This document shows positions 1-64,000 of a stretch of 64,000 nucleotides of DNA, piece after piece. The translations under genes and the position numbers were made by a program. The stretch spans positions 62,001-126,000 of the forward strand of contig QCHB01000006.1 of NCBI GenBank assembly GCA_003278095.1, given 5' to 3'. The notes beneath the pieces were generated by a model, which did not search any database, was not told where the DNA came from, and worked only from the letters and a program-made list of their open reading frames with translations. This stretch comes from SAR116 cluster bacterium AG-390-L20. GTDB lineage: Bacteria > Pseudomonadota > Alphaproteobacteria > Puniceispirillales > Marisalimonadaceae. Each line of letters begins with the position of its first letter. Within the stretch, counting starts at the first letter, position 1.

Positions 1-356
<356 letters not shown>

Positions 357-390
357 TTTCAACTTAAAAATTATTAATGAGTGAGAAAAG

Positions 391-1326
391 ATGGTTTCAG
401 GTAAGCCGTCACAAGTCAAAATATTGAAGAGTAGAAAAAACTTTAACTTATTTTTAGTTTTTTTATGTTTAACACTTGTTTTTTTAGGTAAAATAGATCT
501 TGTAGCTATAAGAAATATTAAATCTTTTTTTTCTGATTTTCTAGCACCAGTTACCTTTGCTTTTAATAAACCAGTTAAAGAAATAGCCGGAGTTCTTGAG
601 GACGTTAAATCGGCTAGTTCTTTAAGAGACGAAAATATTAGGTTAAAAAGCGAATTAAGAAGAATTAAAGTACTGAATAGTAAAATTGCAAGTCAAGAAC
701 TAGAACTATTTGAATTAAGAGAACTATTAAAAGTTTTACCCAAAAATAAAAATAACATTGTTACTGGTCGAGCTATTACGGCACCAGGAGGCATTTTTGC
801 TAACACAGTATTAATTAATGCAGGTAAAGATTATGGCATAAAAATTGGCCAACCTGCTATTTCATCATATGGTTTCGTTGGTTATGTTATAAATGTAGGC
901 TTAAAAACCAGTAGAGTGCTTTTAACTATAGACATTAATTCAATGATTCCTATTTATTTGACAGAAAGTCATTGGCCAGCGGTAGCCCAAGGACAAAATG
1001 GTGATCTTTTAGTAATTAAATTTCTTTCGTCTGATGCGAAGCCAATAGACGGTGAAGTGGTTGAGACATCTGGACATGGTGGAAGATTACCCCCAGGAAT
1101 AAATGTAGGGAAAATATTTAAAAGCTTTTCAGGGACTTATTTTGTTAGACCTTCAGTAGATTTTCATAGACTGACATATATTTCTATAATTACTAATCAA
1201 AAACAAAATACAACTGTTTTGGATGGTTTCCAGGGTTTTGCACCTTTACAAAAACCAATAAAACCATCAGTTCTCAAAGGTTTAGACTCAAGTGGAACAA
1301 GAAAAATAGAAAGAATAGAAGATTGA
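391..1326 (+). CDS. mreC: Rod-shape-determining protein MreC
   Basis: Periplasmic scaffold protein of the elongasome that links MreB and MreD to the penicillin-binding protein PBP2. Seen here: one hydrophobic segment near residues 17-36, a charged heptad-like stretch at about residues 72-112 that fits the MreC dimerisation coiled coil, and a following beta-rich region with the family-type segment GQPAISSYGFVGYV. The length of 311 residues is normal. The ATG start follows mreB by 34 bases, and the stop TGA overlaps the proposed TTG start of mreD. The order mreB-mreC-mreD-mrdA-rodA is the classic one and supports the call. Confidence 0.95.
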   Translation: MVSGKPSQVKILKSRKNFNLFLVFLCLTLVFLGKIDLVAIRNIKSFFSDFLAPVTFAFNKPVKEIAGVLEDVKSASSLRDENIRLKSELRRIKVLNSKIASQELELFELRELLKVLPKNKNNIVTGRAITAPGGIFANTVLINAGKDYGIKIGQPAISSYGFVGYVINVGLKTSRVLLTIDINSMIPIYLTESHWPAVAQGQNGDLLVIKFLSSDAKPIDGEVVETSGHGGRLPPGINVGKIFKSFSGTYFVRPSVDFHRLTYISIITNQKQNTTVLDGFQGFAPLQKPIKPSVLKGLDSSGTRKIERIED

Positions 1327-1847
1327 TTAAAAATTATATAATCACCCATTATTTAAATGGATTTTCTAAAAATTTTATATATTTAATTTTTTTGTTTTTC
1401 ATAATAAATTTTGAAAAATCATTAAGTTTCTTTTCACTATTTAAAATCGCAACTCCAAGTTTGATTTCTATTATAATTTTTATTTTTATAAAAAAACTAA
1501 ATATGGTTCCTTCTTATTTTATTTTATTTCTAGTAGGTTTTATCAACGACATTATAATAGGTAGCAGTTTAGGTACTACACCAATTTTTCTACTTTTAAT
1601 TAAATTTTTTAGCGTAGGTTTACTTTTCGACAATGTTAATAAAAATGACCAACAGGATTGGATATCTTTTACGGTGACATTCTTAGTATCTTTTTGCATA
1701 GTTTTTTTTATAAATATCATTCTTAATTCTTCTATTCCTGACTTAAGCCCTGTATTTTATTATGTTGGAACAACTTTGATATTTTTCCCCATTATAAACT
1801 TAAGTATTAATTTTATATTTTTTATTAAAAGATTATTAAAAAGCTAA
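1323..1847 (+). CDS. mreD: Rod-shape-determining protein MreD
   Basis: Small integral membrane partner of MreC and PBP2. The 174-residue product is almost entirely hydrophobic, with about five predicted membrane segments, and carries GFINDIIIGSSLGTTP, matching the MreD pattern of a conserved aspartate before a glycine-rich turn. The first plausible start is TTG, which shares bases with the mreC stop (TTGA), so translational coupling is likely. MreD diverges quickly in sequence, so the call rests on topology, that motif and position between mreC and mrdA. mrdA begins 3 bases after the stop. Confidence 0.85.
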   Translation: MIKNYIITHYLNGFSKNFIYLIFLFFIINFEKSLSFFSLFKIATPSLISIIIFIFIKKLNMVPSYFILFLVGFINDIIIGSSLGTTPIFLLLIKFFSVGLLFDNVNKNDQQDWISFTVTFLVSFCIVFFINIILNSSIPDLSPVFYYVGTTLIFFPIINLSINFIFFIKRLLKS

Positions 1848-1850
1848 AAT

Positions 1851-3770
1851 ATGAAAAATAAAAGCCAAAAAAAATTAGATCAAACGGTTTCTAGAAGATT
1901 TCTTTTCCTTTCCTTATTTAAAGGTTCCATTATTGGAACAATTGGCTGGAAATTATTTGACCTGCAATTAGTGGAAAATAGAAAATACGAAAAACTTTCT
2001 GACAACAATCAATTTAATTATAGAATCATAGTGCCTGAAAGAGGAAGAATACTAGACAGAAAAATGAGACTTCTAGCAGGAAATATGGATGGATTTTCTC
2101 TTGTTTTGAATTGGAATAAATACTTAAATGTTCATCAAATTATAAAAAATATATCCAAAATTATTGTTTTAAATGAAAAAGATATTAATAATTTTTATAA
2201 TAAAATCAGATTTCAGAAAAATAATTTTTCAAAGCAAATCTTAATTACTAAAAATTTGTCTCAAAAAGATGTAGCAAAGTTAGCTGTTAGAATTATTGAG
2301 TTTCCAGAGATAAGTTTTTCCATGTCTAAAAGACGAGTGTATCCACAGGGTATAATTGCAGGCCATATAACAGGCTATACTGGTCCCTATTCAAAAAATG
2401 TTGAAAATACTTCTTTACATGGGATCGATGTAGGTAGAAGAGGACTAGAAAAGTTTTTTGATACTCAATTAAGAGGGGAATTTGGTAGAAAGAGAAATGA
2501 AGTAACATCTAAGGGCTATGTGATTGATTCACAGATTTATGAAAATACAAAGCCAGGTTCAGATATACAAGTATCTCTAGATATGAAGCTTCAAGCCTTT
2601 GCTGTTGAGAGGCTTCAAAGGGGTAATTATGACTTAGCTTTTGTTGACAATGAAAATATAAAAAATCAAATCAGCAAACTTAAAAATTTTAGCTATGTAA
2701 GTAACAATCAAGTTTATATAAATAAGAAAAAAAAGGTTGTTAATCCCCAATCTGGCTCTTTAATTGTTATGGATATTAATAATGGAGAAATTCTTTGTTC
2801 AGTTTCGTCACCTGGCTTTGATCCAAATATTTTTACAAAGGATCTAGAAGTTGATGATTGGAATTATGTTAAAAATAATTCTAGATCTCCTCTTTTAAAT
2901 AGAAGTATGGCAGGTGTATATCCACCTGGTTCTACAATTAAGATGGCAGTTGCGTTGGCTGCTTTGGAAAGTGGTATAATAGATTATAAAACTAGATTTT
3001 TTTGCAATGGATCAAAGGAGTTAGGCACTAGTAAATTTCATTGTTGGGCAAAAGATGGACATGGTAATCTAAATTTAATGGAAGCAATTGAACAATCATG
3101 TGATGTTTTTTTTTATGAGTTAGGATTAAAAGTTGGCATTGATAAAATAGCTCTTATGATGAAAAAACTAGGTTTAGGCCAGTACTATGATATTCAGATT
3201 CATGACAGAGCTAAGGGTGTTGTTCCAAATATTAAATGGAAACTAAAACGAGATGGATTAAATTGGTCTCTTGGAGAAACATTAAATGCTTCAATTGGTC
3301 AGGGTTATATACTTACAACACCTCTTCAACTGGTAACTATGGTTTCAAGAATCGCAAATGGTAAGTTTGCAGTAAATCCTTCTTTAACAATTTCATCAGA
3401 AAATAAAAAATTTAAAGTGTTGAATATTAATAATGAACATTTAAATTTTATTAAAAAAGCAATGGAAAAGGTAGTTGTTGGAAAAAAAGGAACTGCAAAA
3501 AATTATAAAATTGGATCCAAAAATATAGAGATGGCTGGTAAAACAGGTACGGTTCAAGTTGTTAGAATTACTGAGTTGGAAAGAGAACAAGGGTTAATTA
3601 AAAATGAAGACCGACCATGGGAAAAAAGAGATCATGCTTTATTTGTAGGTTATGCGCCTACCATTAATCCTAAATACGCTATAAGTGTAGTAGTTGAACA
3701 TGGAGGTAGTGGTTCGTCAGTTGCGGCACCAATTGCAAGGGATGTCTTTAAACATTTATTTAAATTATAG
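1851..3770 (+). CDS. mrdA: Penicillin-binding protein 2, elongasome transpeptidase
   Basis: Class B PBP that cross-links peptidoglycan during sidewall growth, paired with the glycosyltransferase RodA. The 639-residue protein has a short cytoplasmic tail, a membrane anchor near residues 20-45, a PBP dimerisation region beginning at PERGRILDR, and a transpeptidase domain. The catalytic serine lies in PPGSTIK (Ser361, Lys364), an SCD triad follows near residue 417, and the KTGT motif is at 564-567, so all active-site motifs are intact. Start ATG lies 3 bases after mreD, and rodA follows after 17 bases. Length and motif spacing are normal for PBP2. Confidence 0.96.
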   Translation: MKNKSQKKLDQTVSRRFLFLSLFKGSIIGTIGWKLFDLQLVENRKYEKLSDNNQFNYRIIVPERGRILDRKMRLLAGNMDGFSLVLNWNKYLNVHQIIKNISKIIVLNEKDINNFYNKIRFQKNNFSKQILITKNLSQKDVAKLAVRIIEFPEISFSMSKRRVYPQGIIAGHITGYTGPYSKNVENTSLHGIDVGRRGLEKFFDTQLRGEFGRKRNEVTSKGYVIDSQIYENTKPGSDIQVSLDMKLQAFAVERLQRGNYDLAFVDNENIKNQISKLKNFSYVSNNQVYINKKKKVVNPQSGSLIVMDINNGEILCSVSSPGFDPNIFTKDLEVDDWNYVKNNSRSPLLNRSMAGVYPPGSTIKMAVALAALESGIIDYKTRFFCNGSKELGTSKFHCWAKDGHGNLNLMEAIEQSCDVFFYELGLKVGIDKIALMMKKLGLGQYYDIQIHDRAKGVVPNIKWKLKRDGLNWSLGETLNASIGQGYILTTPLQLVTMVSRIANGKFAVNPSLTISSENKKFKVLNINNEHLNFIKKAMEKVVVGKKGTAKNYKIGSKNIEMAGKTGTVQVVRITELEREQGLIKNEDRPWEKRDHALFVGYAPTINPKYAISVVVEHGGSGSSVAAPIARDVFKHLFKL

Positions 3771-3787
3771 AAAAGCAAATAAATATT

Positions 3788-4912
3788 ATGAATAGGAATA
3801 CTAATAAATTTTCCTCTGAGACTATGATTACTGTTTTTTTTTCAAAACTGTTAAAAATAAATTGGATAATTATACTTTGTTTGATTTTGTTAGGATTAGT
3901 TGGGGTGGCGTCATTATACTCTGCTGCAGGGAGTGATTGGAATCCTTGGGCTAGGAACCATTTGATAAGATTAATTTTTGGATTTTGTTTGATGTTTTTT
4001 ATTGCGTTTATTCCATCTCATTTTTTTATGAAGTATAGTGTTTTATCGTTTATTTTAGGTGTTTTTGCGCTCATCTTGGTTAAAATTATAGGTTCAGGAA
4101 GTGTGCAAAGATGGATATCTTTTGGTAGTATAAATTTCCAACCCTCTGAAATTATGAAATTAGCGCTAATTTTAATTCTTGCAAAATACTTTGATCATAT
4201 TTCAAAGATACAACTTAATAAACTTATACCGTATATTATTCCAATTTTAATTATTATGATTCCTGGTTTTTTGGTAATTTCTCAACCAGACTTAGGAACT
4301 GGTTTGACAATAATTTTACTTGGACTTTCTATATTATTCTTTGTAGGAATATCAATGAAGTTTGTAATTTTCTCTATTTTAATATCAATTTCATCGATCC
4401 CTTTTATTTGGCAACAATTATATGAATATCAAAAAAATAGAATTCTAATTTTTCTAAATCCAGAAATGGATAGTTTAGGTAGTGGTTATCAAATAATACA
4501 ATCGAAAATTGCAATAGGTTCTGGTGGTTTGTTTGGAAAAGGATATTTATTGGGAACCCAAAGTAGACTAAATTATTTACCTGAAAAACATACTGATTTT
4601 ATATTTACTCTAATTTCAGAAGAGTTGGGTTTTTTGGGATCAATTTCTATTATTTTAGTATTTTGTTTGTTGATTACATCAATTATGAAAATTTCTTTTA
4701 AGGTTGAAAGTCTTTTTTCCAAAGTTGTGGTCTTTGGTATTGGTTTTTTAATTTTTCTTTATTTAAGTTTAAACATAGGTATGGTATGTGGATTACTTCC
4801 TGTTGTAGGTGCACCATTACCTTTAGTAAGTTACGGCGGTACTTCCTTGCTTACAGTATTAATTGGTGTGGGGATAGTATTAAGTATCAATATTCATGAT
4901 AAAAAAGTATGA
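3788..4912 (+). CDS. rodA: Rod-shape-determining glycosyltransferase RodA
   Basis: SEDS-family peptidoglycan polymerase that uses lipid II and works with PBP2. The 374-residue product has about ten membrane segments. Family segments visible include the SQPDLGTGLT region, the LPEKHTDFIF loop, and the C-terminal SYGGTSLL motif close to the last helix. The aspartate in QPDLGTG fits the known functional position of SEDS proteins. It is directly downstream of mrdA, as in many proteobacteria, which distinguishes it from FtsW, whose genes lie in the division cluster. An SbmA-like gene follows after 28 bases and may be co-transcribed. Confidence 0.95.
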   Translation: MNRNTNKFSSETMITVFFSKLLKINWIIILCLILLGLVGVASLYSAAGSDWNPWARNHLIRLIFGFCLMFFIAFIPSHFFMKYSVLSFILGVFALILVKIIGSGSVQRWISFGSINFQPSEIMKLALILILAKYFDHISKIQLNKLIPYIIPILIIMIPGFLVISQPDLGTGLTIILLGLSILFFVGISMKFVIFSILISISSIPFIWQQLYEYQKNRILIFLNPEMDSLGSGYQIIQSKIAIGSGGLFGKGYLLGTQSRLNYLPEKHTDFIFTLISEELGFLGSISIILVFCLLITSIMKISFKVESLFSKVVVFGIGFLIFLYLSLNIGMVCGLLPVVGAPLPLVSYGGTSLLTVLIGVGIVLSINIHDKKV

Positions 4913-4940
4913 TTAATAATATTTTATTGTAAGGAAGAAA

Positions 4941-5927
4941 ATGTTTAGATTTTTCGTAATTAGAAAATGGCTTCTATGGTCTTGGTTAGGGTCATTTGTT
5001 ATTTTGTCATCCTTATGGGTCCAAGTTAAAATTGATGTTAAGATAAATGAATGGTTTGGAAAATTTTATGATATGATACAAAAAGCTTTAGCTAAACCAA
5101 ACGCAATTACAATAGAAGAATATTGGGAAAGTTTATTTTCATTTATATCTTTAGCAGGTTTGTACGTTGCTGTTTATGTGATAATAAGTTTTTTTACAGC
5201 TCATTATTTATTTAGATGGAGAGCAGCAATGGTTGAGTGGTATCATTCAGTTTATGACAAAGCTAGTAAGATAGAGGGTGCTGCTCAAAGAGTGCAAGAA
5301 GATACAATTAAATTTTCACGCATAATGGAATCTTTAGGAACAAGTTTAATAGAGTCAATGATGGTACTATTTCAATTTATTCCAATATTATTAGGACTTT
5401 CTGTGGGGATACCAATTTATTTTTTTGGAGATTGGCAATATGGATTGATTACTGGTGCATTAATATGGACTTTAGGTGGTACTATTTTTTTAATAGCTCT
5501 TGGTTGGATTTTAAGATTAGTAGGTGTAGAATATGATCTACAAAAAAAAGAAGCAGCTTATAGAAAATTGTTAGTAATAGCTGAGGATGATGGTTCTGTT
5601 CGACCTAAAAGAATAGAAGAGCTATTTGATGATGTTAAATCAATTCATTTTTTGAGTTATATTCGTTATTTATATTTTAATGTCGGGCGAATGGCATATT
5701 TACAGGCAAACGTTTTATCAGCATATGTATTTCTTGCACCTGCAATTGTGGCAGGTGTCGTAACTCTTGGAGTAATGCAGCAAATTATTAGAGCCTTTGG
5801 AAGAGTAGAGGGATCAATGCAATATTTATTAAAAGCATGGCCAACTATTATTGAGTTAGCAAGCGTTTACAAACGATTAAGAGAATTTGAATCGAGAATA
5901 TTGAATAATGGTAAAATTAAAGTATAA
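4941..5927 (+). CDS. SbmA/BacA-like membrane transporter
   Basis: Member of the SbmA/BacA family, integral inner-membrane proteins that import peptides and modified peptide antibiotics and, in alphaproteobacteria, affect very-long-chain fatty acids of lipid A. The 328-residue product has several membrane spans and family segments RWRAAMVEWYHS and EGAAQRVQEDTIKFSR, which match the conserved central part of the family. No ATP-binding cassette domain is attached, as expected for SbmA rather than for the ABC-fused relatives. A purine-rich stretch (AAGGAAG) lies just upstream of the ATG. Position behind rodA suggests cotranscription with the elongasome, although no functional link is proven. Confidence 0.85.
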   Translation: MFRFFVIRKWLLWSWLGSFVILSSLWVQVKIDVKINEWFGKFYDMIQKALAKPNAITIEEYWESLFSFISLAGLYVAVYVIISFFTAHYLFRWRAAMVEWYHSVYDKASKIEGAAQRVQEDTIKFSRIMESLGTSLIESMMVLFQFIPILLGLSVGIPIYFFGDWQYGLITGALIWTLGGTIFLIALGWILRLVGVEYDLQKKEAAYRKLLVIAEDDGSVRPKRIEELFDDVKSIHFLSYIRYLYFNVGRMAYLQANVLSAYVFLAPAIVAGVVTLGVMQQIIRAFGRVEGSMQYLLKAWPTIIELASVYKRLREFESRILNNGKIKV

Positions 5928-5943
5928 TTTTGAAAATTATTAA

Positions 5944-6744
5944 ATGAATGAACTACAATTTTCAATTGGTATTTTGAGTTGGAGAGGGTATGAGAGTTTA
6001 AAAAACTCACTTATTTCATACGAAAAAAATGGTCTTTCACAATTAACAAATAAAAAGTTTATTTGTTTACCTGAATATAATGGTGAAGGAATTAAAATAG
6101 CTAAAAAGTTTAATTATAAGCCTATTTTAATTAGAGAGAATATTGGAATTCTTGGAGGATTCAAAGAATTAGCTAAACAAATGCCCAAAGGGCCAATCTT
6201 GTTATTAGAAAATGATCTAGAATTAATTGAGAATAAAAAAACTACATTTAATCAACTTAAACAATCAATTGATAATCTTTATAAACAAAATGCAATTCAA
6301 GTAAGATTAAGAAGCAGGTTCGATCCCGGAGAACCTTTTGTAGGTCTAGTAAAATATAAAAGATATTGGTCGAACAATTTTTTTTGTTCTATTAAAAGAT
6401 TCTTTAGACCCAAAAAGGCAAACAAATTAATTGGAACTTCAATATACTCAATTCAAAATCCAGAAATTCGTCATCCCAAATATATAAAAAAACTAGCAAA
6501 TGGTTTTTTTTTAGTACCGAGCTCAACTTTAAATTGGGCTAATTTAGCGATTTTAGTTGATCGTGATAGTTATTTAAGAATTATCATAAAAAGGGCAGAA
6601 GAAACTAAATCGAAGAAATATATTAATGGTTTCAAAAATGTGGAAATTGAATTAAATAGTAATTGGTGGTCAGAAAATAATTTTAAAATCTTATTAGCAC
6701 CTGGCTTGTTTAAGCATAATAGGCTATCAGATCGGGGTTATTAA
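5944..6744 (+). CDS. Glycosyltransferase-like protein (GT-A fold suspected)
   Basis: Unassigned protein of 266 residues that looks like a family 2-type glycosyltransferase. The N-terminus reads as a beta-strand and helix typical of GT-A enzymes (SIGILSWRGYESLKNSL), followed by RENIGILGGFKELAKQ and then a strand ending in LLLENDLEL, which sits where GT-A enzymes carry the metal-binding DxD-type motif. The C-terminal half is basic, with aromatic residues. No membrane segment is obvious. It follows the SbmA-like gene by 16 bases and ends convergently with glmU. Substrate cannot be guessed; a polysaccharide or lipopolysaccharide role would suit the neighbourhood but is inference. Confidence 0.55.
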   Translation: MNELQFSIGILSWRGYESLKNSLISYEKNGLSQLTNKKFICLPEYNGEGIKIAKKFNYKPILIRENIGILGGFKELAKQMPKGPILLLENDLELIENKKTTFNQLKQSIDNLYKQNAIQVRLRSRFDPGEPFVGLVKYKRYWSNNFFCSIKRFFRPKKANKLIGTSIYSIQNPEIRHPKYIKKLANGFFLVPSSTLNWANLAILVDRDSYLRIIIKRAEETKSKKYINGFKNVEIELNSNWWSENNFKILLAPGLFKHNRLSDRGY

Positions 6745-6775
6745 CCCGTCATTTTTATTATTTTTTCTTTTTGTT
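6735..6775 (+). terminator. Possible intrinsic terminator after the glycosyltransferase-like gene
   Basis: A short hairpin GGGTT-ATT-AACCC (6735-6747) overlaps the stop codon of the preceding gene and is followed by a T-rich run (6751-6775). It would end the mre-mrd-rodA transcript before the convergent glmU. The stem has only five base pairs, so the call is tentative. Confidence 0.45.
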
Positions 6776-8044
6776 TATTTGGTAAGCTCTACCAATAGAA
6801 AGTGTATTATCAGGTATATCTTTGTTGAAGGTACTCCCAGCTCCCATTGTAACATTTTCACCAATATTAATTGGAGCAATAATTGTCGAGTTAGACCCTA
6901 CAAAGGAGTTTTTACCAATTTTAGTTTTTTGTTTATTTTTTCCGTCATAGTTACAGGTTATAGTTCCAGCTCCGATATTTGTAGATGAACCGATTTCACT
7001 GTCACCAATATATGATAAATGGTTAACTTTTACCTCTTCTAAAAGTTTGCTTTTTTTAATTTCAACAAAATTGCCTATTTTAGAGTTTTTGCCTATAACA
7101 CTATTTTCTCTTATCCTTGCAAATGGACCAATTATTGATCCTGATTCTACTTTACATTTCTCTAAATGAGAAAAAGATTTGATTTCGACTGATGCTTCAA
7201 TAATAACATTATGGCCAAAAACAACATTAGGATGTATTACAACATCTTTTCCAAATTTAGTGTCATGATTGATAAAAATAGTTTCAGGATCTATTAACTT
7301 AACACCTTTTAACATAGCGTTTCGTCTTAATAAATTTTGAGAAATTTTTTCTGCAATTGACAAGTCAACTTGATTATTGATACCTATGATCTCTTCTTTT
7401 TTTATTTCAATAAAAGATATTTTCTTTTTTTGTTTATTTAATATTTTGACAAGATCAGTTAAATAAAACTCTTTAGTAATTAAATTTTCTTGAATTTTGT
7501 CCAATTGATCTATCTCTGAGCTATGTATGGCCATAACACCGCCATTACAGAAATCTGAATTAATATCACTTACTTCAGCATCTTTTTGCTCTATAATTTC
7601 TATAGGTTCATTTTTAGTTGAGAATATAATTTTTCCATAGTTGTTTTTTTCAAACTTCTTAAAGCCAGTTATTACGAGTTTAGTTTCATTTTCAAATGCC
7701 TTTATAACTCTTTTAAAAGTTTCAGAGGTTAAAAAGGGGGTGTCTCCAAAACATACAAGTATTATACCTGTAAAATTTTTAAGCAAGTTAGAAGCTTTTT
7801 TAACAGCATCACCAGTACCTTTTGGTGTTTTTTGAACGACTGTTTCAAAATCGTTGCAAATGTCTTCAAATGCTTCGCACTTTTCTGGAATAACAATTAT
7901 ACATTTTTTTATGTTTGCTGACCTGTTGGCGTCAATTACTCGCTCAAGTATTGTTTTACCAGAAATTAAGTGCAATGGTTTAGGAATGTCTGAAAACATC
8001 CTACTACCTTTTCCAGCACTTAAAATTATTGAACAAACTTCCAT
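6758..8044 (-). CDS. glmU: Bifunctional GlmU, UDP-GlcNAc synthesis
   Basis: Cytoplasmic enzyme that acetylates glucosamine-1-phosphate and then transfers UMP to give UDP-GlcNAc, precursor of peptidoglycan and lipid A. The N-terminal uridylyltransferase domain starts with LSAGKGSRM and SDIPKPLH, the nucleotide-binding signature. The C-terminal half, from about residue 245, is a left-handed beta-helix of hexapeptide repeats and carries the acetyltransferase segments HLSYIGDSEIG and GAGTITCNYDG. The 428 residues are a little short for the family but both domains appear complete. It is divergent from glmS, with 92 bases between the two starts, so the two amino-sugar genes can share a control region. 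Confidence 0.95.
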   Translation of the reverse strand: MEVCSIILSAGKGSRMFSDIPKPLHLISGKTILERVIDANRSANIKKCIIVIPEKCEAFEDICNDFETVVQKTPKGTGDAVKKASNLLKNFTGIILVCFGDTPFLTSETFKRVIKAFENETKLVITGFKKFEKNNYGKIIFSTKNEPIEIIEQKDAEVSDINSDFCNGGVMAIHSSEIDQLDKIQENLITKEFYLTDLVKILNKQKKKISFIEIKKEEIIGINNQVDLSIAEKISQNLLRRNAMLKGVKLIDPETIFINHDTKFGKDVVIHPNVVFGHNVIIEASVEIKSFSHLEKCKVESGSIIGPFARIRENSVIGKNSKIGNFVEIKKSKLLEEVKVNHLSYIGDSEIGSSTNIGAGTITCNYDGKNKQKTKIGKNSFVGSNSTIIAPINIGENVTMGAGSTFNKDIPDNTLSIGRAYQINKKKK

Positions 8045-8136
8045 AAAAGTGTTATATATCCTAACATTATAAATTTAAAGCTTAAAAATTTTACAAAATT
8101 ATACCTTTATTAATTATTTTTTAAAAGAGGCTAAGT

Positions 8137-9984
8137 ATGTGTGGTGTGGTTGCTGTCTTAGGTAAAGAAAATGCAAGCCAACTTGTTATTGAAGGACTAA
8201 AAAAACTTGAATATCGTGGTTATGACTCAGCAGGTATTACTTCTGTTTCCCAAGGTTTATTGCAAACAATAAAATCTGAAGGCAAGCTCTTAAATTTGAT
8301 TGGAAAGTTAGATAAGTCAACGAAAGAAAAATTATATTTTGATAATTCTATTGCTTTAGGTCACACAAGATGGGCAACACACGGAAACGTAAGTTTTGAA
8401 AATGCTCATCCTTTAACTAGCGAGAACAAAATAGCAGTTGTACATAATGGAATAATAGAAAACTTTGAAATTTTAAAAAAAGAACTAATATCGCTAGGTT
8501 ATAATTTTAGAAGTATGACAGATACTGAGGTGTTACCTCATTTATTTATGAAATACATTAAAATGGGCAATGATCTTTTGGAAGCAGGCAGACTTGTGCT
8601 AAAGGACATAAAAGGTGCATTTGCTTTTGTTGCAATGAGTGTAGACTTCCCAAACCAATTATTTGTCTCAAGAAACTCATCCCCTTTAGCAATAGGTTTG
8701 GGAGATAATGCGAATTTTATAGGTTCTGACGCTCATTCAATAGATCACTTAACACAAAAAATTATTTATCTAGAAGACGGTGATCATGCATTAGTAAAAA
8801 TTAACAAGATAAGTATTTTTGATAAAAATTTTAAAAAAGTAAGCAGAAAAATAATTAATATTCAAGCTGAAATAGGTTTGATCACAAAAGGTGGTTATAA
8901 ACATTTTATGGAAAAAGAAATTTTTGAACAACCAGTTGTTCTGCCCCAAACCACATCAAGTTTTATTAAGAATAATTCTGAAATTACAATTGATCTTGAT
9001 AAATTAGGCTTTAAAAACAAAAATTCTTTAATCATTTGTGCTGCGGGCACAAGTTATTATGCAGGAATAGTTGGCAAGTATTGGATTGAACAAATTGCAG
9101 ATATACCTGTTATTGTTGATCTTGCCTCAGAATATAGATATAGAAAACCATCAATTTTTGGTCAAAATTCAATTTTAGTCATTTCCCAATCTGGAGAAAG
9201 TTTAGACACTCTTATGGCATTGAGGTATGCGAAAGAATTAGGTCTTAAAACTAATGCAATTGTAAATGTAGAAGGTAGTACTATAGATAGAGAAGTTGAC
9301 TATAGTCTATATAGTAAAGTGGGACCAGAAATAGGTGTTGCAAGTACAAAATCATTTACTTCTCAACTTGTTATTTTATTTTTAATTGCTGTAAGTTTAG
9401 GTAAAAAATTTAATAGCTTAACCCTAACCCAAATGAGAAAAAAATGTCAGTTAATTAATATGTTACCTAGTGCTATTGCTAAAATGTTAGAAAAAGAAAA
9501 TCAAATAAAATTAATTGCTCAAAATATTAAGAATTCAAAAAGTGTTATTTTCTTAGGAAGAGGTCTTTTATATCCTCTTGCACTTGAAGGAGCATTAAAA
9601 TTAAAAGAAATAAGCTATATCCATGCTGAAGGTTTTGCCGCAGGAGAAATGAAACATGGACCAATTGCTCTTATCGAAGATGACGTTCCAGTTATTATGT
9701 TTTTAGTATCAGATGGTAATGAAGACAAAGCGATCAGCAATTTACAAGAAGCTTATTCTAGAGGTGCAAAAATTATTTTAATTGCGGATAAAAAATGTAT
9801 TGATAAAGCCACTTTTGCACATTTCACAGTTGAAATAGCAGAATTTGAAAATGAATTTAAATCTTTATTGTCTCCCTTATTGATGTCTGTTCCGGCCCAG
9901 TTGTTAGCTTATCACGTTGCCAAGGAAAGAGGCACTGATGTAGATCAGCCAAGGAACTTAGCAAAGTCAGTGACCGTAGAATAA
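8137..9984 (+). CDS. glmS: Glutamine-fructose-6-phosphate aminotransferase
   Basis: Makes glucosamine-6-phosphate from fructose-6-phosphate and glutamine, the entry step to UDP-GlcNAc. Cys2 (MCGVVAVLG) is the N-terminal nucleophile of the glutaminase domain; two SIS sugar-binding domains follow, with ICAAGTSYYAG and VISQSGESLDT in the first, and the protein ends with the conserved RNLAKSVTVE. An AGAGG ribosome-binding sequence precedes the ATG. The length of 615 is normal. The last codons are also the target of an insertion hotspot: three further copies of this terminus lie downstream within 3.5 kb. No glmS riboswitch is visible in the 92-base leader. Confidence 0.97.
   Translation: MCGVVAVLGKENASQLVIEGLKKLEYRGYDSAGITSVSQGLLQTIKSEGKLLNLIGKLDKSTKEKLYFDNSIALGHTRWATHGNVSFENAHPLTSENKIAVVHNGIIENFEILKKELISLGYNFRSMTDTEVLPHLFMKYIKMGNDLLEAGRLVLKDIKGAFAFVAMSVDFPNQLFVSRNSSPLAIGLGDNANFIGSDAHSIDHLTQKIIYLEDGDHALVKINKISIFDKNFKKVSRKIINIQAEIGLITKGGYKHFMEKEIFEQPVVLPQTTSSFIKNNSEITIDLDKLGFKNKNSLIICAAGTSYYAGIVGKYWIEQIADIPVIVDLASEYRYRKPSIFGQNSILVISQSGESLDTLMALRYAKELGLKTNAIVNVEGSTIDREVDYSLYSKVGPEIGVASTKSFTSQLVILFLIAVSLGKKFNSLTLTQMRKKCQLINMLPSAIAKMLEKENQIKLIAQNIKNSKSVIFLGRGLLYPLALEGALKLKEISYIHAEGFAAGEMKHGPIALIEDDVPVIMFLVSDGNEDKAISNLQEAYSRGAKIILIADKKCIDKATFAHFTVEIAEFENEFKSLLSPLLMSVPAQLLAYHVAKERGTDVDQPRNLAKSVTVE
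9963..9984 (+). repeat. glmS-tail repeat, copy 1 (working end of glmS)
   Basis: The last 22 bases of glmS, encoding K-S-V-T-V-E-stop with the codons GTG ACC GTA GAA TAA at the end. It is the first of four direct copies found downstream. Copy 2 matches at 18 of 22 positions, and all four mismatches are synonymous third-position changes. This is the probable attachment site of the inserted units. Confidence 0.85.
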
Positions 9985-9986
9985 CA

Positions 9987-10002
9987 TCCAAAGGACGCAC
10001 TA
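9987..10002 (+). repeat. 16-bp terminal inverted repeat, left copy
   Basis: TCCAAAGGACGCACTA begins two bases after the glmS stop and ends one base before the ATG of the nuclease gene. Its exact reverse complement lies at 11203-11218, just after that gene. Half of its bases are G or C, which stands out in this AT-rich surrounding. Confidence 0.85.
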
Positions 10003-10003
10003 G

Positions 10004-11188
10004 ATGCCACTAAATGATTTATTCAAAAAATCAAAAGAAACTATTGATAAAATGACTATCAAACAGTTAGTTACTCTTGCTGGAGGAGATGAGAGACTTT
10101 CTGACGACAGTGATGCTCAAATAGAAATGAGAGATTTCTTCACAAAAATAGAGAACGAAAAGTTAACTCAATATTCTAATATGTGTCTAAAGGAACCGTT
10201 CGAAAATAGCGGTCTTGTATTACAAGATATTGTTAATGAAATGGGTAGAAGAATTAATTTTGAGGTTAAAAATGGACTCTATCAAGGAAGTAGCAAAAAA
10301 TTAGGGTTTGATGGTATTTGGCGTACATCTGATTTTGATTTTGTCATTGAAACCAAAACAACGTCTAAGTTTCCTATAAACTTAGAAAGAGCAGAGCAAA
10401 TAAGATTGGGTTTAATAAATGACCAAACAATATCACCCAATTCTGCAACTCTATTCGTAGTAGGAAGGCAAGATACCTTAAATCTGGAACAACAAATAAG
10501 AGGTTCAAGATACTCTTGGTCAATGAGAATTATTGGTCTTGAGTCTTTAATAAAATTAATGGGAATTTATGAAAACTCATTTTCTAATGAGGTTGAGTAC
10601 AAAATTAGAGAAATGTTAAAACCGGCAGAGTATACGAGAATAGATAATATTGTAGAAATTGTTTTCACAACCTCAACTGATAAAACATTGTCTGATGAGA
10701 TTACTATAGAAGAGGATACTGAGACAAATGAGGGTGACCAAGAGAAAGTTAATAATAGAGAACTTCACAAAATAAAAAGAATGGAAATTGCTGATGCATT
10801 CTCTAAATCAAAAAACACAACTATATTACCAAGAAAAACTGCACTTTTCTCTAATTCAGATAATTCTTTGAAAGTAGCAATATCAATATCAAAAAGATAT
10901 AATCGTTCAGACCAAAAATATTGGTTTGCTTATTTAGAACCTATGAGAGAATTCTTATCTACTGATAATTCGTTTATGGTTTTTGGACTACTTGATAAAA
11001 ACTTTGCTTTTGTTCTCCCTAAGAAAAAGATTGAAGAATTAAGACCACTATTGAATACAACGCCAGAAAAAGAAAACAGAAAAGAGTATTGGCATGTCGA
11101 TTTCAGAGAAAGGGACGATAAAATAGTAATGAATTTACCAAAGGAAAAATCATTTTTTGAATTAGAACCATACAAATTGAGTTTTTGA
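10004..11188 (+). CDS. Stand-alone PD-(D/E)XK nuclease-like protein
   Basis: Protein of 394 residues with a probable restriction-endonuclease-type nuclease domain in its N-terminal half. The motif is read from Asp103 in LGFDGIW, then Glu116-Thr-Lys118 in DFVIETKTT after a strand, with Glu79 on a preceding helix; this is the E...D...ExK arrangement of the fold. The first domain appears to end near MRIIGLESLIKL (about residue 180), followed by an acidic linker (about 225-245) and a C-terminal domain containing LNTT and YWHVDF. No methyltransferase partner is present. The gene is the only one between the two 16-bp inverted repeats. It could be a restriction or defence nuclease, or a homing-type nuclease that promotes its own insertion; the sequence does not decide. 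The nuclease call is moderately firm, the role is inference. Confidence 0.6.
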   Translation: MPLNDLFKKSKETIDKMTIKQLVTLAGGDERLSDDSDAQIEMRDFFTKIENEKLTQYSNMCLKEPFENSGLVLQDIVNEMGRRINFEVKNGLYQGSSKKLGFDGIWRTSDFDFVIETKTTSKFPINLERAEQIRLGLINDQTISPNSATLFVVGRQDTLNLEQQIRGSRYSWSMRIIGLESLIKLMGIYENSFSNEVEYKIREMLKPAEYTRIDNIVEIVFTTSTDKTLSDEITIEEDTETNEGDQEKVNNRELHKIKRMEIADAFSKSKNTTILPRKTALFSNSDNSLKVAISISKRYNRSDQKYWFAYLEPMREFLSTDNSFMVFGLLDKNFAFVLPKKKIEELRPLLNTTPEKENRKEYWHVDFRERDDKIVMNLPKEKSFFELEPYKLSF

Positions 11189-11202
11189 ATGTTTGATTTT
11201 AA

Positions 11203-11218
11203 TAGTGCGTCCTTTGGA
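11203..11218 (-). repeat. 16-bp terminal inverted repeat, right copy
   Basis: TAGTGCGTCCTTTGGA is the exact reverse complement of 9987-10002. It lies 14 bases after the nuclease stop and two bases before glmS-tail copy 2, mirroring the layout on the left side. The two repeats and the tails outside them give the section the look of a small element with defined ends. Confidence 0.85.
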
Positions 11219-11220
11219 AC

Positions 11221-11242
11221 AAAGTCAGTCACTGTGGAGTAA
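11221..11242 (+). repeat. glmS-tail repeat, copy 2
   Basis: Matches copy 1 at 18 of 22 bases and encodes the same K-S-V-T-V-E-stop with different codons: GTC ACT GTG GAG TAA. Because every change is silent, this stretch probably evolved as the coding end of a glmS gene before being separated from it. No glmS body precedes it. Confidence 0.85.
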
Positions 11243-11257
11243 TCCGAAGAGGTGAAT

Positions 11258-11580
11258 ATGGTTACTTTCTTCGTTTTCAAATATGGCAAAGATTTAATAA
11301 TCTAATTCTAAATTATAATTCCAGTAATTGGTATGATGAACAACAAGAGACTCACGACCTTATCAAGTCTCTTCATGATAGTGGTCTTGGTTATCGTAAG
11401 ATTGCACAGCACTTGAATGAGAAGGGGATTAAGACTGTGAAGGGTAATGATTGGAAGAATACCCAAGTACATTCTGTTTTAAAGAGGTATAGAGAATGAA
11501 AGGAGAGGTTGGAATTGATTAATAGAGTATATGAACCAGAGTTGGGAAAGATGTATATAAAGACAGTTAAGAGGATATAA
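11258..11580 (+). pseudogene. Decayed recombinase-like HTH gene (first copy)
   Basis: Remnant that reads, across interruptions, as one protein. An ATG at 11258 opens a frame that soon shifts to a second frame carrying FQIWQRFNNLILNYNSSNWY, then a helix-turn-helix-like region GLGYRKIAQHLNEKGIKT and KNTQVHSVLKRYRE. A TGA at 11497-11499 interrupts it, after which KERLELINRVYEPELGKM continues in frame to a stop at 11580. The G-x-x-Y-x-x-I-A-x-x-L-N-x-x-G-I-x-T pattern resembles the recombinase region of large serine recombinases, but no catalytic domain is present. Other genes here use TGA as stop, so recoding is unlikely. It starts 16 bases after tail copy 2, as its relative does after copy 4. 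Confidence 0.65.
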
Positions 11581-11583
11581 AAA

Positions 11584-11925
11584 TTAACGGTCTTTTAGAA
11601 AATTATGACGATCAAATAATTTTTTAACATCAATATAAATTTGATTTTTTAATTTTATTATAACTTCATTTTTATTTATTTTAGATCTTTCTTTTGTGCA
11701 AACACCACATTGTATTAATCTATCTAAATATTTATTAAATGCATCTATTCTTGGTTTTTTCCCGTAAATATTATCATATAAATCAGTTATACTATAGAAC
11801 TTTTGATCCATAAAAAGTACCAATAATTCTAGAGAATACATCTTTTCACTAAAGACCTTTAAGTAATTATTTGAATTAAAGTCTACAAAAAAGTTTGATT
11901 TATTTTCTCGAATATTTTTGTTCAT
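11584..11925 (-). CDS. Small uncharacterised protein, possible winged helix
   Basis: ORF of 113 residues on the opposite strand to its surroundings; not recognised. The central part (MYSLELLVLFMDQKFYSITDLYDNIYG, then a helix ending in LDRLIQCGVC, then a beta-hairpin-like NKNEVIIKLK) could form a winged-helix fold of the kind used by small transcription regulators. There are many lysines, no signal peptide and no membrane segment. It ends three bases from the decayed recombinase-like gene and has about 165 bases of free sequence upstream on its own side. Likely a cargo or control gene of the inserted region, but it could be a chance ORF. Confidence 0.45.
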   Translation of the reverse strand: MNKNIRENKSNFFVDFNSNNYLKVFSEKMYSLELLVLFMDQKFYSITDLYDNIYGKKPRIDAFNKYLDRLIQCGVCTKERSKINKNEVIIKLKNQIYIDVKKLFDRHNFLKDR

Positions 11926-12091
11926 TATTATAGAAATTTTATATTATTAAAATGTTTTAATAAATTAGGTTAACTCTAAATTTGTATCAAGCAGTTTTGA
12001 TTAACTTATTAATTAACATTAATTCAGTATATGTATTTCATATATTCTTATCATTATATATTTTAAGTTAATTTAAGAACATAAAGTTATA

Positions 12092-12241
12092 ATGTTTATA
12101 AACTTTATTAAAAAACTTTTCTCAACATATTTTTTAACAAAAAATAAGTGCATTTTTTGTAATAAATCTTCAAATAATTTGTTTTTACATCCAGATGGTG
12201 GTCCTGGCGGTGTTTGTAAGAATTGTTTTAAAAATATTTAA
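12092..12241 (+). CDS. Tiny zinc-ribbon-like protein (49 residues)
   Basis: A short ORF starting at ATG 12092 and ending at TAA 12239-12241. The product begins with an amphipathic, aromatic-rich helix (MFINFIKKLFSTYFL) and then carries two CxxC pairs, CIFC and CKNC, separated by a loop with HPDGGPGG. Four cysteines in this layout fit a small treble-clef or zinc-ribbon knuckle. The pair spacing and glycine-rich loop make a chance ORF less likely. No function can be given. It sits in the middle of the glmS-tail hotspot with free sequence on both sides. Confidence 0.5.
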   Translation: MFINFIKKLFSTYFLTKNKCIFCNKSSNNLFLHPDGGPGGVCKNCFKNI

Positions 12242-12578
12242 TTTACCGTAATTATTATAATAAACGAACAATTTTACTCTTAATATTATGTATTGATTGT
12301 TTAAAATGATTATCGTAAATATTCAGTTAATTTCAAAAGATAAGAAGAATAAAAAAACTTGGATATGTTATAAAAGAGGGGAGTAATACTCACAAAAGTA
12401 ATACTATGAAATTTGTTACTTCTCATAAAAAAGTCATGACGAAGGGGTCATGTTAAATTGTAAGTTAAATCCAATCAGTAACTGTAGAATAGCGTTGTAG
12501 GTATGCAAGAAATTGCTTAACACCTTTTTCACTGTTTATGAGATAAATTTTTCGTACATAAAAATGTATTGATTAGAG
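12242..12578. other. Gene-free stretch holding glmS-tail copy 3 and small palindromes
   Basis: No convincing gene. It contains the palindrome GAGTAATACTC at 12381-12391 with a partial second copy (AGTAATACT) at 12398-12406, the inverted repeat CATGAC-6-GTCATG at 12435-12452, and glmS-tail copy 3 at 12474-12492. A 26-codon ORF from 12307 is too short and featureless to call. The palindromes may be operators or recombination sites, but nothing shows which. Confidence 0.5.
12474..12492 (+). repeat. glmS-tail repeat, copy 3
   Basis: Encodes S-V-T-V-E-stop as TCA GTA ACT GTA GAA TAG. It differs from copy 1 by silent third-base changes and by the stop codon (TAG for TAA). The preceding lysine codon is no longer present in the same form, so this copy is shorter or more decayed than copy 2. 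Confidence 0.7.
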
Positions 12579-13442
12579 ATGTATATTGGATATCATGATT
12601 TCTTTATGGAAACAAAAATAAAAAAATTCGTGAATGACTGGTTAAGTTTTATTGTGGGATATAAACTAATTCGCTCAAATAACTATAAGTTAGAACGTAC
12701 TGCAAAGAAATTATTTAAAAACAGATTTTTAAAATACTCAGAAGATGGCTATTATTTTGTAGATCCGATGCCTAATGAACAAGAATTATACGAGTACTAC
12801 AAGCATATTTACTGGAATAAAAGAAATAGCATTTCCAATAATAACCAAATGAAAAAGGATCATGATTTAACAAGACGTAAAACTGCTGCAAAATTTCGTG
12901 ATTTTGTTCATAACTTAATATTAAAAAAATATATTCCCAATTATCTAAAGGAAAAAAAAACTTTCCTGAATTTTGGATCAGGGGACTTTGGCTTGTCTTT
13001 AATCCTATGGACGGATGGTTTGAATATAAAAAATGTCGAGCCCTCTCACAATCCCAAACTTTTCGATAATAGGTGGGAAACATTTAAGTCATTAGAAGAT
13101 GTTGAAGATAATTCAGTGGATATTTTTTATTCCTCGCATTCATTGGAACACGTTGCAAATATTGAGAGTTTTATCAAGAATGCGCGTCGAATCACCAAAA
13201 GTAACTCAGCACTATTTTTTGAAGTGCCGAACGCCAACTCTCCAAAGGTCGGTGCAAAGCAGGGAAAAATTACAATTCCGCACACCTATTATTTCGAAAA
13301 CAAATTTTTTGAAAACCTTTTTGATGAAATAATATTAAACCAAAATTTTTTTGGAAGTGAACTTGGGCAAGATATTGAGGGGTGGGAAGATTATTCAGAT
13401 AATAACGGAGATGTTATTCGCGCTATAGGAAAATTCTACTAG
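12579..13442 (+). CDS. Class I SAM-dependent methyltransferase-like protein
   Basis: Protein of 287 residues of the Methyltransf_23 type. The SAM-binding motif I is FLNFGSGDFGLSLILW, followed by a strand ending in NVEPS, and the post-motif DIFYSSHSLEHV is the typical acidic strand and HxLEH segment. Catalytic context is intact. The start may be ATG 12579 or ATG 12606 (METKIKKF); neither has a clear ribosome-binding site. The gene is bounded by glmS-tail copies 3 and 4, which makes it the cargo of one inserted unit. Enzymes of this class often modify sugars or O-antigen parts, but the substrate here is unknown. Confidence 0.7.
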   Translation: MYIGYHDFFMETKIKKFVNDWLSFIVGYKLIRSNNYKLERTAKKLFKNRFLKYSEDGYYFVDPMPNEQELYEYYKHIYWNKRNSISNNNQMKKDHDLTRRKTAAKFRDFVHNLILKKYIPNYLKEKKTFLNFGSGDFGLSLILWTDGLNIKNVEPSHNPKLFDNRWETFKSLEDVEDNSVDIFYSSHSLEHVANIESFIKNARRITKSNSALFFEVPNANSPKVGAKQGKITIPHTYYFENKFFENLFDEIILNQNFFGSELGQDIEGWEDYSDNNGDVIRAIGKFY

Positions 13443-13452
13443 CTCTCTAAAA

Positions 13453-13473
13453 CAGTCATTAACAGTTGAATAT
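13453..13473 (+). repeat. glmS-tail repeat, copy 4 (degenerate)
   Basis: Reads Q-S-L-T-V-E-Y (TCA TTA ACA GTT GAA TAT) beginning 11 bases after the methyltransferase stop. Valine has become leucine and the stop codon has become TAT, so this is the most changed copy. Position and orientation match the other copies, and a decayed recombinase-like gene follows it at once, as after copy 2. Confidence 0.55.
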
Positions 13474-13787
13474 TGGGGTTAGGTGGTATTTAGATAATCC
13501 TAATATTAAAGTTTTTATATCATTTATAGTTAAGATTACTACATCTCATCCTAGGAAAATAAGATATTACTTTTACCAACAAACTTCTGGGAAATTATTA
13601 AACATAAACAAAAGTCTGGAATGGGTATCGCAAGATTTCCTATTGGTTAAAAAAAACATGGATATAGGACATTAAGAGGACGTGAGTTCAAAAATACTCA
13701 TGTCTTTTCTATTCTAAAAGGGAACGTATTGCAGATGAAGGAATGGAGAAGATATTTGACCCTACAATAGTTGATTTAAATATTTAA
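13466..13787 (+). pseudogene. Decayed recombinase-like HTH gene (second copy)
   Basis: Relative of the remnant at 11258-11580, broken by at least three frameshifts. The first frame opens at TTG 13466 and gives NIGVRWYLDNPNIKVF and RKIRYYFYQQ. A second frame gives KSGMGIARF. After a run of eight A bases (13649-13656) a third frame gives HGYRTLRGREFKNTHVFSIL, and a further shift gives RERIADEGMEKIFDPTIVDL to a stop at 13787. The reassembled order G-M-G-I-A-R-(Y)-W-L...H-G-Y-R-T matches the helix-turn-helix region of the first remnant. It overlaps tail copy 4 and is plainly not functional. The 97 bases from here to the next gene hold nothing recognisable. Confidence 0.65.
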
Positions 13788-13884
13788 ATTTATGGTGTCC
13801 ACAATAAAAAAAATTTAAAAATCTTATAAAAAAATGAATCAATTAATTCATTGAAATTTTCTTAAGTACACTTAGTCTTAATTT

Positions 13885-14541
13885 ATGAAAAATACAAACA
13901 AGATCAAATTTTATTTATTGATTTTCATATCGTTTATTTTTTTAAATGCATGCAATCCTAACACTTCTGAAACAACAATTTATACTTCCGACTTTGAAGA
14001 TGTTATAAAAGGTAAGGTTGTAAACGTACCAATGAAAATATCTTTTCAAATGATAGGTGAAGACACAGATAATTCTCTAGAAAAATCAAAAAATATAGCA
14101 ATTAATTTTGTACATCCAGATACAAAATTTTATATTACCAAAGGTCAATATACTCAAGATTTTGTTGTTGACACCTTTATACCTATTATTAAAGCAGATA
14201 ACAAAACAATTAAACCATACTTTAAAAAAAATAAACGAATTATTTCACTCTATTACCATCCGAAATTTACTCAAAGACGGTCTGATAAAATAGAATTTGT
14301 TTTTCAAAAGTCCTTTGCTAATTCTTTGAATAAAAAACTATTTAATATTAATCCATTATTGCAATTCAAATTTCCTCCAACAAAAATGAAATTTAGAGTT
14401 ATAAGCGATAGTAAAAAAGAAAAAAAAGTGGGTGCTTATTCAGTATGGGTTTCAAAGAAACCTTTCTTATCAAAACTTGCTAATTTAAAACGAGGAGAAG
14501 AAATTGAATTTGTTTTTAAGGGAGGAGCAGATAGTATATAA
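13885..14541 (+). CDS. Predicted lipoprotein of unknown function
   Basis: The first 23 residues form a lipoprotein signal peptide with lysines, a hydrophobic core and a lipobox LNAC, so the mature protein should be lipid-anchored at its cysteine. The remaining 195 residues are rich in lysine and beta-strand-like segments (VNVPMKISFQMIG, KIEFVFQKSF, EIEFVFKGGAD) and have no recognised motif. It is the first of three genes for exported proteins in a row; the next ORF overlaps or abuts its end. Function unknown. The export signal is clear, so the gene is likely real. Confidence 0.65.
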   Translation: MKNTNKIKFYLLIFISFIFLNACNPNTSETTIYTSDFEDVIKGKVVNVPMKISFQMIGEDTDNSLEKSKNIAINFVHPDTKFYITKGQYTQDFVVDTFIPIIKADNKTIKPYFKKNKRIISLYYHPKFTQRRSDKIEFVFQKSFANSLNKKLFNINPLLQFKFPPTKMKFRVISDSKKEKKVGAYSVWVSKKPFLSKLANLKRGEEIEFVFKGGADSI

Positions 14542-14569
14542 AGCAATATTCCAGCACATTTTTATATTA

Positions 14570-15079
14570 TTGATAAATAAAATTAAAATTTTAAAAACAC
14601 TTAAAAAAATCTTAAAAAGATTAGTAGTAGTAGGATTAATATTGTTCTCCCCATCTATTTTGAATGCTCAATATATTGATACTAAATGGACTGTAACTGG
14701 ATATTTTGGAGAGTTGTGGTACGCCGAGGAAAAAGATATTCTCAATAAAAAACAGCAATTTTTTAAAGGATGGGCAAATGGTGTTTTTTATTCTTGTGAT
14801 TACGCAGGTCAGTCTGCAACATATAATACATATACTATTAAAGAATTTCTTGGGAATAGGGAATTTGGACTAGTTAATCAAGACAATGCGTTTTCGAAAG
14901 TGTTTGCTCAAAATGGTCTGACAAATGAAAATACAAAAGTCTTTGTGCATCGAATTACTTGCAACGGGAAAAAAGTTTCGGATAGGAGGGTGCTTTATCC
15001 TTTTATAACTGTGGACAGTTCAAACAAAGCATTTTATGTCTATGAAGGGGCAATAATTACTCTAAAATTTGATAAATAA
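14570..15079 (+). CDS. Predicted secreted protein of unknown function
   Basis: Not recognised. The reading frame is open from a TTG at 14504, but the product from TTG 14570 has the layout of a signal peptide: a basic start (INKIKILKTLKK), a hydrophobic stretch (LVVVGLILFSPSIL) and a cleavage site after LNA before QYIDTKW. The mature part of about 140 residues has two cysteines (YSCDYAG and ITCNGKK) that could form a disulfide, and aromatic-rich strands. No ATG start is available near the signal peptide, so the start is uncertain. It follows the lipoprotein gene by 28 bases and may be in one operon with it. Confidence 0.55.
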   Translation: MINKIKILKTLKKILKRLVVVGLILFSPSILNAQYIDTKWTVTGYFGELWYAEEKDILNKKQQFFKGWANGVFYSCDYAGQSATYNTYTIKEFLGNREFGLVNQDNAFSKVFAQNGLTNENTKVFVHRITCNGKKVSDRRVLYPFITVDSSNKAFYVYEGAIITLKFDK

Positions 15080-15240
15080 AATACTATTCATGCTAACAAT
15101 GTTAATTTTTAAATCTAAAACTACTCATCAAATTAGTTTTATCCACCACTTCCATTCTAAAGATTATTTGTAGAGAATATTATTTTTATTGTTAATTATA
15201 GTGTTAATATTGTATTATCAATTTCTATCATTATTTATTT

Positions 15241-15747
15241 ATGATGACAAAGTTAATATCTATAACAATTATATTATTATTCTATTCTTTACACTCTTAT
15301 GGAAGTGTTGAAAGCAAAGGTATTATCTGTGAATGTTTAGATTGTAAATTAAATCATTTAGATCCTTCTTCATACTTAGTCGATAAAAAACCAACTGAAA
15401 TAGGATTTCATTTTAAAATTAATAAAGTTGCAATATATTATATTAGCAAAATCGGAGATAATATAAAAGTTAGTGAGAATCTTCAGACCACTCTTAGAAA
15501 GAAAAAAAGATTTTATCTAGACCAAAATGAAATTAAGTGGACTTATAAAGATAGTCTAAATATTTACGCGTACATATTAGATAGGAAAACTTTAATCTTA
15601 AGCAAAATGAACATAACAAAAACTAAAACACTTAATCGAAGAAACTGTAAAGCATATTCAGAAATTGAATTTTTTAAAAATATGAATTTATTGTCTGAAA
15701 AATATCAAACTTACTATGATAAAAAACGCAATAAAAACAAAATTTAA
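15241..15747 (+). CDS. Predicted secreted cysteine-containing protein
   Basis: Protein of 168 residues with a signal peptide (MMTKLISITIILLFYSLHSYG). Just after the predicted cleavage comes a cysteine cluster, GIICECLDCKLN, followed by strand-rich sequence with GFHFKINKVAIYYI and NIYAYILDRKTLILSK. The cluster could bind a metal or form disulfides in the periplasm. I do not recognise a characterised family. A 161-base gap precedes it with no clear promoter, and the XRE regulator gene converges on it from the right, so it may be controlled separately from the two exported proteins before it. Confidence 0.6.
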   Translation: MMTKLISITIILLFYSLHSYGSVESKGIICECLDCKLNHLDPSSYLVDKKPTEIGFHFKINKVAIYYISKIGDNIKVSENLQTTLRKKKRFYLDQNEIKWTYKDSLNIYAYILDRKTLILSKMNITKTKTLNRRNCKAYSEIEFFKNMNLLSEKYQTYYDKKRNKNKI

Positions 15748-15768
15748 ATAAGTTAAGAGCTTAAAAAA

Positions 15769-16179
15769 TTATTTATATTTCCACTTAATTCCATTTTCAT
15801 TAATTCTCCATTGATCTAATTCTTTAATCAGCATTTCATAATTTTTGCTTATTTGTACCTTAGTAAACCAACCGTCAATTTTTAAATTCACGTAACCTGG
15901 TTTTCTTTCATGGTAAATCCGTTGAAAAGAATTAGTTTGATTGTTGAGAAAATCATCGTCTATTTCTCTTAATATTTTACCTTGAAAAACTTCATTGGGT
16001 TCACAGCTAAATATTTCTGATAATTTCTTGATATGTTTATTAACATCAGTTTTGCCTTTTTCAATTCTAGAATATTGCGATTGGGTAATACCAAGAAGTT
16101 TAGACATATCCTGCTGACTATATCCTAATTGAGTTCTTCTTCTTTCTAGTGGATTTGTTATTTTAGAATTTTTAATCAT
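15769..16179 (-). CDS. XRE-family helix-turn-helix regulator
   Basis: DNA-binding regulator of 136 residues. The N-terminal part (residues about 10-65) is a Cro/CI-type helix-turn-helix: RRRTQLGYSQQDMSKLLGITQSQYSRIEKGKTDV. The C-terminal 65 residues have no known ligand domain. The start codon lies 7 bases from a perfect inverted repeat (16187-16205), so autoregulation is likely. XRE regulators of this size often control mobile elements or toxin systems; here it is at the edge of the accessory region and converges with a secreted-protein gene. Its targets cannot be read from the sequence. Confidence 0.8.
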   Translation of the reverse strand: MIKNSKITNPLERRRTQLGYSQQDMSKLLGITQSQYSRIEKGKTDVNKHIKKLSEIFSCEPNEVFQGKILREIDDDFLNNQTNSFQRIYHERKPGYVNLKIDGWFTKVQISKNYEMLIKELDQWRINENGIKWKYK

Positions 16180-16181
16180 AT

Positions 16182-16205
16182 ATATGCATATTATGCAATA
16201 ATATG
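16182..16205. promoter_or_regulatory. Operator-like palindromes before the XRE gene
   Basis: Two overlapping palindromes lie directly upstream of the XRE start codon: ATATGCATAT (16182-16191) and CATATTA-TGCAA-TAATATG (16187-16205), the second with perfect 7-base arms. Distance and symmetry suit binding of the XRE dimer and self-repression. Binding itself is inference. Confidence 0.5.
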
Positions 16206-16320
16206 TTTAAGTCAATATATTTATTAACATTTGCTTTAATTATTGAATTAAATATAACTTTGCTATTATTTTTTTTTGAAAAATTTTAAAATTATCAGTT
16301 TAACTTATTAGGCATATATT

Positions 16321-16602
16321 ATGAAAAACATTCTTTCAAGTTTTGAAAAAAAAGCATTACGTAAAAAAGCTTATTCACTTAAACCTGTTGTTATTATTGG
16401 TCAAAATGGCCTTACTGACGCTGTTCTTGATGAAATTGATGTTTCTTTAAATTCACATGAACTTATAAAAATTCGTATTAGGGGCGTGAATAAAAATGAA
16501 CGTTATAATATATGTTTGAAAATAGAACAAAAATTAAAAGCCGAATTGGTGTATCAGATAGGTTTCATTAAAGTTTTTTATAGATCTAAACCAGAAAATT
16601 AA
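16321..16602 (+). CDS. yhbY: YhbY-family RNA-binding protein
   Basis: Small protein (93 residues) of the CRS1/YhbY domain family, associated in bacteria with maturation of the large ribosomal subunit. The GxxG-type RNA-binding loop is visible in IIGQNGLT, the N-terminal basic helix is KALRKKAYSL, and HELIKIRIRG is the conserved beta-strand. The domain fills the whole protein, as is usual. The gene stands alone between the XRE regulator and the photolyase-like gene, and appears to mark the return to core chromosome after the accessory region. Confidence 0.85.
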   Translation: MKNILSSFEKKALRKKAYSLKPVVIIGQNGLTDAVLDEIDVSLNSHELIKIRIRGVNKNERYNICLKIEQKLKAELVYQIGFIKVFYRSKPEN

Positions 16603-16625
16603 TTTATATTTTAAAAAATAATAAC

Positions 16626-17771
16626 CTAAATGCTACTTTTTATATTTGCTTGATTAAGTAAAGCATTAATATTCTTTCTAAAATTAAAAAAACCTTTTGT
16701 TGCGTGTGGGAAAGCATTGGCGTCCCATTCTCTCAAATAAAAAGTGAAATTTATATCAAAATCTTTAATTTGATTTAAGAATTCATTTTTATAAAATATT
16801 TTATTTCCAACCGATTCATAAGGTAAAATCAAATTTTTTATTCTTTTATCTTTTAGCCATTTGTAAATATCCTGGAAATTATTTACAGATAGAATGTCTT
16901 GCTCTTTATTCCTAATATCCTCAAATAATTTTTTTTGAAAATTGTTAATTAAAATATTTTTATGCTTGTTAGAAAATAAACAGCAATCATAAACTATTTC
17001 TTTTTCCTTTAATAGTTGATGTAAAGACAGATCATTGTTATTTAAAATCACACCTAAATTTTCATGTTTTTTTAGAATGTTTTCATCATATCTATTAAAA
17101 TTTTTTGGTTTTCTTTTTGTAATATTTTTATCGTTTAAAATATAATTTTCTTTTAATTGATTTCGTGGATAAAACCTTTCATTGGTAAAGAATTTTATAT
17201 TATCTGCTTTAGCAATATAGGGTTTTCCAATCGTTTGTGACCCAGCAACCCATCTCCATCCTAGCGTGTTTGAAGCTGGACAATAATCAAGAAGATTATT
17301 TTTAAAAAAATTTGCTCCAGATTGCCAGCTATAACCTAAAGTAAAAATCCAAATACTAGCAAACCACATACGTGAATGATTATGAAGATATCCAGTATCT
17401 AATAATTCTTCTTTCCAATGTTCAAAACATTTTATTCCTGTTTTTTTTGGGATATTTTGATCTTTGTCATAGGCTTTATACTCATCATAAATCCATGGAT
17501 GACTTTCAAGCCAACCTTTCCAATATGTTCTCCAAAAAATCTCTTCTATGAACTTTTCTATGTTATTAATTTTATGATCTTTTAGGACTATCCTTAAAAC
17601 CTCATTTTCAGTTATAAATCTTCTTCTTAGATAGGGAGAAATTTTTGAAACATTATAATGAGGTGGCCCATAATCAAAATTTCTATTTGAAGTATAATTA
17701 TGAAGTTCACCCTGACTAAAATTAATCAAATTTGTTATCACTTCTGACTTTGTAAATGAAAATTGTGTCAT
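16626..17771 (-). CDS. Photolyase/cryptochrome-related FAD protein, rearranged domains
   Basis: The N-terminal 200 residues match the C-terminal FAD-binding helical domain of DNA photolyases and cryptochromes: SPYLRRRFIT (45-54), the HNHSRMWFASIW segment (131-142) and GWRWVAGSQ (171-179). The usual N-terminal alpha/beta antenna domain is missing from its normal place. Instead, about 150 residues follow (from about 230) that look alpha/beta-like (NLILPYES, FNFTFYL-type strands, then FPHATKGFFNFRK). This could be a circularly permuted antenna domain or an unrelated extension. Repair of UV damage or light sensing are both possible; activity is not proven. The DUF3429 membrane protein gene lies 7 bases upstream in the same direction. 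Confidence 0.7.
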   Translation of the reverse strand: MTQFSFTKSEVITNLINFSQGELHNYTSNRNFDYGPPHYNVSKISPYLRRRFITENEVLRIVLKDHKINNIEKFIEEIFWRTYWKGWLESHPWIYDEYKAYDKDQNIPKKTGIKCFEHWKEELLDTGYLHNHSRMWFASIWIFTLGYSWQSGANFFKNNLLDYCPASNTLGWRWVAGSQTIGKPYIAKADNIKFFTNERFYPRNQLKENYILNDKNITKRKPKNFNRYDENILKKHENLGVILNNNDLSLHQLLKEKEIVYDCCLFSNKHKNILINNFQKKLFEDIRNKEQDILSVNNFQDIYKWLKDKRIKNLILPYESVGNKIFYKNEFLNQIKDFDINFTFYLREWDANAFPHATKGFFNFRKNINALLNQANIKSSI

Positions 17772-17778
17772 TTAATTT

Positions 17779-18234
17779 TCATGATGTTTGAATTATAAAA
17801 TATGAACATATCAAAACTATTACTACAATTAGTGTTAACATGCGTCTTAAAGGTAAATACCAATTAGGAAATGATAAATATTTATTAAATATTTCATCGA
17901 CTAGCTGACATAGAAAAAAACCTATAGAAAGCATTAATAGACTCAAATTATTATTAATTGATAAAACTATAATCCCTAACATAGAAGGGAAAACAGACCA
18001 AACGATAATAAAAAATTTTATTTTTTCAGGAATAAAATTTTTTGGGGTTAAATTCAACATAGCTCCCCAATATATTGCACCTAAAAAGGTGAATATGATA
18101 GATCCATAATATTTTGGTAGATTTACTAAAAAGAATAAATTATTTTTATTAATCAATAAATCCAATAAGCCTATTATAAATGGAAACAAGCCTAAAATAC
18201 TTATAATAATAAATAGTTTTTCACTTTTATTCAT
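17779..18234 (-). CDS. DUF3429-type membrane protein
   Basis: Integral membrane protein of 151 residues with four to five hydrophobic segments. The segment YYGSIIFTFLGAIYWGAML and the C-terminal YLPLRRMLTLIVV agree with the DUF3429 family pattern, whose biochemical role is unknown. It is the first gene of a two-gene unit with the photolyase-related gene, 7 bases apart, which hints that the two act in the same process. No catalytic residues can be pointed out. Confidence 0.65.
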   Translation of the reverse strand: MNKSEKLFIIISILGLFPFIIGLLDLLINKNNLFFLVNLPKYYGSIIFTFLGAIYWGAMLNLTPKNFIPEKIKFFIIVWSVFPSMLGIIVLSINNNLSLLMLSIGFFLCQLVDEIFNKYLSFPNWYLPLRRMLTLIVVIVLICSYFIIQTS

Positions 18235-18338
18235 TATATTGTCATTTTCATTATTTTCATAATTAAATTACCTTTTAAATCATTTAGATTTCCTAAACAT
18301 CATGATAGGTTGGATATATTTATTTACAGTTATACCTA

Positions 18339-18974
18339 ATGAAAACATGTACAGTTTGTAAAAATAATAAAATAGAATTTTTTCTAAATGTAGAAGGTTT
18401 AGATTATTGGCAATGCGCTCTCTGTAAAGCAACTATGCTTGACCCTATTAAATTTATTTCTAGTAATAAAGAAAAAAAACATTATTTGAAACATAATAAT
18501 CAAATTAATGATATTCGTTATAGAATTTTTCTGTCTAATCTTATTGAACCACTTAAAGAGAAAATTTATATTAATGATATGGGTTTGGATTATGGATGTG
18601 GTTATGCTCCAGCATTAGCAGATATTTTGAAGAAAGATGGTTTTAACGTTGAGGTATACGATCCTTTTTTTTTTACAAATGAAAATATTTTTTCTAGAAA
18701 ATTTAATTTTATTACTTGTTCAGAAGTTGTTGAACATTTCTTTAAACCTTATGAAGAGTTTAACAAGATTGATAGTTTGCTAGCCACAAACTCCTGGCTT
18801 GCTATCATGACATCATTTATGACTGAAGATTACTTATTTAAAAATTGGCATTACAGAAGAGATCCAACTCATGTAGTTTTTTATAAAAAAATAACTTTCA
18901 AAATCATAGCAAATCAAAGGAACTGGAAAATTAATTTTCCATCAAAGAATATAGTTTTATTTAACAAAAAATAA
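18339..18974 (+). CDS. SAM-dependent methyltransferase with N-terminal zinc-ribbon
   Basis: Protein of 211 residues. It starts with four cysteines in two CxxC pairs (CTVC and CALC) that should bind zinc, as in the C-methyltransferase-like Methyltransf_13/23 group. Motif I is GLDYGCGYAPALADIL, and the later FITCSEVVEHF is the typical post-motif with the EVVEH signature. This class often acts on nucleotide-linked sugars or wybutosine-like substrates, but the target is not evident. It is about 100 bases from the divergent DUF3429 gene. Two further small genes follow on the same strand. Confidence 0.8.
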   Translation: MKTCTVCKNNKIEFFLNVEGLDYWQCALCKATMLDPIKFISSNKEKKHYLKHNNQINDIRYRIFLSNLIEPLKEKIYINDMGLDYGCGYAPALADILKKDGFNVEVYDPFFFTNENIFSRKFNFITCSEVVEHFFKPYEEFNKIDSLLATNSWLAIMTSFMTEDYLFKNWHYRRDPTHVVFYKKITFKIIANQRNWKINFPSKNIVLFNKK

Positions 18975-19031
18975 TCGTAAATAAATTTATATATGTTATT
19001 ACAAATGTTAATCCATCGAATGGTATTGTTT

Positions 19032-19166
19032 ATGAATAAATTTAGAATTAAGACTTCTTGTGGTATTGACAAGTATAACAAACTTAAAAGAAATAAAACT
19101 TTTACAGGAAAATTGCGTTTACTTTGGTTTAATTTTTTTGCAATAATTAGAGATTTAAATAAATAA
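19032..19166 (+). CDS. Small basic protein, 44 residues
   Basis: Short ORF from ATG 19032 (an alternative ATG in frame is at 19020) to TAA 19164-19166. The final A of its stop is the first base of the next gene's ATG (TAATG), an arrangement typical of translational coupling and hard to explain by chance in a non-coding stretch. The product is strongly basic and ends with a hydrophobic segment (LRLLWFNFFAIIRDL). No homologue is recognised. It may be a real small protein or only a leader that couples translation. Confidence 0.45.
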   Translation: MNKFRIKTSCGIDKYNKLKRNKTFTGKLRLLWFNFFAIIRDLNK

Positions 19167-19738
19167 TGTCAAAAATGAAAAGGGAAGAAATTATTCTTTT
19201 TGATGGAGATGACTATCTTTTCAAACATTATTTAACAAACTGTAATATTTATTTTGAATACGGTGTTGGCGCATCAACTCGCTGGGTCTTAGAAAATACG
19301 ATATCAAAAATAATTTCTGTTGATACAGACAAGAAATGGATAAACACTATTAATTTTTCTAATCAAAGTTCCAGGATTAAATTAAATTGGGTTAATCTAG
19401 GAGATTTAGGAAATTGGGGGAGGCCTAAATCTTACAAATATAGGGACCAGTTTATTGATTATATTAGCAATGTTTGGAGTTTTAATGAAAAAGCAGATGT
19501 GATTCTAATAGATGGAAGGTTCAGAGTAGCTTGTTTCCTTTATAGTTTAATTAATGCAAAAATTAACAGCATAATTATCTTTGATGATTATAATAACAGG
19601 CCTTATTATCACATCATTGAAGAAGTTGTACCTATTTACAAGATTTGTGGACGTCAAGCAGTCTTTAGAGTACCAAAGAATATGAATCGAAGCTTGGCAG
19701 AGAATATACTTAATAAATTTTTATATGTTTTCGATTAA
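19166..19738 (+). CDS. Methyltransferase-like Rossmann protein
   Basis: Protein of 190 residues that looks like a class I methyltransferase fold. YFEYGVGASTRWVLE is a glycine-rich motif I, ISVDTDKKWI is the acidic strand that would hold the SAM ribose, and ADVILIDGRFRVACF followed by IIIFDDYNNRPYY gives the later strands. The IDGR and FDDY segments are features of a small family of sugar- or phage-associated enzymes whose substrates I cannot name. The stop overlaps the convergent lptD gene by 4 bases. It probably forms one transcription unit with the two preceding ORFs. Confidence 0.6.
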   Translation: MSKMKREEIILFDGDDYLFKHYLTNCNIYFEYGVGASTRWVLENTISKIISVDTDKKWINTINFSNQSSRIKLNWVNLGDLGNWGRPKSYKYRDQFIDYISNVWSFNEKADVILIDGRFRVACFLYSLINAKINSIIIFDDYNNRPYYHIIEEVVPIYKICGRQAVFRVPKNMNRSLAENILNKFLYVFD

Positions 19739-21918
19739 TATCTTAGATTTTTACTCAGTGCTTTATTAATTTCTTTTGGCTGCCAATTATATTCGCCCAA
19801 ATTTCTAAAGTTAAAAGTTAGATAAATAGAATCTTCTGGAACTAAATCTCTATCTACAACTCCACCGGTACTTTTATATTGAAACAAAATGGTAAGACAG
19901 TTTCCAAACATATAGCCTGAGCCAGTATACTCTAACCCTAGAGTTTCTGAAATAATTTCTTCTTTGTCATTATTTAAGTCATAGGTTCTAGAATAAGTAG
20001 TTTTCCAGTTTAAAAAGTTTTTAGATAGTCCTAATTTTAATTCTTCCCGGTCAATATTATTAGAAATAAATTCTCCATCAACTGATTTATGGTTTGCTGA
20101 ATAGCTCCATCCATTAAAAGACCCATTAAAATTAAAGTCTGATGTATCCGATTTAAAATCATGATGATTATATAAGGAAAACCATGAAAATTTATACATT
20201 TCACTTGGATTCCAGTCTATTGAGTTGATAATGTGTGACTGTCTATCTTCATTAGCCAAAGTAACATTTTTTTGGGTGCCACTAACTTTTTGACTTTGTC
20301 CAATAAAAAAATTTATATCACCTAAGTTTTCAGTCATAACTAGTGATGTAATACCCAGATTTAGTCGGTCATTTGCTTGAATATTATCTCTTCCTTGGAA
20401 TTGATTGTTTAAAAATAAGTTAGCCTGATCTAAGCTAAATCCTGCCGAGTCTCTATTTGGAACTTCATCAGTTCTATCAGAAGAAAATACTGAGCTAAAT
20501 TGAATTTTAGGCTCTATTAAAAAGCTTGTTGCTTCATTCATTAAAATATATTGATCACTTGCTGAAATAGAAAAACCTGAAGAGATTCTATCAATGTATC
20601 TATTTTCGTTACTATCAGTTGAAGGCCTTCCTTGAATAGAATATAAATCTAATCCGATATTTGCATCTGCTTCTAAAGTAATATTCGTTAAATTTAACTT
20701 TTTATTGATTTTGCCAAATCCAGACCATCTTTTAACATCATAACTTTCGTCATTATAAATAGAGTGAGCATTAAACTTAATGTCGTAATTATATTTTTTG
20801 TTACTATTAAAAATGTGGTGTGATATTGATGGAGCTAATACTGGTTCATTATTACTACTTTTTTCATCTAGATTTTGAATATTATAGATTTCAATAAATG
20901 AAAGTGAGTTTTCATTTATTTTTTCTAACTCTAAATAACTTTTATATTTTGAGTCTCCATCAAAACCATATCGCCTCATAAAAGTTTCTTGATCTGCATA
21001 CTTAGCCCCAAGGTTCATAGTCCAGTTATTTTTGAGATTAGATGATGCCTTCAGATTAACACCAAATACGTTATCTCCATTAGATTTATTAGTATCTAAG
21101 TTTCCTTTAAAAATATTTGCTTCAAGTGTTGTTTTTTCGTATTCCTTTCTAATATTTAATTGGTCAGTATGTCCTGTTTTTCCATTTTGGTGAGACGTAA
21201 ATGTCATATCCCAAGTAGGATCATTTTCTGGTGCAAAATAATATGGAATTTTCATATGGAATCTATTTTGTTTTGAATAACCATAAACGGGTGTTAAAAA
21301 ACCTGAGCGTCTTTTTATAGTCCAATCTGGAAAACTTAAATATGGAAGATAATAAACAGGCAATGAAAATATTTTCATTACAGGATGTTTTAGGTAAATA
21401 GTTTGTGTTTTTGGATCATGTTTTATTAGCTTAGATTCCAGCCTCCATATTGGTGTTTCATCTTTTTTTAAATCACATTCACAAGCAGTATATGTACCTT
21501 CACGAAAAAAACTTTCACCAAAATCATTTTTATCAAATTTATTAGCGCTAACATTTGATTTATCAACTAATTTTCCAAAAAGTGGTATAGCAATGACAGA
21601 TTTGAATTCATTTGTTAAAATAGCTTCATCTGTTTCATAGATAGAGCCATCTTTTTCTGTTAATACAACATTACCAACAGCAATAGCTTTATCGGAGTTT
21701 TGATTATATGTAACTTTGTCAGCATTAATTTTTCTTGAATCATTGATGATCACAACATTACCTGATGCAGTCACAATTTTATTTTTCTCATCTACCTCTA
21801 TGTTATCGCTTGAGAATTTAACTTCATCACTATTTGATGATAAACTTTTATCCTTTTGGCCAAAGGCCTCAACAGAAATAAAAAATATTAAAATATAAAA
21901 TATCTTAAAAATTTTCAT
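19735..21918 (-). CDS. lptD: LPS-assembly outer membrane protein LptD
   Basis: Outer-membrane beta-barrel that inserts lipopolysaccharide into the outer leaflet. The protein (727 residues) has a signal peptide (KIFKIFYILIFFISVEAFG), an LptA-like OstA beta-jellyroll at about residues 30-130 (DNIEVDEKNKIVTASGNVVI, then repeats with KADKV and GNVVL), and a long C-terminal part of alternating polar and aromatic strands. The segment PVMKIFSLPVYYLPYLSFPDW is a conserved LptD hallmark at the start of the barrel. Presence of LptD shows that the organism makes LPS. The 3' end overlaps the neighbouring stop by 4 bases. Confidence 0.92.
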   Translation of the reverse strand: MKIFKIFYILIFFISVEAFGQKDKSLSSNSDEVKFSSDNIEVDEKNKIVTASGNVVIINDSRKINADKVTYNQNSDKAIAVGNVVLTEKDGSIYETDEAILTNEFKSVIAIPLFGKLVDKSNVSANKFDKNDFGESFFREGTYTACECDLKKDETPIWRLESKLIKHDPKTQTIYLKHPVMKIFSLPVYYLPYLSFPDWTIKRRSGFLTPVYGYSKQNRFHMKIPYYFAPENDPTWDMTFTSHQNGKTGHTDQLNIRKEYEKTTLEANIFKGNLDTNKSNGDNVFGVNLKASSNLKNNWTMNLGAKYADQETFMRRYGFDGDSKYKSYLELEKINENSLSFIEIYNIQNLDEKSSNNEPVLAPSISHHIFNSNKKYNYDIKFNAHSIYNDESYDVKRWSGFGKINKKLNLTNITLEADANIGLDLYSIQGRPSTDSNENRYIDRISSGFSISASDQYILMNEATSFLIEPKIQFSSVFSSDRTDEVPNRDSAGFSLDQANLFLNNQFQGRDNIQANDRLNLGITSLVMTENLGDINFFIGQSQKVSGTQKNVTLANEDRQSHIINSIDWNPSEMYKFSWFSLYNHHDFKSDTSDFNFNGSFNGWSYSANHKSVDGEFISNNIDREELKLGLSKNFLNWKTTYSRTYDLNNDKEEIISETLGLEYTGSGYMFGNCLTILFQYKSTGGVVDRDLVPEDSIYLTFNFRNLGEYNWQPKEINKALSKNLRY

Positions 21919-21979
21919 TTTTTTCCTTATATGTTTAATAAAACTTACTACTTGATAGTTTAATTCAAATTATTAAATT

Positions 21980-23437
21980 TTAAAATAAAACTTTCCCAGG
22001 ATTCATAATTCCTTTTGGGTCTAGTTGATTTTTTATAATCTTCATAAGAGAATAGGCAACATCATTTTTGTGAGTTTTTAAATTATTTTTCTTTAACTGC
22101 CCAATTCCATGTTCAGCAGAAAAAGATCCATTATATTTATGGACAATCTCATAAAGCTTATTAGTTAAATTTTGGCTTTCACCCTCAAATCCATCTGGTA
22201 ATGATCCATTCCCAAAAATATTATAATGAAGATTGCCGTCACCTAAGTGTCCAAAATATATAGTCCTTAATTCTGGTAAAAAATTTGAGATCATATTTTG
22301 TGCATCTTTGTGAAAATCGTCTATAGATTCGACAGGAAGAGAAATATCATGTTTTAAACATTTAATTAAGTTAGATTTTTCAAGTTCTTTTTTTTCAGAC
22401 TCAGCAGCGGCTTCTCTGATTGACCATAATGATTTACTTTGATTTTCATTTTTACAAATAGTTGCATCAGATATTATGTTTTTTTCAAAACATTCTTCCA
22501 ATACATTCTCAATTGTTTTGATTATAGGGATTTCTCCTTCTTCATTTGGAAAAGTATCATCCTTAGAATAACTAGAAATATCTATCAAAACACCCATCTC
22601 AGGAGTTTTCTCTAAAGGTAAATTAATTTTTTCTATATTATTTTTAGCAACCTCCCAGAAAACTTTTGGCATAAGTTCAAATGATTCAATTCTGTCTGGA
22701 AAATAAGACTTGAATACATTAAGCAATTTTATAGCATTAGATATTCTATCTGCTTCTACAAATAATGTAGAGATCATTTTTGGCAATTGAAAAAGTTTCA
22801 AAGTAGCTGCAGTTATTACCCCAAGAGTACCTTCTGCTCCAATAAAAATATTTTTTAAATCATAACCAGTATTATCTTTTTTGAGTTCTGAAAGTAGATT
22901 CATTATTTTACCGTCTGGTAAAACCACTTCTAAACCAAGGCAAAGTTCTCTTGTATTACCATATTTTAAAACATTAACGCCACCAGCATTTGTTGATAAA
23001 TTCCCACCAATCATGCATGACCCTTTAGCACCTAAACTTAGTGGAAAAAACAAATTTTCATTCTCTACTATCTCGTGAATTTGAGATAGTACCATACCGG
23101 ACTCAACAGTAATAGTTTGAGCAGCTTTATTAAATTGTCGAACATTATTCATTTTCTCTAATGAGATAATGATAGATCTTCCGCTGTTGTCTGGAGTTGC
23201 TGCCCCACAGAGGCTTGTGTTTCCTCCTTGAGGAACAACATCAACATTATTCTCATGGGCAAATCTTAAAATAGCTGAAACTTCTTCTGTATTAATAGGT
23301 TTTAATATAGCTGCAGCCTGTCCTTTATATTGTCCTCGCCAGTCATTCACGTATTTGCTATGATCATCTTTATTGAATAAAGGTGGGTATTTTAGATTAA
23401 GCGTTCTGAGATCAATATCTAAAAGTGTTTGTTGCAT
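21980..23437 (-). CDS. FAD-linked D-2-hydroxyacid dehydrogenase (GlcD/D2HGDH type)
   Basis: Flavoprotein of the vanillyl-alcohol-oxidase superfamily that oxidises D-2-hydroxy acids such as D-lactate or D-2-hydroxyglutarate. The FAD-binding domain shows VPQGGNTSLCGAA and LGAKGSCMIGGNLSTNAGG; the C-terminal cap has HLGDGNLHYN and SAEHGIGQLKK, where the histidines bind substrate and metal. The length of 485 is normal. It is 19 bases downstream of the CysQ-Sua5 fusion on the same strand. The exact substrate cannot be chosen from these motifs; D-2-hydroxyglutarate is plausible because glycolate oxidase partners (glcE, glcF) are absent here. Confidence 0.85.
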   Translation of the reverse strand: MQQTLLDIDLRTLNLKYPPLFNKDDHSKYVNDWRGQYKGQAAAILKPINTEEVSAILRFAHENNVDVVPQGGNTSLCGAATPDNSGRSIIISLEKMNNVRQFNKAAQTITVESGMVLSQIHEIVENENLFFPLSLGAKGSCMIGGNLSTNAGGVNVLKYGNTRELCLGLEVVLPDGKIMNLLSELKKDNTGYDLKNIFIGAEGTLGVITAATLKLFQLPKMISTLFVEADRISNAIKLLNVFKSYFPDRIESFELMPKVFWEVAKNNIEKINLPLEKTPEMGVLIDISSYSKDDTFPNEEGEIPIIKTIENVLEECFEKNIISDATICKNENQSKSLWSIREAAAESEKKELEKSNLIKCLKHDISLPVESIDDFHKDAQNMISNFLPELRTIYFGHLGDGNLHYNIFGNGSLPDGFEGESQNLTNKLYEIVHKYNGSFSAEHGIGQLKKNNLKTHKNDVAYSLMKIIKNQLDPKGIMNPGKVLF

Positions 23438-23456
23438 TTTTTTCCTAAATAATATT

Positions 23457-25238
23457 TTAAGTTTTATAAGAAGCTCTTTTCAAGCGATCATTTATAGCAA
23501 TTCCTACACCTTTGTTGGGTATTGGCATTACTTGAATATTTTCAACACCACAAGAGTCTAGGTAACGCAACCCTGAAAATAGCAAATAACATGCTTGAAT
23601 TAAATTTTTATTAGGACTCAAATTAAACAGATTTTGTTTTTTCTGCAACGACTTTGGAGTATTCCCAAAAATTAACCAGCCACTATTTTTCATATTAGAT
23701 TTTTGATTTAAATGGACATTTGCATTTGGTGAGTAGTGACTTTTTAATAGTCCAGGAGAAATCATCTCTTCATTGCTTCTAATATCTAAGACTTTAGTTT
23801 TTAGAGCATTATAAATCATCTCAGCAGTTATATAGCCGTGTCGGAGTATAATTGGGTTATCTCCGCGACAATCAACTACAGTAGATTCAATTCCAACTTC
23901 ACAAGACCCGTAATCAATTATTTTAGAAAGCTTCCAACCATCACCTTTAAATTCTGGTCCAAAATCATCAATAACATGTTTAGCAGTTGTTGGACTTACA
24001 CCGCCAGACTTATTTGCACTAGGAGCTAATATAGGGATCTTAACTCTTTCTAGCAAATCAAGTGCTACGGGGTGAGATGGTACTCTAATTCCAAGACTAC
24101 TTTTACCTTGTGATAATAGATTTGATTTATCATTTTTTTTTGTTTGCAATATTATGGTCAGTGGACCTGGCCAGAATCTATTAGTTAATCTATTTGCAAG
24201 ATCTGTAAATTGAACATATTTTTTAGCTTCGTTTTTATTATATGTATGAGCTATCAAAGGATTGCTTAATGGACGATCTTTAGCAGAGTATATGCTTTTA
24301 ATTGCTTTTTTACTATTTCCTATTGCCCCAATCCCATAGACGGTCTCAGTAGGAAATGCTACTAGTTCTTTTTTATTTAAAGCATTAGATGCTAGGGTTA
24401 GATCGATTTCATATTTTTTGTTATTTGTATTACTTAGATTTAATAGAAACTTACATGGTAGATTATTAGTAAGACCATATGCTAAGAAATTTTCATTTTT
24501 GAAATTTTCTTTACCATATCTCATTTCCAAACCTGAATTGGAAATAATATTTCCGCCAGCGGCTTTAAGAATACTATGCCCAGCTGCGATGTCCCACTCC
24601 ATAGTTGGAGAAGTACGAGGATAAAAATCTACTTGACCTTCAGCTAAATAACAAAACTTTATACTAGATCCAATATCTCGATCTGAAACAGGATTAACAA
24701 AAGAAATCCAATTATCTAATTCTATTGATCTATGATTTAAGCTGCTTAAAATTTTTAGATTACTGTAATCAATGTGATTACATTGTATTTGCTGAGAACT
24801 TTCAAATTCGTCGTCTTTTTCTAATTTCCATGCCTTACCTTTGAAGTTATACCAAATATTACCAGTGTAAGGTTGTGATATTAATCCAAATATGGGTAAA
24901 TTATTTTTTATAAGAGCAAAATTTACAGTGAAATTTGGCATCTTATTTATAAACTCTTTGGTACCATCGATTGGATCAATTAACCAAAAAACATCATTAT
25001 TTCGGAAGAATTTCTGAGATCTCTCAAATTCTTCACTAACAATTTTTGCCTTTGGAAAAAGTTTTTTTATCCCATTAACCGCTATTTGATTAACTTCAAG
25101 ATCTGCTTGAGTAAGTGGAGAGTTGTCATTTTTGTACTTTACCTGATTGAAACTAAGATTTTGAAAATGTAACATTGCACATTCATTACATTTCCTTGCT
25201 AAATCAATTAAGTGAAAAAGTTTTTTTAAACTAATCAT
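23457..25238 (-). CDS. CysQ phosphatase fused to Sua5 tRNA-threonylcarbamoylation enzyme
   Basis: Two complete enzymes in one 593-residue ORF. Residues 1-265 form an inositol-monophosphatase-type 3'(2'),5'-bisphosphate nucleotidase: the metal site is WLIDPIDGTKEF (85-96), with EWDIAAGHSIL (214-224) later. Residues from about 276 form a Sua5/YrdC threonylcarbamoyl-AMP synthase that starts the t6A37 tRNA modification: FPTETVYGIG (295-304), KDRP (320-323), LAPSANKSGG, and the Sua5 C-terminal signature SPGLLKSHYSP. The linker has no stop or start. CysQ recycles PAP from sulfate assimilation; a joint role is not obvious. Overlap of 4 bases with the glycosylase gene suggests an operon. Confidence 0.85.
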   Translation of the reverse strand: MISLKKLFHLIDLARKCNECAMLHFQNLSFNQVKYKNDNSPLTQADLEVNQIAVNGIKKLFPKAKIVSEEFERSQKFFRNNDVFWLIDPIDGTKEFINKMPNFTVNFALIKNNLPIFGLISQPYTGNIWYNFKGKAWKLEKDDEFESSQQIQCNHIDYSNLKILSSLNHRSIELDNWISFVNPVSDRDIGSSIKFCYLAEGQVDFYPRTSPTMEWDIAAGHSILKAAGGNIISNSGLEMRYGKENFKNENFLAYGLTNNLPCKFLLNLSNTNNKKYEIDLTLASNALNKKELVAFPTETVYGIGAIGNSKKAIKSIYSAKDRPLSNPLIAHTYNKNEAKKYVQFTDLANRLTNRFWPGPLTIILQTKKNDKSNLLSQGKSSLGIRVPSHPVALDLLERVKIPILAPSANKSGGVSPTTAKHVIDDFGPEFKGDGWKLSKIIDYGSCEVGIESTVVDCRGDNPIILRHGYITAEMIYNALKTKVLDIRSNEEMISPGLLKSHYSPNANVHLNQKSNMKNSGWLIFGNTPKSLQKKQNLFNLSPNKNLIQACYLLFSGLRYLDSCGVENIQVMPIPNKGVGIAINDRLKRASYKT

Positions 25239-25873
25239 AACATATAGCTTGCTTTTTCTACTTTTACTTTATTGTAAAAGTGCCATAAAAATAGGGCTGC
25301 TGCCGCCCTATGAGGCTTCCACATACTTCCAATTTTTTCCATCTCTTTTTCATTTGGTCTTGTTTCTAAACCTTTTAATAGTTTAACAGCTTCTTGCAGG
25401 GCTAAGTCAGCAGATGGCCAAGCATTTGTATCTTGCAGAGCAAATATTTTGTAATTATTAATTGTCCAATGTCCAATTCCTTTAATTTTTATCAATAAAT
25501 TTGTAACCTCATCACTATTTTGCTTATTAAGATAATCAAAATTAATTTCATTTTTAATTACTAATATTGCTAAATTTTTTAGATAAAATGATTTTTGAGA
25601 AGATAACCCATAAAGCTTTAATTGTTCTATGCTGGCCTCAGACATTTCCTTTTCATTTAACATACCATCTTTTTTTAATTTATCGCTCAGAGATTTTGCT
25701 ACACTAGTTGAAATTTGTTGTCCAATTATAATCTTAGCAAGGCTCTCAAAACCTTCCTTGATTGTACGATTAAGGGGCAAACCAAATTGTTCAAAAACTT
25801 TTTTAAAGCTTTCATCAATTTTAATAATACTGTAGAATGAATTATTCATATTGGTATTCCATCTTAAATTCAT
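25235..25873 (-). CDS. HhH-GPD DNA glycosylase, AlkA/MagIII-like
   Basis: Base-excision repair glycosylase of the helix-hairpin-helix superfamily, probably for 3-methyladenine and similar alkylated bases. The hairpin with its glycine-rich turn is LLIKIKGIGHWTINNY, and the catalytic aspartate lies downstream in WPSADLALQ, the spacing expected for AlkA-type enzymes. IIIGQQISTSVAKSL is the conserved helix at the substrate pocket. No iron-sulfur cysteine cluster is present, so it is not a MutY/Nth enzyme. The length of 212 is normal. Start is probably ATG at 25873 or the in-frame ATG eight codons later. It leads a run of genes with the CysQ-Sua5 fusion. Confidence 0.85.
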   Translation of the reverse strand: MNLRWNTNMNNSFYSIIKIDESFKKVFEQFGLPLNRTIKEGFESLAKIIIGQQISTSVAKSLSDKLKKDGMLNEKEMSEASIEQLKLYGLSSQKSFYLKNLAILVIKNEINFDYLNKQNSDEVTNLLIKIKGIGHWTINNYKIFALQDTNAWPSADLALQEAVKLLKGLETRPNEKEMEKIGSMWKPHRAAAALFLWHFYNKVKVEKASYML

Positions 25874-25913
25874 TCTTAACCTTTCAATTTAACTTTAAGC
25901 GTTGATTATATAA

Positions 25914-26573
25914 ATGTATCAAACAGATCAAGAAAAAGATAATCAAGTAAAAGTCTGGGATCTTTCTTTAAGAGTATTCCACTTTATTCTAATAATTCTT
26001 ATCATAGGCTCTTATATCTCAGCTAAATTAGATTTGTTAAATATACATCAATATTTTGGTGTATCTATTTTAGGTTTAATCTTTTTTAGAATTTTATGGG
26101 GATTTATTGGAAGTTATTATTCAAAATTTGAAAGTTTTAATATATCTATAAAAGGAGCATTCACGCAGTTTTCAAAAAAAAATCAAAATAAATCAATAAG
26201 AACGCCTCTTGGTAGTTTCTCAACTTTAACTTTTATTATTGTCCTAATTGGATTATCCATTTCAGGGTTGTTTTCAAGTGATGATGTTTTATACGATGCA
26301 CCACTTGCTCATTTGGTGTCTAACTATGTATATTTCTGGACAGATATTCATAATTTACTTCACTTTTTTTTATATTTTTTGGTAGGAACTCATATTTTGG
26401 CTATTTTATACTATCAAATTATAAAAAAACATAAAATTATACAAAGAATGACTGATGGATATACGAGAATAAACCAAAAAAATGTGAGATCCATTAATGA
26501 AAAAACATCAAAAGGTATAATGTTAATATCTATTTTTATTTTAACACCAATTTTAATTTTGAGTTATTTTTAG
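25914..26573 (+). CDS. Cytochrome b561-type diheme membrane protein
   Basis: Membrane electron carrier of the cytochrome b561 / Ni-Fe hydrogenase b-subunit superfamily. Four membrane segments are visible. Histidines in the positions of heme ligands occur in LRVFHFILI, NIHQYFGVS, WTDIHNLLHFFLY and GTHILAIL. The 219-residue length and the start VKVWDLSLRVFHF agree with the family pattern. It stands alone, divergent from the glycosylase gene and convergent with the HbpS-like gene, so its electron partner is not given by context. Confidence 0.8.
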   Translation: MYQTDQEKDNQVKVWDLSLRVFHFILIILIIGSYISAKLDLLNIHQYFGVSILGLIFFRILWGFIGSYYSKFESFNISIKGAFTQFSKKNQNKSIRTPLGSFSTLTFIIVLIGLSISGLFSSDDVLYDAPLAHLVSNYVYFWTDIHNLLHFFLYFLVGTHILAILYYQIIKKHKIIQRMTDGYTRINQKNVRSINEKTSKGIMLISIFILTPILILSYF

Positions 26574-26578
26574 ATACT

Positions 26579-27025
26579 TTATCCTATGTCTGCTTTGTAT
26601 CCTACTGACTCAATTCCTGAAACTGCAGCAATTTCGTCATTATCTGACGTGTCACCGGAAATTCCTAGAGATCCTACAACGTTATTACTTTTGTCTCTTA
26701 TTAATACACCTCCTGGAACAGGAACTAAAGCCCCATTTGTAAGAGCGTTTACAGAGTTTATAAAATAAGCTTGTTGTTCTGCTCTATTAAACAAAGCTCT
26801 TGAACCCATACCCATCTGAAATGCACCATTAGCCTTTCCATGAGCTATTTGAAAACGTAAACTACTAATTCCGTCTTCACCAGAACAGGCCTTTATTGCT
26901 CCACGGTGATCTAAAAGAACAACCATAATAGGATTAATTTTTATTTCTCTTGCTTTACTGATTGCATTTTTGATAATTAGATCTGCTTTTTCTAATGATA
27001 TTTGCTCTAAAACAATTTCAGACAT
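26579..27025 (-). CDS. GlcG/HbpS family protein
   Basis: Small protein (148 residues) of the DUF336 family that includes the heme-degrading HbpS and GlcG of glycolate operons. The alanine- and glycine-rich core is typical: AHGKANGAFQMGMGSRAL, PVPGGVLIRDKSNNVVGSLGISG and DNDEIAAVSGI. No signal peptide is present, so it should be cytoplasmic. The stop is 6 bases from the convergent cytochrome gene. Its true ligand is not evident from the sequence. Confidence 0.8.
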   Translation of the reverse strand: MSEIVLEQISLEKADLIIKNAISKAREIKINPIMVVLLDHRGAIKACSGEDGISSLRFQIAHGKANGAFQMGMGSRALFNRAEQQAYFINSVNALTNGALVPVPGGVLIRDKSNNVVGSLGISGDTSDNDEIAAVSGIESVGYKADIG

Positions 27026-27129
27026 TGTAAAACTCCATTCTTAAAACTTTAGTATTCAATAATATAATATTTTAACGTATATTCTAATTTATTTGATTTG
27101 TGTTATTTTTTTTTAAATCTTTGGAATAA

Positions 27130-28152
27130 ATGAATATAATGTGTCCTAAATTAGATTATCAAGATTTTTTAAAGTCTAATGAAAATACAATTAGAAATTA
27201 TGATATTTATATTGTAGTTGCATTTTATAAATTTTTTGATGCAAGCAATCTGTTTGATCTACAAACCTTATTGAATTCAATTTTATCTAGAACAGAGATT
27301 AAAGGTACTATTCTGTTAGCTAATGAAGGGATAAATGGGACTATTTCTGGCAAAAAAAATGAAATATCAGAAGCTTTAGAAAGTATTTGGAAGATTGAAA
27401 ATTTAACCGATCTCAAGCCTAAATTTTCTTTGGCCCCTAAAAATCCATTCTTTAGGATGAAAATTAAATTTAAAAAAGAAATTGTAACTTTAGGAATAAA
27501 AGATATTTCACCAAATTATACAGTAGGGAAATATATTGAACCTGAAAAATGGAATGAATTAATTTCAGATGAAAATCTATTGTTAATAGATACAAGAAAT
27601 GATTATGAAGTATCTATTGGGACTTTTGAGAACGCTTTAAATCCAAATATCAAAAACTTTAGAGAATTTCCAAAGTGGGTATCTGAAAACCTATTAAAAA
27701 AAGATCCTGAAATTAAAAATAAAAAAATTGCAATGTTTTGTACCGGAGGTATTAGATGTGAAAAGTCTACCTCATATTTAAAATCAATGGGCTTTAAAGA
27801 TGTTTTTCATTTAAAAGGAGGTATATTAAAATATCTTGAAAAAATTCCTGAGAAACATAGTAAATGGAATGGTAGTTGTTTTGTTTTTGATTATAGAGTT
27901 TCTGTTCAACACAATTTAAAATTAGGTAATTATGACATGTGTTTTGCCTGCAGAATGCCTATCAATGAAAAGGATAAAAAACATAAATTTTTTGTGCAGG
28001 GTGTAAGTTGTCATCACTGTTATAATTTTTCTAATAAAAAACAAAAACAAAAATTTAAAGAACGTCAAAAACAAATTAAATTATCAAAATTAAAAAATGA
28101 ATCTCATATTGGTATCCCAAATATTAAAAGTAAAATAACAAACTCTAATTAA
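27130..28152 (+). CDS. trhO: tRNA uridine-34 hydroxylase TrhO (rhodanese family)
   Basis: Oxygen-dependent hydroxylase that makes 5-hydroxyuridine at tRNA position 34. The protein has an N-terminal acylphosphatase-like domain (LLANEGINGTISG), a rhodanese domain with the active cysteine in MFCTGGIRCEKS, and the C-terminal cysteine pairs CFACRMPI and CHHCYNF that are usual in this family. The length of 340 fits. The ATG at 27130 is followed by a second ATG in frame at 27139; either could be used. The gene converges on the arsC-like gene with an overlap of 8 bases. Confidence 0.9.
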   Translation: MNIMCPKLDYQDFLKSNENTIRNYDIYIVVAFYKFFDASNLFDLQTLLNSILSRTEIKGTILLANEGINGTISGKKNEISEALESIWKIENLTDLKPKFSLAPKNPFFRMKIKFKKEIVTLGIKDISPNYTVGKYIEPEKWNELISDENLLLIDTRNDYEVSIGTFENALNPNIKNFREFPKWVSENLLKKDPEIKNKKIAMFCTGGIRCEKSTSYLKSMGFKDVFHLKGGILKYLEKIPEKHSKWNGSCFVFDYRVSVQHNLKLGNYDMCFACRMPINEKDKKHKFFVQGVSCHHCYNFSNKKQKQKFKERQKQIKLSKLKNESHIGIPNIKSKITNSN

Positions 28153-28519
28153 ATAAGGTATTTACTGTTTCAGGTGGTCGTCCAAGTACTGACTTAACTA
28201 ACAAACCATCAGTGTATTTAGTAATTAATGGTCTTTGTAATAAGATAGGGTTTTCAATAATAAGTTTCTTAATTTCATTCTTATTTAGTTCTATTTTATT
28301 TAGATTTAAGTTTTTAAAAGTAGTTTCATTTTTTCTTATCAAATCATCTTTTGGAATATTTTTTGAATTTAATATTGACGATAGTACATTTTCATCAATT
28401 CCGATCTCTAAATATCTTATAATTTTGTAACTTTCAGTTCTCAACTTTAGTAGTTCCAATGCTTTTCTTGATTTTGAACATCTTGAATTGTGGTATATTT
28501 GATAAAAGCTTTGTCTCAT
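28145..28519 (-). CDS. ArsC-family (glutaredoxin-dependent arsenate reductase-like) protein
   Basis: Thioredoxin-fold protein of 124 residues. The cysteine lies in YHNSRCSKSRKAL (Cys14), which is the ArsC motif with a basic residue before cysteine, and PLITKYTDGLLVKSVLGRPPE contains the arginine and proline pattern of the family. The enzyme would reduce arsenate using glutathione and glutaredoxin. No arsenic efflux or ars regulator gene is nearby, so a general thiol or stress role is possible. It overlaps the upstream molybdopterin-binding gene by 4 bases, pointing to coupled translation. Confidence 0.8.
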   Translation of the reverse strand: MRQSFYQIYHNSRCSKSRKALELLKLRTESYKIIRYLEIGIDENVLSSILNSKNIPKDDLIRKNETTFKNLNLNKIELNKNEIKKLIIENPILLQRPLITKYTDGLLVKSVLGRPPETVNTLFN

Positions 28520-29508
28520 AATAATCCACCATTACCCATATAATTAATATTATTATTAGAGATACCTAATCCACAAAAAATTCGCCATAATATCCAATCC
28601 ACTCCATTTTCTTTTGGGGAACGAGCACAACCAGGCATACCTATAAAAGAGATTATTTTGTTTCTATTTCTAATCTCTCCTAAGAGTATCAAATTTCCAG
28701 GTTCAACAGGCATTCCTAAACGTAAAATTTTTCCGTTATTTTTTTTCAAAGATTTTGGGACAACGTCATTTTTATCACATATAGCGGATGCTCCAAAAAC
28801 TAAAATTAAGTCTGCATTTTCGTCAACACTCTCATGTATTTTCAATGATAATGATTTAATTTCATGATTACACTTCTTTTCTAAGATGCTAGTAACACCA
28901 CAATTAAGTAACCTTTTTTTTGTAGTAACTACAGTTTTTTCCAGAACTTTTTCAAGGGTATTTTGATTACGACTTTGAATTAAGTGAACATTTTTTTTTA
29001 GGAAAGGTAAGACCTTAAAACAATTATTTGATGCTTTAATTATTTGTTTTAATACTTCTTTATTTATTGCAAAAGGGATGGCTTTTATAGATGCAATTAC
29101 TTGGTTTTTTTTGACATATGAATAAGGCTTTAAACTTGCAACTCCAATTTCATCCGTTACTGAGTTTATTAAAAATAACTGTTCATGATCAAATACCAAC
29201 AATCCATTGATATTTGATATTATGTTACATCTCCCTTGTTTTGGATCTTTGATAGTTAAATAAGATTGCTCATTATTTAGAATATTTTTTGAAATTTCAT
29301 AAACTGCTTTATTTTCTTCTACGTCATCTTTACCAAGTTTGGCACAAGTTACTAATTTAATATCATTTTTTAATAACAAATTGATCAAATTTTCATTTAT
29401 TATTGTTCCTTTTTTAACCTTAATTATGTCTTTGTTTTCACGTAATACTAATGAAGATGCCAAGATGCCATTCAGTGATGATTCTGTTTTAATTTCTCCA
29501 AATATCAT
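28516..29508 (-). CDS. Molybdopterin-binding domain protein (MoeA/MoaB-related)
   Basis: Protein of 330 residues with a C-terminal MoCF-type molybdopterin-binding domain, recognised by ENADLILVFGASAICDKNDVVP, then RLGMPVEPGNLILLGEI and FIGMPGCARSPKENGVDW. The N-terminal part is different from MoeA and similar to alphaproteobacterial stand-alone proteins often linked to molybdenum cofactor handling in CO dehydrogenase-type clusters. No other cofactor synthesis gene is in the window. It may serve in cofactor insertion or transfer; that is inference. Its stop codon overlaps the arsC-like start by 4 bases. Confidence 0.7.
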   Translation of the reverse strand: MIFGEIKTESSLNGILASSLVLRENKDIIKVKKGTIINENLINLLLKNDIKLVTCAKLGKDDVEENKAVYEISKNILNNEQSYLTIKDPKQGRCNIISNINGLLVFDHEQLFLINSVTDEIGVASLKPYSYVKKNQVIASIKAIPFAINKEVLKQIIKASNNCFKVLPFLKKNVHLIQSRNQNTLEKVLEKTVVTTKKRLLNCGVTSILEKKCNHEIKSLSLKIHESVDENADLILVFGASAICDKNDVVPKSLKKNNGKILRLGMPVEPGNLILLGEIRNRNKIISFIGMPGCARSPKENGVDWILWRIFCGLGISNNNINYMGNGGLL

Positions 29509-29598
29509 TATTTGCCTTAAAATAAAATTATTAGGGTAATATACATATATTAATTTCTAAAAAATGTTAATAATTTTGGTTCTAAAACATAATAATTC

Positions 29599-29627
29599 TT
29601 GACGATAGGAGGTTCAAAGGATATTTA
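29599..29627 (+). promoter_or_regulatory. Predicted promoter of tRNA-Ala
   Basis: TTGACG (29599-29604) and TATTTA (29622-29627) are separated by 17 bases, close to the sigma-70 consensus. The tRNA begins 18 bases further on. Confidence 0.55.
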
Positions 29628-29644
29628 ACACAATTAAAGTGTAT

Positions 29645-29720
29645 GGGGCTGTAGCTCAATTGGGAGAGCGCCTGCTTTGCAAGCAGGAGGTCGTCGGTTC
29701 GATCCCGTCCAGCTCCACCA
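29645..29720 (+). tRNA. tRNA-Ala (anticodon TGC)
   Basis: A 76-base cloverleaf with CCA encoded. The acceptor stem GGGGCTG pairs with CAGCTCC (one G-U-type pair), the anticodon stem CCTGC/GCAGG encloses the loop TTTGCAA with anticodon TGC, and the T-arm shows GGTTCGATCCC. It lies upstream of rpmF. Confidence 0.97.
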
Positions 29721-29763
29721 TATACTTATTATTTTAATATGATTTTTTATCAGAAAGTTCATT

Positions 29764-29949
29764 ATGGCAGTACCAAAAAGTAAAATAACAAGATCAAGAA
29801 GAGGTATGAGACGTTCTCATGATTCTCTAAACCCTGATGCATTTGTTGAAAGTAAAGATACAGGTGAATTACACAGACCGCATCATATCGACCTTAAGAC
29901 TGGCATGTATAATGGAAAGCAAGTTTTAAAAGTTAAATCAAAAGTTTAG
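29764..29949 (+). CDS. rpmF: Ribosomal protein L32
   Basis: Component of the large ribosomal subunit. The 61 residues open with [19 protein letters not shown], the classic L32 start, and continue with the alphaproteobacterial form [22 protein letters not shown]. The usual zinc cysteines are absent, as in other alphaproteobacterial L32 proteins. It follows tRNA-Ala and precedes hspQ. Confidence 0.96.
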
Positions 29950-29985
29950 TTCTGCTTTATCATATAAGTATCCATAAGGTGTAAA

Positions 29986-30387
29986 ATGTCGATAAAAAAA
30001 AATAATGATGAAAAAAAAGAAGCTTTAACTGCTAGACCAAATTTATCAAAAAAAATAAAAGTTTATAAAGACCCTTTATTTAACATTGGCGATATTGTTA
30101 AGCATCGTATTTACCCATTTAGAGGGGTAATAGTTGATGTTGATCCTGAATTCTCTAATACGGAGGAATGGTACCAATCTATACCCGCTGAAATACGACC
30201 ATCTCGAGAACAACCATACTACCATCTCATGGCAGAAAATACAGAAACGTTCTATACTGCATATGTTTCTCAACAAAATTTGGTTAGTGATGGTGAAAAT
30301 GGCCCTTTGGAACACCCTGATTTAGAAGAAATTTTTAGTGGGGTGGATCACGGGAAATATCAATTGAGAAATGAGGTTAGAAATTAA
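29986..30387 (+). CDS. hspQ: HspQ-type hemimethylated-DNA-binding/heat-shock protein
   Basis: Cytoplasmic protein of 133 residues of the HspQ (YccV) family; in Escherichia coli HspQ binds hemimethylated DNA and acts as a specificity factor for the Lon protease. The family core is clear: VKHRIYPFRGVIVDVDPEF, then EEWYQSIP, REQPYYHLMAE, TAYVSQQNLV and GPLEHPDLEEIF. There is an extra charged N-terminal arm of about 25 residues before the domain. It lies between rpmF and the Rrf2 regulator, and the 52-base gap to the latter's start carries a palindrome. Confidence 0.85.
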   Translation: MSIKKNNDEKKEALTARPNLSKKIKVYKDPLFNIGDIVKHRIYPFRGVIVDVDPEFSNTEEWYQSIPAEIRPSREQPYYHLMAENTETFYTAYVSQQNLVSDGENGPLEHPDLEEIFSGVDHGKYQLRNEVRN

Positions 30388-30410
30388 TTTTTTCTAATTT
30401 AATCTTTAAT

Positions 30411-30429
30411 TAGTACTATTAATGTACTA
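30411..30429. promoter_or_regulatory. Candidate operator before the Rrf2 regulator
   Basis: TAGTAC-7-GTACTA is a perfect 6-base inverted repeat centred 20 bases upstream of the preferred ATG at 30440. Rrf2-family regulators bind such dyads and often control their own operon, so this is a good candidate for control of suf expression. Binding is inferred from symmetry and position only. Confidence 0.45.
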
Positions 30430-30439
30430 TATGTTAAAA

Positions 30440-30901
30440 ATGATAAAACTTAATAAAATGACTGATTATGCTGTTGTTTGTCTTGGAATGTTATCACGTA
30501 AATCAGGATACCCAATGTCAGCTTCAGAATTATCAAAAGAAACTGGTTTAACATTGTACACAGTTCAAAAAATCTTAAAAATTATTGTATCCAAAAGTGA
30601 CCTAATTAGTGCCCATCGTGGAGCTTTAGGCGGATATGTTCTTAATAGAAAATCTTCGGAAATATCTGTGGTTGAAATTATAGAAGCATTAGAAGGACCT
30701 ATTACTTTGACTGCATGTGTTGAGAATTCAGAGAATCTTTGTGAAGCGAGTAATATTTGCTTTTTAGGAGGAAAGTGGAATAAGGTTAATGATGTCATCA
30801 GAAAAACACTTAACGATATTTCTTTAAATGATCTACTTAATTTTGGAAACCCTTTTATTACTGAGGGTAAAAAAGAAGTTGTAGTTAGTACAATTAATTA
30901 A
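30440..30901 (+). CDS. Rrf2-family regulator of the suf operon (IscR/SufR-like)
   Basis: Winged-helix regulator at the head of the suf operon. The start IKLNKMTDYAVVCLGML and the recognition region ASELSKETGLTLYTVQKILKIIV are typical of Rrf2 proteins, and RGALGGYVLNR is the wing. Three cysteines in ACVENSENLCEASNICF have the C-x7-C-x5-C layout that binds an iron-sulfur cluster in IscR and related sensors, so the protein probably senses cluster supply and represses suf. An ATG at 30422 is also in frame, but it would place a dyad inside the coding region; ATG 30440 gives the family-typical N-terminus. sufB follows after 11 bases. Confidence 0.88.
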   Translation: MIKLNKMTDYAVVCLGMLSRKSGYPMSASELSKETGLTLYTVQKILKIIVSKSDLISAHRGALGGYVLNRKSSEISVVEIIEALEGPITLTACVENSENLCEASNICFLGGKWNKVNDVIRKTLNDISLNDLLNFGNPFITEGKKEVVVSTIN

Positions 30902-30912
30902 AAGGAATTTAA

Positions 30913-32364
30913 ATGGTAGCCACCCAAGAAACAATTGATAAAGTAAAAGAAGTTACTAGCTCTTACAAATATGGTTTTGTAACAGAACTTGAAGCCGAAA
31001 AAGCACCATTAGGTTTAAGTGAAGAAATTGTAAAATTTATATCCAACAAGAAAAAAGAGCCTAAATGGTTGTTAGACTGGAGATTAAAGGCTTACAAAAA
31101 ATGGCTAACTATGGTTGAACCTAATTGGGCCATGGTTAATTTTCCAAAAATAGATTTTCAAGATATTTATTATTATTCAGCACCAAAGACTAAGCCTAAA
31201 TTGAATAGTCTTGATGAGGTGGATCCTGAGTTATTGAAGACTTACGAAAAACTAGGCATACCAATAAAAGAGCAGGAAGCTTTAGCAGGTGTTGCCGTTG
31301 ACTACGTTTTTGATTCAGTTTCAGTTGCAACGACTTTTAGAGAAAAACTTGCAGATGAAGGTATTATTTTTTGTCCAATATCAGAAGCAGTTCAAAATTA
31401 TCCAGATCTTGTAAAAAAATATATTGGATCTGTTATACCTATAGGTGATAATTATTATGCCGCTCTTAATTCTGCAGTTTTTACAGACGGATCATTTGTA
31501 TTTGTTCCTAAGGGCGTAAAATGTCCAATGGAGTTATCAACCTACTTTAGGATAAATGAACAAAATTCTGGTCAATTTGAAAGAACTCTAATTATAGTTG
31601 AAGATAATGCTTATGTTTCATATTTAGAAGGTTGTACTGCCCCGCAAAGAGATGAAAATCAGTTGCACGCTGCTGTTGTGGAATTAGTTGCTATGGATGA
31701 TGCAGAGATTAAATATTCAACAGTTCAAAATTGGTATCCAGGTGACAAAGATGGAAAAGGTGGAATATATAATTTTGTTACCAAAAGGGGTAATTGTCTT
31801 GGTAAAAGATCAAAAATATCATGGACACAAGTTGAAACCGGATCAGCGATAACATGGAAATATCCATCTTGTGTCCTCAAAGGAGACAATTCAGTTGGAG
31901 AATTTTATTCTGTAGCTGTGGCAAATAACGCTCAACAGGCTGATACTGGAACTAAAATGATCCATATAGGCAAAAATACTAAATCTACAATTATTTCAAA
32001 AGGAATTTCAGCAGGCAAAGCTCAGAATACTTATAGAGGTCAAGTTCAAATTCAAAAAAATGCTATGGGTTCCAGGAATTTTACACAATGCGATTCTTTG
32101 TTAATTGGTGATCAGTGCGGAGCTCATACTGTTCCTTATATAAATCAACATACTCCATCTGCAAGAGTTGAACATGAAGCTACTACCTCGAAGATATCGG
32201 AAGATCAACTTTTTTACTGTCTTCAAAGGGGCTTAGATAGTGAACAAGCTACATCATTAATTGTAAATGGTTTTTGTAAAGAAGTAATGAAAGAGTTGCC
32301 AATGGAGTTTGCAGTAGAAGCCCAAAAACTAATCGGAATAAGTTTAGAGGGTTCTGTAGGTTAA
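30913..32364 (+). CDS. sufB: Fe-S cluster assembly scaffold subunit SufB
   Basis: Part of the SufBCD scaffold complex on which iron-sulfur clusters are built. The 483-residue protein shows the SufB-type beta-helix core with [49 protein letters not shown] and [17 protein letters not shown]. Cysteines and the glutamate/histidine used for cluster building are present in these segments. Start ATG is preceded by AAAGGAATT, an acceptable ribosome-binding site. It heads the structural suf genes. Confidence 0.97.
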
Positions 32365-32397
32365 CCGAACTAATAAACTATTTTAAATGGAATTGAT

Positions 32398-33150
32398 ATG
32401 TCATTACTTGAAATCAAAAATGCTCATCTAAAACTTGATGATAAAAATATTCTCAACGGGGTTTCTTTATCAGTTAACAAAGGAGAAGTTCACGCCATCA
32501 TGGGACCTAACGGTTCGGGTAAAAGTACTTTATCTTATATGTTAGCAGGACGAGATGGATATGAGTTAGAAAAAGGGGAAATTTTATTAGATGGAATTTC
32601 TTTATCAGAAATGGAAGCAGATGAAAGAGCAAGATCTGGTTTGTTTCTGGCTTTTCAATATCCTGTTGAATTGCCTGGTGTTGGAGGAATGAGTTTTTTA
32701 AGAGAGGCGGTTAACTCAAGAAGGAAGTTTTTAGGCGAAGAGGAACTCGATCATTTAGCTTTTGTTAAGGAAGCAAGGAATGAAGCTTCAAAAATGTATG
32801 TCAAAGACGAAATGTTAAAAAGAGCTGTAAATGTCGGATTTTCTGGTGGAGAAAAAAAACGGTTTGAGATTTTACAAATGGCAATGTTAAAACCAACAGT
32901 TTCTATTTTGGATGAAACTGACTCAGGTCTTGATGTTGATGCTCTCAAAATAGTTTCTGATGGTGTTAATGCACAGAGAAATAGTGATAATGCAATTGTT
33001 GTTATTACACACTATCAAAGGTTATTAGATTATATTGTTCCCGATTTTGTTCATATTTTGTCTGACGGTGTCATTATCAAGTCAGGTGGCCCAGAATTAG
33101 CTCTAGAAGTTGAAAAAAATGGTTACTCAGGTTTAATTAATGCAGCATAG
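32398..33150 (+). CDS. sufC: SufC ATPase of the SufBCD complex
   Basis: ABC-type ATPase that drives the SufBCD scaffold; it is soluble and does not transport. Walker A is GPNGSGKST (residues about 36-44), the signature motif is FSGGEKKR, and Walker B with its D-loop is SILDETDSGLDVDAL. The length of 250 is normal for SufC. The start of sufD overlaps the 3' end by 11 bases, which suggests coupled translation of the complex partners. Confidence 0.97.
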   Translation: MSLLEIKNAHLKLDDKNILNGVSLSVNKGEVHAIMGPNGSGKSTLSYMLAGRDGYELEKGEILLDGISLSEMEADERARSGLFLAFQYPVELPGVGGMSFLREAVNSRRKFLGEEELDHLAFVKEARNEASKMYVKDEMLKRAVNVGFSGGEKKRFEILQMAMLKPTVSILDETDSGLDVDALKIVSDGVNAQRNSDNAIVVITHYQRLLDYIVPDFVHILSDGVIIKSGGPELALEVEKNGYSGLINAA

Positions 33151-34402
33151 TATTAAAGACGATTATATCAATTCTATTAAAAATTATACTAATCAGTTTG
33201 AAGACACGAACTTTAGAAGAATAGCATGTAATGATTTTAAAAATTGGCCTAGTCCTCGAGAAGAAACATGGAGATTAAGTAGATTAGGATCTTTATCTAG
33301 AAAAAAAATCAAGCCTATAAATCCTAATTTAAAAAAGAACAATAATAATATATCAAACCTTATTGGATCAACAATTATTCAATTTATTGATGGTGCTTAT
33401 CGAGAAGATTTATCCTCTAAATTGCCTTCAGGGATTAATTTGTCAGTTCTTAGTGATAGTGAAAGTTTAAAGTATTTGCAAAAAATAAAAAAAAGTAATT
33501 TAAGTGATCATCCCTCTACAAATGTTTCATTATCTTGCACTCCGTCAATAATAAAATTAACAGTATCAAAAGACATAAAAGTAAAAAATTTTCTTGAAAT
33601 TATATATGAAGGTGGTGAAGACAGCAAATCAGTTCATCCAGTCTTATATTTAGAATTGGAAGAGAATAGTAGTTTATATTTAATTGAACGATTTAATCAT
33701 TTAACTTCATTGGTAATGCCATTGCAACTTATTGAATTAAGAAATAAAGCTTCTTTAAATTCTATAAAAATATTTAACGATAATGAAAAAACATATAATT
33801 TATCTGCTAATTGTGTTTATTTGTCTAAAGAATCTTATTTAAATTCGTTTTCCTTGATAAAAGGTGGAATTTTTACTCGTTCAGAAACACATGCTTATTT
33901 AAATGGTTGCAATGCAAAATTAAACCTTAACGGTGTCTATATATCTTGTAACAAACAGCATCACGATCTAACTACAGCAATTTATCACGATGTACCAGAT
34001 TGTACTTCTAAACAAATTGTAAGAGGTGTCCTTGGTGGAAAATCAACAGGTGTTTTCCAAGGTAAGGTTAGAGTTGCACAAGATGCTCAAAGAACTGATG
34101 GCCAACAAATGAGTAGAGCTATTTTACTATCTGATACTGCAAGTGCTAATGCTAAACCTGAATTAGAAATTTATGCTGATGATGTGATTTGCGCGCATGG
34201 TGCCACAGTTGGCGAATTAGATGATGATCAACTATTTTATCTCAATAGTAGAGGCGTTCCTATGGATAAGTCACGGGAAATACTTATTAAAGCCTTTTTA
34301 GAAGATATGATCAATCAATCTGTCGATATTTCATTACATGATTTTGTGTTTAAAGAAGCAGAATTAGCCTTATCCTCAATTATAACCAAAGAAATATTAT
34401 AA
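33140..34402 (+). CDS. sufD: Fe-S cluster assembly subunit SufD
   Basis: Second beta-helix subunit of the SufBCD scaffold. The 420-residue protein has a variable N-terminal helical part and a conserved C-terminal core, including GGKSTGVFQGKVRVAQDAQRTDGQQ, LLSDTASANAKPELEIYADDV and CAHGATVGELDDDQLFYL. The histidine in CAHGATVG is conserved in SufD. It overlaps sufC by 11 bases; sufS begins one base after its stop. Identity is firm. Confidence 0.95.
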   Translation: MQHSIKDDYINSIKNYTNQFEDTNFRRIACNDFKNWPSPREETWRLSRLGSLSRKKIKPINPNLKKNNNNISNLIGSTIIQFIDGAYREDLSSKLPSGINLSVLSDSESLKYLQKIKKSNLSDHPSTNVSLSCTPSIIKLTVSKDIKVKNFLEIIYEGGEDSKSVHPVLYLELEENSSLYLIERFNHLTSLVMPLQLIELRNKASLNSIKIFNDNEKTYNLSANCVYLSKESYLNSFSLIKGGIFTRSETHAYLNGCNAKLNLNGVYISCNKQHHDLTTAIYHDVPDCTSKQIVRGVLGGKSTGVFQGKVRVAQDAQRTDGQQMSRAILLSDTASANAKPELEIYADDVICAHGATVGELDDDQLFYLNSRGVPMDKSREILIKAFLEDMINQSVDISLHDFVFKEAELALSSIITKEIL

Positions 34403-34403
34403 A

Positions 34404-35627
34404 ATGAAACCTTACGACTTACAGCAAATTAGAGGCCAATTCCCAGCTTTAAATAGACAAGTTTGGAATAAACCACTTGTATACCTTGACTCTGCTGCAT
34501 CTATGCAAAAACCTAGAAAAGTTTTAGAAGCTATAAATAAAAATTATTCATATAATTACTCAAATGTTCACAGAGGTTTGCATAAATTGTCTGAAGAGGC
34601 CACTTCTAGTTATGAAGGTGCCAGAAAAAAAGTAGCCAATTTTATAAATTGTAATGAACAGGAAGTTGTTTTTACCTCAGGTGCTACAGCTGCAATAAAT
34701 TTAGTTGCATATAGCTGGGGAATGAAAAATATATTGCCTGGAGATGAAATAATAATCACAATTGCAGAACATCATGCAAATATTGTACCTTGGCAACTTA
34801 TTGCAGAACAGAAAGGTGCAAGTATTTTAGCCGCAGAGATTGACCCTAATATGGATTTTGACGCAGGTGTTATAAAAAAATTAGTTACTGATAAAACTAA
34901 GGTTGTTGCTTTCCCGCACGTGTCTAACGTTTTAGGAACCACCTTCCCAGTTAAGGAAATTTGTAAAATTGCTAAAGATTGTGGTGCAATGAGTATTGTT
35001 GATGGGTGCCAAGGTGTTATTCATGAAAAAGTAGATATGGTTGACTTAGGATGTGATTTTTATTGTTTTTCTGGTCATAAGTTGTATGGACCTACTGGTA
35101 TTGGCATACTGTTTGGTAAATATAAAATATTAAAAGAAATGCCACCTTTTTTAGGTGGTGGAGATATGATAGATGTAGTTAGAATAGAAAAATCAACTTT
35201 TGCAGATCCTCCTCTTAGATTTGAAGCGGGCACACCACCTATTGTAGAAGCAATAGCTTTGGGAGAAGCAATTGATTGGGTTTTAGAAGTTGGTATTGAT
35301 AAAATTGGGGCTCACGAAAAAAATATAATTGATTATGGGACCGCCTTATTAGATTCTATTGACGGCGTAAATGTTTTTGGAAAAGCCCCTAGTAAAACAG
35401 GTGTGATTTCCTTCACTATGGATTGTGCCCATTCACATGATATAGCAACAATTATTGACAGGGAGGGTATAGCTGTAAGAGCAGGCCACCATTGTGCGCA
35501 ACCATTAATGGATGCATTTAATTTAGTATCTACAACCAGGGCTTCTGTTGGGGCATATTCAACAAAAGAAGACTTTGATAAATTAGCTCAGTCTCTAAAT
35601 AAAGTAAAAAAGATCTTTGGTGTTTGA
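34404..35627 (+). CDS. sufS: Cysteine desulfurase SufS
   Basis: PLP enzyme that takes sulfur from cysteine for cluster assembly. The PLP-binding lysine is in FSGHKLYGP (around residue 225), the catalytic cysteine is in GHHCAQPLM (around 365), and VTSTR-type segment TTRASVGAYST closes the active site. The group II form is shown by the short RAGHHC loop. The length of 407 is normal. No sufE or sufU partner is in this operon. Confidence 0.96.
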   Translation: MKPYDLQQIRGQFPALNRQVWNKPLVYLDSAASMQKPRKVLEAINKNYSYNYSNVHRGLHKLSEEATSSYEGARKKVANFINCNEQEVVFTSGATAAINLVAYSWGMKNILPGDEIIITIAEHHANIVPWQLIAEQKGASILAAEIDPNMDFDAGVIKKLVTDKTKVVAFPHVSNVLGTTFPVKEICKIAKDCGAMSIVDGCQGVIHEKVDMVDLGCDFYCFSGHKLYGPTGIGILFGKYKILKEMPPFLGGGDMIDVVRIEKSTFADPPLRFEAGTPPIVEAIALGEAIDWVLEVGIDKIGAHEKNIIDYGTALLDSIDGVNVFGKAPSKTGVISFTMDCAHSHDIATIIDREGIAVRAGHHCAQPLMDAFNLVSTTRASVGAYSTKEDFDKLAQSLNKVKKIFGV

Positions 35628-35628
35628 A

Positions 35629-36045
35629 ATGAGTGATTCTGAAAACCTTCCTTTATCAGCATTTATGCCACATCATCCATCTTCTGATCCGCATGCCCCA
35701 TTTACGGCTAAAGCTGGTAAAAAAAATAATATATGTACTAGAAAAATAGAACTTTCAGAGGTTAAAAAATGTATTGAAACTATTTATGATCCAGAAATAC
35801 CAGTTAACATTTATGATTTAGGCCTTATTTATGATATTAATTTATTAGAAAATAATGATATTAAAATTAAAATGTCTCTCACAGCTCCAGGTTGTCCCGT
35901 CGCTGGAGAAATGCCTGGACAAGTTGCTGACACAATTGCGAAAATAGATGATGTAGGCTTAATTGAAGTCGAACTCGTATGGGAACCTGCCTGGACAAAG
36001 GATAGAATGAGTGAAGATGCAAAAATGGCTCTTGATATACATTAA
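35629..36045 (+). CDS. sufT: SufT-like DUF59 (MIP18 family) protein
   Basis: Maturation factor of the suf operon that helps to load iron-sulfur clusters. The DUF59 domain fills the C-terminal 100 residues: ETIYDPEIPVNIYDLGLIYDI, SLTAPGCPVAGEMP with its cysteine, and VELVWEPAWTKDRMSEDAK. About 40 N-terminal residues are less conserved. The frame is open from a TTG at 35617, but ATG 35629, one base after the sufS stop, is the better start. Position between sufS and sufA is common in alphaproteobacteria. Confidence 0.88.
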   Translation: MSDSENLPLSAFMPHHPSSDPHAPFTAKAGKKNNICTRKIELSEVKKCIETIYDPEIPVNIYDLGLIYDINLLENNDIKIKMSLTAPGCPVAGEMPGQVADTIAKIDDVGLIEVELVWEPAWTKDRMSEDAKMALDIH

Positions 36046-36062
36046 TTTTGAAGGAGTTTATA

Positions 36063-36413
36063 ATGACTAATAAAAATAAGCCATTGTTAACCTTAACCGA
36101 AGCTGCCGCTAATAGGGTTAAAACACTAATGAAAGATACTAAATCAGAAGTAATAGGACTTCGGATTGGTATTAAAACTGCTGGTTGTTCAGGAATGAAA
36201 TACAACGTTGAGTATGCCACAGAAATAAAACCCTTTGAAGAGAAAATTATTTCTAAAGACATTGTTATATGTATTGATCCAGCGGCAATTATGTTTTTAA
36301 TTGGATCTGAGATGGATTATAAAGAACAAAAGTTTAGTTCAGGTTTTGAGTTTTCTAATCCAAATGAAATTGCCCGTTGCGGTTGTGGTGAAAGCTTTAC
36401 CGTAGCTCAATAG
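36063..36413 (+). CDS. sufA: A-type Fe-S carrier SufA/ErpA-like
   Basis: Carrier that receives clusters from the scaffold and passes them to apo-proteins. HesB-family features: GLRIGIKTAGCSGMKYNV with the first cysteine and the C-terminal CGCGESFTV pair, giving the three conserved cysteines. A frame-open TTG at 36048 precedes, but GAAGGAG sits 8 bases before ATG 36063, which decides the start. It is the last suf gene; the ABC exporter follows after 24 bases. Confidence 0.92.
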   Translation: MTNKNKPLLTLTEAAANRVKTLMKDTKSEVIGLRIGIKTAGCSGMKYNVEYATEIKPFEEKIISKDIVICIDPAAIMFLIGSEMDYKEQKFSSGFEFSNPNEIARCGCGESFTVAQ

Positions 36414-36437
36414 CAATAAATTTAAAGGCTATCTTTC

Positions 36438-38234
36438 ATGAAAAATGCTGATGCATTTTCTTCAAATACTAAAATTTTCACTCCCCTTAAAACACTAAAG
36501 GAACTGCTAAGATTTGTTGCACCTAAAGGCAATAAAGAAATGCCATTTAGGATATTCTTAGCATTTATTTTTTTATTTTTGGCAACAATAGTAACAGTTT
36601 ATACACCATTTTTATATGGGAAAGCTGTAGATCTTGTATCCGAGGGAAAAGAAGTAAATTTAAATCTACTTTGGTTTGTTACAGGCTCTTACGCCTTAGC
36701 TAGGCTTGGACAAGTTTTTTTTGATGAAGCAAAAGAGTTCGTTTTTGCAAGAGTTGCTCAAAAAGCAGTAAGAGGCGCTGCATTAAAAGCTTTTCAGCAT
36801 TTGCATAATTTGTCTCTTTCTTTTCATCTTAATAGGCAGACTGGCGGTTTAACAAGAGCTATTGATAGGGGATCTAAAGGGATAGAATTTTTATTAAGGT
36901 TCGCAGCTTTTGAAATTGTTCCTGTTTTAGTTGAATTAATAGCAGTAGGCATAGTTTTATGGGCAACATTCGGCTTGGCGTATGCAGCAGTCACTGTAAC
37001 AACAGTAATAATTTATATTATTTATACAATAAAGGTAACTGAGTGGAGAATTGGAATTAGACGAAAAATGAATCTTGCTGACGAAAATGCATCTACAAAA
37101 GCCATAGATAGTTTGTTAAATTTTGAAACTGTAAAATATTTTAATTCTGAAAAAATAGAGGCGGATAGATTTGATAATGCAATGAAATCATATGAAGATT
37201 CTGCTGTTAAAGCTAGAGCTTCCTTATCAGTTGTTAATATTGGTCAAGGAGGAATAATTGCGATTGGACTCTTCCTAATTATGGGAATGGCTGGAGAAGA
37301 CATTGCAAGTGAAAAAATGTCAATTGGAGATTTTGTAGTTGTAAATACTTTTTTGTTACAATTATATTTGCCCTTGAATTTTTTAGGTTTTGTTTACAGA
37401 GAGATCAGACAATCTTTATTAGACATTGGTAGGATGTTTGCTTTAGTTGATGAGGTGCCAGATATTGTCGACAAAGACAATGCTTATGATCTTGATGTAC
37501 ATAGCGGCAAAATAGAGTTTAAAAATATAAAATTTTCATTTGGAAATAGGGTAATTTTAAAAAACCTAAGTTTTGTTGTAAACCCAGGTCATAAAGTGGC
37601 GATAGTTGGTCCTACTGGAGCTGGCAAATCTACAATTTCAAAACTTCTATTTAGATTCTATGATCCTTCTTCTGGTATCATTTCGATAGATAACCAAAAT
37701 ATAAAAGATGTTACTCAAAGTTCATTAAGATCTAATATTGGAGTTGTTCCTCAGGATACAGTTTTATTCAACGATACTATAAAGTATAATATTGCTTATT
37801 CTAAGCCTGGAGCATCTATAGAAGAAATTAATAACGCAGCAAAACTATCATCTATTGACAGATTTATTGCTAACTTAGAAGTTGGGTATGACACGATTGT
37901 TGGTGAAAGAGGTCTGAAACTTTCAGGAGGAGAAAAGCAAAGAGTTGCCATAGCAAGAGCGCTTCTTAAAAATCCCAGAATTTTTATTTTTGATGAAGCA
38001 ACGTCTGCTTTAGATTCAAAAACAGAAAAATCAATAGAGAAATCTCTCAAAAAATTATCTAATAAAAATACTACTCTAGTTATAGCTCATAGATTATCAA
38101 CAATTATAGATGCTGATAAAATTATTGTTTTAGAGAACGGTATTATAGCAGAACAGGGAAGTCACAAAGAACTTATAAAGAAAAATGGCCTTTATGCAGA
38201 AATGTGGTTGAGACAACAAGAACAGTTGAACTAA
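36438..38234 (+). CDS. ATM1/HMT-type ABC exporter
   Basis: Half-transporter of 598 residues with an N-terminal six-helix membrane domain and a C-terminal ATPase. The membrane part contains SLLNFETVKYFNSE, a signature of the ATM1 family, which in mitochondria and bacteria exports glutathione-linked sulfur or metal compounds. Walker A is GPTGAGKST (about residues 391-399), the signature is LSGGEKQR and Walker B is IFIFDEATSALD. Its place immediately behind the suf genes supports a role in iron-sulfur metabolism or metal detoxification. Substrate remains inference. Confidence 0.88.
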   Translation: MKNADAFSSNTKIFTPLKTLKELLRFVAPKGNKEMPFRIFLAFIFLFLATIVTVYTPFLYGKAVDLVSEGKEVNLNLLWFVTGSYALARLGQVFFDEAKEFVFARVAQKAVRGAALKAFQHLHNLSLSFHLNRQTGGLTRAIDRGSKGIEFLLRFAAFEIVPVLVELIAVGIVLWATFGLAYAAVTVTTVIIYIIYTIKVTEWRIGIRRKMNLADENASTKAIDSLLNFETVKYFNSEKIEADRFDNAMKSYEDSAVKARASLSVVNIGQGGIIAIGLFLIMGMAGEDIASEKMSIGDFVVVNTFLLQLYLPLNFLGFVYREIRQSLLDIGRMFALVDEVPDIVDKDNAYDLDVHSGKIEFKNIKFSFGNRVILKNLSFVVNPGHKVAIVGPTGAGKSTISKLLFRFYDPSSGIISIDNQNIKDVTQSSLRSNIGVVPQDTVLFNDTIKYNIAYSKPGASIEEINNAAKLSSIDRFIANLEVGYDTIVGERGLKLSGGEKQRVAIARALLKNPRIFIFDEATSALDSKTEKSIEKSLKKLSNKNTTLVIAHRLSTIIDADKIIVLENGIIAEQGSHKELIKKNGLYAEMWLRQQEQLN

Positions 38235-38235
38235 T

Positions 38236-39030
38236 TTATCCAATCGAAAATTGTTCTTTTAAATATTTATCTTCCATGCTGTTGGTCTTATCGTAAAGAA
38301 TGCGCAGGTTAATATTATGTTTTTGAGAAATAAACACTTTTTCAATATTCTTTACTTCTTTAGCATCAGCGCTAGCGCTAACTGGGCGAAGTTTTGAGTT
38401 GATTATATTAAACTCAACCACAGATTTATTTTTAATTAATGCGCCTTTCCATCTTCTAGGCCTAAAAGGACTTATAGGAGTTAATGCCAGAAGTTCTGAT
38501 CCAATTGGTAAGATTGGACCATGAGCAGAAAGATTATAAGCAGTAGATCCCACTGGTGTTGCGACCATAACTCCATCACAAGTTAACTCATTCAATCTTT
38601 CTGTATTATCAATCTTTATGGAGATTATTGCGCTTTGGTGAGTTCTTCTAAAAATAGCTACCTCATTAATAGCAAGTTCAATATGCTTTTTATTCTTAGA
38701 GTCAATCACTATCATTTCTAGAGGATGAACAATTATTTCATTTGCATCTTTTAATCGATCGATTAAATTTAACTTTTGAAATTCATTCATTAAAAAACCA
38801 ATATTACCTCTGTTGAGTCCAAAAACAGGTATGTTGTATGTAATACTTTCTCTCATAGCAGCAAGCATCGCCCCGTCACCTCCAACTGCAACAATTACTT
38901 CTGCTTTAGAAAGCTCTACCTGTCCGTATAAATTAAGAAGTTCGTCCGCTACTACTTTAGCTTTTTTATTTTTTGCTATGTGAAAATGAATTTTCAAAGA
39001 TTTTACCCTTTTTGTGGTATTCTTAATCAT
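38236..39030 (-). CDS. nadK: NAD kinase
   Basis: Cytoplasmic kinase that makes NADP from NAD with ATP. The diagnostic motif VAVGGDGAML is present near residue 45, and the second conserved region LTCDGVMVATPVGSTAYNLSA lies near 150. The length of 264 is typical of short alphaproteobacterial forms. Its 3' end is 1 base from the ABC exporter stop, and its start faces kdsD about 40 bases away. Confidence 0.95.
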   Translation of the reverse strand: MIKNTTKRVKSLKIHFHIAKNKKAKVVADELLNLYGQVELSKAEVIVAVGGDGAMLAAMRESITYNIPVFGLNRGNIGFLMNEFQKLNLIDRLKDANEIIVHPLEMIVIDSKNKKHIELAINEVAIFRRTHQSAIISIKIDNTERLNELTCDGVMVATPVGSTAYNLSAHGPILPIGSELLALTPISPFRPRRWKGALIKNKSVVEFNIINSKLRPVSASADAKEVKNIEKVFISQKHNINLRILYDKTNSMEDKYLKEQFSIG

Positions 39031-39068
39031 TTAAAGTTAAAACATCTTCATATTAAAGGGTGATCAAA

Positions 39069-40004
39069 ATGAAAGCAATAGAAACAGCACTTAGCTTAAC
39101 CCAAGCTTACAAATTAGGTATAGAAAGATTTGAAAAAATGCTTGGAGATGAATTTTCTAAAGCAATCGAATTAATGAATAAGACTAATGAGCATATAATA
39201 ATTTGTGGCATGGGCAAGTCAGGCCTTGTTGGAAGAAAAATATCATCCACTCTCGCATCTACGGGAACACCAAGCATTTTTCTTCATCCTGCTGAGGCTA
39301 TTCACGGTGACTTAGGAAAAGTTCAAAAAAAATCTATAGTATTATTGATTTCGTATTCTGGTGAAACAGAAGAAATTATTGCACTCATACCAGCATTTAA
39401 AAGACTTAATGTTACTATAGTTGCTCTTACAGGTGTAAAAGATTCAACTTTGGCATCTAAAGCAGATATTATTCTAGATACTTCTGTAGACAGAGAGGCT
39501 TGTCCATTAAATTTAGCTCCAACTACTTCTACAATGATAACTATGGTCTTAGGGGATGCTTTAGCAGTTTCATTAATGGAATTAAAAAATTTTAAGCAAG
39601 AGGATTTTGCATTAACCCATCCAGGCGGTTCATTAGGAAAGAGACTGCTTTCGTCGGTAAAAGATGAAATGAAGCAAAGTAACTTACCGTTTATTTGCCA
39701 AGATTCTAGCGTTCAAGATGTATTGGTTATAATGACTGAAGGGCGTCTTGGTCTAGCATTAGTTGGAACTAAAGAAAATTTAATTGGTGTTATTACAGAC
39801 GGTGATATAAGAAGAGCTTTAATTGATAAAAGTAATTTTTCTGAATTAAAAGCAGCAGATTTAATGAATAAAAATCCTTTGACTGCACTTGAAACTGATA
39901 ATTTACAATTGGCTGAAAATCGGATGAGAGAAGCAAAAGTTCAATGTTTAATAGTTAAAAATAAAATTAATGATGTTGTAGGTGTTATTCAAATTTTTGA
40001 ATAA
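39069..40004 (+). CDS. kdsD: Arabinose-5-phosphate isomerase KdsD (KpsF/GutQ family)
   Basis: Converts ribulose-5-phosphate to arabinose-5-phosphate, first step of Kdo synthesis for LPS. The N-terminal SIS domain includes ICGMGKSGLVGRKISSTLASTGTP and LISYSGETEE, followed by LAPTTSTMITMVLGDALA; two CBS domains close the protein (INVITDGDIRRAL-like segment GVITDGDIRRALI). A GTG 9 bases upstream is in frame, but ATG 39069 lies the right distance behind AAAGGG. It fits with lptD in showing LPS production. Confidence 0.93.
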   Translation: MKAIETALSLTQAYKLGIERFEKMLGDEFSKAIELMNKTNEHIIICGMGKSGLVGRKISSTLASTGTPSIFLHPAEAIHGDLGKVQKKSIVLLISYSGETEEIIALIPAFKRLNVTIVALTGVKDSTLASKADIILDTSVDREACPLNLAPTTSTMITMVLGDALAVSLMELKNFKQEDFALTHPGGSLGKRLLSSVKDEMKQSNLPFICQDSSVQDVLVIMTEGRLGLALVGTKENLIGVITDGDIRRALIDKSNFSELKAADLMNKNPLTALETDNLQLAENRMREAKVQCLIVKNKINDVVGVIQIFE

Positions 40005-40020
40005 CTAGATTGTTTAGCTA

Positions 40021-42193
<2,173 letters not shown>

Positions 42194-42209
42194 TCGTAAT
42201 TTTTTTAGT

Positions 42210-43334
42210 ATGAAAAAAAATGTAGAAAATAAATTAATTAAAGAGTTAGCCAAAGAATTTGAATTCGACGTATGTAAAATTACAGATGCTAAACTGCCTT
42301 TGTCGGCTGCTCTGAGATTAAAAGAATTTATTGATTCAGGCTTTCATGGTGAAATGAAATGGATGGAAGATACTTTTGAAAGAAGAAAATCTCCTATTAA
42401 TTTATGGGGAGAGGCAAAATCTGCAATAATTCTTGGCTTAAATTATGGTCCTAAAACCAATCCTTTAGAAAAAAATAATTACAAGAATATTGGAAATATA
42501 TCAGTATATGCGCAAGGTAATGATTATCATAGTCTTATAAAAGGAAGGCTTAAAGTACTTTCTAGCAAATTAATTTCTAAATTAAATACAAAAAATAAAA
42601 TTAAAATTAAGGTATTTGTTGATACAGCCCCAATTATGGAGAAACCATTAGCTGAAAAAGCTGGATTGGGATGGCAGGGAAAACATACTAACTTAGTTTC
42701 AAGAGACTTTGGTTCATGGCTTTTTTTAGGTGTAATTCTTATAAATAAATCACTTGAGTATGATGCTCCTGAGAATAATAATTGTGGTTCCTGCAATAAA
42801 TGTATTGCTATCTGCCCAACTAATGCATTTGACGCACCAAATAAGTTAGACGCGACAAAGTGCATTTCTTACTTAACCATCGAAAATAAAGATATTATTC
42901 CAAAAAAATATAGGGTAGCGATTGGAAATAAGGTATTTGGATGTGATGATTGTTTAGCAATTTGCCCTTGGAACAAATATGCAAAGAAGACTCAAGAGAT
43001 AAAATTTAATGATAATAAATTTAACTTTGATTTATTAAAATTGTTAAAACTTTCTGATCAAGATTTCAGGAATGAATTTTCAGGTTCTCCAATCAAGAGA
43101 ATAGGAAGAGATCGATTTATAAGAAATTGTTGTATAGCCACTGGCAATAGTAAAAATGAAAAGCTTGTGCCTAGTCTAATTAATTTATTGATGAACGATA
43201 AGTCTTCTTTAGTAAGAGGAGCTGCAGTATGGGCCGTTCAACAAATAGCAAATAAACAAATATTATTGAAAACAAAAATACAACATCTAAACTTTGAGAA
43301 AGAAACAAGTGTCATAGATGAGTGGTATACTTAA
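42210..43334 (+). CDS. queG: Epoxyqueuosine reductase
   Basis: Cobalamin-dependent iron-sulfur enzyme that makes queuosine. Two [4Fe-4S] cluster motifs are seen: CGSCNKCIAICPTNAF and CDDCLAICPWNKY. The segment VDTAPIMEKPLAEKAGLGWQGKH is the QueG signature. A HEAT-like C-terminal part (LLMNDKSSLVRGAAVWAVQQI) is present, as in full-length family members. The length of 374 is normal. It is 16 bases behind tgt. Confidence 0.95.
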   Translation: MKKNVENKLIKELAKEFEFDVCKITDAKLPLSAALRLKEFIDSGFHGEMKWMEDTFERRKSPINLWGEAKSAIILGLNYGPKTNPLEKNNYKNIGNISVYAQGNDYHSLIKGRLKVLSSKLISKLNTKNKIKIKVFVDTAPIMEKPLAEKAGLGWQGKHTNLVSRDFGSWLFLGVILINKSLEYDAPENNNCGSCNKCIAICPTNAFDAPNKLDATKCISYLTIENKDIIPKKYRVAIGNKVFGCDDCLAICPWNKYAKKTQEIKFNDNKFNFDLLKLLKLSDQDFRNEFSGSPIKRIGRDRFIRNCCIATGNSKNEKLVPSLINLLMNDKSSLVRGAAVWAVQQIANKQILLKTKIQHLNFEKETSVIDEWYT

Positions 43335-43337
43335 CAC

Positions 43338-43676
43338 CTATAATGCATTATTTTCAGTTTCTCCTGTCCTTATTCTAGTCGCGCTGTGAAGATCTAAGAC
43401 AAATATCTTTCCATCTCCTATTTGTCCAGTTGAAGCACTCTGGAGTAATGCTTCATGCACAGCTTCTTGCATTTCATCTGGAACAGCTATCTCAATTTTG
43501 AGTTTGGGTACAAACGAAACACTATACTCTGCTCCTCTATAAATTTCTGTTTGACCTCTTTGCCTCCCAAACCCACGAACTTCAGAGGCTGTCAAACCTT
43601 CAACTCCAATTTCTGTTAGAGCATTTCTGACATCGTCTAATTTAAAAGGCTTAATTATAGCAATAAAATATTTCAT
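43338..43676 (-). CDS. glnK: PII signal protein GlnK/GlnB
   Basis: Nitrogen-status sensor that binds ATP and 2-oxoglutarate and controls AmtB. The T-loop reads RGQTEIYRGAEYSVSFVPK, with Tyr51 available for uridylylation, and GDGKIFVLDL is the B-loop/C-loop region. The 112 residues are standard. It lies 11 bases behind amtB on the same strand, which supports GlnK rather than the glnA-linked GlnB. No sigma-54 site could be recognised upstream. Confidence 0.92.
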   Translation of the reverse strand: MKYFIAIIKPFKLDDVRNALTEIGVEGLTASEVRGFGRQRGQTEIYRGAEYSVSFVPKLKIEIAVPDEMQEAVHEALLQSASTGQIGDGKIFVLDLHSATRIRTGETENNAL

Positions 43677-43687
43677 AATTTTAATCC

Positions 43688-44989
43688 TTAATCCGAATGA
43701 TATCCTTTTTCACCATGTGAGCGCAAGTCTAAACCTTCGATTTCTTCCTGCTCATCTACTCTAAGTGGAACTATAAACGATGTTATTTTTAATATTAAAT
43801 ATGTAAAAACAGAAGTCCAAACAACAGTTAAAACAACAGCTTTAAGTTGAACAAAAAATTGAGAAACTGCAGTTTGACCTTCAGCTAGTCCTAAGCCGGA
43901 AAAAGTTGATGTCGCCAAAAATGCTACTAGTAGTGTACCTAATATTCCTCCCACACCGTGAACAGCAAATACATCAAGACTATCATCAATTTGAAGCTTG
44001 CCTCTAATATAATCTACAGCTAGATAACAAAACAAACCACCAAAGAAACCTAAAACTAGACCACCAGGAACACCTATATAACCGGAGGCAGGAGTTACAG
44101 TAGCCAAACCAGCCACCATTCCAGTAACGATACCTATTAAAGAGGGCTTGCCAAATCTTCTCCATTCAATAAACATCCAAACTAATGATGCAGTAGCTGC
44201 TGATATATGAGTAACTAGCATCGCCATTCCTGCACCTTCGTTTGCACCTAAAGCAGACCCAGCATTAAAACCGAACCATCCAATCCACAACATTGAAGCT
44301 CCTATCATTGTTAAAATAGGGCTATGTGGAGGTGTTATAGATTTTGGAAAACCTCTTCTTTTTCCAAGCGTTAAAGCCGTTACTAAAGCGGCTGTTCCAG
44401 CAGTTGCATGCACAACAATTCCTCCTGCAAAATCCATTGTACCCCAAGAAGATAATATACCTCCTCCCCATACCCAATGAGTAACCGGAACATAAACCAC
44501 GAGTAACCAAATACTTAAGAAGATAAGCATTGCTGAAAATTTTATTCTTTCAACAAAAGCACCTATCATTAAAGCGGGTGTTATAATTGCAAAAGTCATT
44601 TGAAAAGTGGCAAACAGGCTTTCGGGAATACTTCCAGAGGGACTGTTTACGTCTATGGCATTCATAAAAATGTTACTAAATCCTCCAATCCATTCATTTC
44701 CTTCGGAAAAAGCTAAACTATATCCTAAAACTACCCATATTAATGACACCATACAGGCAAGGGCAAAATGTTGCATTAATACTGAAACAACGTTTTTAGA
44801 ATTAACTAATCCTGAATAAAATAAAGCCAAACCTGGTAAAGTCATAAATAGGACTAATGCTGTTGATGTTAGTACCCAAGCGGTATCACCATTATTTACG
44901 TCTGCAAATGCTGGATAAGAAAATATACTAAAAAAAATTATAATTAAAAAATTTTTAGTAAAATTAAAAAAACTGGAAAAACAAATCAT
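43688..44989 (-). CDS. amtB: Ammonium transporter AmtB
   Basis: Trimeric inner-membrane ammonia channel. The protein (433 residues) begins with a signal-like segment ending near YPAFA (residue 29), followed by the periplasmic start DVNNGDTAWVLTSTALVLFMTLPGLALFY-type segment and 11 predicted membrane helices. Conserved pore histidines lie in TGTAALVTAL-flanking GGIVVHATAG and in DVFAVHGVGG. The C-terminal tail has the GlnK-binding helix. It forms an operon with glnK, typical for nitrogen-limited bacteria. Confidence 0.96.
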   Translation of the reverse strand: MICFSSFFNFTKNFLIIIFFSIFSYPAFADVNNGDTAWVLTSTALVLFMTLPGLALFYSGLVNSKNVVSVLMQHFALACMVSLIWVVLGYSLAFSEGNEWIGGFSNIFMNAIDVNSPSGSIPESLFATFQMTFAIITPALMIGAFVERIKFSAMLIFLSIWLLVVYVPVTHWVWGGGILSSWGTMDFAGGIVVHATAGTAALVTALTLGKRRGFPKSITPPHSPILTMIGASMLWIGWFGFNAGSALGANEGAGMAMLVTHISAATASLVWMFIEWRRFGKPSLIGIVTGMVAGLATVTPASGYIGVPGGLVLGFFGGLFCYLAVDYIRGKLQIDDSLDVFAVHGVGGILGTLLVAFLATSTFSGLGLAEGQTAVSQFFVQLKAVVLTVVWTSVFTYLILKITSFIVPLRVDEQEEIEGLDLRSHGEKGYHSD

Positions 44990-45202
44990 AATTACCCCCT
45001 AAATAGACCAAGACAACATATGGTATTTTTCAACTTTTACAAAAAAATGCGTAAAAATTATAACTTTCTTTATTAAAATGCCTAATTATTAATCAACAAA
45101 AAAATTAATAAGAGATTGGCTGTATTAAATATCATTTGATTATTCTTCTTTCAAATGATTAAAAAGTGTAATAATTATTAATAATTTTTTAAAAGGTTTG
45201 AA
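44990..45202. promoter_or_regulatory. Divergent control region between amtB and the binding-protein gene
   Basis: This 213-base AT-rich gap serves both divergent genes. It contains ATCATTTGA (45131-45139) and its exact reverse complement TCAAATGAT (45151-45159) with an 11-base loop, which could be an operator or hairpin. No sigma-54 or NtrC site is evident. Confidence 0.35.
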
Positions 45203-45928
45203 GTGTCAGAAATTATATTAAAACAACTTGCTCCAAGAGGTCATCTAAGAGCTGCTATAAATATGAGTAATTTTTTATTAGTTACTGGTAAAGAAGCTAA
45301 TGGAGATCCTCAAGGCGTTTCTCCTGATATGGCAAAAGCTTTAGCTCATGAATTGGGTGTTGATATTGAACTGATTGCATTTTCCAGGCCTGGAGAATTA
45401 GCTGATGCTGTTTTTGAAGATAAATGGGATATTGGTAATATTGCTAATGAGCCAGAAAGAGCAAAATCAATTAACTTTAGTTTTCCTTATACATTAATAG
45501 AATCAACTTTTTTAGTAAGGAAACATTTAAATTTTAACACTATAAAAGATATTGATAATGAAGGAATTAGAATAGCTGTAGCAGAAAGAAGTGCTTATGA
45601 CCTGTGGTTAACCGAAAATATAAAAAAAGCAAATTTAATTAGAGCGAAGTCAATTGATGAATCTTTTTCAATTTTTCAGGAAAAGCAATATGAAGTTTTA
45701 GCTGGACTAAGACCCAAACTTTCTGACGATATTAAAAAAACTGAAGATTGTTTAATTTTAGATGAAAGTTTTACATATATCAATCAATGTATTGGTAGTA
45801 AGCTAAATAATGCAGAAGCTGCAAATTTTATTAATAAATTTATCAAAAAGAATATTGATAATGGTTTTATTAAAAGTCTGTTAATAAAATATAATGTTTT
45901 TGGTAAATTATCTCTTCCAAAACATTAG
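45203..45928 (+). CDS. Solute-binding-like protein (SBP_bac_3 family), apparently cytoplasmic
   Basis: Protein of 241 residues that has the fold pattern of amino-acid-type periplasmic binding proteins: LRAAINMSNFLLV, GVSPDMAKALAHELGVDIEL, WDIGNIANEPERAKSINFSFPYTLIESTFLV, and the second lobe RIAVAERSAYDLWLT. Unusually, there is no signal peptide; the GTG start at 45203 leads straight into the domain, and no upstream frame adds one. No permease or ATPase follows. It may be a cytoplasmic sensor or a cyclohexadienyl-dehydratase-like enzyme of this fold. The next gene, a DMT permease, begins 24 bases later. Confidence 0.65.
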   Translation: MSEIILKQLAPRGHLRAAINMSNFLLVTGKEANGDPQGVSPDMAKALAHELGVDIELIAFSRPGELADAVFEDKWDIGNIANEPERAKSINFSFPYTLIESTFLVRKHLNFNTIKDIDNEGIRIAVAERSAYDLWLTENIKKANLIRAKSIDESFSIFQEKQYEVLAGLRPKLSDDIKKTEDCLILDESFTYINQCIGSKLNNAEAANFINKFIKKNIDNGFIKSLLIKYNVFGKLSLPKH

Positions 45929-45951
45929 AAAACTATTGAAGTGCCATATAT

Positions 45952-46827
45952 ATGAAAACCACGGCCCCAATTTTGGCAATTTTTTCTACTATTTTCTTTT
46001 GGGGCTCTTCTTTTCCTGTAATGTCATTCATACTAGAAACTTCTACCCCATTAATTTTAGGTGCAGGTAGATTTTCATTAGCGGCATTCATTTCATTATT
46101 GTGGTGTGTTTTCAATTATAAGAAGAAAATTAGGTTAAATCATTTTCTTAGATATTTCATTGCAGGATTTGTAGGTATTTTTTTATATAATTTATTCTTG
46201 AACTATGGTCAGCAAAACATATCAGCTGGTGCTAGTAGTTTCATAGTAAATTGTAATCCTTTGTTTACGGTGTTAATAGGTTTTTTGATTTTAAAACAGA
46301 AAGTCTCATTTATTCATTGGTCATGTGTCTTTTTTTGTTTATTAGGTGTATGTATAATTTCCATTGATCAAGAAGGTGGATTAGAATTTGGTAGTGGTTC
46401 AACATTAATTCTATTTGCAGCAATTTTGACTGCTATTTATTTTCATATATTAAAACCATTAGTTTTAATATATGGCGCCATAACTTCAGCTGCTTATACG
46501 ATTTTATTTGGAACTTTACCTATGATTTTTTGGTTTCCAGAAACATATTATTTTATAATTAATTCAAATAGTGAAGTCCAAATAGCTTTTTTGTGGCTGT
46601 CTTTATTTCCTACAACAATAGGTTATTTAACCTGGACTTATGCAGTTGGTTACTTTGGAGCTAATAAAGCTTCATTATTTCTCTATTTAATTCCACCAAT
46701 TTCAATAATATTAAATTTTTTATGGTATGATAAAAACCCTTCATTAAACACAATTTTTGGTGGAACTATTATTATAATAAGCTTATTTTATACCTATTTT
46801 TTAATAAAAACAAAAAATCAAGTTTAG
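45952..46827 (+). CDS. EamA-type DMT superfamily permease
   Basis: Integral membrane transporter of 291 residues with about ten hydrophobic helices arranged as two EamA repeats of five. Typical features are FFWGSSFPVMSFIL at the start and INVILN-like segment PPISIILNFLWYDKNPS in the second repeat. Substrates of this family (amino acids, nucleotide sugars, other metabolites) cannot be told from sequence. It follows the binding-protein-like gene by 24 bases and precedes a convergent tRNA-Gly. Confidence 0.8.
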   Translation: MKTTAPILAIFSTIFFWGSSFPVMSFILETSTPLILGAGRFSLAAFISLLWCVFNYKKKIRLNHFLRYFIAGFVGIFLYNLFLNYGQQNISAGASSFIVNCNPLFTVLIGFLILKQKVSFIHWSCVFFCLLGVCIISIDQEGGLEFGSGSTLILFAAILTAIYFHILKPLVLIYGAITSAAYTILFGTLPMIFWFPETYYFIINSNSEVQIAFLWLSLFPTTIGYLTWTYAVGYFGANKASLFLYLIPPISIILNFLWYDKNPSLNTIFGGTIIIISLFYTYFLIKTKNQV

Positions 46828-46845
46828 TATTATTTTAAAATATGA

Positions 46846-46919
46846 TGGAGCGGGTAGCGAGAATCGAACTCGCGTCATTAGCTTGGAAGGCTAAGGTCTT
46901 ACCACTACACAATACCCGC
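46846..46919 (-). tRNA. tRNA-Gly (anticodon TCC)
   Basis: A 74-base cloverleaf on the minus strand with CCA encoded. The acceptor arms GCGGGTA and TACCCGC pair fully, the anticodon stem TTAGC/GCTAA encloses CTTCCAA with anticodon TCC, and the T-arm carries GTTCGATTC. Confidence 0.96.
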
Positions 46920-46931
46920 TTAGATAATTGA

Positions 46932-46960
46932 TTTATAAGTGTTTATATATAAAATGTAAA
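46932..46960 (-). promoter_or_regulatory. Predicted promoter of tRNA-Gly
   Basis: On the minus strand, TTTACA (46955-46960) and TATAAA (46932-46937) are 17 bases apart, each matching the sigma-70 consensus at five of six positions. The tRNA starts 12 bases after the -10 element. Confidence 0.6.
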
Positions 46961-47005
46961 TAGCAACTTTATAATTATATATAATCAAAAAAACTAATTT
47001 ATTGT

Positions 47006-48037
47006 TTAAGAGTTCCACCCAAGAAGGTTTTGTTTAATAATATATTCCAAGAATTTTATTGAATATTCATTATCATTTAGACAGGGAATGTATTCGAAAC
47101 TTTCCCCACCGTTTTCAATAAATAACTCTCTTGCTTCAACATTAATTTCTTCAAGCGTTTCCAAACAATCTGATATGAATCCCGGAGCAACAACAGCAAT
47201 ATTTTTTTGACCCTGCTTAGCTAGGTCTATAATTGTTTCGTCAGTATAAGGTTGAAGCCATGGTTCAGGTCCAAATCTAGATTGAAATGTTACTAAAATT
47301 TTGTCATCTGGCCATTTAAGCTCTTCCTTTAGAAGTCGAGCTGACTTTATACAATGACAATGATAAGGGTCACCAGCCATAAAATATCTCTTGGGGATAC
47401 CATGAAAAGAAACGATTAATTTGTCTAGTTTATTTTTATTTATAATATTTTTCTTAACTGTCTCGGCCAAAGCTTTAATATATTTGTGATTATCAAACCA
47501 AGGAGCTATGGTTCTAAGATCAGGTTGCCACCTTTGTTTTAACATCCACTTAAAAACCTCATCTTTAACTGTTGCAGAAGTGCTAGCCGCATATTGAGGG
47601 TACAAAGGAACAAGAAGAATTTTAGAACAACCCTTTTTAGTCATTTTGTTGAGTGTTTTCTCAATCTCGGGAGTGCCATATCTCATTGCATATTCAATTG
47701 AAATATTCTTATAACTTTCAAAAATTTTCTTTAATTTGCTAGTTTGATTTATTGTAAATTTTCTTAGGGGGGATCCATGATTATCTTTATCCCAGATTTT
47801 TTGGTAGGCTTTGCCGGATTTTGAAGGTCTAAAGGTTAATATAGGCCCGTTTAGTATTAACCACCATAGAGGTCTAAAAATATCTACAACTCTTTTATCC
47901 ATTAAAAATTGTTTTAAATATTTTCTCATTGACCAATAATCAGTTCCTTCAGGAGTGCCTAAATTAACTAATAGAATGCCAATGTTATCTTTTTCAGGAA
48001 AAAATGGGTGATCTTTAGGTGTGTCAATTATAGCCAA
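47006..48037 (-). CDS. hemH: Ferrochelatase
   Basis: Inserts iron into protoporphyrin IX, last step of heme synthesis. Conserved segments: GILLVNLGTPEGTDYWSMRKYLKQFL at the N-terminus, LIVSFHGIPKRYF with the metal-linked histidine, and PYTDETI plus VVAPGFISDCLETLEEI at the C-terminus with the conserved glutamates. The length of 343 is usual. It is 20 bases downstream of hemA, so the two ends of the heme pathway are together. Confidence 0.95.
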   Translation of the reverse strand: MAIIDTPKDHPFFPEKDNIGILLVNLGTPEGTDYWSMRKYLKQFLMDKRVVDIFRPLWWLILNGPILTFRPSKSGKAYQKIWDKDNHGSPLRKFTINQTSKLKKIFESYKNISIEYAMRYGTPEIEKTLNKMTKKGCSKILLVPLYPQYAASTSATVKDEVFKWMLKQRWQPDLRTIAPWFDNHKYIKALAETVKKNIINKNKLDKLIVSFHGIPKRYFMAGDPYHCHCIKSARLLKEELKWPDDKILVTFQSRFGPEPWLQPYTDETIIDLAKQGQKNIAVVAPGFISDCLETLEEINVEARELFIENGGESFEYIPCLNDNEYSIKFLEYIIKQNLLGWNS

Positions 48038-48057
48038 TTTAAGCTCTTAATAAATTT

Positions 48058-49278
48058 TTATGCATATTTTTTATATACAATATTATTTGTTTTGTTAAAT
48101 GCATCTTTGAGTGCAATAGTTAAATCAGATATCATTTTATCTGTATGAAGAGGTCCTGGGGTAATCCTAAGTCTTTCTGTGCCTTTGGGAACTGTGGGAT
48201 AGTTAATAGGTTGAATATAATGTCCAAAGTCATTTAGCAAAATATTACTTATTTCACTGCATCTAATTGGATTGTTAACCATTACTGGTACAATGTGTGA
48301 GTTGTGATCTAAAAAATTGATGTTTTCTTTTGATAAATAAGTCTTAAGCTTTGTTATTTTTTGTTTTTGTAAAATTCTCTCATAATTTGATTTTTTCAAA
48401 TATTTAATAGATTCAGTTGCAGCTTTTGCAAGCGCAGGTGGCATTGCTGTAGTAAAAATGAAACCGCTAGCGTAACTTCTGATCGCATCACAAATTTCTT
48501 GAGAAGATGAAATATAACCACCCATAGTCCCGTAAGCTTTGCCAAGTGTACCTTGGATTATATCTATTGAATTTTGTAAATTCATCATTTCAGCTATACC
48601 AGCGCCGGTATTTCCATACATACCAACAGCATGCACTTCATCTAAATAAGTTAGTGCATTATACTTTTTTGCAATTTTGACTATATTTTCAATGTCACCA
48701 AAGTCTCCATCCATTGAATAAACAGATTCAAATATAATAACTTTATGTTTTTGAATAGGATAATTTTTAATCAATTCTTCTAAATGACGTAGGTCGTTAT
48801 GTTTAAAAATTTCTTTTTTTGCATTTGATTTTTTTATACCATTAATTATAGAGGCATGATTTTTTTCATCAGAGAAAACAACAACATCATCCAATATGTT
48901 TAGTAAAGTGCTAATACTAGATTCGTTAGCTACATATCCAGAAGAAAATACTAAAGCTTTTTCTTTACCATGTAGCACTGCTAATTCTTTTTCCAAGTTG
49001 ACAATTGCAGAACTATTGCCGGAAATATTTCTTGTTCCTCCAGAACTTGTTCCCATTTTTTTAACAGCATCAATCATCGAATTAATAATTAGATCATTTT
49101 GACTCATTCCTAAATAATCATTTGAACACCATACTATAATGTCAGATTTTTCGTAATTAAATTTCCAGGAGGCTATTGGATGTAGACCTGCATGCCTTTC
49201 AATCTCATTAAAATGCCGATATCTACCCTCAAGTTTCAATTTATTAATTGATGCTCTAAATTTTTTTGAATAATTCAA
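48058..49278 (-). CDS. hemA: 5-aminolevulinate synthase (C4 pathway)
   Basis: PLP enzyme that condenses glycine and succinyl-CoA. Use of this C4 route is a marker of Alphaproteobacteria. Signatures are VWCSNDYLGMSQ, SSGGTRNISGN, YLDEVHAVGMYGNTGAG, and the PLP lysine in GTLGKAYGTMGGY. The length of 406 is standard. A related alternative, 2-amino-3-ketobutyrate CoA ligase or BioF, is less likely given the HPIASWKF-type N-terminus and linkage to hemH. Confidence 0.95.
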   Translation of the reverse strand: MNYSKKFRASINKLKLEGRYRHFNEIERHAGLHPIASWKFNYEKSDIIVWCSNDYLGMSQNDLIINSMIDAVKKMGTSSGGTRNISGNSSAIVNLEKELAVLHGKEKALVFSSGYVANESSISTLLNILDDVVVFSDEKNHASIINGIKKSNAKKEIFKHNDLRHLEELIKNYPIQKHKVIIFESVYSMDGDFGDIENIVKIAKKYNALTYLDEVHAVGMYGNTGAGIAEMMNLQNSIDIIQGTLGKAYGTMGGYISSSQEICDAIRSYASGFIFTTAMPPALAKAATESIKYLKKSNYERILQKQKITKLKTYLSKENINFLDHNSHIVPVMVNNPIRCSEISNILLNDFGHYIQPINYPTVPKGTERLRITPGPLHTDKMISDLTIALKDAFNKTNNIVYKKYA

Positions 49279-49442
49279 TGCTAACTTCTTTTTCTATCAT
49301 AATTACTAAATAGTATTAAACAGTTTTTTTACAACTTATTTTTTTTGAAACGATTATAAAGTTTAGGATTTAAGCACTTTTCACAATTTTATAAATTTTT
49401 ATTTTTCATGCTTGAATTTTTTTAAAGTTTTTATATAAGTTT

Positions 49443-49477
49443 GTAACATTAATTATTTTTTGTGACATTAATTATTT
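49443..49477. repeat. Short tandem repeat before dksA
   Basis: GTAACATTAATTATTT (49443-49458) and GTGACATTAATTATTT (49462-49477) match at 15 of 16 bases with a period of 19, about two helical turns. It could be a regulator-binding pair in the dksA promoter. The rest of the 217-base gap from hemA is AT-rich with nothing clear. Confidence 0.4.
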
Positions 49478-49495
49478 AATAATGGAAATTACATA

Positions 49496-49990
49496 GTGAA
49501 TTCATCAAACACTAATAAATCATTAAAAAAAGAATCTTTTGGCAAAGGTGCAAATAGGGGTGGATTATTAGGTAATCGAGTTGTACTGCCGGAAGATTAT
49601 AGCCCTAGTAAAGATGAAGAATTTATGAATGATAAGCAATTAGAGTTCTTCAGGCAAAAATTAACTAACTGGAAACTAGATTTATTAGATGAAGCTACAG
49701 ATACAAAAGATAATCTATCTGCTGAAGGTTTACAAAGACCAGATATAGCTGATAGAGCGCAAGTAGAATCTGATGCGTCTATTCAATTAAGAACACGTGA
49801 TAGAGAAAGAAAACTAATTAGTAAAATTGATGCAGCTTTAAGAAGAATTGATTTAAAAACTTATGGTTATTGTGAAGATACTGGTGAGCCAATAGGTCTG
49901 GGACGTTTAAAAGCTAGGCCAATTGCCTCTTTAAGTGTTGATGCACAAGAACGTCATGAAAAAATGGAAAAAATTCATAAAGACGAATAG
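49496..49990 (+). CDS. dksA: RNA polymerase-binding factor DksA
   Basis: Binds the secondary channel of RNA polymerase and works with ppGpp in the stringent response. The 164-residue protein has a variable charged N-terminus, a coiled coil with DIADRAQVESDASIQLRTRDRERKL, and the C-terminal globule YGYCEDTGEPIGLGRL. Of the four zinc cysteines of classical DksA only one remains, which is also seen in alphaproteobacterial relatives. The GTG start at 49496 follows GGAAA. recA lies downstream with its own promoter. Confidence 0.9.
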   Translation: MNSSNTNKSLKKESFGKGANRGGLLGNRVVLPEDYSPSKDEEFMNDKQLEFFRQKLTNWKLDLLDEATDTKDNLSAEGLQRPDIADRAQVESDASIQLRTRDRERKLISKIDAALRRIDLKTYGYCEDTGEPIGLGRLKARPIASLSVDAQERHEKMEKIHKDE

Positions 49991-50004
49991 CTCTACTTAA
50001 ACAG

Positions 50005-50019
50005 AACAAATCAAGAACA
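50005..50019 (+). promoter_or_regulatory. LexA (SOS) box upstream of recA
   Basis: GAACAAATCAAGAAC matches the alphaproteobacterial SOS box GAAC-N7-GAAC exactly. It ends 5 bases before the -35 element of the predicted recA promoter, 97 bases before the recA start, so LexA bound here would block transcription. Confidence 0.8.
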
Positions 50020-50024
50020 TTTAT

Positions 50025-50052
50025 TGACAAAAGAACAAAAGGTGAATATGTT
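50025..50052 (+). promoter_or_regulatory. Predicted recA promoter
   Basis: A perfect TTGACA (50025-50030) is followed after 16 bases by TATGTT (50047-50052, four of six consensus positions). It lies directly behind the SOS box, and the recA start is 64 bases further on. Confidence 0.55.
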
Positions 50053-50116
50053 GTTTATATTCAATAATTTTAATGGTTGAAACTATTTTGACCATATGTC
50101 AGTAAGGAGGTAGATA

Positions 50117-51187
50117 ATGAATGCTGAGGTGATTAAAATGTCTAGTCAAGATAAAGATAGAAATGTAGCTTTAGAATCTGCTATTGGACAGATTGAAAAG
50201 GCTTTTGGAAAAGGTTCAGTTATGAAATTAGGTACATCTGGAGAAAATTTGGATGTTCAAGCAATTTCTACTGGTTCTCTTGGACTAGATGTAGCTTTAG
50301 GCATTGGTGGTTTACCAAAAGGAAGAATTGTAGAAATATATGGACCTGAAAGTTCTGGTAAAACGACCTTAGCGTTACATGTTGTAGCTGAAGCGCAGAA
50401 AGCAGGTGGAACATGTGCGTTCGTAGATGCTGAACATGCTTTAGATCCAGTATATGCTAAAAAATTAGGAGTTAATATAGATGATTTGCTGATTTCACAG
50501 CCTGACGCAGGTGAACAAGCCTTGGAAATAGCTGACACGTTAGTAAGATCAGGAGCTATATCTGTGTTAGTTGTAGATTCTGTTGCTGCTTTAGTGCCTA
50601 GAGCTGAATTAGAAGGTGATATGGGTGACAGTCATATGGGACTTCAAGCTAGATTGATGAGTCAAGCATTAAGAAAATTAACATCATCTATATCAAAATC
50701 TAATTGTTTAGTCATATTTATTAATCAGATTAGACAAAAAATTGGTATTATGTTTGGTAATCCAGAAACAACTTCAGGTGGAAATGCGCTTAAGTTTTAT
50801 GCATCTGTTAGACTTGATATCCGTAGAATAGGCGCTATCAAGGATAAAGATGACATAATTGGTAATCAAACACGAGTTAAAGTGGTTAAAAATAAAGTGG
50901 CTCCGCCTTTTAGAACAGTTGAATTTGATATTATGTATGGTGAAGGTATTTCTAAAAATGGTGAAATAATTGATTTAGGTGTGTCTGCGGATATAATAGA
51001 AAAATCTGGTTCGTGGTTTTCGTATAATGATCAAAGAATTGGCCAAGGAAGAGAAAATGCTAAAAATTTCTTGAACGAAAATACTGAAATTGCTCTAGAA
51101 ATAGAAGATAAAATAAAAGGTAATTCTATTTTAGTAGAAGAGATTTTAATGAACCCAGAGCAAAATAATTCTGAAGAAGAAAAATAA
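50117..51187 (+). CDS. recA: Recombinase RecA
   Basis: Strand-exchange ATPase and co-protease for LexA. Walker A is [10 protein letters not shown] (about residues 75-84), Walker B is [10 protein letters not shown], and loop regions [15 protein letters not shown] and [22 protein letters not shown] are intact. The 356 residues are normal and end in an acidic tail (NNSEEEK). A strong AAGGAGG lies 6 bases before ATG 50117. A LexA box and a promoter lie upstream, so DNA damage should induce it. Confidence 0.98.
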
Positions 51188-51257
51188 ATATATTGTAGAT
51201 TTGATTTTTGTTAGATTGGTGTTATCAAGAATAAAACTTAATAAAACAGTCTAGCAA

Positions 51258-53930
51258 ATGATTAACCAAAAAAATTCAGTTAATGAAATAAGAAAAACTT
51301 TTATTAATTATTTTAAAAAAAACAATCATCAAGTTATATCTTCTAGTAATTTAGTACCAGAGAATGACCCTACACTTCTGTTTACAAATGCTGGTATGGT
51401 ACAATTTAAAAATATTTTTACTGGTCTAGAACATAGAGAATATGATAAAGCTGTATCATCTCAAAAATGCTTGAGAGCAGGTGGAAAGCATAATGATCTT
51501 GAGAATGTTGGCAGGACAGCTAGGCATCATACATTTTTTGAAATGTTAGGTAATTTTTCTTTTGGAGATTATTTTAAAGAAAAAGCTATTTATCAAGCGT
51601 GGGAATTATTAACAAAAGAATATGCAATTCCAAAAGAAAGATTGTTGGTAACTATTTATCACAATGATAAAGAAGCTGATTTACTATGGAAAAAAATTTC
51701 TGGTTTTAAAGATGATAAGATAATTAAAATTAAAACTAGTGATAATTTTTGGAGTATGGGGGATACAGGTCCATGTGGTCCATGTTCTGAAGTATTTTAT
51801 GATCACGGTGATACAGTTGAAGGTGGACCTCCTGGTTCTAAAAATGAGGACGGGGACAGGTTCATTGAAATATGGAATTTGGTATTTATGCAATATGAAC
51901 AAATTTCTAATAATGAAAGAATTAGTTTACCAAAACCAAGTATTGACACAGGTATGGGGTTGGAACGGATATCTGCACTATTACAAAATACTCATAATAA
52001 TTATGAAACAGATATGATGAAAAATCTTGTAAACGCTTCAGCATTTCTAACTAGTACAGATCAAAATACAGATAATATTATATCTCATAGAGTTGTTGCA
52101 GATCACTTAAGGTCAATGTCATTTTTAATTGCTGAGGGTGTATTACCTAGTAATGAAGGAAGAGGTTATGTCTTAAGAAGAATAATGAGAAGAGCTATGC
52201 GTCATACACATATGCTTGGTGCATTAGACCCAACTATATATAAATTAGTAGAATATTTAATTAAAGAAATGGGTGAAGCATTTCCTGAATTAATTACTCA
52301 AAAATTAATCATTGAAAAAACAATTCGTGACGAAGAGATCAAGTTTAAAGATACCTTGGATAGAGGCATGAGCTTATTATTGAACGAAATAGACGATAAA
52401 GTGTCTTCAGGTGTTCTATCTGGTGAGAAAGCATTTGAATTATATGATACTTATGGTTTTCCAATAGATTTAACTGAAGATGTATTAAGATCCTATGGGT
52501 GGACAGTAGATCATTCAGGATTTGAAAGTTCAATGAATAACCAAAAAAATAAAGCTAGACAAGCATGGTCAGGATCGGGTGACAAGCAATATGATCAAGA
52601 AATTTTAAAGGTTTTATTAAAACTTCCTAGTTCAGATTTTCAAGGATATGATAATAATTTCTTAGAAACTCACATTAATTTAATTATTAAAAATAATGAA
52701 ATAGTAAAAAATATTTCATTTGGTGATAAAGTTGATGTCGTTTTTAATAAAACTATTTTTTATGCAGAATCTGGTGGACAAATTGCAGATAGAGGAAGCT
52801 TGGAAGGAGTTAAATTTAAGGCAAATGTCCTTAATACCAAAAAAATTAATATTGGAAATAATAAAAATATATTTATTTCAACTATAGAAGTCTTATTAGG
52901 AAACTTACAAATTGGTGATATTGTTAAACAATTCATTGAATTAGATCACAGAAAACAATTATGTTCACATCATTCAGCAACTCATTTATTGCATGAAGCA
53001 TTAAGACAAAAATTAGGTGATCATGTCGCTCAAAAAGGTTCTTTGGTTACACAAGAAAAATTAAGGTTTGATTTTAGTCATTCAAATCCCATTTCTGCAC
53101 AAGAAATAAAGGATATTGAAGATGAAGTTAATTTTAGAATATTTTGTAATGATGATGTTACAACGAAAATTATGACTCCAACCGATGCTATTGAAAGAGG
53201 TGCGATTGCTCTTTTTGGAGAAAAGTATGGGGAAACAGTGAGAGTGGTTTCAATTGGAAAAGGTCTTAATGCAAATAGAGATGCTTGGTCAGTCGAACTG
53301 TGTGGTGGCACTCATGTTAAAAGAACTTCAGAGATCTTATCGTTTAAAATCATTTCTGAAACTGGTGTTTCTTCTGGGGTACGCCGAATAGAAGCTGTAA
53401 CAAATGTTTCAGCAGTAAAATTCTATAATGATAAAATTGATAAAGTTAAAAACATATCAAATCTATTGAAAACTAATTCTAACCAAGTGGAAAAAAAAGT
53501 TGAACAATTAATTGAAGAAAATCATAGAATTAACAAGGAGTTAAAACGTTTAAAAAAGAACCCAGCCACAACTGAAAAAAATAATTCCATCAAAGAAACA
53601 ATAAAAGGTATTATTTTTGAGTATGTAATATTTGATGATTTAGCAATTAAAGAATTAAAATCAAATGCTGAAAAGTTAATTAAAAACAATAAATCTGATA
53701 TAGTTTGCCTTATTAGTAAGATTGACAACAAAGCATCCTTAGTTATTGCAGTAGAAAAGAAACTAGCTGAGAAAATAAGTGCAGTAGAAATGGTAAAAGA
53801 AGTTTCGACTATTTTAGGTGGTAAGGGTGGAGGTGGAAGAGCTGATATGGCACAGTCTGGAGGTTCTTCACCAGAAAACAGTCCGTTGGCTATCGAAATT
53901 CTAAAAAAATATATTTATAATAAGTCTTAG
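51258..53930 (+). CDS. alaS: Alanyl-tRNA synthetase
   Basis: Charges tRNA-Ala. The catalytic domain begins with FTNAGMVQFKNIFTG and GKHNDLENVGRTARHHTFFEMLGNFSFGDYFK-type class II motifs; the editing domain has HSATHLLHEALR and the zinc-binding CGGTHVKRT; the C-terminal part ends with the DHHA1 motif GGKGGGGRADMAQSGG. All are intact and the length of 890 is typical. It follows recA, a common order in alphaproteobacteria, with 70 bases between. Confidence 0.98.
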   Translation: MINQKNSVNEIRKTFINYFKKNNHQVISSSNLVPENDPTLLFTNAGMVQFKNIFTGLEHREYDKAVSSQKCLRAGGKHNDLENVGRTARHHTFFEMLGNFSFGDYFKEKAIYQAWELLTKEYAIPKERLLVTIYHNDKEADLLWKKISGFKDDKIIKIKTSDNFWSMGDTGPCGPCSEVFYDHGDTVEGGPPGSKNEDGDRFIEIWNLVFMQYEQISNNERISLPKPSIDTGMGLERISALLQNTHNNYETDMMKNLVNASAFLTSTDQNTDNIISHRVVADHLRSMSFLIAEGVLPSNEGRGYVLRRIMRRAMRHTHMLGALDPTIYKLVEYLIKEMGEAFPELITQKLIIEKTIRDEEIKFKDTLDRGMSLLLNEIDDKVSSGVLSGEKAFELYDTYGFPIDLTEDVLRSYGWTVDHSGFESSMNNQKNKARQAWSGSGDKQYDQEILKVLLKLPSSDFQGYDNNFLETHINLIIKNNEIVKNISFGDKVDVVFNKTIFYAESGGQIADRGSLEGVKFKANVLNTKKINIGNNKNIFISTIEVLLGNLQIGDIVKQFIELDHRKQLCSHHSATHLLHEALRQKLGDHVAQKGSLVTQEKLRFDFSHSNPISAQEIKDIEDEVNFRIFCNDDVTTKIMTPTDAIERGAIALFGEKYGETVRVVSIGKGLNANRDAWSVELCGGTHVKRTSEILSFKIISETGVSSGVRRIEAVTNVSAVKFYNDKIDKVKNISNLLKTNSNQVEKKVEQLIEENHRINKELKRLKKNPATTEKNNSIKETIKGIIFEYVIFDDLAIKELKSNAEKLIKNNKSDIVCLISKIDNKASLVIAVEKKLAEKISAVEMVKEVSTILGGKGGGGRADMAQSGGSSPENSPLAIEILKKYIYNKS

Positions 53931-53941
53931 AGTTTAAAAAA

Positions 53942-55114
53942 TTGTTAGAAAAATTAAATGAAGAAATTATTTCTTTTAAAGAAACAGCAATTATGGAAAT
54001 TGCAAATTTTGGAAGGAAATATACAAAGGAAACTGGTAAACATATCTACCCTGCCTGGTTCGGAGAGGGTGACACCCCAACAAGCAAATTAATATATGAT
54101 AAAAGTATAAATGCTTTGAATGAAGGTAAAACTTTTTATACCTATCAAAATGGAATACCTAAACTTCGATTTGAAATTACAAAGTATATGAATGAAGTTT
54201 TCAATATAAATACTAAGCCAGAAAATCATAGCGTAGTTACTGGTGGTATGATGGGGCTTAGACTAATTTGCGATTTAATAGTCAGTAATGGAGATGAAGT
54301 TGTTATGGTTGGTCCTGTGTGGCCTAATATCAGATCTTCTGTTTTGCTAAAAAGAGGTAATATAAAAGAAATTTCACTTGAATTGAAAAATGGAAATTGG
54401 GAAATTGATTTTGATTTATTGATAAATTCAATTACACCTAAAACAAAAATGGTGTTTGTTAACAGTCCAGGAAATCCAACAGGTTGGGTTATGTCTAAAG
54501 AGCAGCAGAAATTGTTAATAAGTCATACACGTAATTTAGATTGTTGGTTAATTTCTGATGAAGTTTATCACCAAATAACATTTAATAATTTTGTATCACC
54601 TAGTTTTCTTCAATTTTCAAACCCTAAAGATAAATTAATTGTAATTAACTCTGCTTCAAAAAGTTTTAATATGACGGGATGGAGAATAGGTTGGATAACT
54701 CATCCAGAAGAGCTTGGAAGTCACATTGCTAAATTGGTTCAAATAACGACAACTGGTGTTCCTGAATTTCTTCAAAATGGGCTAGTTTCAGCATTGGAAA
54801 ATCATAAATCTATAACTAATGAAATACGTAAAAATCTAAAAAAATCACGAGATATTATGTTTGATAGGTTAGTTACTTGGAAAAAAGTTGAATGTAGTAT
54901 TCCTGAAGCAGCATTTTATGCATTTTTTAAAGTTAAAGGAATAAAAGATTCACTTCATTTTGCTAAAAAATTAATTTTAGAAACAAACGTAGGTGTTGCA
55001 CCAGGTATAGCGTTTGGAACTTCCGGGGAAGGACATCTCCGAATTTGCTTTGCCGCAAAAGAAAGTTTTATAAAACAAATTATGGATAGATTAGAACCAG
55101 TTCTAAATAGATAA
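53942..55114 (+). CDS. PLP-dependent aminotransferase, class I/II
   Basis: Fold-type I aminotransferase of 390 residues. Visible features: YTYQNGIPKLRFEI, the substrate-binding NSPGNPTGWVMS, LISDEVYHQITF with the aspartate that holds the PLP pyridine ring, and the PLP lysine in SASKSFNMTGWRIGW. A conserved arginine for the carboxylate lies in GHLRICFA. The pattern is near aspartate/tyrosine aminotransferases, but substrate cannot be fixed. The start is TTG at 53942, 11 bases after alaS, so coupling with alaS is likely. Confidence 0.88.
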   Translation: MLEKLNEEIISFKETAIMEIANFGRKYTKETGKHIYPAWFGEGDTPTSKLIYDKSINALNEGKTFYTYQNGIPKLRFEITKYMNEVFNINTKPENHSVVTGGMMGLRLICDLIVSNGDEVVMVGPVWPNIRSSVLLKRGNIKEISLELKNGNWEIDFDLLINSITPKTKMVFVNSPGNPTGWVMSKEQQKLLISHTRNLDCWLISDEVYHQITFNNFVSPSFLQFSNPKDKLIVINSASKSFNMTGWRIGWITHPEELGSHIAKLVQITTTGVPEFLQNGLVSALENHKSITNEIRKNLKKSRDIMFDRLVTWKKVECSIPEAAFYAFFKVKGIKDSLHFAKKLILETNVGVAPGIAFGTSGEGHLRICFAAKESFIKQIMDRLEPVLNR

Positions 55115-55119
55115 ATTAT

Positions 55120-56484
55120 TCACCAAGAAGAAATAGAACTTTTCAATTTTTTATAACCATCTATAAAACCAGGTCTGTTATATCCGTATATCTTATCAAA
55201 AATATTAAGAGCATTGTCTAGCCATATTTTAAGTTCATAATTCTCTGGATTAGCACTTAAATATGCATCTCGTATGAGCACAAAATGAATTCTTGGGTCA
55301 TAAGGTTTTTTTTTACCTCCCATTGTTTCATCTCCATCAAGAAGTCTTAATAACATTGCGTCAGCAGATCCCAAAGTTTGTTCATGAATTGGTGGACCTG
55401 CCATTCTATACATTACTGAAGTCATATCTCTGCCATTACCTGTTCTGTAACCCATTGACTTCCAAGCGTTATCCATTTTTACATCACTATTTGCATAATC
55501 AAGTACTTTTTGTCCAAATTCTCTTAAAGGATCTGAAATATCAGCAAGTAAATCAGTCAATCTATCTCCATCTAGGTCTGTAGCTAAAACTATACATTCT
55601 TCATTGTTAATTATATCCCATACCAATAAACCATAATTTGTATCTGCAATGTGTTGTTCTATTTTACCAGACCAATTTTCCATACCTTCTTTGAAGTCTT
55701 TAGGTAATAGAGATATTATTTTATCAATATTTGTTTTATGTTCTTTATATGCATTTACTGCCCATTTTCTCCCGATTTTAAATTTTGTACCTTCAAGCAG
55801 CCAAATTAGAAGGCCTGCATTTATACCATCCTCCATAGCTTGAGTAGGCTTGAAAGCCACCCTACCTAATTTTCCAGTTTCAGCCACCATTTTTAGAAAA
55901 AGACGACATGCATAAGCCATTTGTATTCCAGGCGTATTCATTTCAGTATGAACTATACCTGTTTTCTCATTTACACTAAACTTAGATTTATCTTGAGAAT
56001 AAGGAAGGCAAGGCATACATCTTACGACAGTTATAGGTCCATATGGACGAACATTGCAATACACACCTGCCTGTGTTCTTAAGGGGGCATTTCCAGATTT
56101 ACCCATGACAACAACTTTATTTCCTGATTTATCATTAACGTAAGCATCACCAGCAGTTGACCATTTGATTGAGGTATTTTTCATATTTCCAAACCAACTT
56201 AAAGCTTCTAGTTCTGTATCGTGACGTATTTGAGACCACATTGGTACAGCATAAAAAGGAAGATTCAAAATATCCGCAGCCGCAATAGTACCCAATAATG
56301 CATAGGCGTCAGTTAATGAATGACATATTGGATTTATTATTCCGTCATGCTTTCCCCCTTTCCATACTGTTGCATTTGGATAGCCATTTGGTCTTATGTC
56401 AGTTTCTTGATAAAGATTACTTAGATAAGATTTTAAGTCACCGCCTTCAGCTTCTATCATAGCTATCTTCATTAAATCTAACAT
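55120..56484 (-). CDS. Unrecognised conserved-looking protein, 454 residues
   Basis: Not recognised. No signal peptide or membrane segments are visible, so it is probably cytoplasmic. Composition and codon use look like the neighbouring housekeeping genes, with many glycine, aspartate and tryptophan residues in compact motifs: NGYPNATVWKGGKHDG, WSTAGDAYVND, QAGVYCNVRPYGPITVVRC, VLATDLDGDRLTDLLAD and RMAGPPIHEQTLGSADAML. Several look like enzyme active-site loops, but no known fold signature fits. It is convergent with the aminotransferase (5 bases apart) and the next gene upstream is an LOG-family hydrolase, so context gives no pathway. The ORF is long and clearly coding. Confidence 0.8.
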   Translation of the reverse strand: MLDLMKIAMIEAEGGDLKSYLSNLYQETDIRPNGYPNATVWKGGKHDGIINPICHSLTDAYALLGTIAAADILNLPFYAVPMWSQIRHDTELEALSWFGNMKNTSIKWSTAGDAYVNDKSGNKVVVMGKSGNAPLRTQAGVYCNVRPYGPITVVRCMPCLPYSQDKSKFSVNEKTGIVHTEMNTPGIQMAYACRLFLKMVAETGKLGRVAFKPTQAMEDGINAGLLIWLLEGTKFKIGRKWAVNAYKEHKTNIDKIISLLPKDFKEGMENWSGKIEQHIADTNYGLLVWDIINNEECIVLATDLDGDRLTDLLADISDPLREFGQKVLDYANSDVKMDNAWKSMGYRTGNGRDMTSVMYRMAGPPIHEQTLGSADAMLLRLLDGDETMGGKKKPYDPRIHFVLIRDAYLSANPENYELKIWLDNALNIFDKIYGYNRPGFIDGYKKLKSSISSW

Positions 56485-56567
56485 ATTTTTTCCTTAATAC
56501 TTTTTTGAAACGTTGTTTAAAAATTATTATTAACTAATACTTATACATACATAAATTATATGATTAT

Positions 56568-57128
56568 TTAAATATTTTTTAGAAAAATTTTTAGCTCATT
56601 TATATCTTTTATTTCTTCATAATAATTTAAATTATTTGGACTCATATATTCTTCTTTAATTATATGCTTTATTAAATTTATAAGAGGATCCCAATATCCT
56701 TCAAAATTAATTATGCCTACATTTTTATTCTTAATTTGATTTAATTGGCACCAAGTTAAAACTTCAAAACATTCATCTAATGTTCCAATTCCACCTGGTA
56801 AAACCAAAAAACCGTGAGAGCTATCATACATCATCTTTTTTCGTTGATGCATAGTTTTAGTTTTTATTAATTTAGAATTAAAAATTTTGGAATGAGCAGA
56901 GTCTAAAATATCTTTTTTCAATAAAAAGTTTGGAATAATACCTGTTGTTTTAGCTCCATTTTCAATAACTGACTGGGCAACTGCGCCCATAATACCATTT
57001 TCTCCGCCACCAAAAACTATATTAAAATTATTTTCAGCAATTATTTTACCAATAATTTTAGCTGTTTTTTGATTTTCTATATTTTTGCCAGAAACAGATC
57101 CACCAAAAACACAAATATTTTTTTTCAA
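56568..57128 (-). CDS. LOG family nucleotide 5'-monophosphate phosphoribohydrolase
   Basis: Rossmann-fold protein of 186 residues of the LONELY GUY group, which splits nucleoside 5'-monophosphates (cytokinin-type or other) into base and ribose-5-phosphate. The two hallmark motifs are intact: the nucleotide-binding FGGGENGIMG and the catalytic LPGGIGTLDE with the downstream glutamate. TMHQRKKMMYD supplies the conserved basic residues. In bacteria without cytokinins it probably serves nucleotide salvage or clean-up. It is divergent from the LysM gene. Confidence 0.9.
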   Translation of the reverse strand: MKKNICVFGGSVSGKNIENQKTAKIIGKIIAENNFNIVFGGGENGIMGAVAQSVIENGAKTTGIIPNFLLKKDILDSAHSKIFNSKLIKTKTMHQRKKMMYDSSHGFLVLPGGIGTLDECFEVLTWCQLNQIKNKNVGIINFEGYWDPLINLIKHIIKEEYMSPNNLNYYEEIKDINELKIFLKNI

Positions 57129-57219
57129 GATTACTCCCAGTTAATTACAAATAATTATAAATTGTATGTTACTATAGTTTATTTTAAGGTATTTGAATTA
57201 GTTAACCTAAGGTTTTTTC

Positions 57220-58254
57220 ATGAAATTTTCAAAAGTAATTTATTTTTTGATAATTGGAACAATATTAGCCACTATAGCTTTATTGTTCGCTTTTGACCAA
57301 CAAGATACTGAAGATAAAAAAGAAGTTATAGTTCCTCTTGTTAAAGAGGTAGTTGACGCAAAACCAATAGTGGTTAAGCCTACAACTCGGAAGCAAGCTT
57401 CTGAAACAATAAAACTTGAAGTAATAAGAGTGAGGCCAGATGGTAGTCTGGTTATTGCAGGCAAGGGTTTGCCAAACTCTAAAGTTGAAATAATTTCCGG
57501 CGCACAAATTATTGCTGAAACTAATAGTGACAATATCGGTGATTTTGTTGCTGTTCCTGAAAAACAACTAAAGGGAGGTGAATACCTTTTATCGTTTAGA
57601 CAGACGACTCAAGACGGTAAAGTAGTAATCGCTAATAAGTCAGTTGCTATAAATGTGACTGGCGCCATAAAAGATATTCCCATTGTTGCGATAGTTGATA
57701 GTGAGGGTAAACTTGGAGCCAAAGTTGTACAAGCTCCTGGTTTGAATGCCAACAAAGAAATTAGTAAAGAGAGAGAAACAATTATCAAAGAAGATAAAAG
57801 AGATCCATATATAGCAATATTGGCTATTACCCACGACACAAAGGTAGGGCAAATAGTTTTATCAGGTCGAGCCCACAATGGAGCTCAAATAAACGCTGGT
57901 TTCTCAGGGAAAGAAACATCATCTACTAAAATTGTTAACGACGAATGGAGCGTATCAATACCTGGCAAGCTAATTGCTGGCAAACAAAAAATTTTCGCTG
58001 TGTTATTAGGAAAGAATGGTAAGGTTTTAAGCGAAAATTCAATCTCAATTAGTGGTAAAACTATACAAAATGCTAATGGTAAAACTTTTGTAGTTGTTCA
58101 AAAAGGAGATGCTCTTTGGAATATTGCTTATCAAAGACTAGGATTAGGTAACCGATATATTGATATTGTTAATCTTAACAAAAAGAAAATTATAAACCCT
58201 GATTTAATTTTTCCTAAACAACTTTTTATTATTCCTAATAAAGGCACGAATTAA
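57220..58254 (+). CDS. LysM-domain envelope protein
   Basis: Protein of 344 residues with one N-terminal membrane anchor (IYFLIIGTILATIALLFAF), a central stretch with two repeated beta-sandwich-like segments (VIRVRPDGSLVIAGKGLPNSKVEI and VGQIVLSGRAHNGAQINAGF), and a C-terminal LysM domain from about residue 285 (FVVVQKGDALWNIAYQRLG). LysM binds peptidoglycan, so the protein should bridge the inner membrane and the wall. The repeats resemble Big- or Ig-like folds. Its precise job is unknown. The CDP-alcohol phosphatidyltransferase gene follows after 18 bases. Confidence 0.8.
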   Translation: MKFSKVIYFLIIGTILATIALLFAFDQQDTEDKKEVIVPLVKEVVDAKPIVVKPTTRKQASETIKLEVIRVRPDGSLVIAGKGLPNSKVEIISGAQIIAETNSDNIGDFVAVPEKQLKGGEYLLSFRQTTQDGKVVIANKSVAINVTGAIKDIPIVAIVDSEGKLGAKVVQAPGLNANKEISKERETIIKEDKRDPYIAILAITHDTKVGQIVLSGRAHNGAQINAGFSGKETSSTKIVNDEWSVSIPGKLIAGKQKIFAVLLGKNGKVLSENSISISGKTIQNANGKTFVVVQKGDALWNIAYQRLGLGNRYIDIVNLNKKKIINPDLIFPKQLFIIPNKGTN

Positions 58255-58272
58255 GTATGATTTTTGCTATAA

Positions 58273-58893
58273 ATGATTGACTCTCAGTTAAATAAATTTT
58301 TTAAACCTGCTTTAAATGAAATTGCAAAACAGTTTATAAATTTTGGTTTTAAAGCCAATTTTATTACTTTTGCAGGATTTTTTTTTGGTCTTTGTTGTTT
58401 TTACTTCATAATTAATTCATCATTTATAAACGCTATTATCTTTCTTTTTTTAAATAGATTTTGTGATGGAATAGATGGGGCAATTGCTCGTTTAACGAAA
58501 GAGACTGATATTGGCGCTTTTTATGATATTGTTTTAGACTTTATATTCTATTCTTTATTTCCTATTGCCTTTATATTTGTAGATATAAATAATTCTTATT
58601 CTATATGTTTTTTGTTACTTAGCTTTGTTGCAACTCAGACAACTTTTTTGGCTTCTGCTTGGATAATAGAAAAGAATAAAATTTCAGTTTCAGACGGGCA
58701 TAAAAAATCATTTTTTTATTCCGGAGGAATTACAGAAGGTTTTGAGACAATTACGTGCTTCGTATTGATGTTATTATTTCATGAATTTGTTGATTATATT
58801 GCATATATTTTTGGTATACTATGTTGGATAACATTTTTTACTAGAGTAAATTTTGTTAAAAAAATCCTTAATTTTAAAAAAAATATCAATTAG
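58273..58893 (+). CDS. CDP-alcohol phosphatidyltransferase family protein
   Basis: Membrane enzyme of 206 residues for phospholipid headgroup transfer from CDP-alcohols. The signature CDGIDGAIARLTKETDIGAFYD continues to a last aspartate, giving the D-G-x-x-A-R...G-x3-D-x3-D pattern with all metal-binding aspartates present. About six membrane helices surround it. Which alcohol is used (glycerol-phosphate, serine, inositol or another) cannot be told; pgsA- and pssA-type paralogues are not otherwise in the window. It is 18 bases behind the LysM gene. Confidence 0.85.
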   Translation: MIDSQLNKFFKPALNEIAKQFINFGFKANFITFAGFFFGLCCFYFIINSSFINAIIFLFLNRFCDGIDGAIARLTKETDIGAFYDIVLDFIFYSLFPIAFIFVDINNSYSICFLLLSFVATQTTFLASAWIIEKNKISVSDGHKKSFFYSGGITEGFETITCFVLMLLFHEFVDYIAYIFGILCWITFFTRVNFVKKILNFKKNIN

Positions 58894-58957
58894 CCCTTTT
58901 ATTTGATAAAAGAAACTATACATCAAATCAATCTAATCTAAATGAGTAAGGCTAATA

Positions 58958-59338
58958 ATGGTTAATATAAAAAAAAGTTTAAGTGAAGAACAATATAGAG
59001 TTACCCAACAACATGGAACTGAGCCTGCTTTCTCTGGCGCTTACTGGGATAAGAAAGATAATGGTAACTATAAATGTATTTGTTGTGACACTGTCCTTTT
59101 TTCAAGTAAAACGAAATATGATTCTGGTACAGGTTGGCCAGCTTTTTATAAACCTGTTTCAGAAGATGTAATTGGCAAATCAGTGGATAAGTCCTTTTTT
59201 ATGCAAAGAACTGAAGTGCATTGTGCAAAATGTAATGCACATTTAGGCCATGTCTTCCCAGATGGGCCTAACCCTACAGGATTACGTTATTGTATAAACT
59301 CGGCATCTTTAAATTTTAATAAAATAGATAAAGACTGA
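58958..59338 (+). CDS. msrB: Peptide-methionine (R)-S-oxide reductase
   Basis: Repairs R-methionine sulfoxide in proteins. The zinc site is formed by CICCD and [12 protein letters not shown], and the catalytic cysteine sits in RYCINSASL. The segment [10 protein letters not shown] is the substrate loop. At 126 residues it is a single-domain MsrB without MsrA. aroE follows with a 3-base gap. Confidence 0.95.
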
Positions 59339-59341
59339 TTA

Positions 59342-60136
59342 ATGTTAGGTACAACTAAAATTTATGGATGTCTTGCTGATCCCATTGATCATGTAAAAGC
59401 ACCATCAATATTTACTTCAATCTTTAAAAGTAAAAAAATAGATGCAGTAATGATACCAATTCATGTTAATTCAGATGATTTAGAAAATGTTGTAAGTTCA
59501 CTAAAATTAATTAAGAACTTTGAAGCCATGACTATTACTATTCCTCATAAAACAGATATTGCAAAATTATGTGATAATCTTGAACCAGATGCAAAATTTA
59601 CAGGCGCGGTCAATTGGATTAAATTTGATAAGGACAGAAAATTAATAGGTAATAATTTTGATGGTCAAGGTTTCGTTAATGGTTTTATTGGACAAAATTA
59701 TTCATTAAAAAATAAAAGTGTTTGTATTTTTGGAGCTGGGGGTGCAGCCGCTTCAATTGGATGTTCTTTGGCTAATGAACAAATAAAATCTTTAATTTTA
59801 GTAAATAGAGATATAAATAAAGCTATTAACTTGAAAAACAAAATAAATGCTAAATCTAATCTTTTAAAGGTAGAGATTTTTCCAGAAAGTGATTATTCAT
59901 TAGCTTGTAGTGATATCATAATAAATGCAACGAGTTTAGGTCTTAAAAAAACAGATAAGTTACCATTTGATGTATCAAATAGTCCTTTAAACTCTGTGAT
60001 TGCTGACATCATTATGCACCCAGAAGAGACCGAACTATTAAAAAATGCAAAATCTTTAGGTCGGTCTATTCATTACGGTAAATATATGATAGAAAGTCAA
60101 ATTGATTTGGTAAACGATTTTTTAAAAATTTGGTAA
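59342..60136 (+). CDS. aroE: Shikimate dehydrogenase
   Basis: Reduces 3-dehydroshikimate in aromatic amino acid synthesis. Segments seen: the shikimate-binding region near the N-terminus, TITIPHKTDI with the catalytic lysine, NNFDGQGFV with the aspartate, and the NADP-binding GAGGAAASI. The C-terminal part is DIIMHPEETELLKNAKSLG. The length of 264 is normal. It forms a tight group with msrB and gcrA (gaps of 3 and 13 bases). Confidence 0.93.
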   Translation: MLGTTKIYGCLADPIDHVKAPSIFTSIFKSKKIDAVMIPIHVNSDDLENVVSSLKLIKNFEAMTITIPHKTDIAKLCDNLEPDAKFTGAVNWIKFDKDRKLIGNNFDGQGFVNGFIGQNYSLKNKSVCIFGAGGAAASIGCSLANEQIKSLILVNRDINKAINLKNKINAKSNLLKVEIFPESDYSLACSDIIINATSLGLKKTDKLPFDVSNSPLNSVIADIIMHPEETELLKNAKSLGRSIHYGKYMIESQIDLVNDFLKIW

Positions 60137-60149
60137 TATAGGTTAATTA

Positions 60150-60548
60150 ATGGAAAATAATTCGGTTTGGGACGAAAAAAATTTAGAAAGATTAAGAAAA
60201 TTATGGGATGAGGGCTTGCCTATTACTAAGATTGGACTGGAATTAGGTGTTTCAAGAAATGCAATTGCAGGTAAGGCTCATAGGCTAGGTCTGCCAAAAA
60301 GAAATTCACCAATTTCAAAATTAGGTGAGCCAAGGAAAAATAAAAGTGTTTCTAATTTTGAAACAAGTAAAGAACTTCCTCTTAAAATTCTACTTAGGGA
60401 AGTTGAATGGTCTAGAAATCGTTGCTGTTGGCCCATAGGCGATCCTAAACTGCCTGGATTTTCTTTCTGTGGAACTTCAATAATGCCAGGTAGGCCTTAT
60501 TGTGAAGAGCATTCCAATTTAGCTTATACTGCTACGAGAGAAAGTTAA
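60150..60548 (+). CDS. gcrA: Cell-cycle regulator GcrA
   Basis: Alphaproteobacterial transcription factor that binds sigma-70 RNA polymerase and reads CcrM methylation at GANTC sites. The N-terminal helix-turn-helix is WDEGLPITKIGLELGVSRNAIAGKAHRLGL, which is highly conserved. The C-terminal zinc-like region has CCWPIGDPKLPGFSFCG and GRPYCEEHS. The short length of 132 residues and shortened linker suit a streamlined genome. Presence of GcrA is a strong marker for Alphaproteobacteria. It is 13 bases behind aroE. Confidence 0.95.
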   Translation: MENNSVWDEKNLERLRKLWDEGLPITKIGLELGVSRNAIAGKAHRLGLPKRNSPISKLGEPRKNKSVSNFETSKELPLKILLREVEWSRNRCCWPIGDPKLPGFSFCGTSIMPGRPYCEEHSNLAYTATRES

Positions 60549-60558
60549 TTAACTTACT

Positions 60559-63159
60559 ATGATGCCGCTTATTAAAAAGCGATTAGATTATAAGCCTTTA
60601 CAATGGTTGCCAGAATATACTTATCTTGAATTTTTAATTTTTGATGATTTTACAATTGTAAAATCTAAAATTATGTTCAAAAAAAATAATTGTTCTCTAA
60701 TTGAAAACTTTAATCCCAACAACTCAATTAAATTAAATGGAATAGATTTAATTACTACCAAGTTTTTATTAATTGTAGATGAAATACAAACAGAAAGTAT
60801 AAAAATAGATAATTTAGAAAAAAACAATGAAGCTGTTTCAATACCAATACCAAGTAGCGCTAATTCTGTAAAAATAATTACTGAAGTAAAAATTTTTCCA
60901 AGAGATAACTCTTGTTTAGAAGGGTTATATGAGAGTAATAATATGTTTTGCACTCAATGCGAACCTGAAGGTTTTAGAAAAATTACATGGTTTCCAGATA
61001 GGCCAGATTGTTTAAGTAAATTCACAGTCAAAATTGAGTCTTCAAATAAATTCAACACATTACTTTCAAACGGGAATTTAATTGAAGAGGGTTCGAAAAA
61101 TAACCTAAGACATTTCAAAATTTGGCATGATCCTTTTCCAAAACCATCGTATTTATTTGCTCTTGTAGTTGGTAATTTAGAGTTTTATGAATCTAATTTT
61201 AAAACTTGTTCAAACAAAATAATTACAATTAAGATTTTTACTGAAATTGGGAACAAATTTCTTACAAAACATGCTATGAAAAGTCTAAAAAGTGCAATGC
61301 GTTGGGACGAAAAAAAATATGGATTAGAATACGATTTGAATACTTTTATGATAGTTGCTGTTAATCATTTTAATATGGGGGCAATGGAAAATAAAGGTTT
61401 AAATATTTTTAATTCAAAATTTATTCTTGCAGACGATAAAACTGCTACAGATAGAGATTTTAAAAATATCGAAGCTATTATTGCGCATGAGTATTTTCAC
61501 AACTGGACTGGTAATCGAGTTACTTGTAGAGATTGGTTTCAATTGACGTTAAAGGAAGGATTAACAGTTTTTAGAGATCAAGAGTTCTCTGCAGATATGA
61601 ATGTAAGAGGCGTAAAACGTATAGAGGATGTTTTACTCTTGAGGTCTATACAATTTCCTGAAGATGCCGGGTCTAATAGCCATGCAATAAGGCCTGAAAA
61701 TTATATTGAAATTAACAATTTTTATACACCAACTGTCTATGAAAAAGGTGCCGAGGTTATTAGAATGATATTTAATTATCTTGGTGAAAACTTATATAGA
61801 AAAGGAATGGATGTGTACTTTGAACGCTATGACGGAAAAGCGGTTACTTGTGAAAACTTTATAGAAGCTCTTACTATAGGTAGTAAATTAGATTTAACAA
61901 TTTTTAAAAAATGGTATTCTCAAGCAGGAACACCAACTCTAAGTATTAAGAGAGAGATTGAAGATTCTGGATTAAAATTTAATTTGTCTCAAAAAATTAA
62001 TGGTCAAAAAAGTTATCTACCTATACCTATAAAATTATCTTTTTTAGATAAAAAAGGCAATTTTGTTAAATTTAAATTAAATAATTCAAAATCCAAAAAT
62101 GAACATGTCTATTTATTTAGTAAACATGAAGACACAATAAAAGTAATGATTAATGAAATAAACCTTACTCCCTCGTTTTTGAGAGGGTTTTCAGCCCCAG
62201 TAATATTAAAAGCTGACTTAACAATTAATGAGTATGTTCATATACTTCAATTTGATAATGATTCTTATAATAGATGGGATGCAATTCAAAATTTATATCT
62301 GGATTGTTATCTAAATAAATCTACAGTTAAGCTTCTTTGTGATTCATTAAGAACTATATTATCTGACAAAAAAATAGATTTTTCTTTGATGGCGCTTTTT
62401 TTAGAATTACCTTCAAGAAATTCATATGAAAATTTATTTGATATTGTAGATCCAATAGATGTTTATTTAAAAAGAATAGATCTTATAAAGTCAATTGCTT
62501 TTAACTTAAAAGATATTTTAGAGAAATTAGCATCAAGTCTTTTTTATAAAAAAATCGATAAATTAGAATTTGTAGGTGAAAGAGCTTTACTAGAAAAAAT
62601 ACTAAAATACTTAATATTGATAGAAAGTAAAATTGGAATCAAGATAGCTTCCAAAATTGCTCGAAGTAATAATATGACACTTTCTATAGCTGGATTAAAA
62701 TCTTTGTGTTTGACTAATAAAAAAATGGTGTTGGATTATTTAAATAATTTTTATCAGAAATGGAGTAATAATGACTTAGTATTAGAAAAATGGTTTGAAA
62801 TGATGTCTTCGCTTCATTTTAAAGTTGAGGGAATTGACCTTATAAAGAAGTTAATGAGACATAAATCATTTGATATGAAGAACCCCAACAAGCTAAGGTC
62901 TGTATTAGGCACTTTCCAGAAAGAAAACATTTTACTTTTTCATGCTCAAGACTCCTCTGGTTATAAGTTTGTTTCTCGACAAATAAGTATTATTGATAAA
63001 AAAAATCCTCAAGTAGCGGCTCGACTAATACTACCACTTACTAGGTTTAAAAATTATAATGAGAGCAGAAAAAATAAAATTAAAAAAGTGCTCAAAAATA
63101 TTATTAATCAAAATCCTTCAAATGATTTGACTGAGATAATAGAAAAAGCATTAAATTGA
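60559..63159 (+). CDS. pepN: Aminopeptidase N (M1 family)
   Basis: Zinc aminopeptidase of 866 residues that removes N-terminal residues from peptides. GAMENKGLNIF is the substrate exopeptidase motif and HEYFHNWTGNRVT (HExxH at 310-314) binds zinc, with the third ligand downstream as in the family. The C-terminal armadillo-like part is longer and helix-rich. The likely start ATG 60559 is followed at once by a second ATG. Its 3' end overlaps the convergent helicase gene by 9 bases. Confidence 0.95.
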   Translation: MMPLIKKRLDYKPLQWLPEYTYLEFLIFDDFTIVKSKIMFKKNNCSLIENFNPNNSIKLNGIDLITTKFLLIVDEIQTESIKIDNLEKNNEAVSIPIPSSANSVKIITEVKIFPRDNSCLEGLYESNNMFCTQCEPEGFRKITWFPDRPDCLSKFTVKIESSNKFNTLLSNGNLIEEGSKNNLRHFKIWHDPFPKPSYLFALVVGNLEFYESNFKTCSNKIITIKIFTEIGNKFLTKHAMKSLKSAMRWDEKKYGLEYDLNTFMIVAVNHFNMGAMENKGLNIFNSKFILADDKTATDRDFKNIEAIIAHEYFHNWTGNRVTCRDWFQLTLKEGLTVFRDQEFSADMNVRGVKRIEDVLLLRSIQFPEDAGSNSHAIRPENYIEINNFYTPTVYEKGAEVIRMIFNYLGENLYRKGMDVYFERYDGKAVTCENFIEALTIGSKLDLTIFKKWYSQAGTPTLSIKREIEDSGLKFNLSQKINGQKSYLPIPIKLSFLDKKGNFVKFKLNNSKSKNEHVYLFSKHEDTIKVMINEINLTPSFLRGFSAPVILKADLTINEYVHILQFDNDSYNRWDAIQNLYLDCYLNKSTVKLLCDSLRTILSDKKIDFSLMALFLELPSRNSYENLFDIVDPIDVYLKRIDLIKSIAFNLKDILEKLASSLFYKKIDKLEFVGERALLEKILKYLILIESKIGIKIASKIARSNNMTLSIAGLKSLCLTNKKMVLDYLNNFYQKWSNNDLVLEKWFEMMSSLHFKVEGIDLIKKLMRHKSFDMKNPNKLRSVLGTFQKENILLFHAQDSSGYKFVSRQISIIDKKNPQVAARLILPLTRFKNYNESRKNKIKKVLKNIINQNPSNDLTEIIEKALN

Positions 63160-64000
63160 TCTTTTTATGTTTAAAAATTCAGGAATTTTACCACTTTCTT
63201 TAAAATTTAAAAAATTTTCAACAGGTAAAAATTTGGATTTGTTATTCTGTTTTGAGTTTATTTTATCTGGATTTATTTCTTTTAAATCTTTTATATTGGA
63301 ATTACGATTGTTAAGATTTATATCCTTTATATTTAGCTTTTTTACTTTCTTTTTGATTAGTTTTTCAATCAATAAAATGTTCTTTTCATCTTTTTCATTA
63401 AAAATAGTATATGCTTTACCTTTTTTTCCTGCTCTTCCAGTTCTTCCTATACGATGCACATAATCTTCTGGATTATTTGGTACATCATAATTAAATACGT
63501 GACTTAAATCCTTAACGTCAATACCTCTTGCTGCGACATCAGAAGCAACAAGAATATTTGCAAATTTATTTTTAAATTCTTTTAGAGAATTAGTCCTTGA
63601 ACTTTGATTCATATCTCCGTGAAGACAAATACTTTTGTAATTATTTTTTTTTAAAAATCTATGCACTTTATCAATGTCATTTTTTTTATTACAAAAAACT
63701 ACGGCACTATTAAATGAATCAATATTCAATAATGTTTTGAGGTCATTTAATTTATTCTTATCATAACTTTGAAAAAAATAACTGTCTATATTTGAAGAGG
63801 TTGATGAATAAGGGTTAATCGTTATTTCTTTTGGGTTGATTAATAAATTTTTTCCAATGTTTCTTATTTCACTAGAAAGCGTTGCAGAAAAAAATAATGT
63901 TTGTCTTATTTTTGGTAATAATTTATTGATTTTCATTATGTCTGGAATAAATCCCATGTCCAACATTCGGTCAGCTTCATCAACAATGAGTATTTTAATA
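63151..64000 (-). CDS. DEAD-box RNA helicase, cut by window end
   Basis: RNA helicase used in ribosome assembly or RNA decay. The gene runs beyond the right edge, so only its C-terminal part is here. Motif II (VDEADRMLDMGF) is readable in the last 40 bases; then come FFSATLS (motif III), VFCNKKNDID, LVASDVAARGIDV (motif V) and YVHRIGRTGRAGKKG (motif VI). The tail is short and basic, without a special RNA-binding domain. The frame is open to the window limit, so a start at 63966 would be wrong. Which helicase (RhlE- or DeaD-like) cannot be fixed. Confidence 0.93.
   Translation of the reverse strand, partial: IKILIVDEADRMLDMGFIPDIMKINKLLPKIRQTLFFSATLSSEIRNIGKNLLINPKEITINPYSSTSSNIDSYFFQSYDKNKLNDLKTLLNIDSFNSAVVFCNKKNDIDKVHRFLKKNNYKSICLHGDMNQSSRTNSLKEFKNKFANILVASDVAARGIDVKDLSHVFNYDVPNNPEDYVHRIGRTGRAGKKGKAYTIFNEKDEKNILLIEKLIKKKVKKLNIKDINLNNRNSNIKDLKEINPDKINSKQNNKSKFLPVENFLNFKESGKIPEFLNIKRSI

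Follow-up and report, generated by a model that had tools for sequence, protein, structure and literature searches.

The window analysed here, a 64-kb stretch of DNA from SAR116 cluster bacterium AG-390-L20, contains a glmS gene whose last codons recur downstream, all copies being on the + strand, at 9964-9984 (the present gene end), 11222-11242, 12472-12492 and, in decayed form, 13453-13473. An earlier sequence-only reading had described four such copies in the same orientation, and its details are borne out: K-S-V-T-V-E-stop is encoded by copy 1 as well as by copy 2, with four silent changes between them (GTG/GTC, ACC/ACT, GTA/GTG, GAA/GAG), copy 3 keeps S-V-T-V-E-stop within a full reading of Q-S-V-T-V-E-stop, and in copy 4 the stop and the first Val codon are missing. 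The features of the locus are distributed as follows.

8137..9984, + strand: glmS (Pfam SIS and GATase domains), its 3' end being the putative attachment site
9964..9984, + strand: junction 1, the present glmS end; putative crossover AC at 9973-9974
9985..11221, + strand: cassette 1; the arm after junction 1 is similar to arms in loci L033 and L041
9987..10002, + strand: left arm of cassette 1, TCCAAAGGACGCACTA
10004..11188, + strand: 394-aa ORF of cassette 1
11203..11218, - strand: right arm of cassette 1, a perfect inverted copy of the left arm
11222..11242, + strand: junction 2; AC at 11231-11232
11243..12471, + strand: cassette 2
11245..11499, + strand: open frame with PF07508 (DNA-binding domain of large serine recombinases), without catalytic domain
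11584..11925, - strand: 113-aa ORF
12472..12492, + strand: junction 3; AC at 12481-12482; the following arm is similar to one in L071
12493..13452, + strand: cassette 3
12579-13442: methyltransferase-like ORF in cassette 3 (Pfam PF13489)
13453..13473, + strand: junction 4, decayed; the bases of the following arm match, by eye, the cassette starts of L055, another SAR116 genome
13474..16320, + strand: older, decayed part of the array, reaching to yhbY; right limit approximate
16321..16602, + strand: yhbY-like gene, which adjoins glmS in the empty site L045

The perfect 16-bp inverted repeat located just inside the first interval (9987-10002 / 11203-11218) and the DNA-binding ORF located 3' of copy 2, with a decayed relative 3' of copy 4, were absent from the sequence-only reading. 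The start position of this ORF reads CGA in the window and TTG in L039, and its broken relative, at about 13590-13745 (by eye), opens the decayed part of the array. The left 242 bp of cassette 2 share 85.5% identity with cassette 1 of L039; since its two ends form no matching arms, cassette 2 is probably a remnant or a fusion. With respect to the cargo, the methyltransferase previously announced is methyltransferase-like according to Pfam, and the nuclease function suggested for the 394-aa ORF was left unconfirmed by Pfam, PADLOC and PDB, which gave no match. Only weak PHROG and NCBIfam matches occur for this protein, and its fold, predicted without alignment, reached a pLDDT of 33 and was set aside.

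Distribution of the tail motif and occupancy of the site

Taken alone, the number of copies in the window is mildly unusual, with five matches at no more than 2 mismatches, one of them distant and on the opposite strand, and at least five matches in 2 of 100 shuffles. A 21-nt weight matrix built from glmS ends, applied with a cut of 13 bits to loci L032-L111 and the window, gave 62 matches on the glmS strand in 712 kb downstream of glmS, against none on the reverse strand downstream and none on either strand in 663 kb upstream; copy 4 of the window scores under this cut. Because this comparison settles what the window count had left mild, the tail copies are to be taken, at the sequence level, as real and as attachment sites. 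The motif is present in 70 of the 107 SAR86-family genomes, with no control matches, and the largest arrays comprise up to ten sites per region. Apart from few exceptions, it is restricted to the glmS locus, and tail-like sequences at many unrelated loci, which the sequence-only reading had named as evidence against a local hotspot, were not seen; a single reverse-strand exception occurs in the SAR86 regions (L199). Two pattern matches in viral contigs (L147, L148) look like chance or unrelated sequences.

In the empty SAR116 site L045, the yhbY-like gene follows about 30 nt 3' of the glmS stop. Of 24 SAR116 loci, five others show both genes, which are 1.3-6.9 kb apart there, and 6.3 kb apart in the window. 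Similarly, one native flank is common to 12 of 17 Pelagibacter-group loci, which represent empty sites, and is displaced behind a cassette in the filled sites L079 and L087 of the same group. Both the empty sites and the variable cargo that had been proposed as a check in relatives are accordingly found and, together with the confinement of the motif to one locus, they support the idea of a serial site-specific integration that rebuilds the glmS end. In addition, cassette DNA devoid of any large serine recombinase (LSR) gene is 97-99% identical between lineages whose GlmS proteins are only 54-55% identical, and PF00239 found no match in the genomes of L042, L032 and L055, which carry these near-identical cassettes. 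Since such an identity links distant lineages, the sequences attest a recent spread of recombinase-less cassettes between them.

Cassette ends and the point of exchange

The intervals between tails are cassettes of 0.15-5.4 kb. Each has inverted arms of its own, with their centre of symmetry at the Thr-codon A|C. The two arms of a cassette match at one register only (register 4), with at least 12 of 16 positions in 36 of 68 and 44 of 87 cassettes, against 0-2 at every other register tested; the same score is attained in 2.1% and 9.9% of the mis-paired arms used as control, and about half of the cassettes (32 of 68 and 43 of 87) have no matching arms. In two data sets submitted to permutation tests, the left arm is predictive of the tail bases on the left side of AC (0 and 0, then 0 and 2, of 2000 permutations for the Ser and Val wobble positions) and not those right of it. 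Conversely, right arms predict the bases right of AC (1 and 28, then 16 and 1, of 2000 for the second Val and the stop) and not those left of it. For the Thr wobble, dependence on the right arm is seen in the first set only (22 of 2000, against 229 of 2000 in the SAR86 set), and for the Glu wobble in the SAR86 set only (0 of 2000, against 393 of 2000 in the first). The glmS ends were excluded from the right-arm test, related Pelagibacter glmS ends having inflated an earlier table. Because the prediction splits there in both data sets, the crossover is indirectly assigned to the AC of the Thr codon, or at most to ACNGT; a split within AC is as expected of a serine recombinase.

The displaced copies had previously been regarded as old or foreign glmS ends. 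This view holds only for their right half, which is a former end or the right half site of the next cassette. The displaced copy as a whole is a hybrid: the cassette contributes its left half, which extends to the AC in the Thr codon and often reads YAN where glmS has the Lys codon. In A118-type attP sites, positions 16-24, counted from the centre, are read by the zinc domain (PMC3783163); they fall inside the cassette arms (from position 12 on).

Recombinase genes and origin of the arrays

Between glmS and the next tail, LSR genes occur in L171, L172, L174, L184 and L185, at the right end of larger elements of 5.9-8.4 kb. The LSRs of L171, L172 and L174 contain both PF00239 and PF07508, and the element arms match at register 4 in 15, 15 and 16 of 16 positions, respectively; L184 and L185 give LSR-profile matches, with arms matching at 10 of 16 positions in L184 and, in L185, whose frame is broken, out of register (2 of 16). 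Compared with arms of recombinase-less cassettes, the ends of L171, L172 and L174 agree in 16-20 of 20 positions, the best shuffled value being 15. Among draft genomes, PF00239 is found in 3 of 107 of the SAR86 family and in 14 of 58 of the SAR116 family, mostly as short resolvases in the latter, and most array genomes are devoid of LSR. Among 369 gammaproteobacteria, a search with the LSR profile at E 1e-30, run without positive control, gave no match. Two other LSRs were rejected as mother elements: that of G046 (L115, 250 kb along C1), with nearby tail scores of at most 5.5 bits, and that of G138 (L175), with no tail motif at 13 bits and a best nearby score of at most 5.5 bits.

Starting from what the sequences document, namely arrays of one orientation, empty and filled sites, exchange at AC, symmetric arms, in-array LSR genes and shared ends, it is very probable that the last codons of glmS (S-V-T-V-E-stop) serve as the attachment site of an LSR family feeding the cassette arrays. 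LSR elements and small recombinase-less cassettes with matching ends would recombine, probably as circular intermediates, with the glmS end, the LSR being the putative catalyst and presumably acting in trans on the small cassettes. In each event, with the exchange located in the 2-nt AC inside the Thr codon, glmS would gain a new synonymous right half from the incoming cassette, and its old right half would be displaced downstream to form the next junction, so that repeated events would build an array growing in one direction. Textbook serine integrases need a helper factor to recombine attL or attR again (PMC3783163); array growth therefore needs explaining. The left-end PF07508 protein may be an accessory factor. 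There is about an even chance that the whole represents a serine-recombinase counterpart of the integron, in which recombinase-less marine cassettes would pass between lineages and be stacked at glmS by LSRs provided in trans from rare larger elements, the glmS codons being the site and the cassette arms the specificity tags.

Alternatively, the small cassettes could have arisen by deletion from LSR elements that integrated on their own, with no movement in trans. Cassettes and LSR elements have common ends and often a common left-end PF07508 ORF, LSR genes are rare in arrays, and the alignment of L042e2 covers both outer parts of a longer L050 stretch, as a deletion could produce; however, the near-identity of LSR-less cassettes across distant lineages, and the many compact cassettes made of one gene and two intact arms, render this origin rather doubtful. 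Tyrosine recombinases also use and rebuild gene ends, and PF00589 proteins occur in 16 of 16 genomes; an array driven by Xer or an integron-type integrase is nevertheless quite unlikely, as these enzymes exchange over 6-8 nt, whereas the halves here split within 2-5 nt, the in-array recombinase genes are LSRs, and SAR86 array genomes possess only 1-2 PF00589 genes, which in G045, G046, G048, G049 and G051 lie 55 kb or more away from the array.

Tn7 recognises the glmS end but inserts itself 3' of the gene, whose end stays unchanged, whereas here the end itself is exchanged and a tail occurs at every junction, which makes a Tn7-like transposon highly improbable. The sequence-only reading had also set Tn7 aside; that judgement stands by geometry and not by gene absence, since the TniQ search was silent in 14 of 14 controls as well as in 16 of 16 genomes. 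Finally, duplication can yield direct repeats, but a tandem duplication or a chance similarity of the glmS end is hardly conceivable with only about 18-21 nt repeated, unrelated cargo in between, arms at a fixed register, and no copies upstream or reversed.

Related systems, significance and cargo

The nearest known system to the proposed LSR-fed arrays is the staphylococcal cassette chromosome (SCC) at rlmH. There, large serine recombinases of the Ccr type place an island at a housekeeping gene's 3' end; the island ends bear repeats and inverted arms, and composite neighbours occur. The enterococcal cassette chromosome (ECC) resembles SCC in these features (PMC6222049). The glmS arrays share with both an LSR, the 3' end of a housekeeping gene, end repeats with inverted arms, and composite neighbours, but differ in recombinase, target (glmS instead of rlmH) and cassette size: most units, of 0.15-5.4 kb, are devoid of recombinase, arrays reach up to ten sites, and the hosts are marine. 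No curated ccrA, ccrB or ccrC recombinase was recognised by the NCBIfam cut-offs in L171, L172 and L184, the scores being far under them (CcrB, 80.8 bits in L171 and 97.8 in L184 for a cut-off of 900; CcrA, 30.1 bits in L172 for a cut-off of 700).

Integrons possess one- or two-gene cassettes without recombinase, single-orientation arrays and one site per cassette. The small recombinase-less cassettes at glmS, in one orientation and with a site each, are alike in this respect; however, the exchange split and the element genes point to a serine instead of a tyrosine recombinase, and each insertion replaces the end of the coding gene that anchors the array. The sites were scored as glmS-tail sites with inverted arms, and no IntI-type integrase occurs beside the array in the five SAR86 genomes listed above. 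Phage serine integrases show the same order of PF00239 and PF07508 (PF13408 being weakly detected in L171), and the LSRs match the A118 and TP901-1 integrases in PDB and the phrog_95 integrase in PHROG. Yet the phage, plasmid and viral-contig collections contained no close relative: two LSR queries found none in viral contigs, and the distant matches, 168 in phages and 31 in plasmids, never spanned 80% of the query; judged by its ORFs, the element is no phage genome. With Tn7, the arrays share the glmS end as target, at another insertion point.

SAR86, SAR116 and Pelagibacter are major surface-seawater groups, many with small genomes. From the sequences, several ocean bacterial groups appear to keep rows of swappable, integron-like cassettes at glmS, with tails that look like serine recombinase sites; a hotspot in 70 of 107 SAR86-family genomes would represent a standing route of gene turnover. 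It would correspond to a natural serine recombinase family aimed at a single conserved, wobble-tolerant coding site, whose specificity could be read from the many natural half sites, and the arrays allow a test of how serine integrases might use hybrid sites again to extend an array.

As regards the cargo, ten hand-picked cassette proteins all matched PADLOC at E 1e-5. Of 20 proteins drawn at random from the 55 cassettes that have an ORF of 100 aa or more, 4 matched, all among the ten hand-picked (0/10 and 0/6 in the rest). Defence was rejected as the main cargo and is regarded as a minor part of it, because only 4 of the 20 random proteins match; the cargo does include some restriction-modification and candidate defence genes.

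Copies of the glmS tail and occupancy of the site

The genome carrying the window measures 2.2 Mb, and the nearest named loci come from SAR116-cluster single cells. In the window, the end of glmS recurs downstream as tails, i.e., copies of its last codons (S-V-T-V-E-stop) that represent putative attachment sites and delimit cassettes:

8137-9984, + strand: glmS
11222, + strand: copy of the last 21 nt of glmS
12472, + strand: copy of the last 21 nt of glmS
13453, + strand: decayed copy of the last 21 nt of glmS

A weight matrix derived from glmS ends, applied with a 13-bit cut to loci L032-L111 and the window, yielded 62 matches on the glmS strand in 712 kb downstream, and none on the opposite strand or in 663 kb upstream, which bears out the copies in one orientation reported by the sequence-only reading. 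With few exceptions, tail-like sequences keep to this locus. In the window's own genome, a longer pattern allowing two mismatches identified two sites of the array and, outside it, a single poor match. The motif YANTCNGTNACNGTNGARTAR occurs in 70 of the 107 genomes of a SAR86 genome's family, with more than one copy in 35 of these, and a reversed control pattern gave no match in the 107 genomes. Among 20 SAR86 regions with several matches, hand-picked for reading, 18 contain the glmS end, one more (G153) has glmS just upstream, and a site cluster on contig C18 of G090 shows no glmS within the stretches read. This cluster without glmS (L193 and L208) is not the only one in G090, a different contig of which bears a second cluster that is anchored at glmS. 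The one opposite-strand site found at 13 bits in the 20 regions belongs to L199 (G121:C2:126394-126953), where two identical sites lie inverted, 0.5 kb apart.

Relatives offer both empty sites and variable contents. Among 24 SAR116 loci, glmS and a yhbY-like gene are both visible in L045, where yhbY begins about 30 nt past glmS (an empty site), and in five others, where the gap reaches 6.9 (L032), 5.5 (L047), 5.4 (L034), 3.2 (L041) and 1.3 kb (L035). The window has 6.3 kb between the two genes. A native flank directly following glmS is common to 12 of 17 Pelagibacter-group loci, three others possess different flanks, and in L079 and L087 a cassette of 486-487 bp sits between glmS and the native flank. 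In these two loci, glmS keeps the left half of the group's tail with a new right half (GTGGAGTAA), the right half of the empty sites being GTAGAATAA in 11 of 12, and the old right half is now found with the native flank behind the cassette. Judged from its sequence, this layout is the expected reaction product of an insertion.

Cassette arms and the putative crossover point

The inverted arms at the cassette ends are in register when the first base past the stop pairs with the base located four before TCN. At least 12 of 16 positions match in this register in 36 of the 68 cassettes of a first set and 44 of the 87 cassettes from SAR86 regions, against only 0-2 cassettes at eight other registers tried; mis-paired arms reach this score in 2.1% and 9.9% of cases, respectively, because arm families repeat. 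The single register therefore places a symmetry axis inside the Thr codon, between its A and its C.

Array junctions, excluding glmS ends, were also grouped by left or right arm and their tails permuted 2000 times, pairs within one set being non-independent. In the first set, junctions sharing a left arm (34 pairs) agree at the Ser wobble (0.76 versus 0.27 permuted) and the Val wobble (0.74 versus 0.30; 0 of 2000 for both), with no agreement for bases on the tail's right side. Those sharing a right arm (16 pairs) agree at the second Val wobble (0.94 versus 0.42; 1 of 2000) and more weakly at the Thr wobble and the stop (22 and 28 of 2000, respectively), Glu being non-significant (393 of 2000) and the left-side bases showing no agreement. 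The SAR86 regions, a check set added later whose contigs all differ in length from those of the first set, gave 0 (Ser) and 2 (Val) of 2000 for the left arm (177 pairs), and 16 (second Val), 0 (Glu) and 1 (stop) of 2000 for the right arm (100 pairs), with a non-significant Thr wobble (229 of 2000). The tail is thus split in the same way in both sets.

Since the symmetry axis and the arm-tail split converge there, the crossover is assigned, on sequence grounds, to the dinucleotide AC, the limit from the SAR86 set alone being ACNGT. Serine recombinases typically exchange over 2 nt. Their central dinucleotide is treated in PMC3783163. A crossover at the non-palindromic AC also accounts for the single orientation of the arrays. 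Serial integration, as proposed earlier for the window, stands and acquires a probable mechanism from the empty and filled sites and from exchange at AC.

Large serine recombinases and the left-end protein

PF00239 occurs in 3 of 107 SAR86-family and 14 of 58 SAR116-family genomes, in the latter mostly as short resolvase-size frames; G035, G028 and G157 have frames of 573-593 aa. In G134 (L171), G035 (L172) and G157 (L174), a large serine recombinase (LSR) gene lies between the tail of glmS and the tail that follows. It closes the unit on the right in all three, the units measuring 6.0, 8.4 and 5.9 kb, respectively, and an LSR of the same type ends at a tail in G028 (L173), on a contig without glmS. 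PF00239 and PF07508 were both found in L171, L172 and L174, together with an additional 196-aa resolvase-type protein in L172. A match to REP_ORF2-G2P, a rolling-circle type Rep, passes the cut-off of 27.8 bits in the L171 unit (28.7); those in the L174 unit (23.9) and the unit following the LSR in L173 (27.5) stay under it. Compared with the arms of recombinase-less cassettes, those of L171, L172 and L174 are the same at 16-20 of 20 positions, a score of at most 15 being obtained with shuffled arms.

A profile built from these four LSRs retrieved five matches at E 1e-30 or better among 385 alphaproteobacteria, and none among 369 gammaproteobacteria in a search run without positive control. 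Among these five, a full tail stands just past the LSR in G361 (L183), truncated by the contig end, and in G342 (L185), which has glmS, an LSR interrupted by stops, arms out of register and 11 or fewer of 20 positions matching cassette arms. In G493 (L184; 11-14 of 20), the tail is half-decayed, and the row of genes runs from glmS over a PF07508-like ORF and ORFs that by eye resemble methyltransferases to the LSR. Two SAR86 genomes also have LSRs of about 520 aa at a distance from glmS (L115, 6636-8213; L175, reverse complement, 6120-7679), with no glmS-type sites in their vicinity.

Of the 68 first-set cassettes, 29 contain an ORF that has the DNA-binding domain of LSRs but lacks the catalytic one, at the left end in 27, and none of the 87 SAR86-region cassettes does, as judged with a profile from 17 first-set members and their relatives. 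PF07508 gave 11 matches in 16 genomes, ten of them on the downstream side of glmS and no more than about 10 kb from it by coordinate arithmetic, the eleventh being the LSR of G046. The frame of the left-end ORF is open from 2-3 nt past the glmS stop, so that its translation may be coupled to that of glmS. The ORF starts 2 nt after the stop at 11245 in the window and at cassette left ends in L039, L040 and L046.

Cassette movement, known systems and variation of the glmS end

Near-identical cassettes in distinct hosts indicate that cassettes move between lineages: L050 has stretches of 1093 bp (98.7%) and 588 bp (99.0%) in common with the second cassette of L042 (GlmS 54% identical), the first cassettes of L032 and L055 share 809 bp at 97.4% (GlmS 55%), and the second of L106 and the first of L110 share 610 bp at 98.9% (GlmS 87%). 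PF00239 was not found in the genomes of L042, L032, L055 and L106, and that of L110 has one match, distant from glmS. The cassette is uninterrupted in L042, whereas its two counterparts in L050 stand on either side of other DNA that contains a weak internal site at 7842, and nested insertion or deletion is therefore also involved. Cassettes range from 155 to 5376 bp (median 1.2 kb in the first set, 0.67 kb in SAR86 regions). Depending on the cassette, the cargo includes, among hand-picked proteins, members of PDC-S18 and PDC-S26 (candidate defence families) and restriction-modification of types I, II and III, as well as an acetyltransferase and many proteins without family; 4 of 20 randomly drawn cassette proteins have a PADLOC match.

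The system works in the manner of SCC, but by Ccr recombinase and rlmH target it falls outside that group; its rows of tiny recombinase-less units resemble integrons. The odds that it forms a kind of its own appear evenly balanced, and no description was found by title or abstract in the open-access literature searched.

The glmS end itself is apparently traded, as read from 64 close same-genus pairs, in which synonymous differences amount to 0.08 (last Lys codon), 0.30 (Ser), 0.69 (Val), 0.77 (Thr), 0.52 (second Val), 0.50 (Glu) and 0.59 (stop), compared with an upstream fourfold mean of 0.39 (maximum 0.67) and an average of 0.21 for the Glu, Lys and Gln codons there; the profile is descriptive because pairs share descent. 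In the Pelagibacter group (L076-L105), where nearly all sites are empty, close pairs disagree at the Thr wobble, which adjoins the putative crossover, in 68% of cases, compared with 0-17% for other tail positions and 12% for upstream fourfold sites. This variation counts against a simple trading of ends, and is possibly the scar of an earlier insertion followed by excision.
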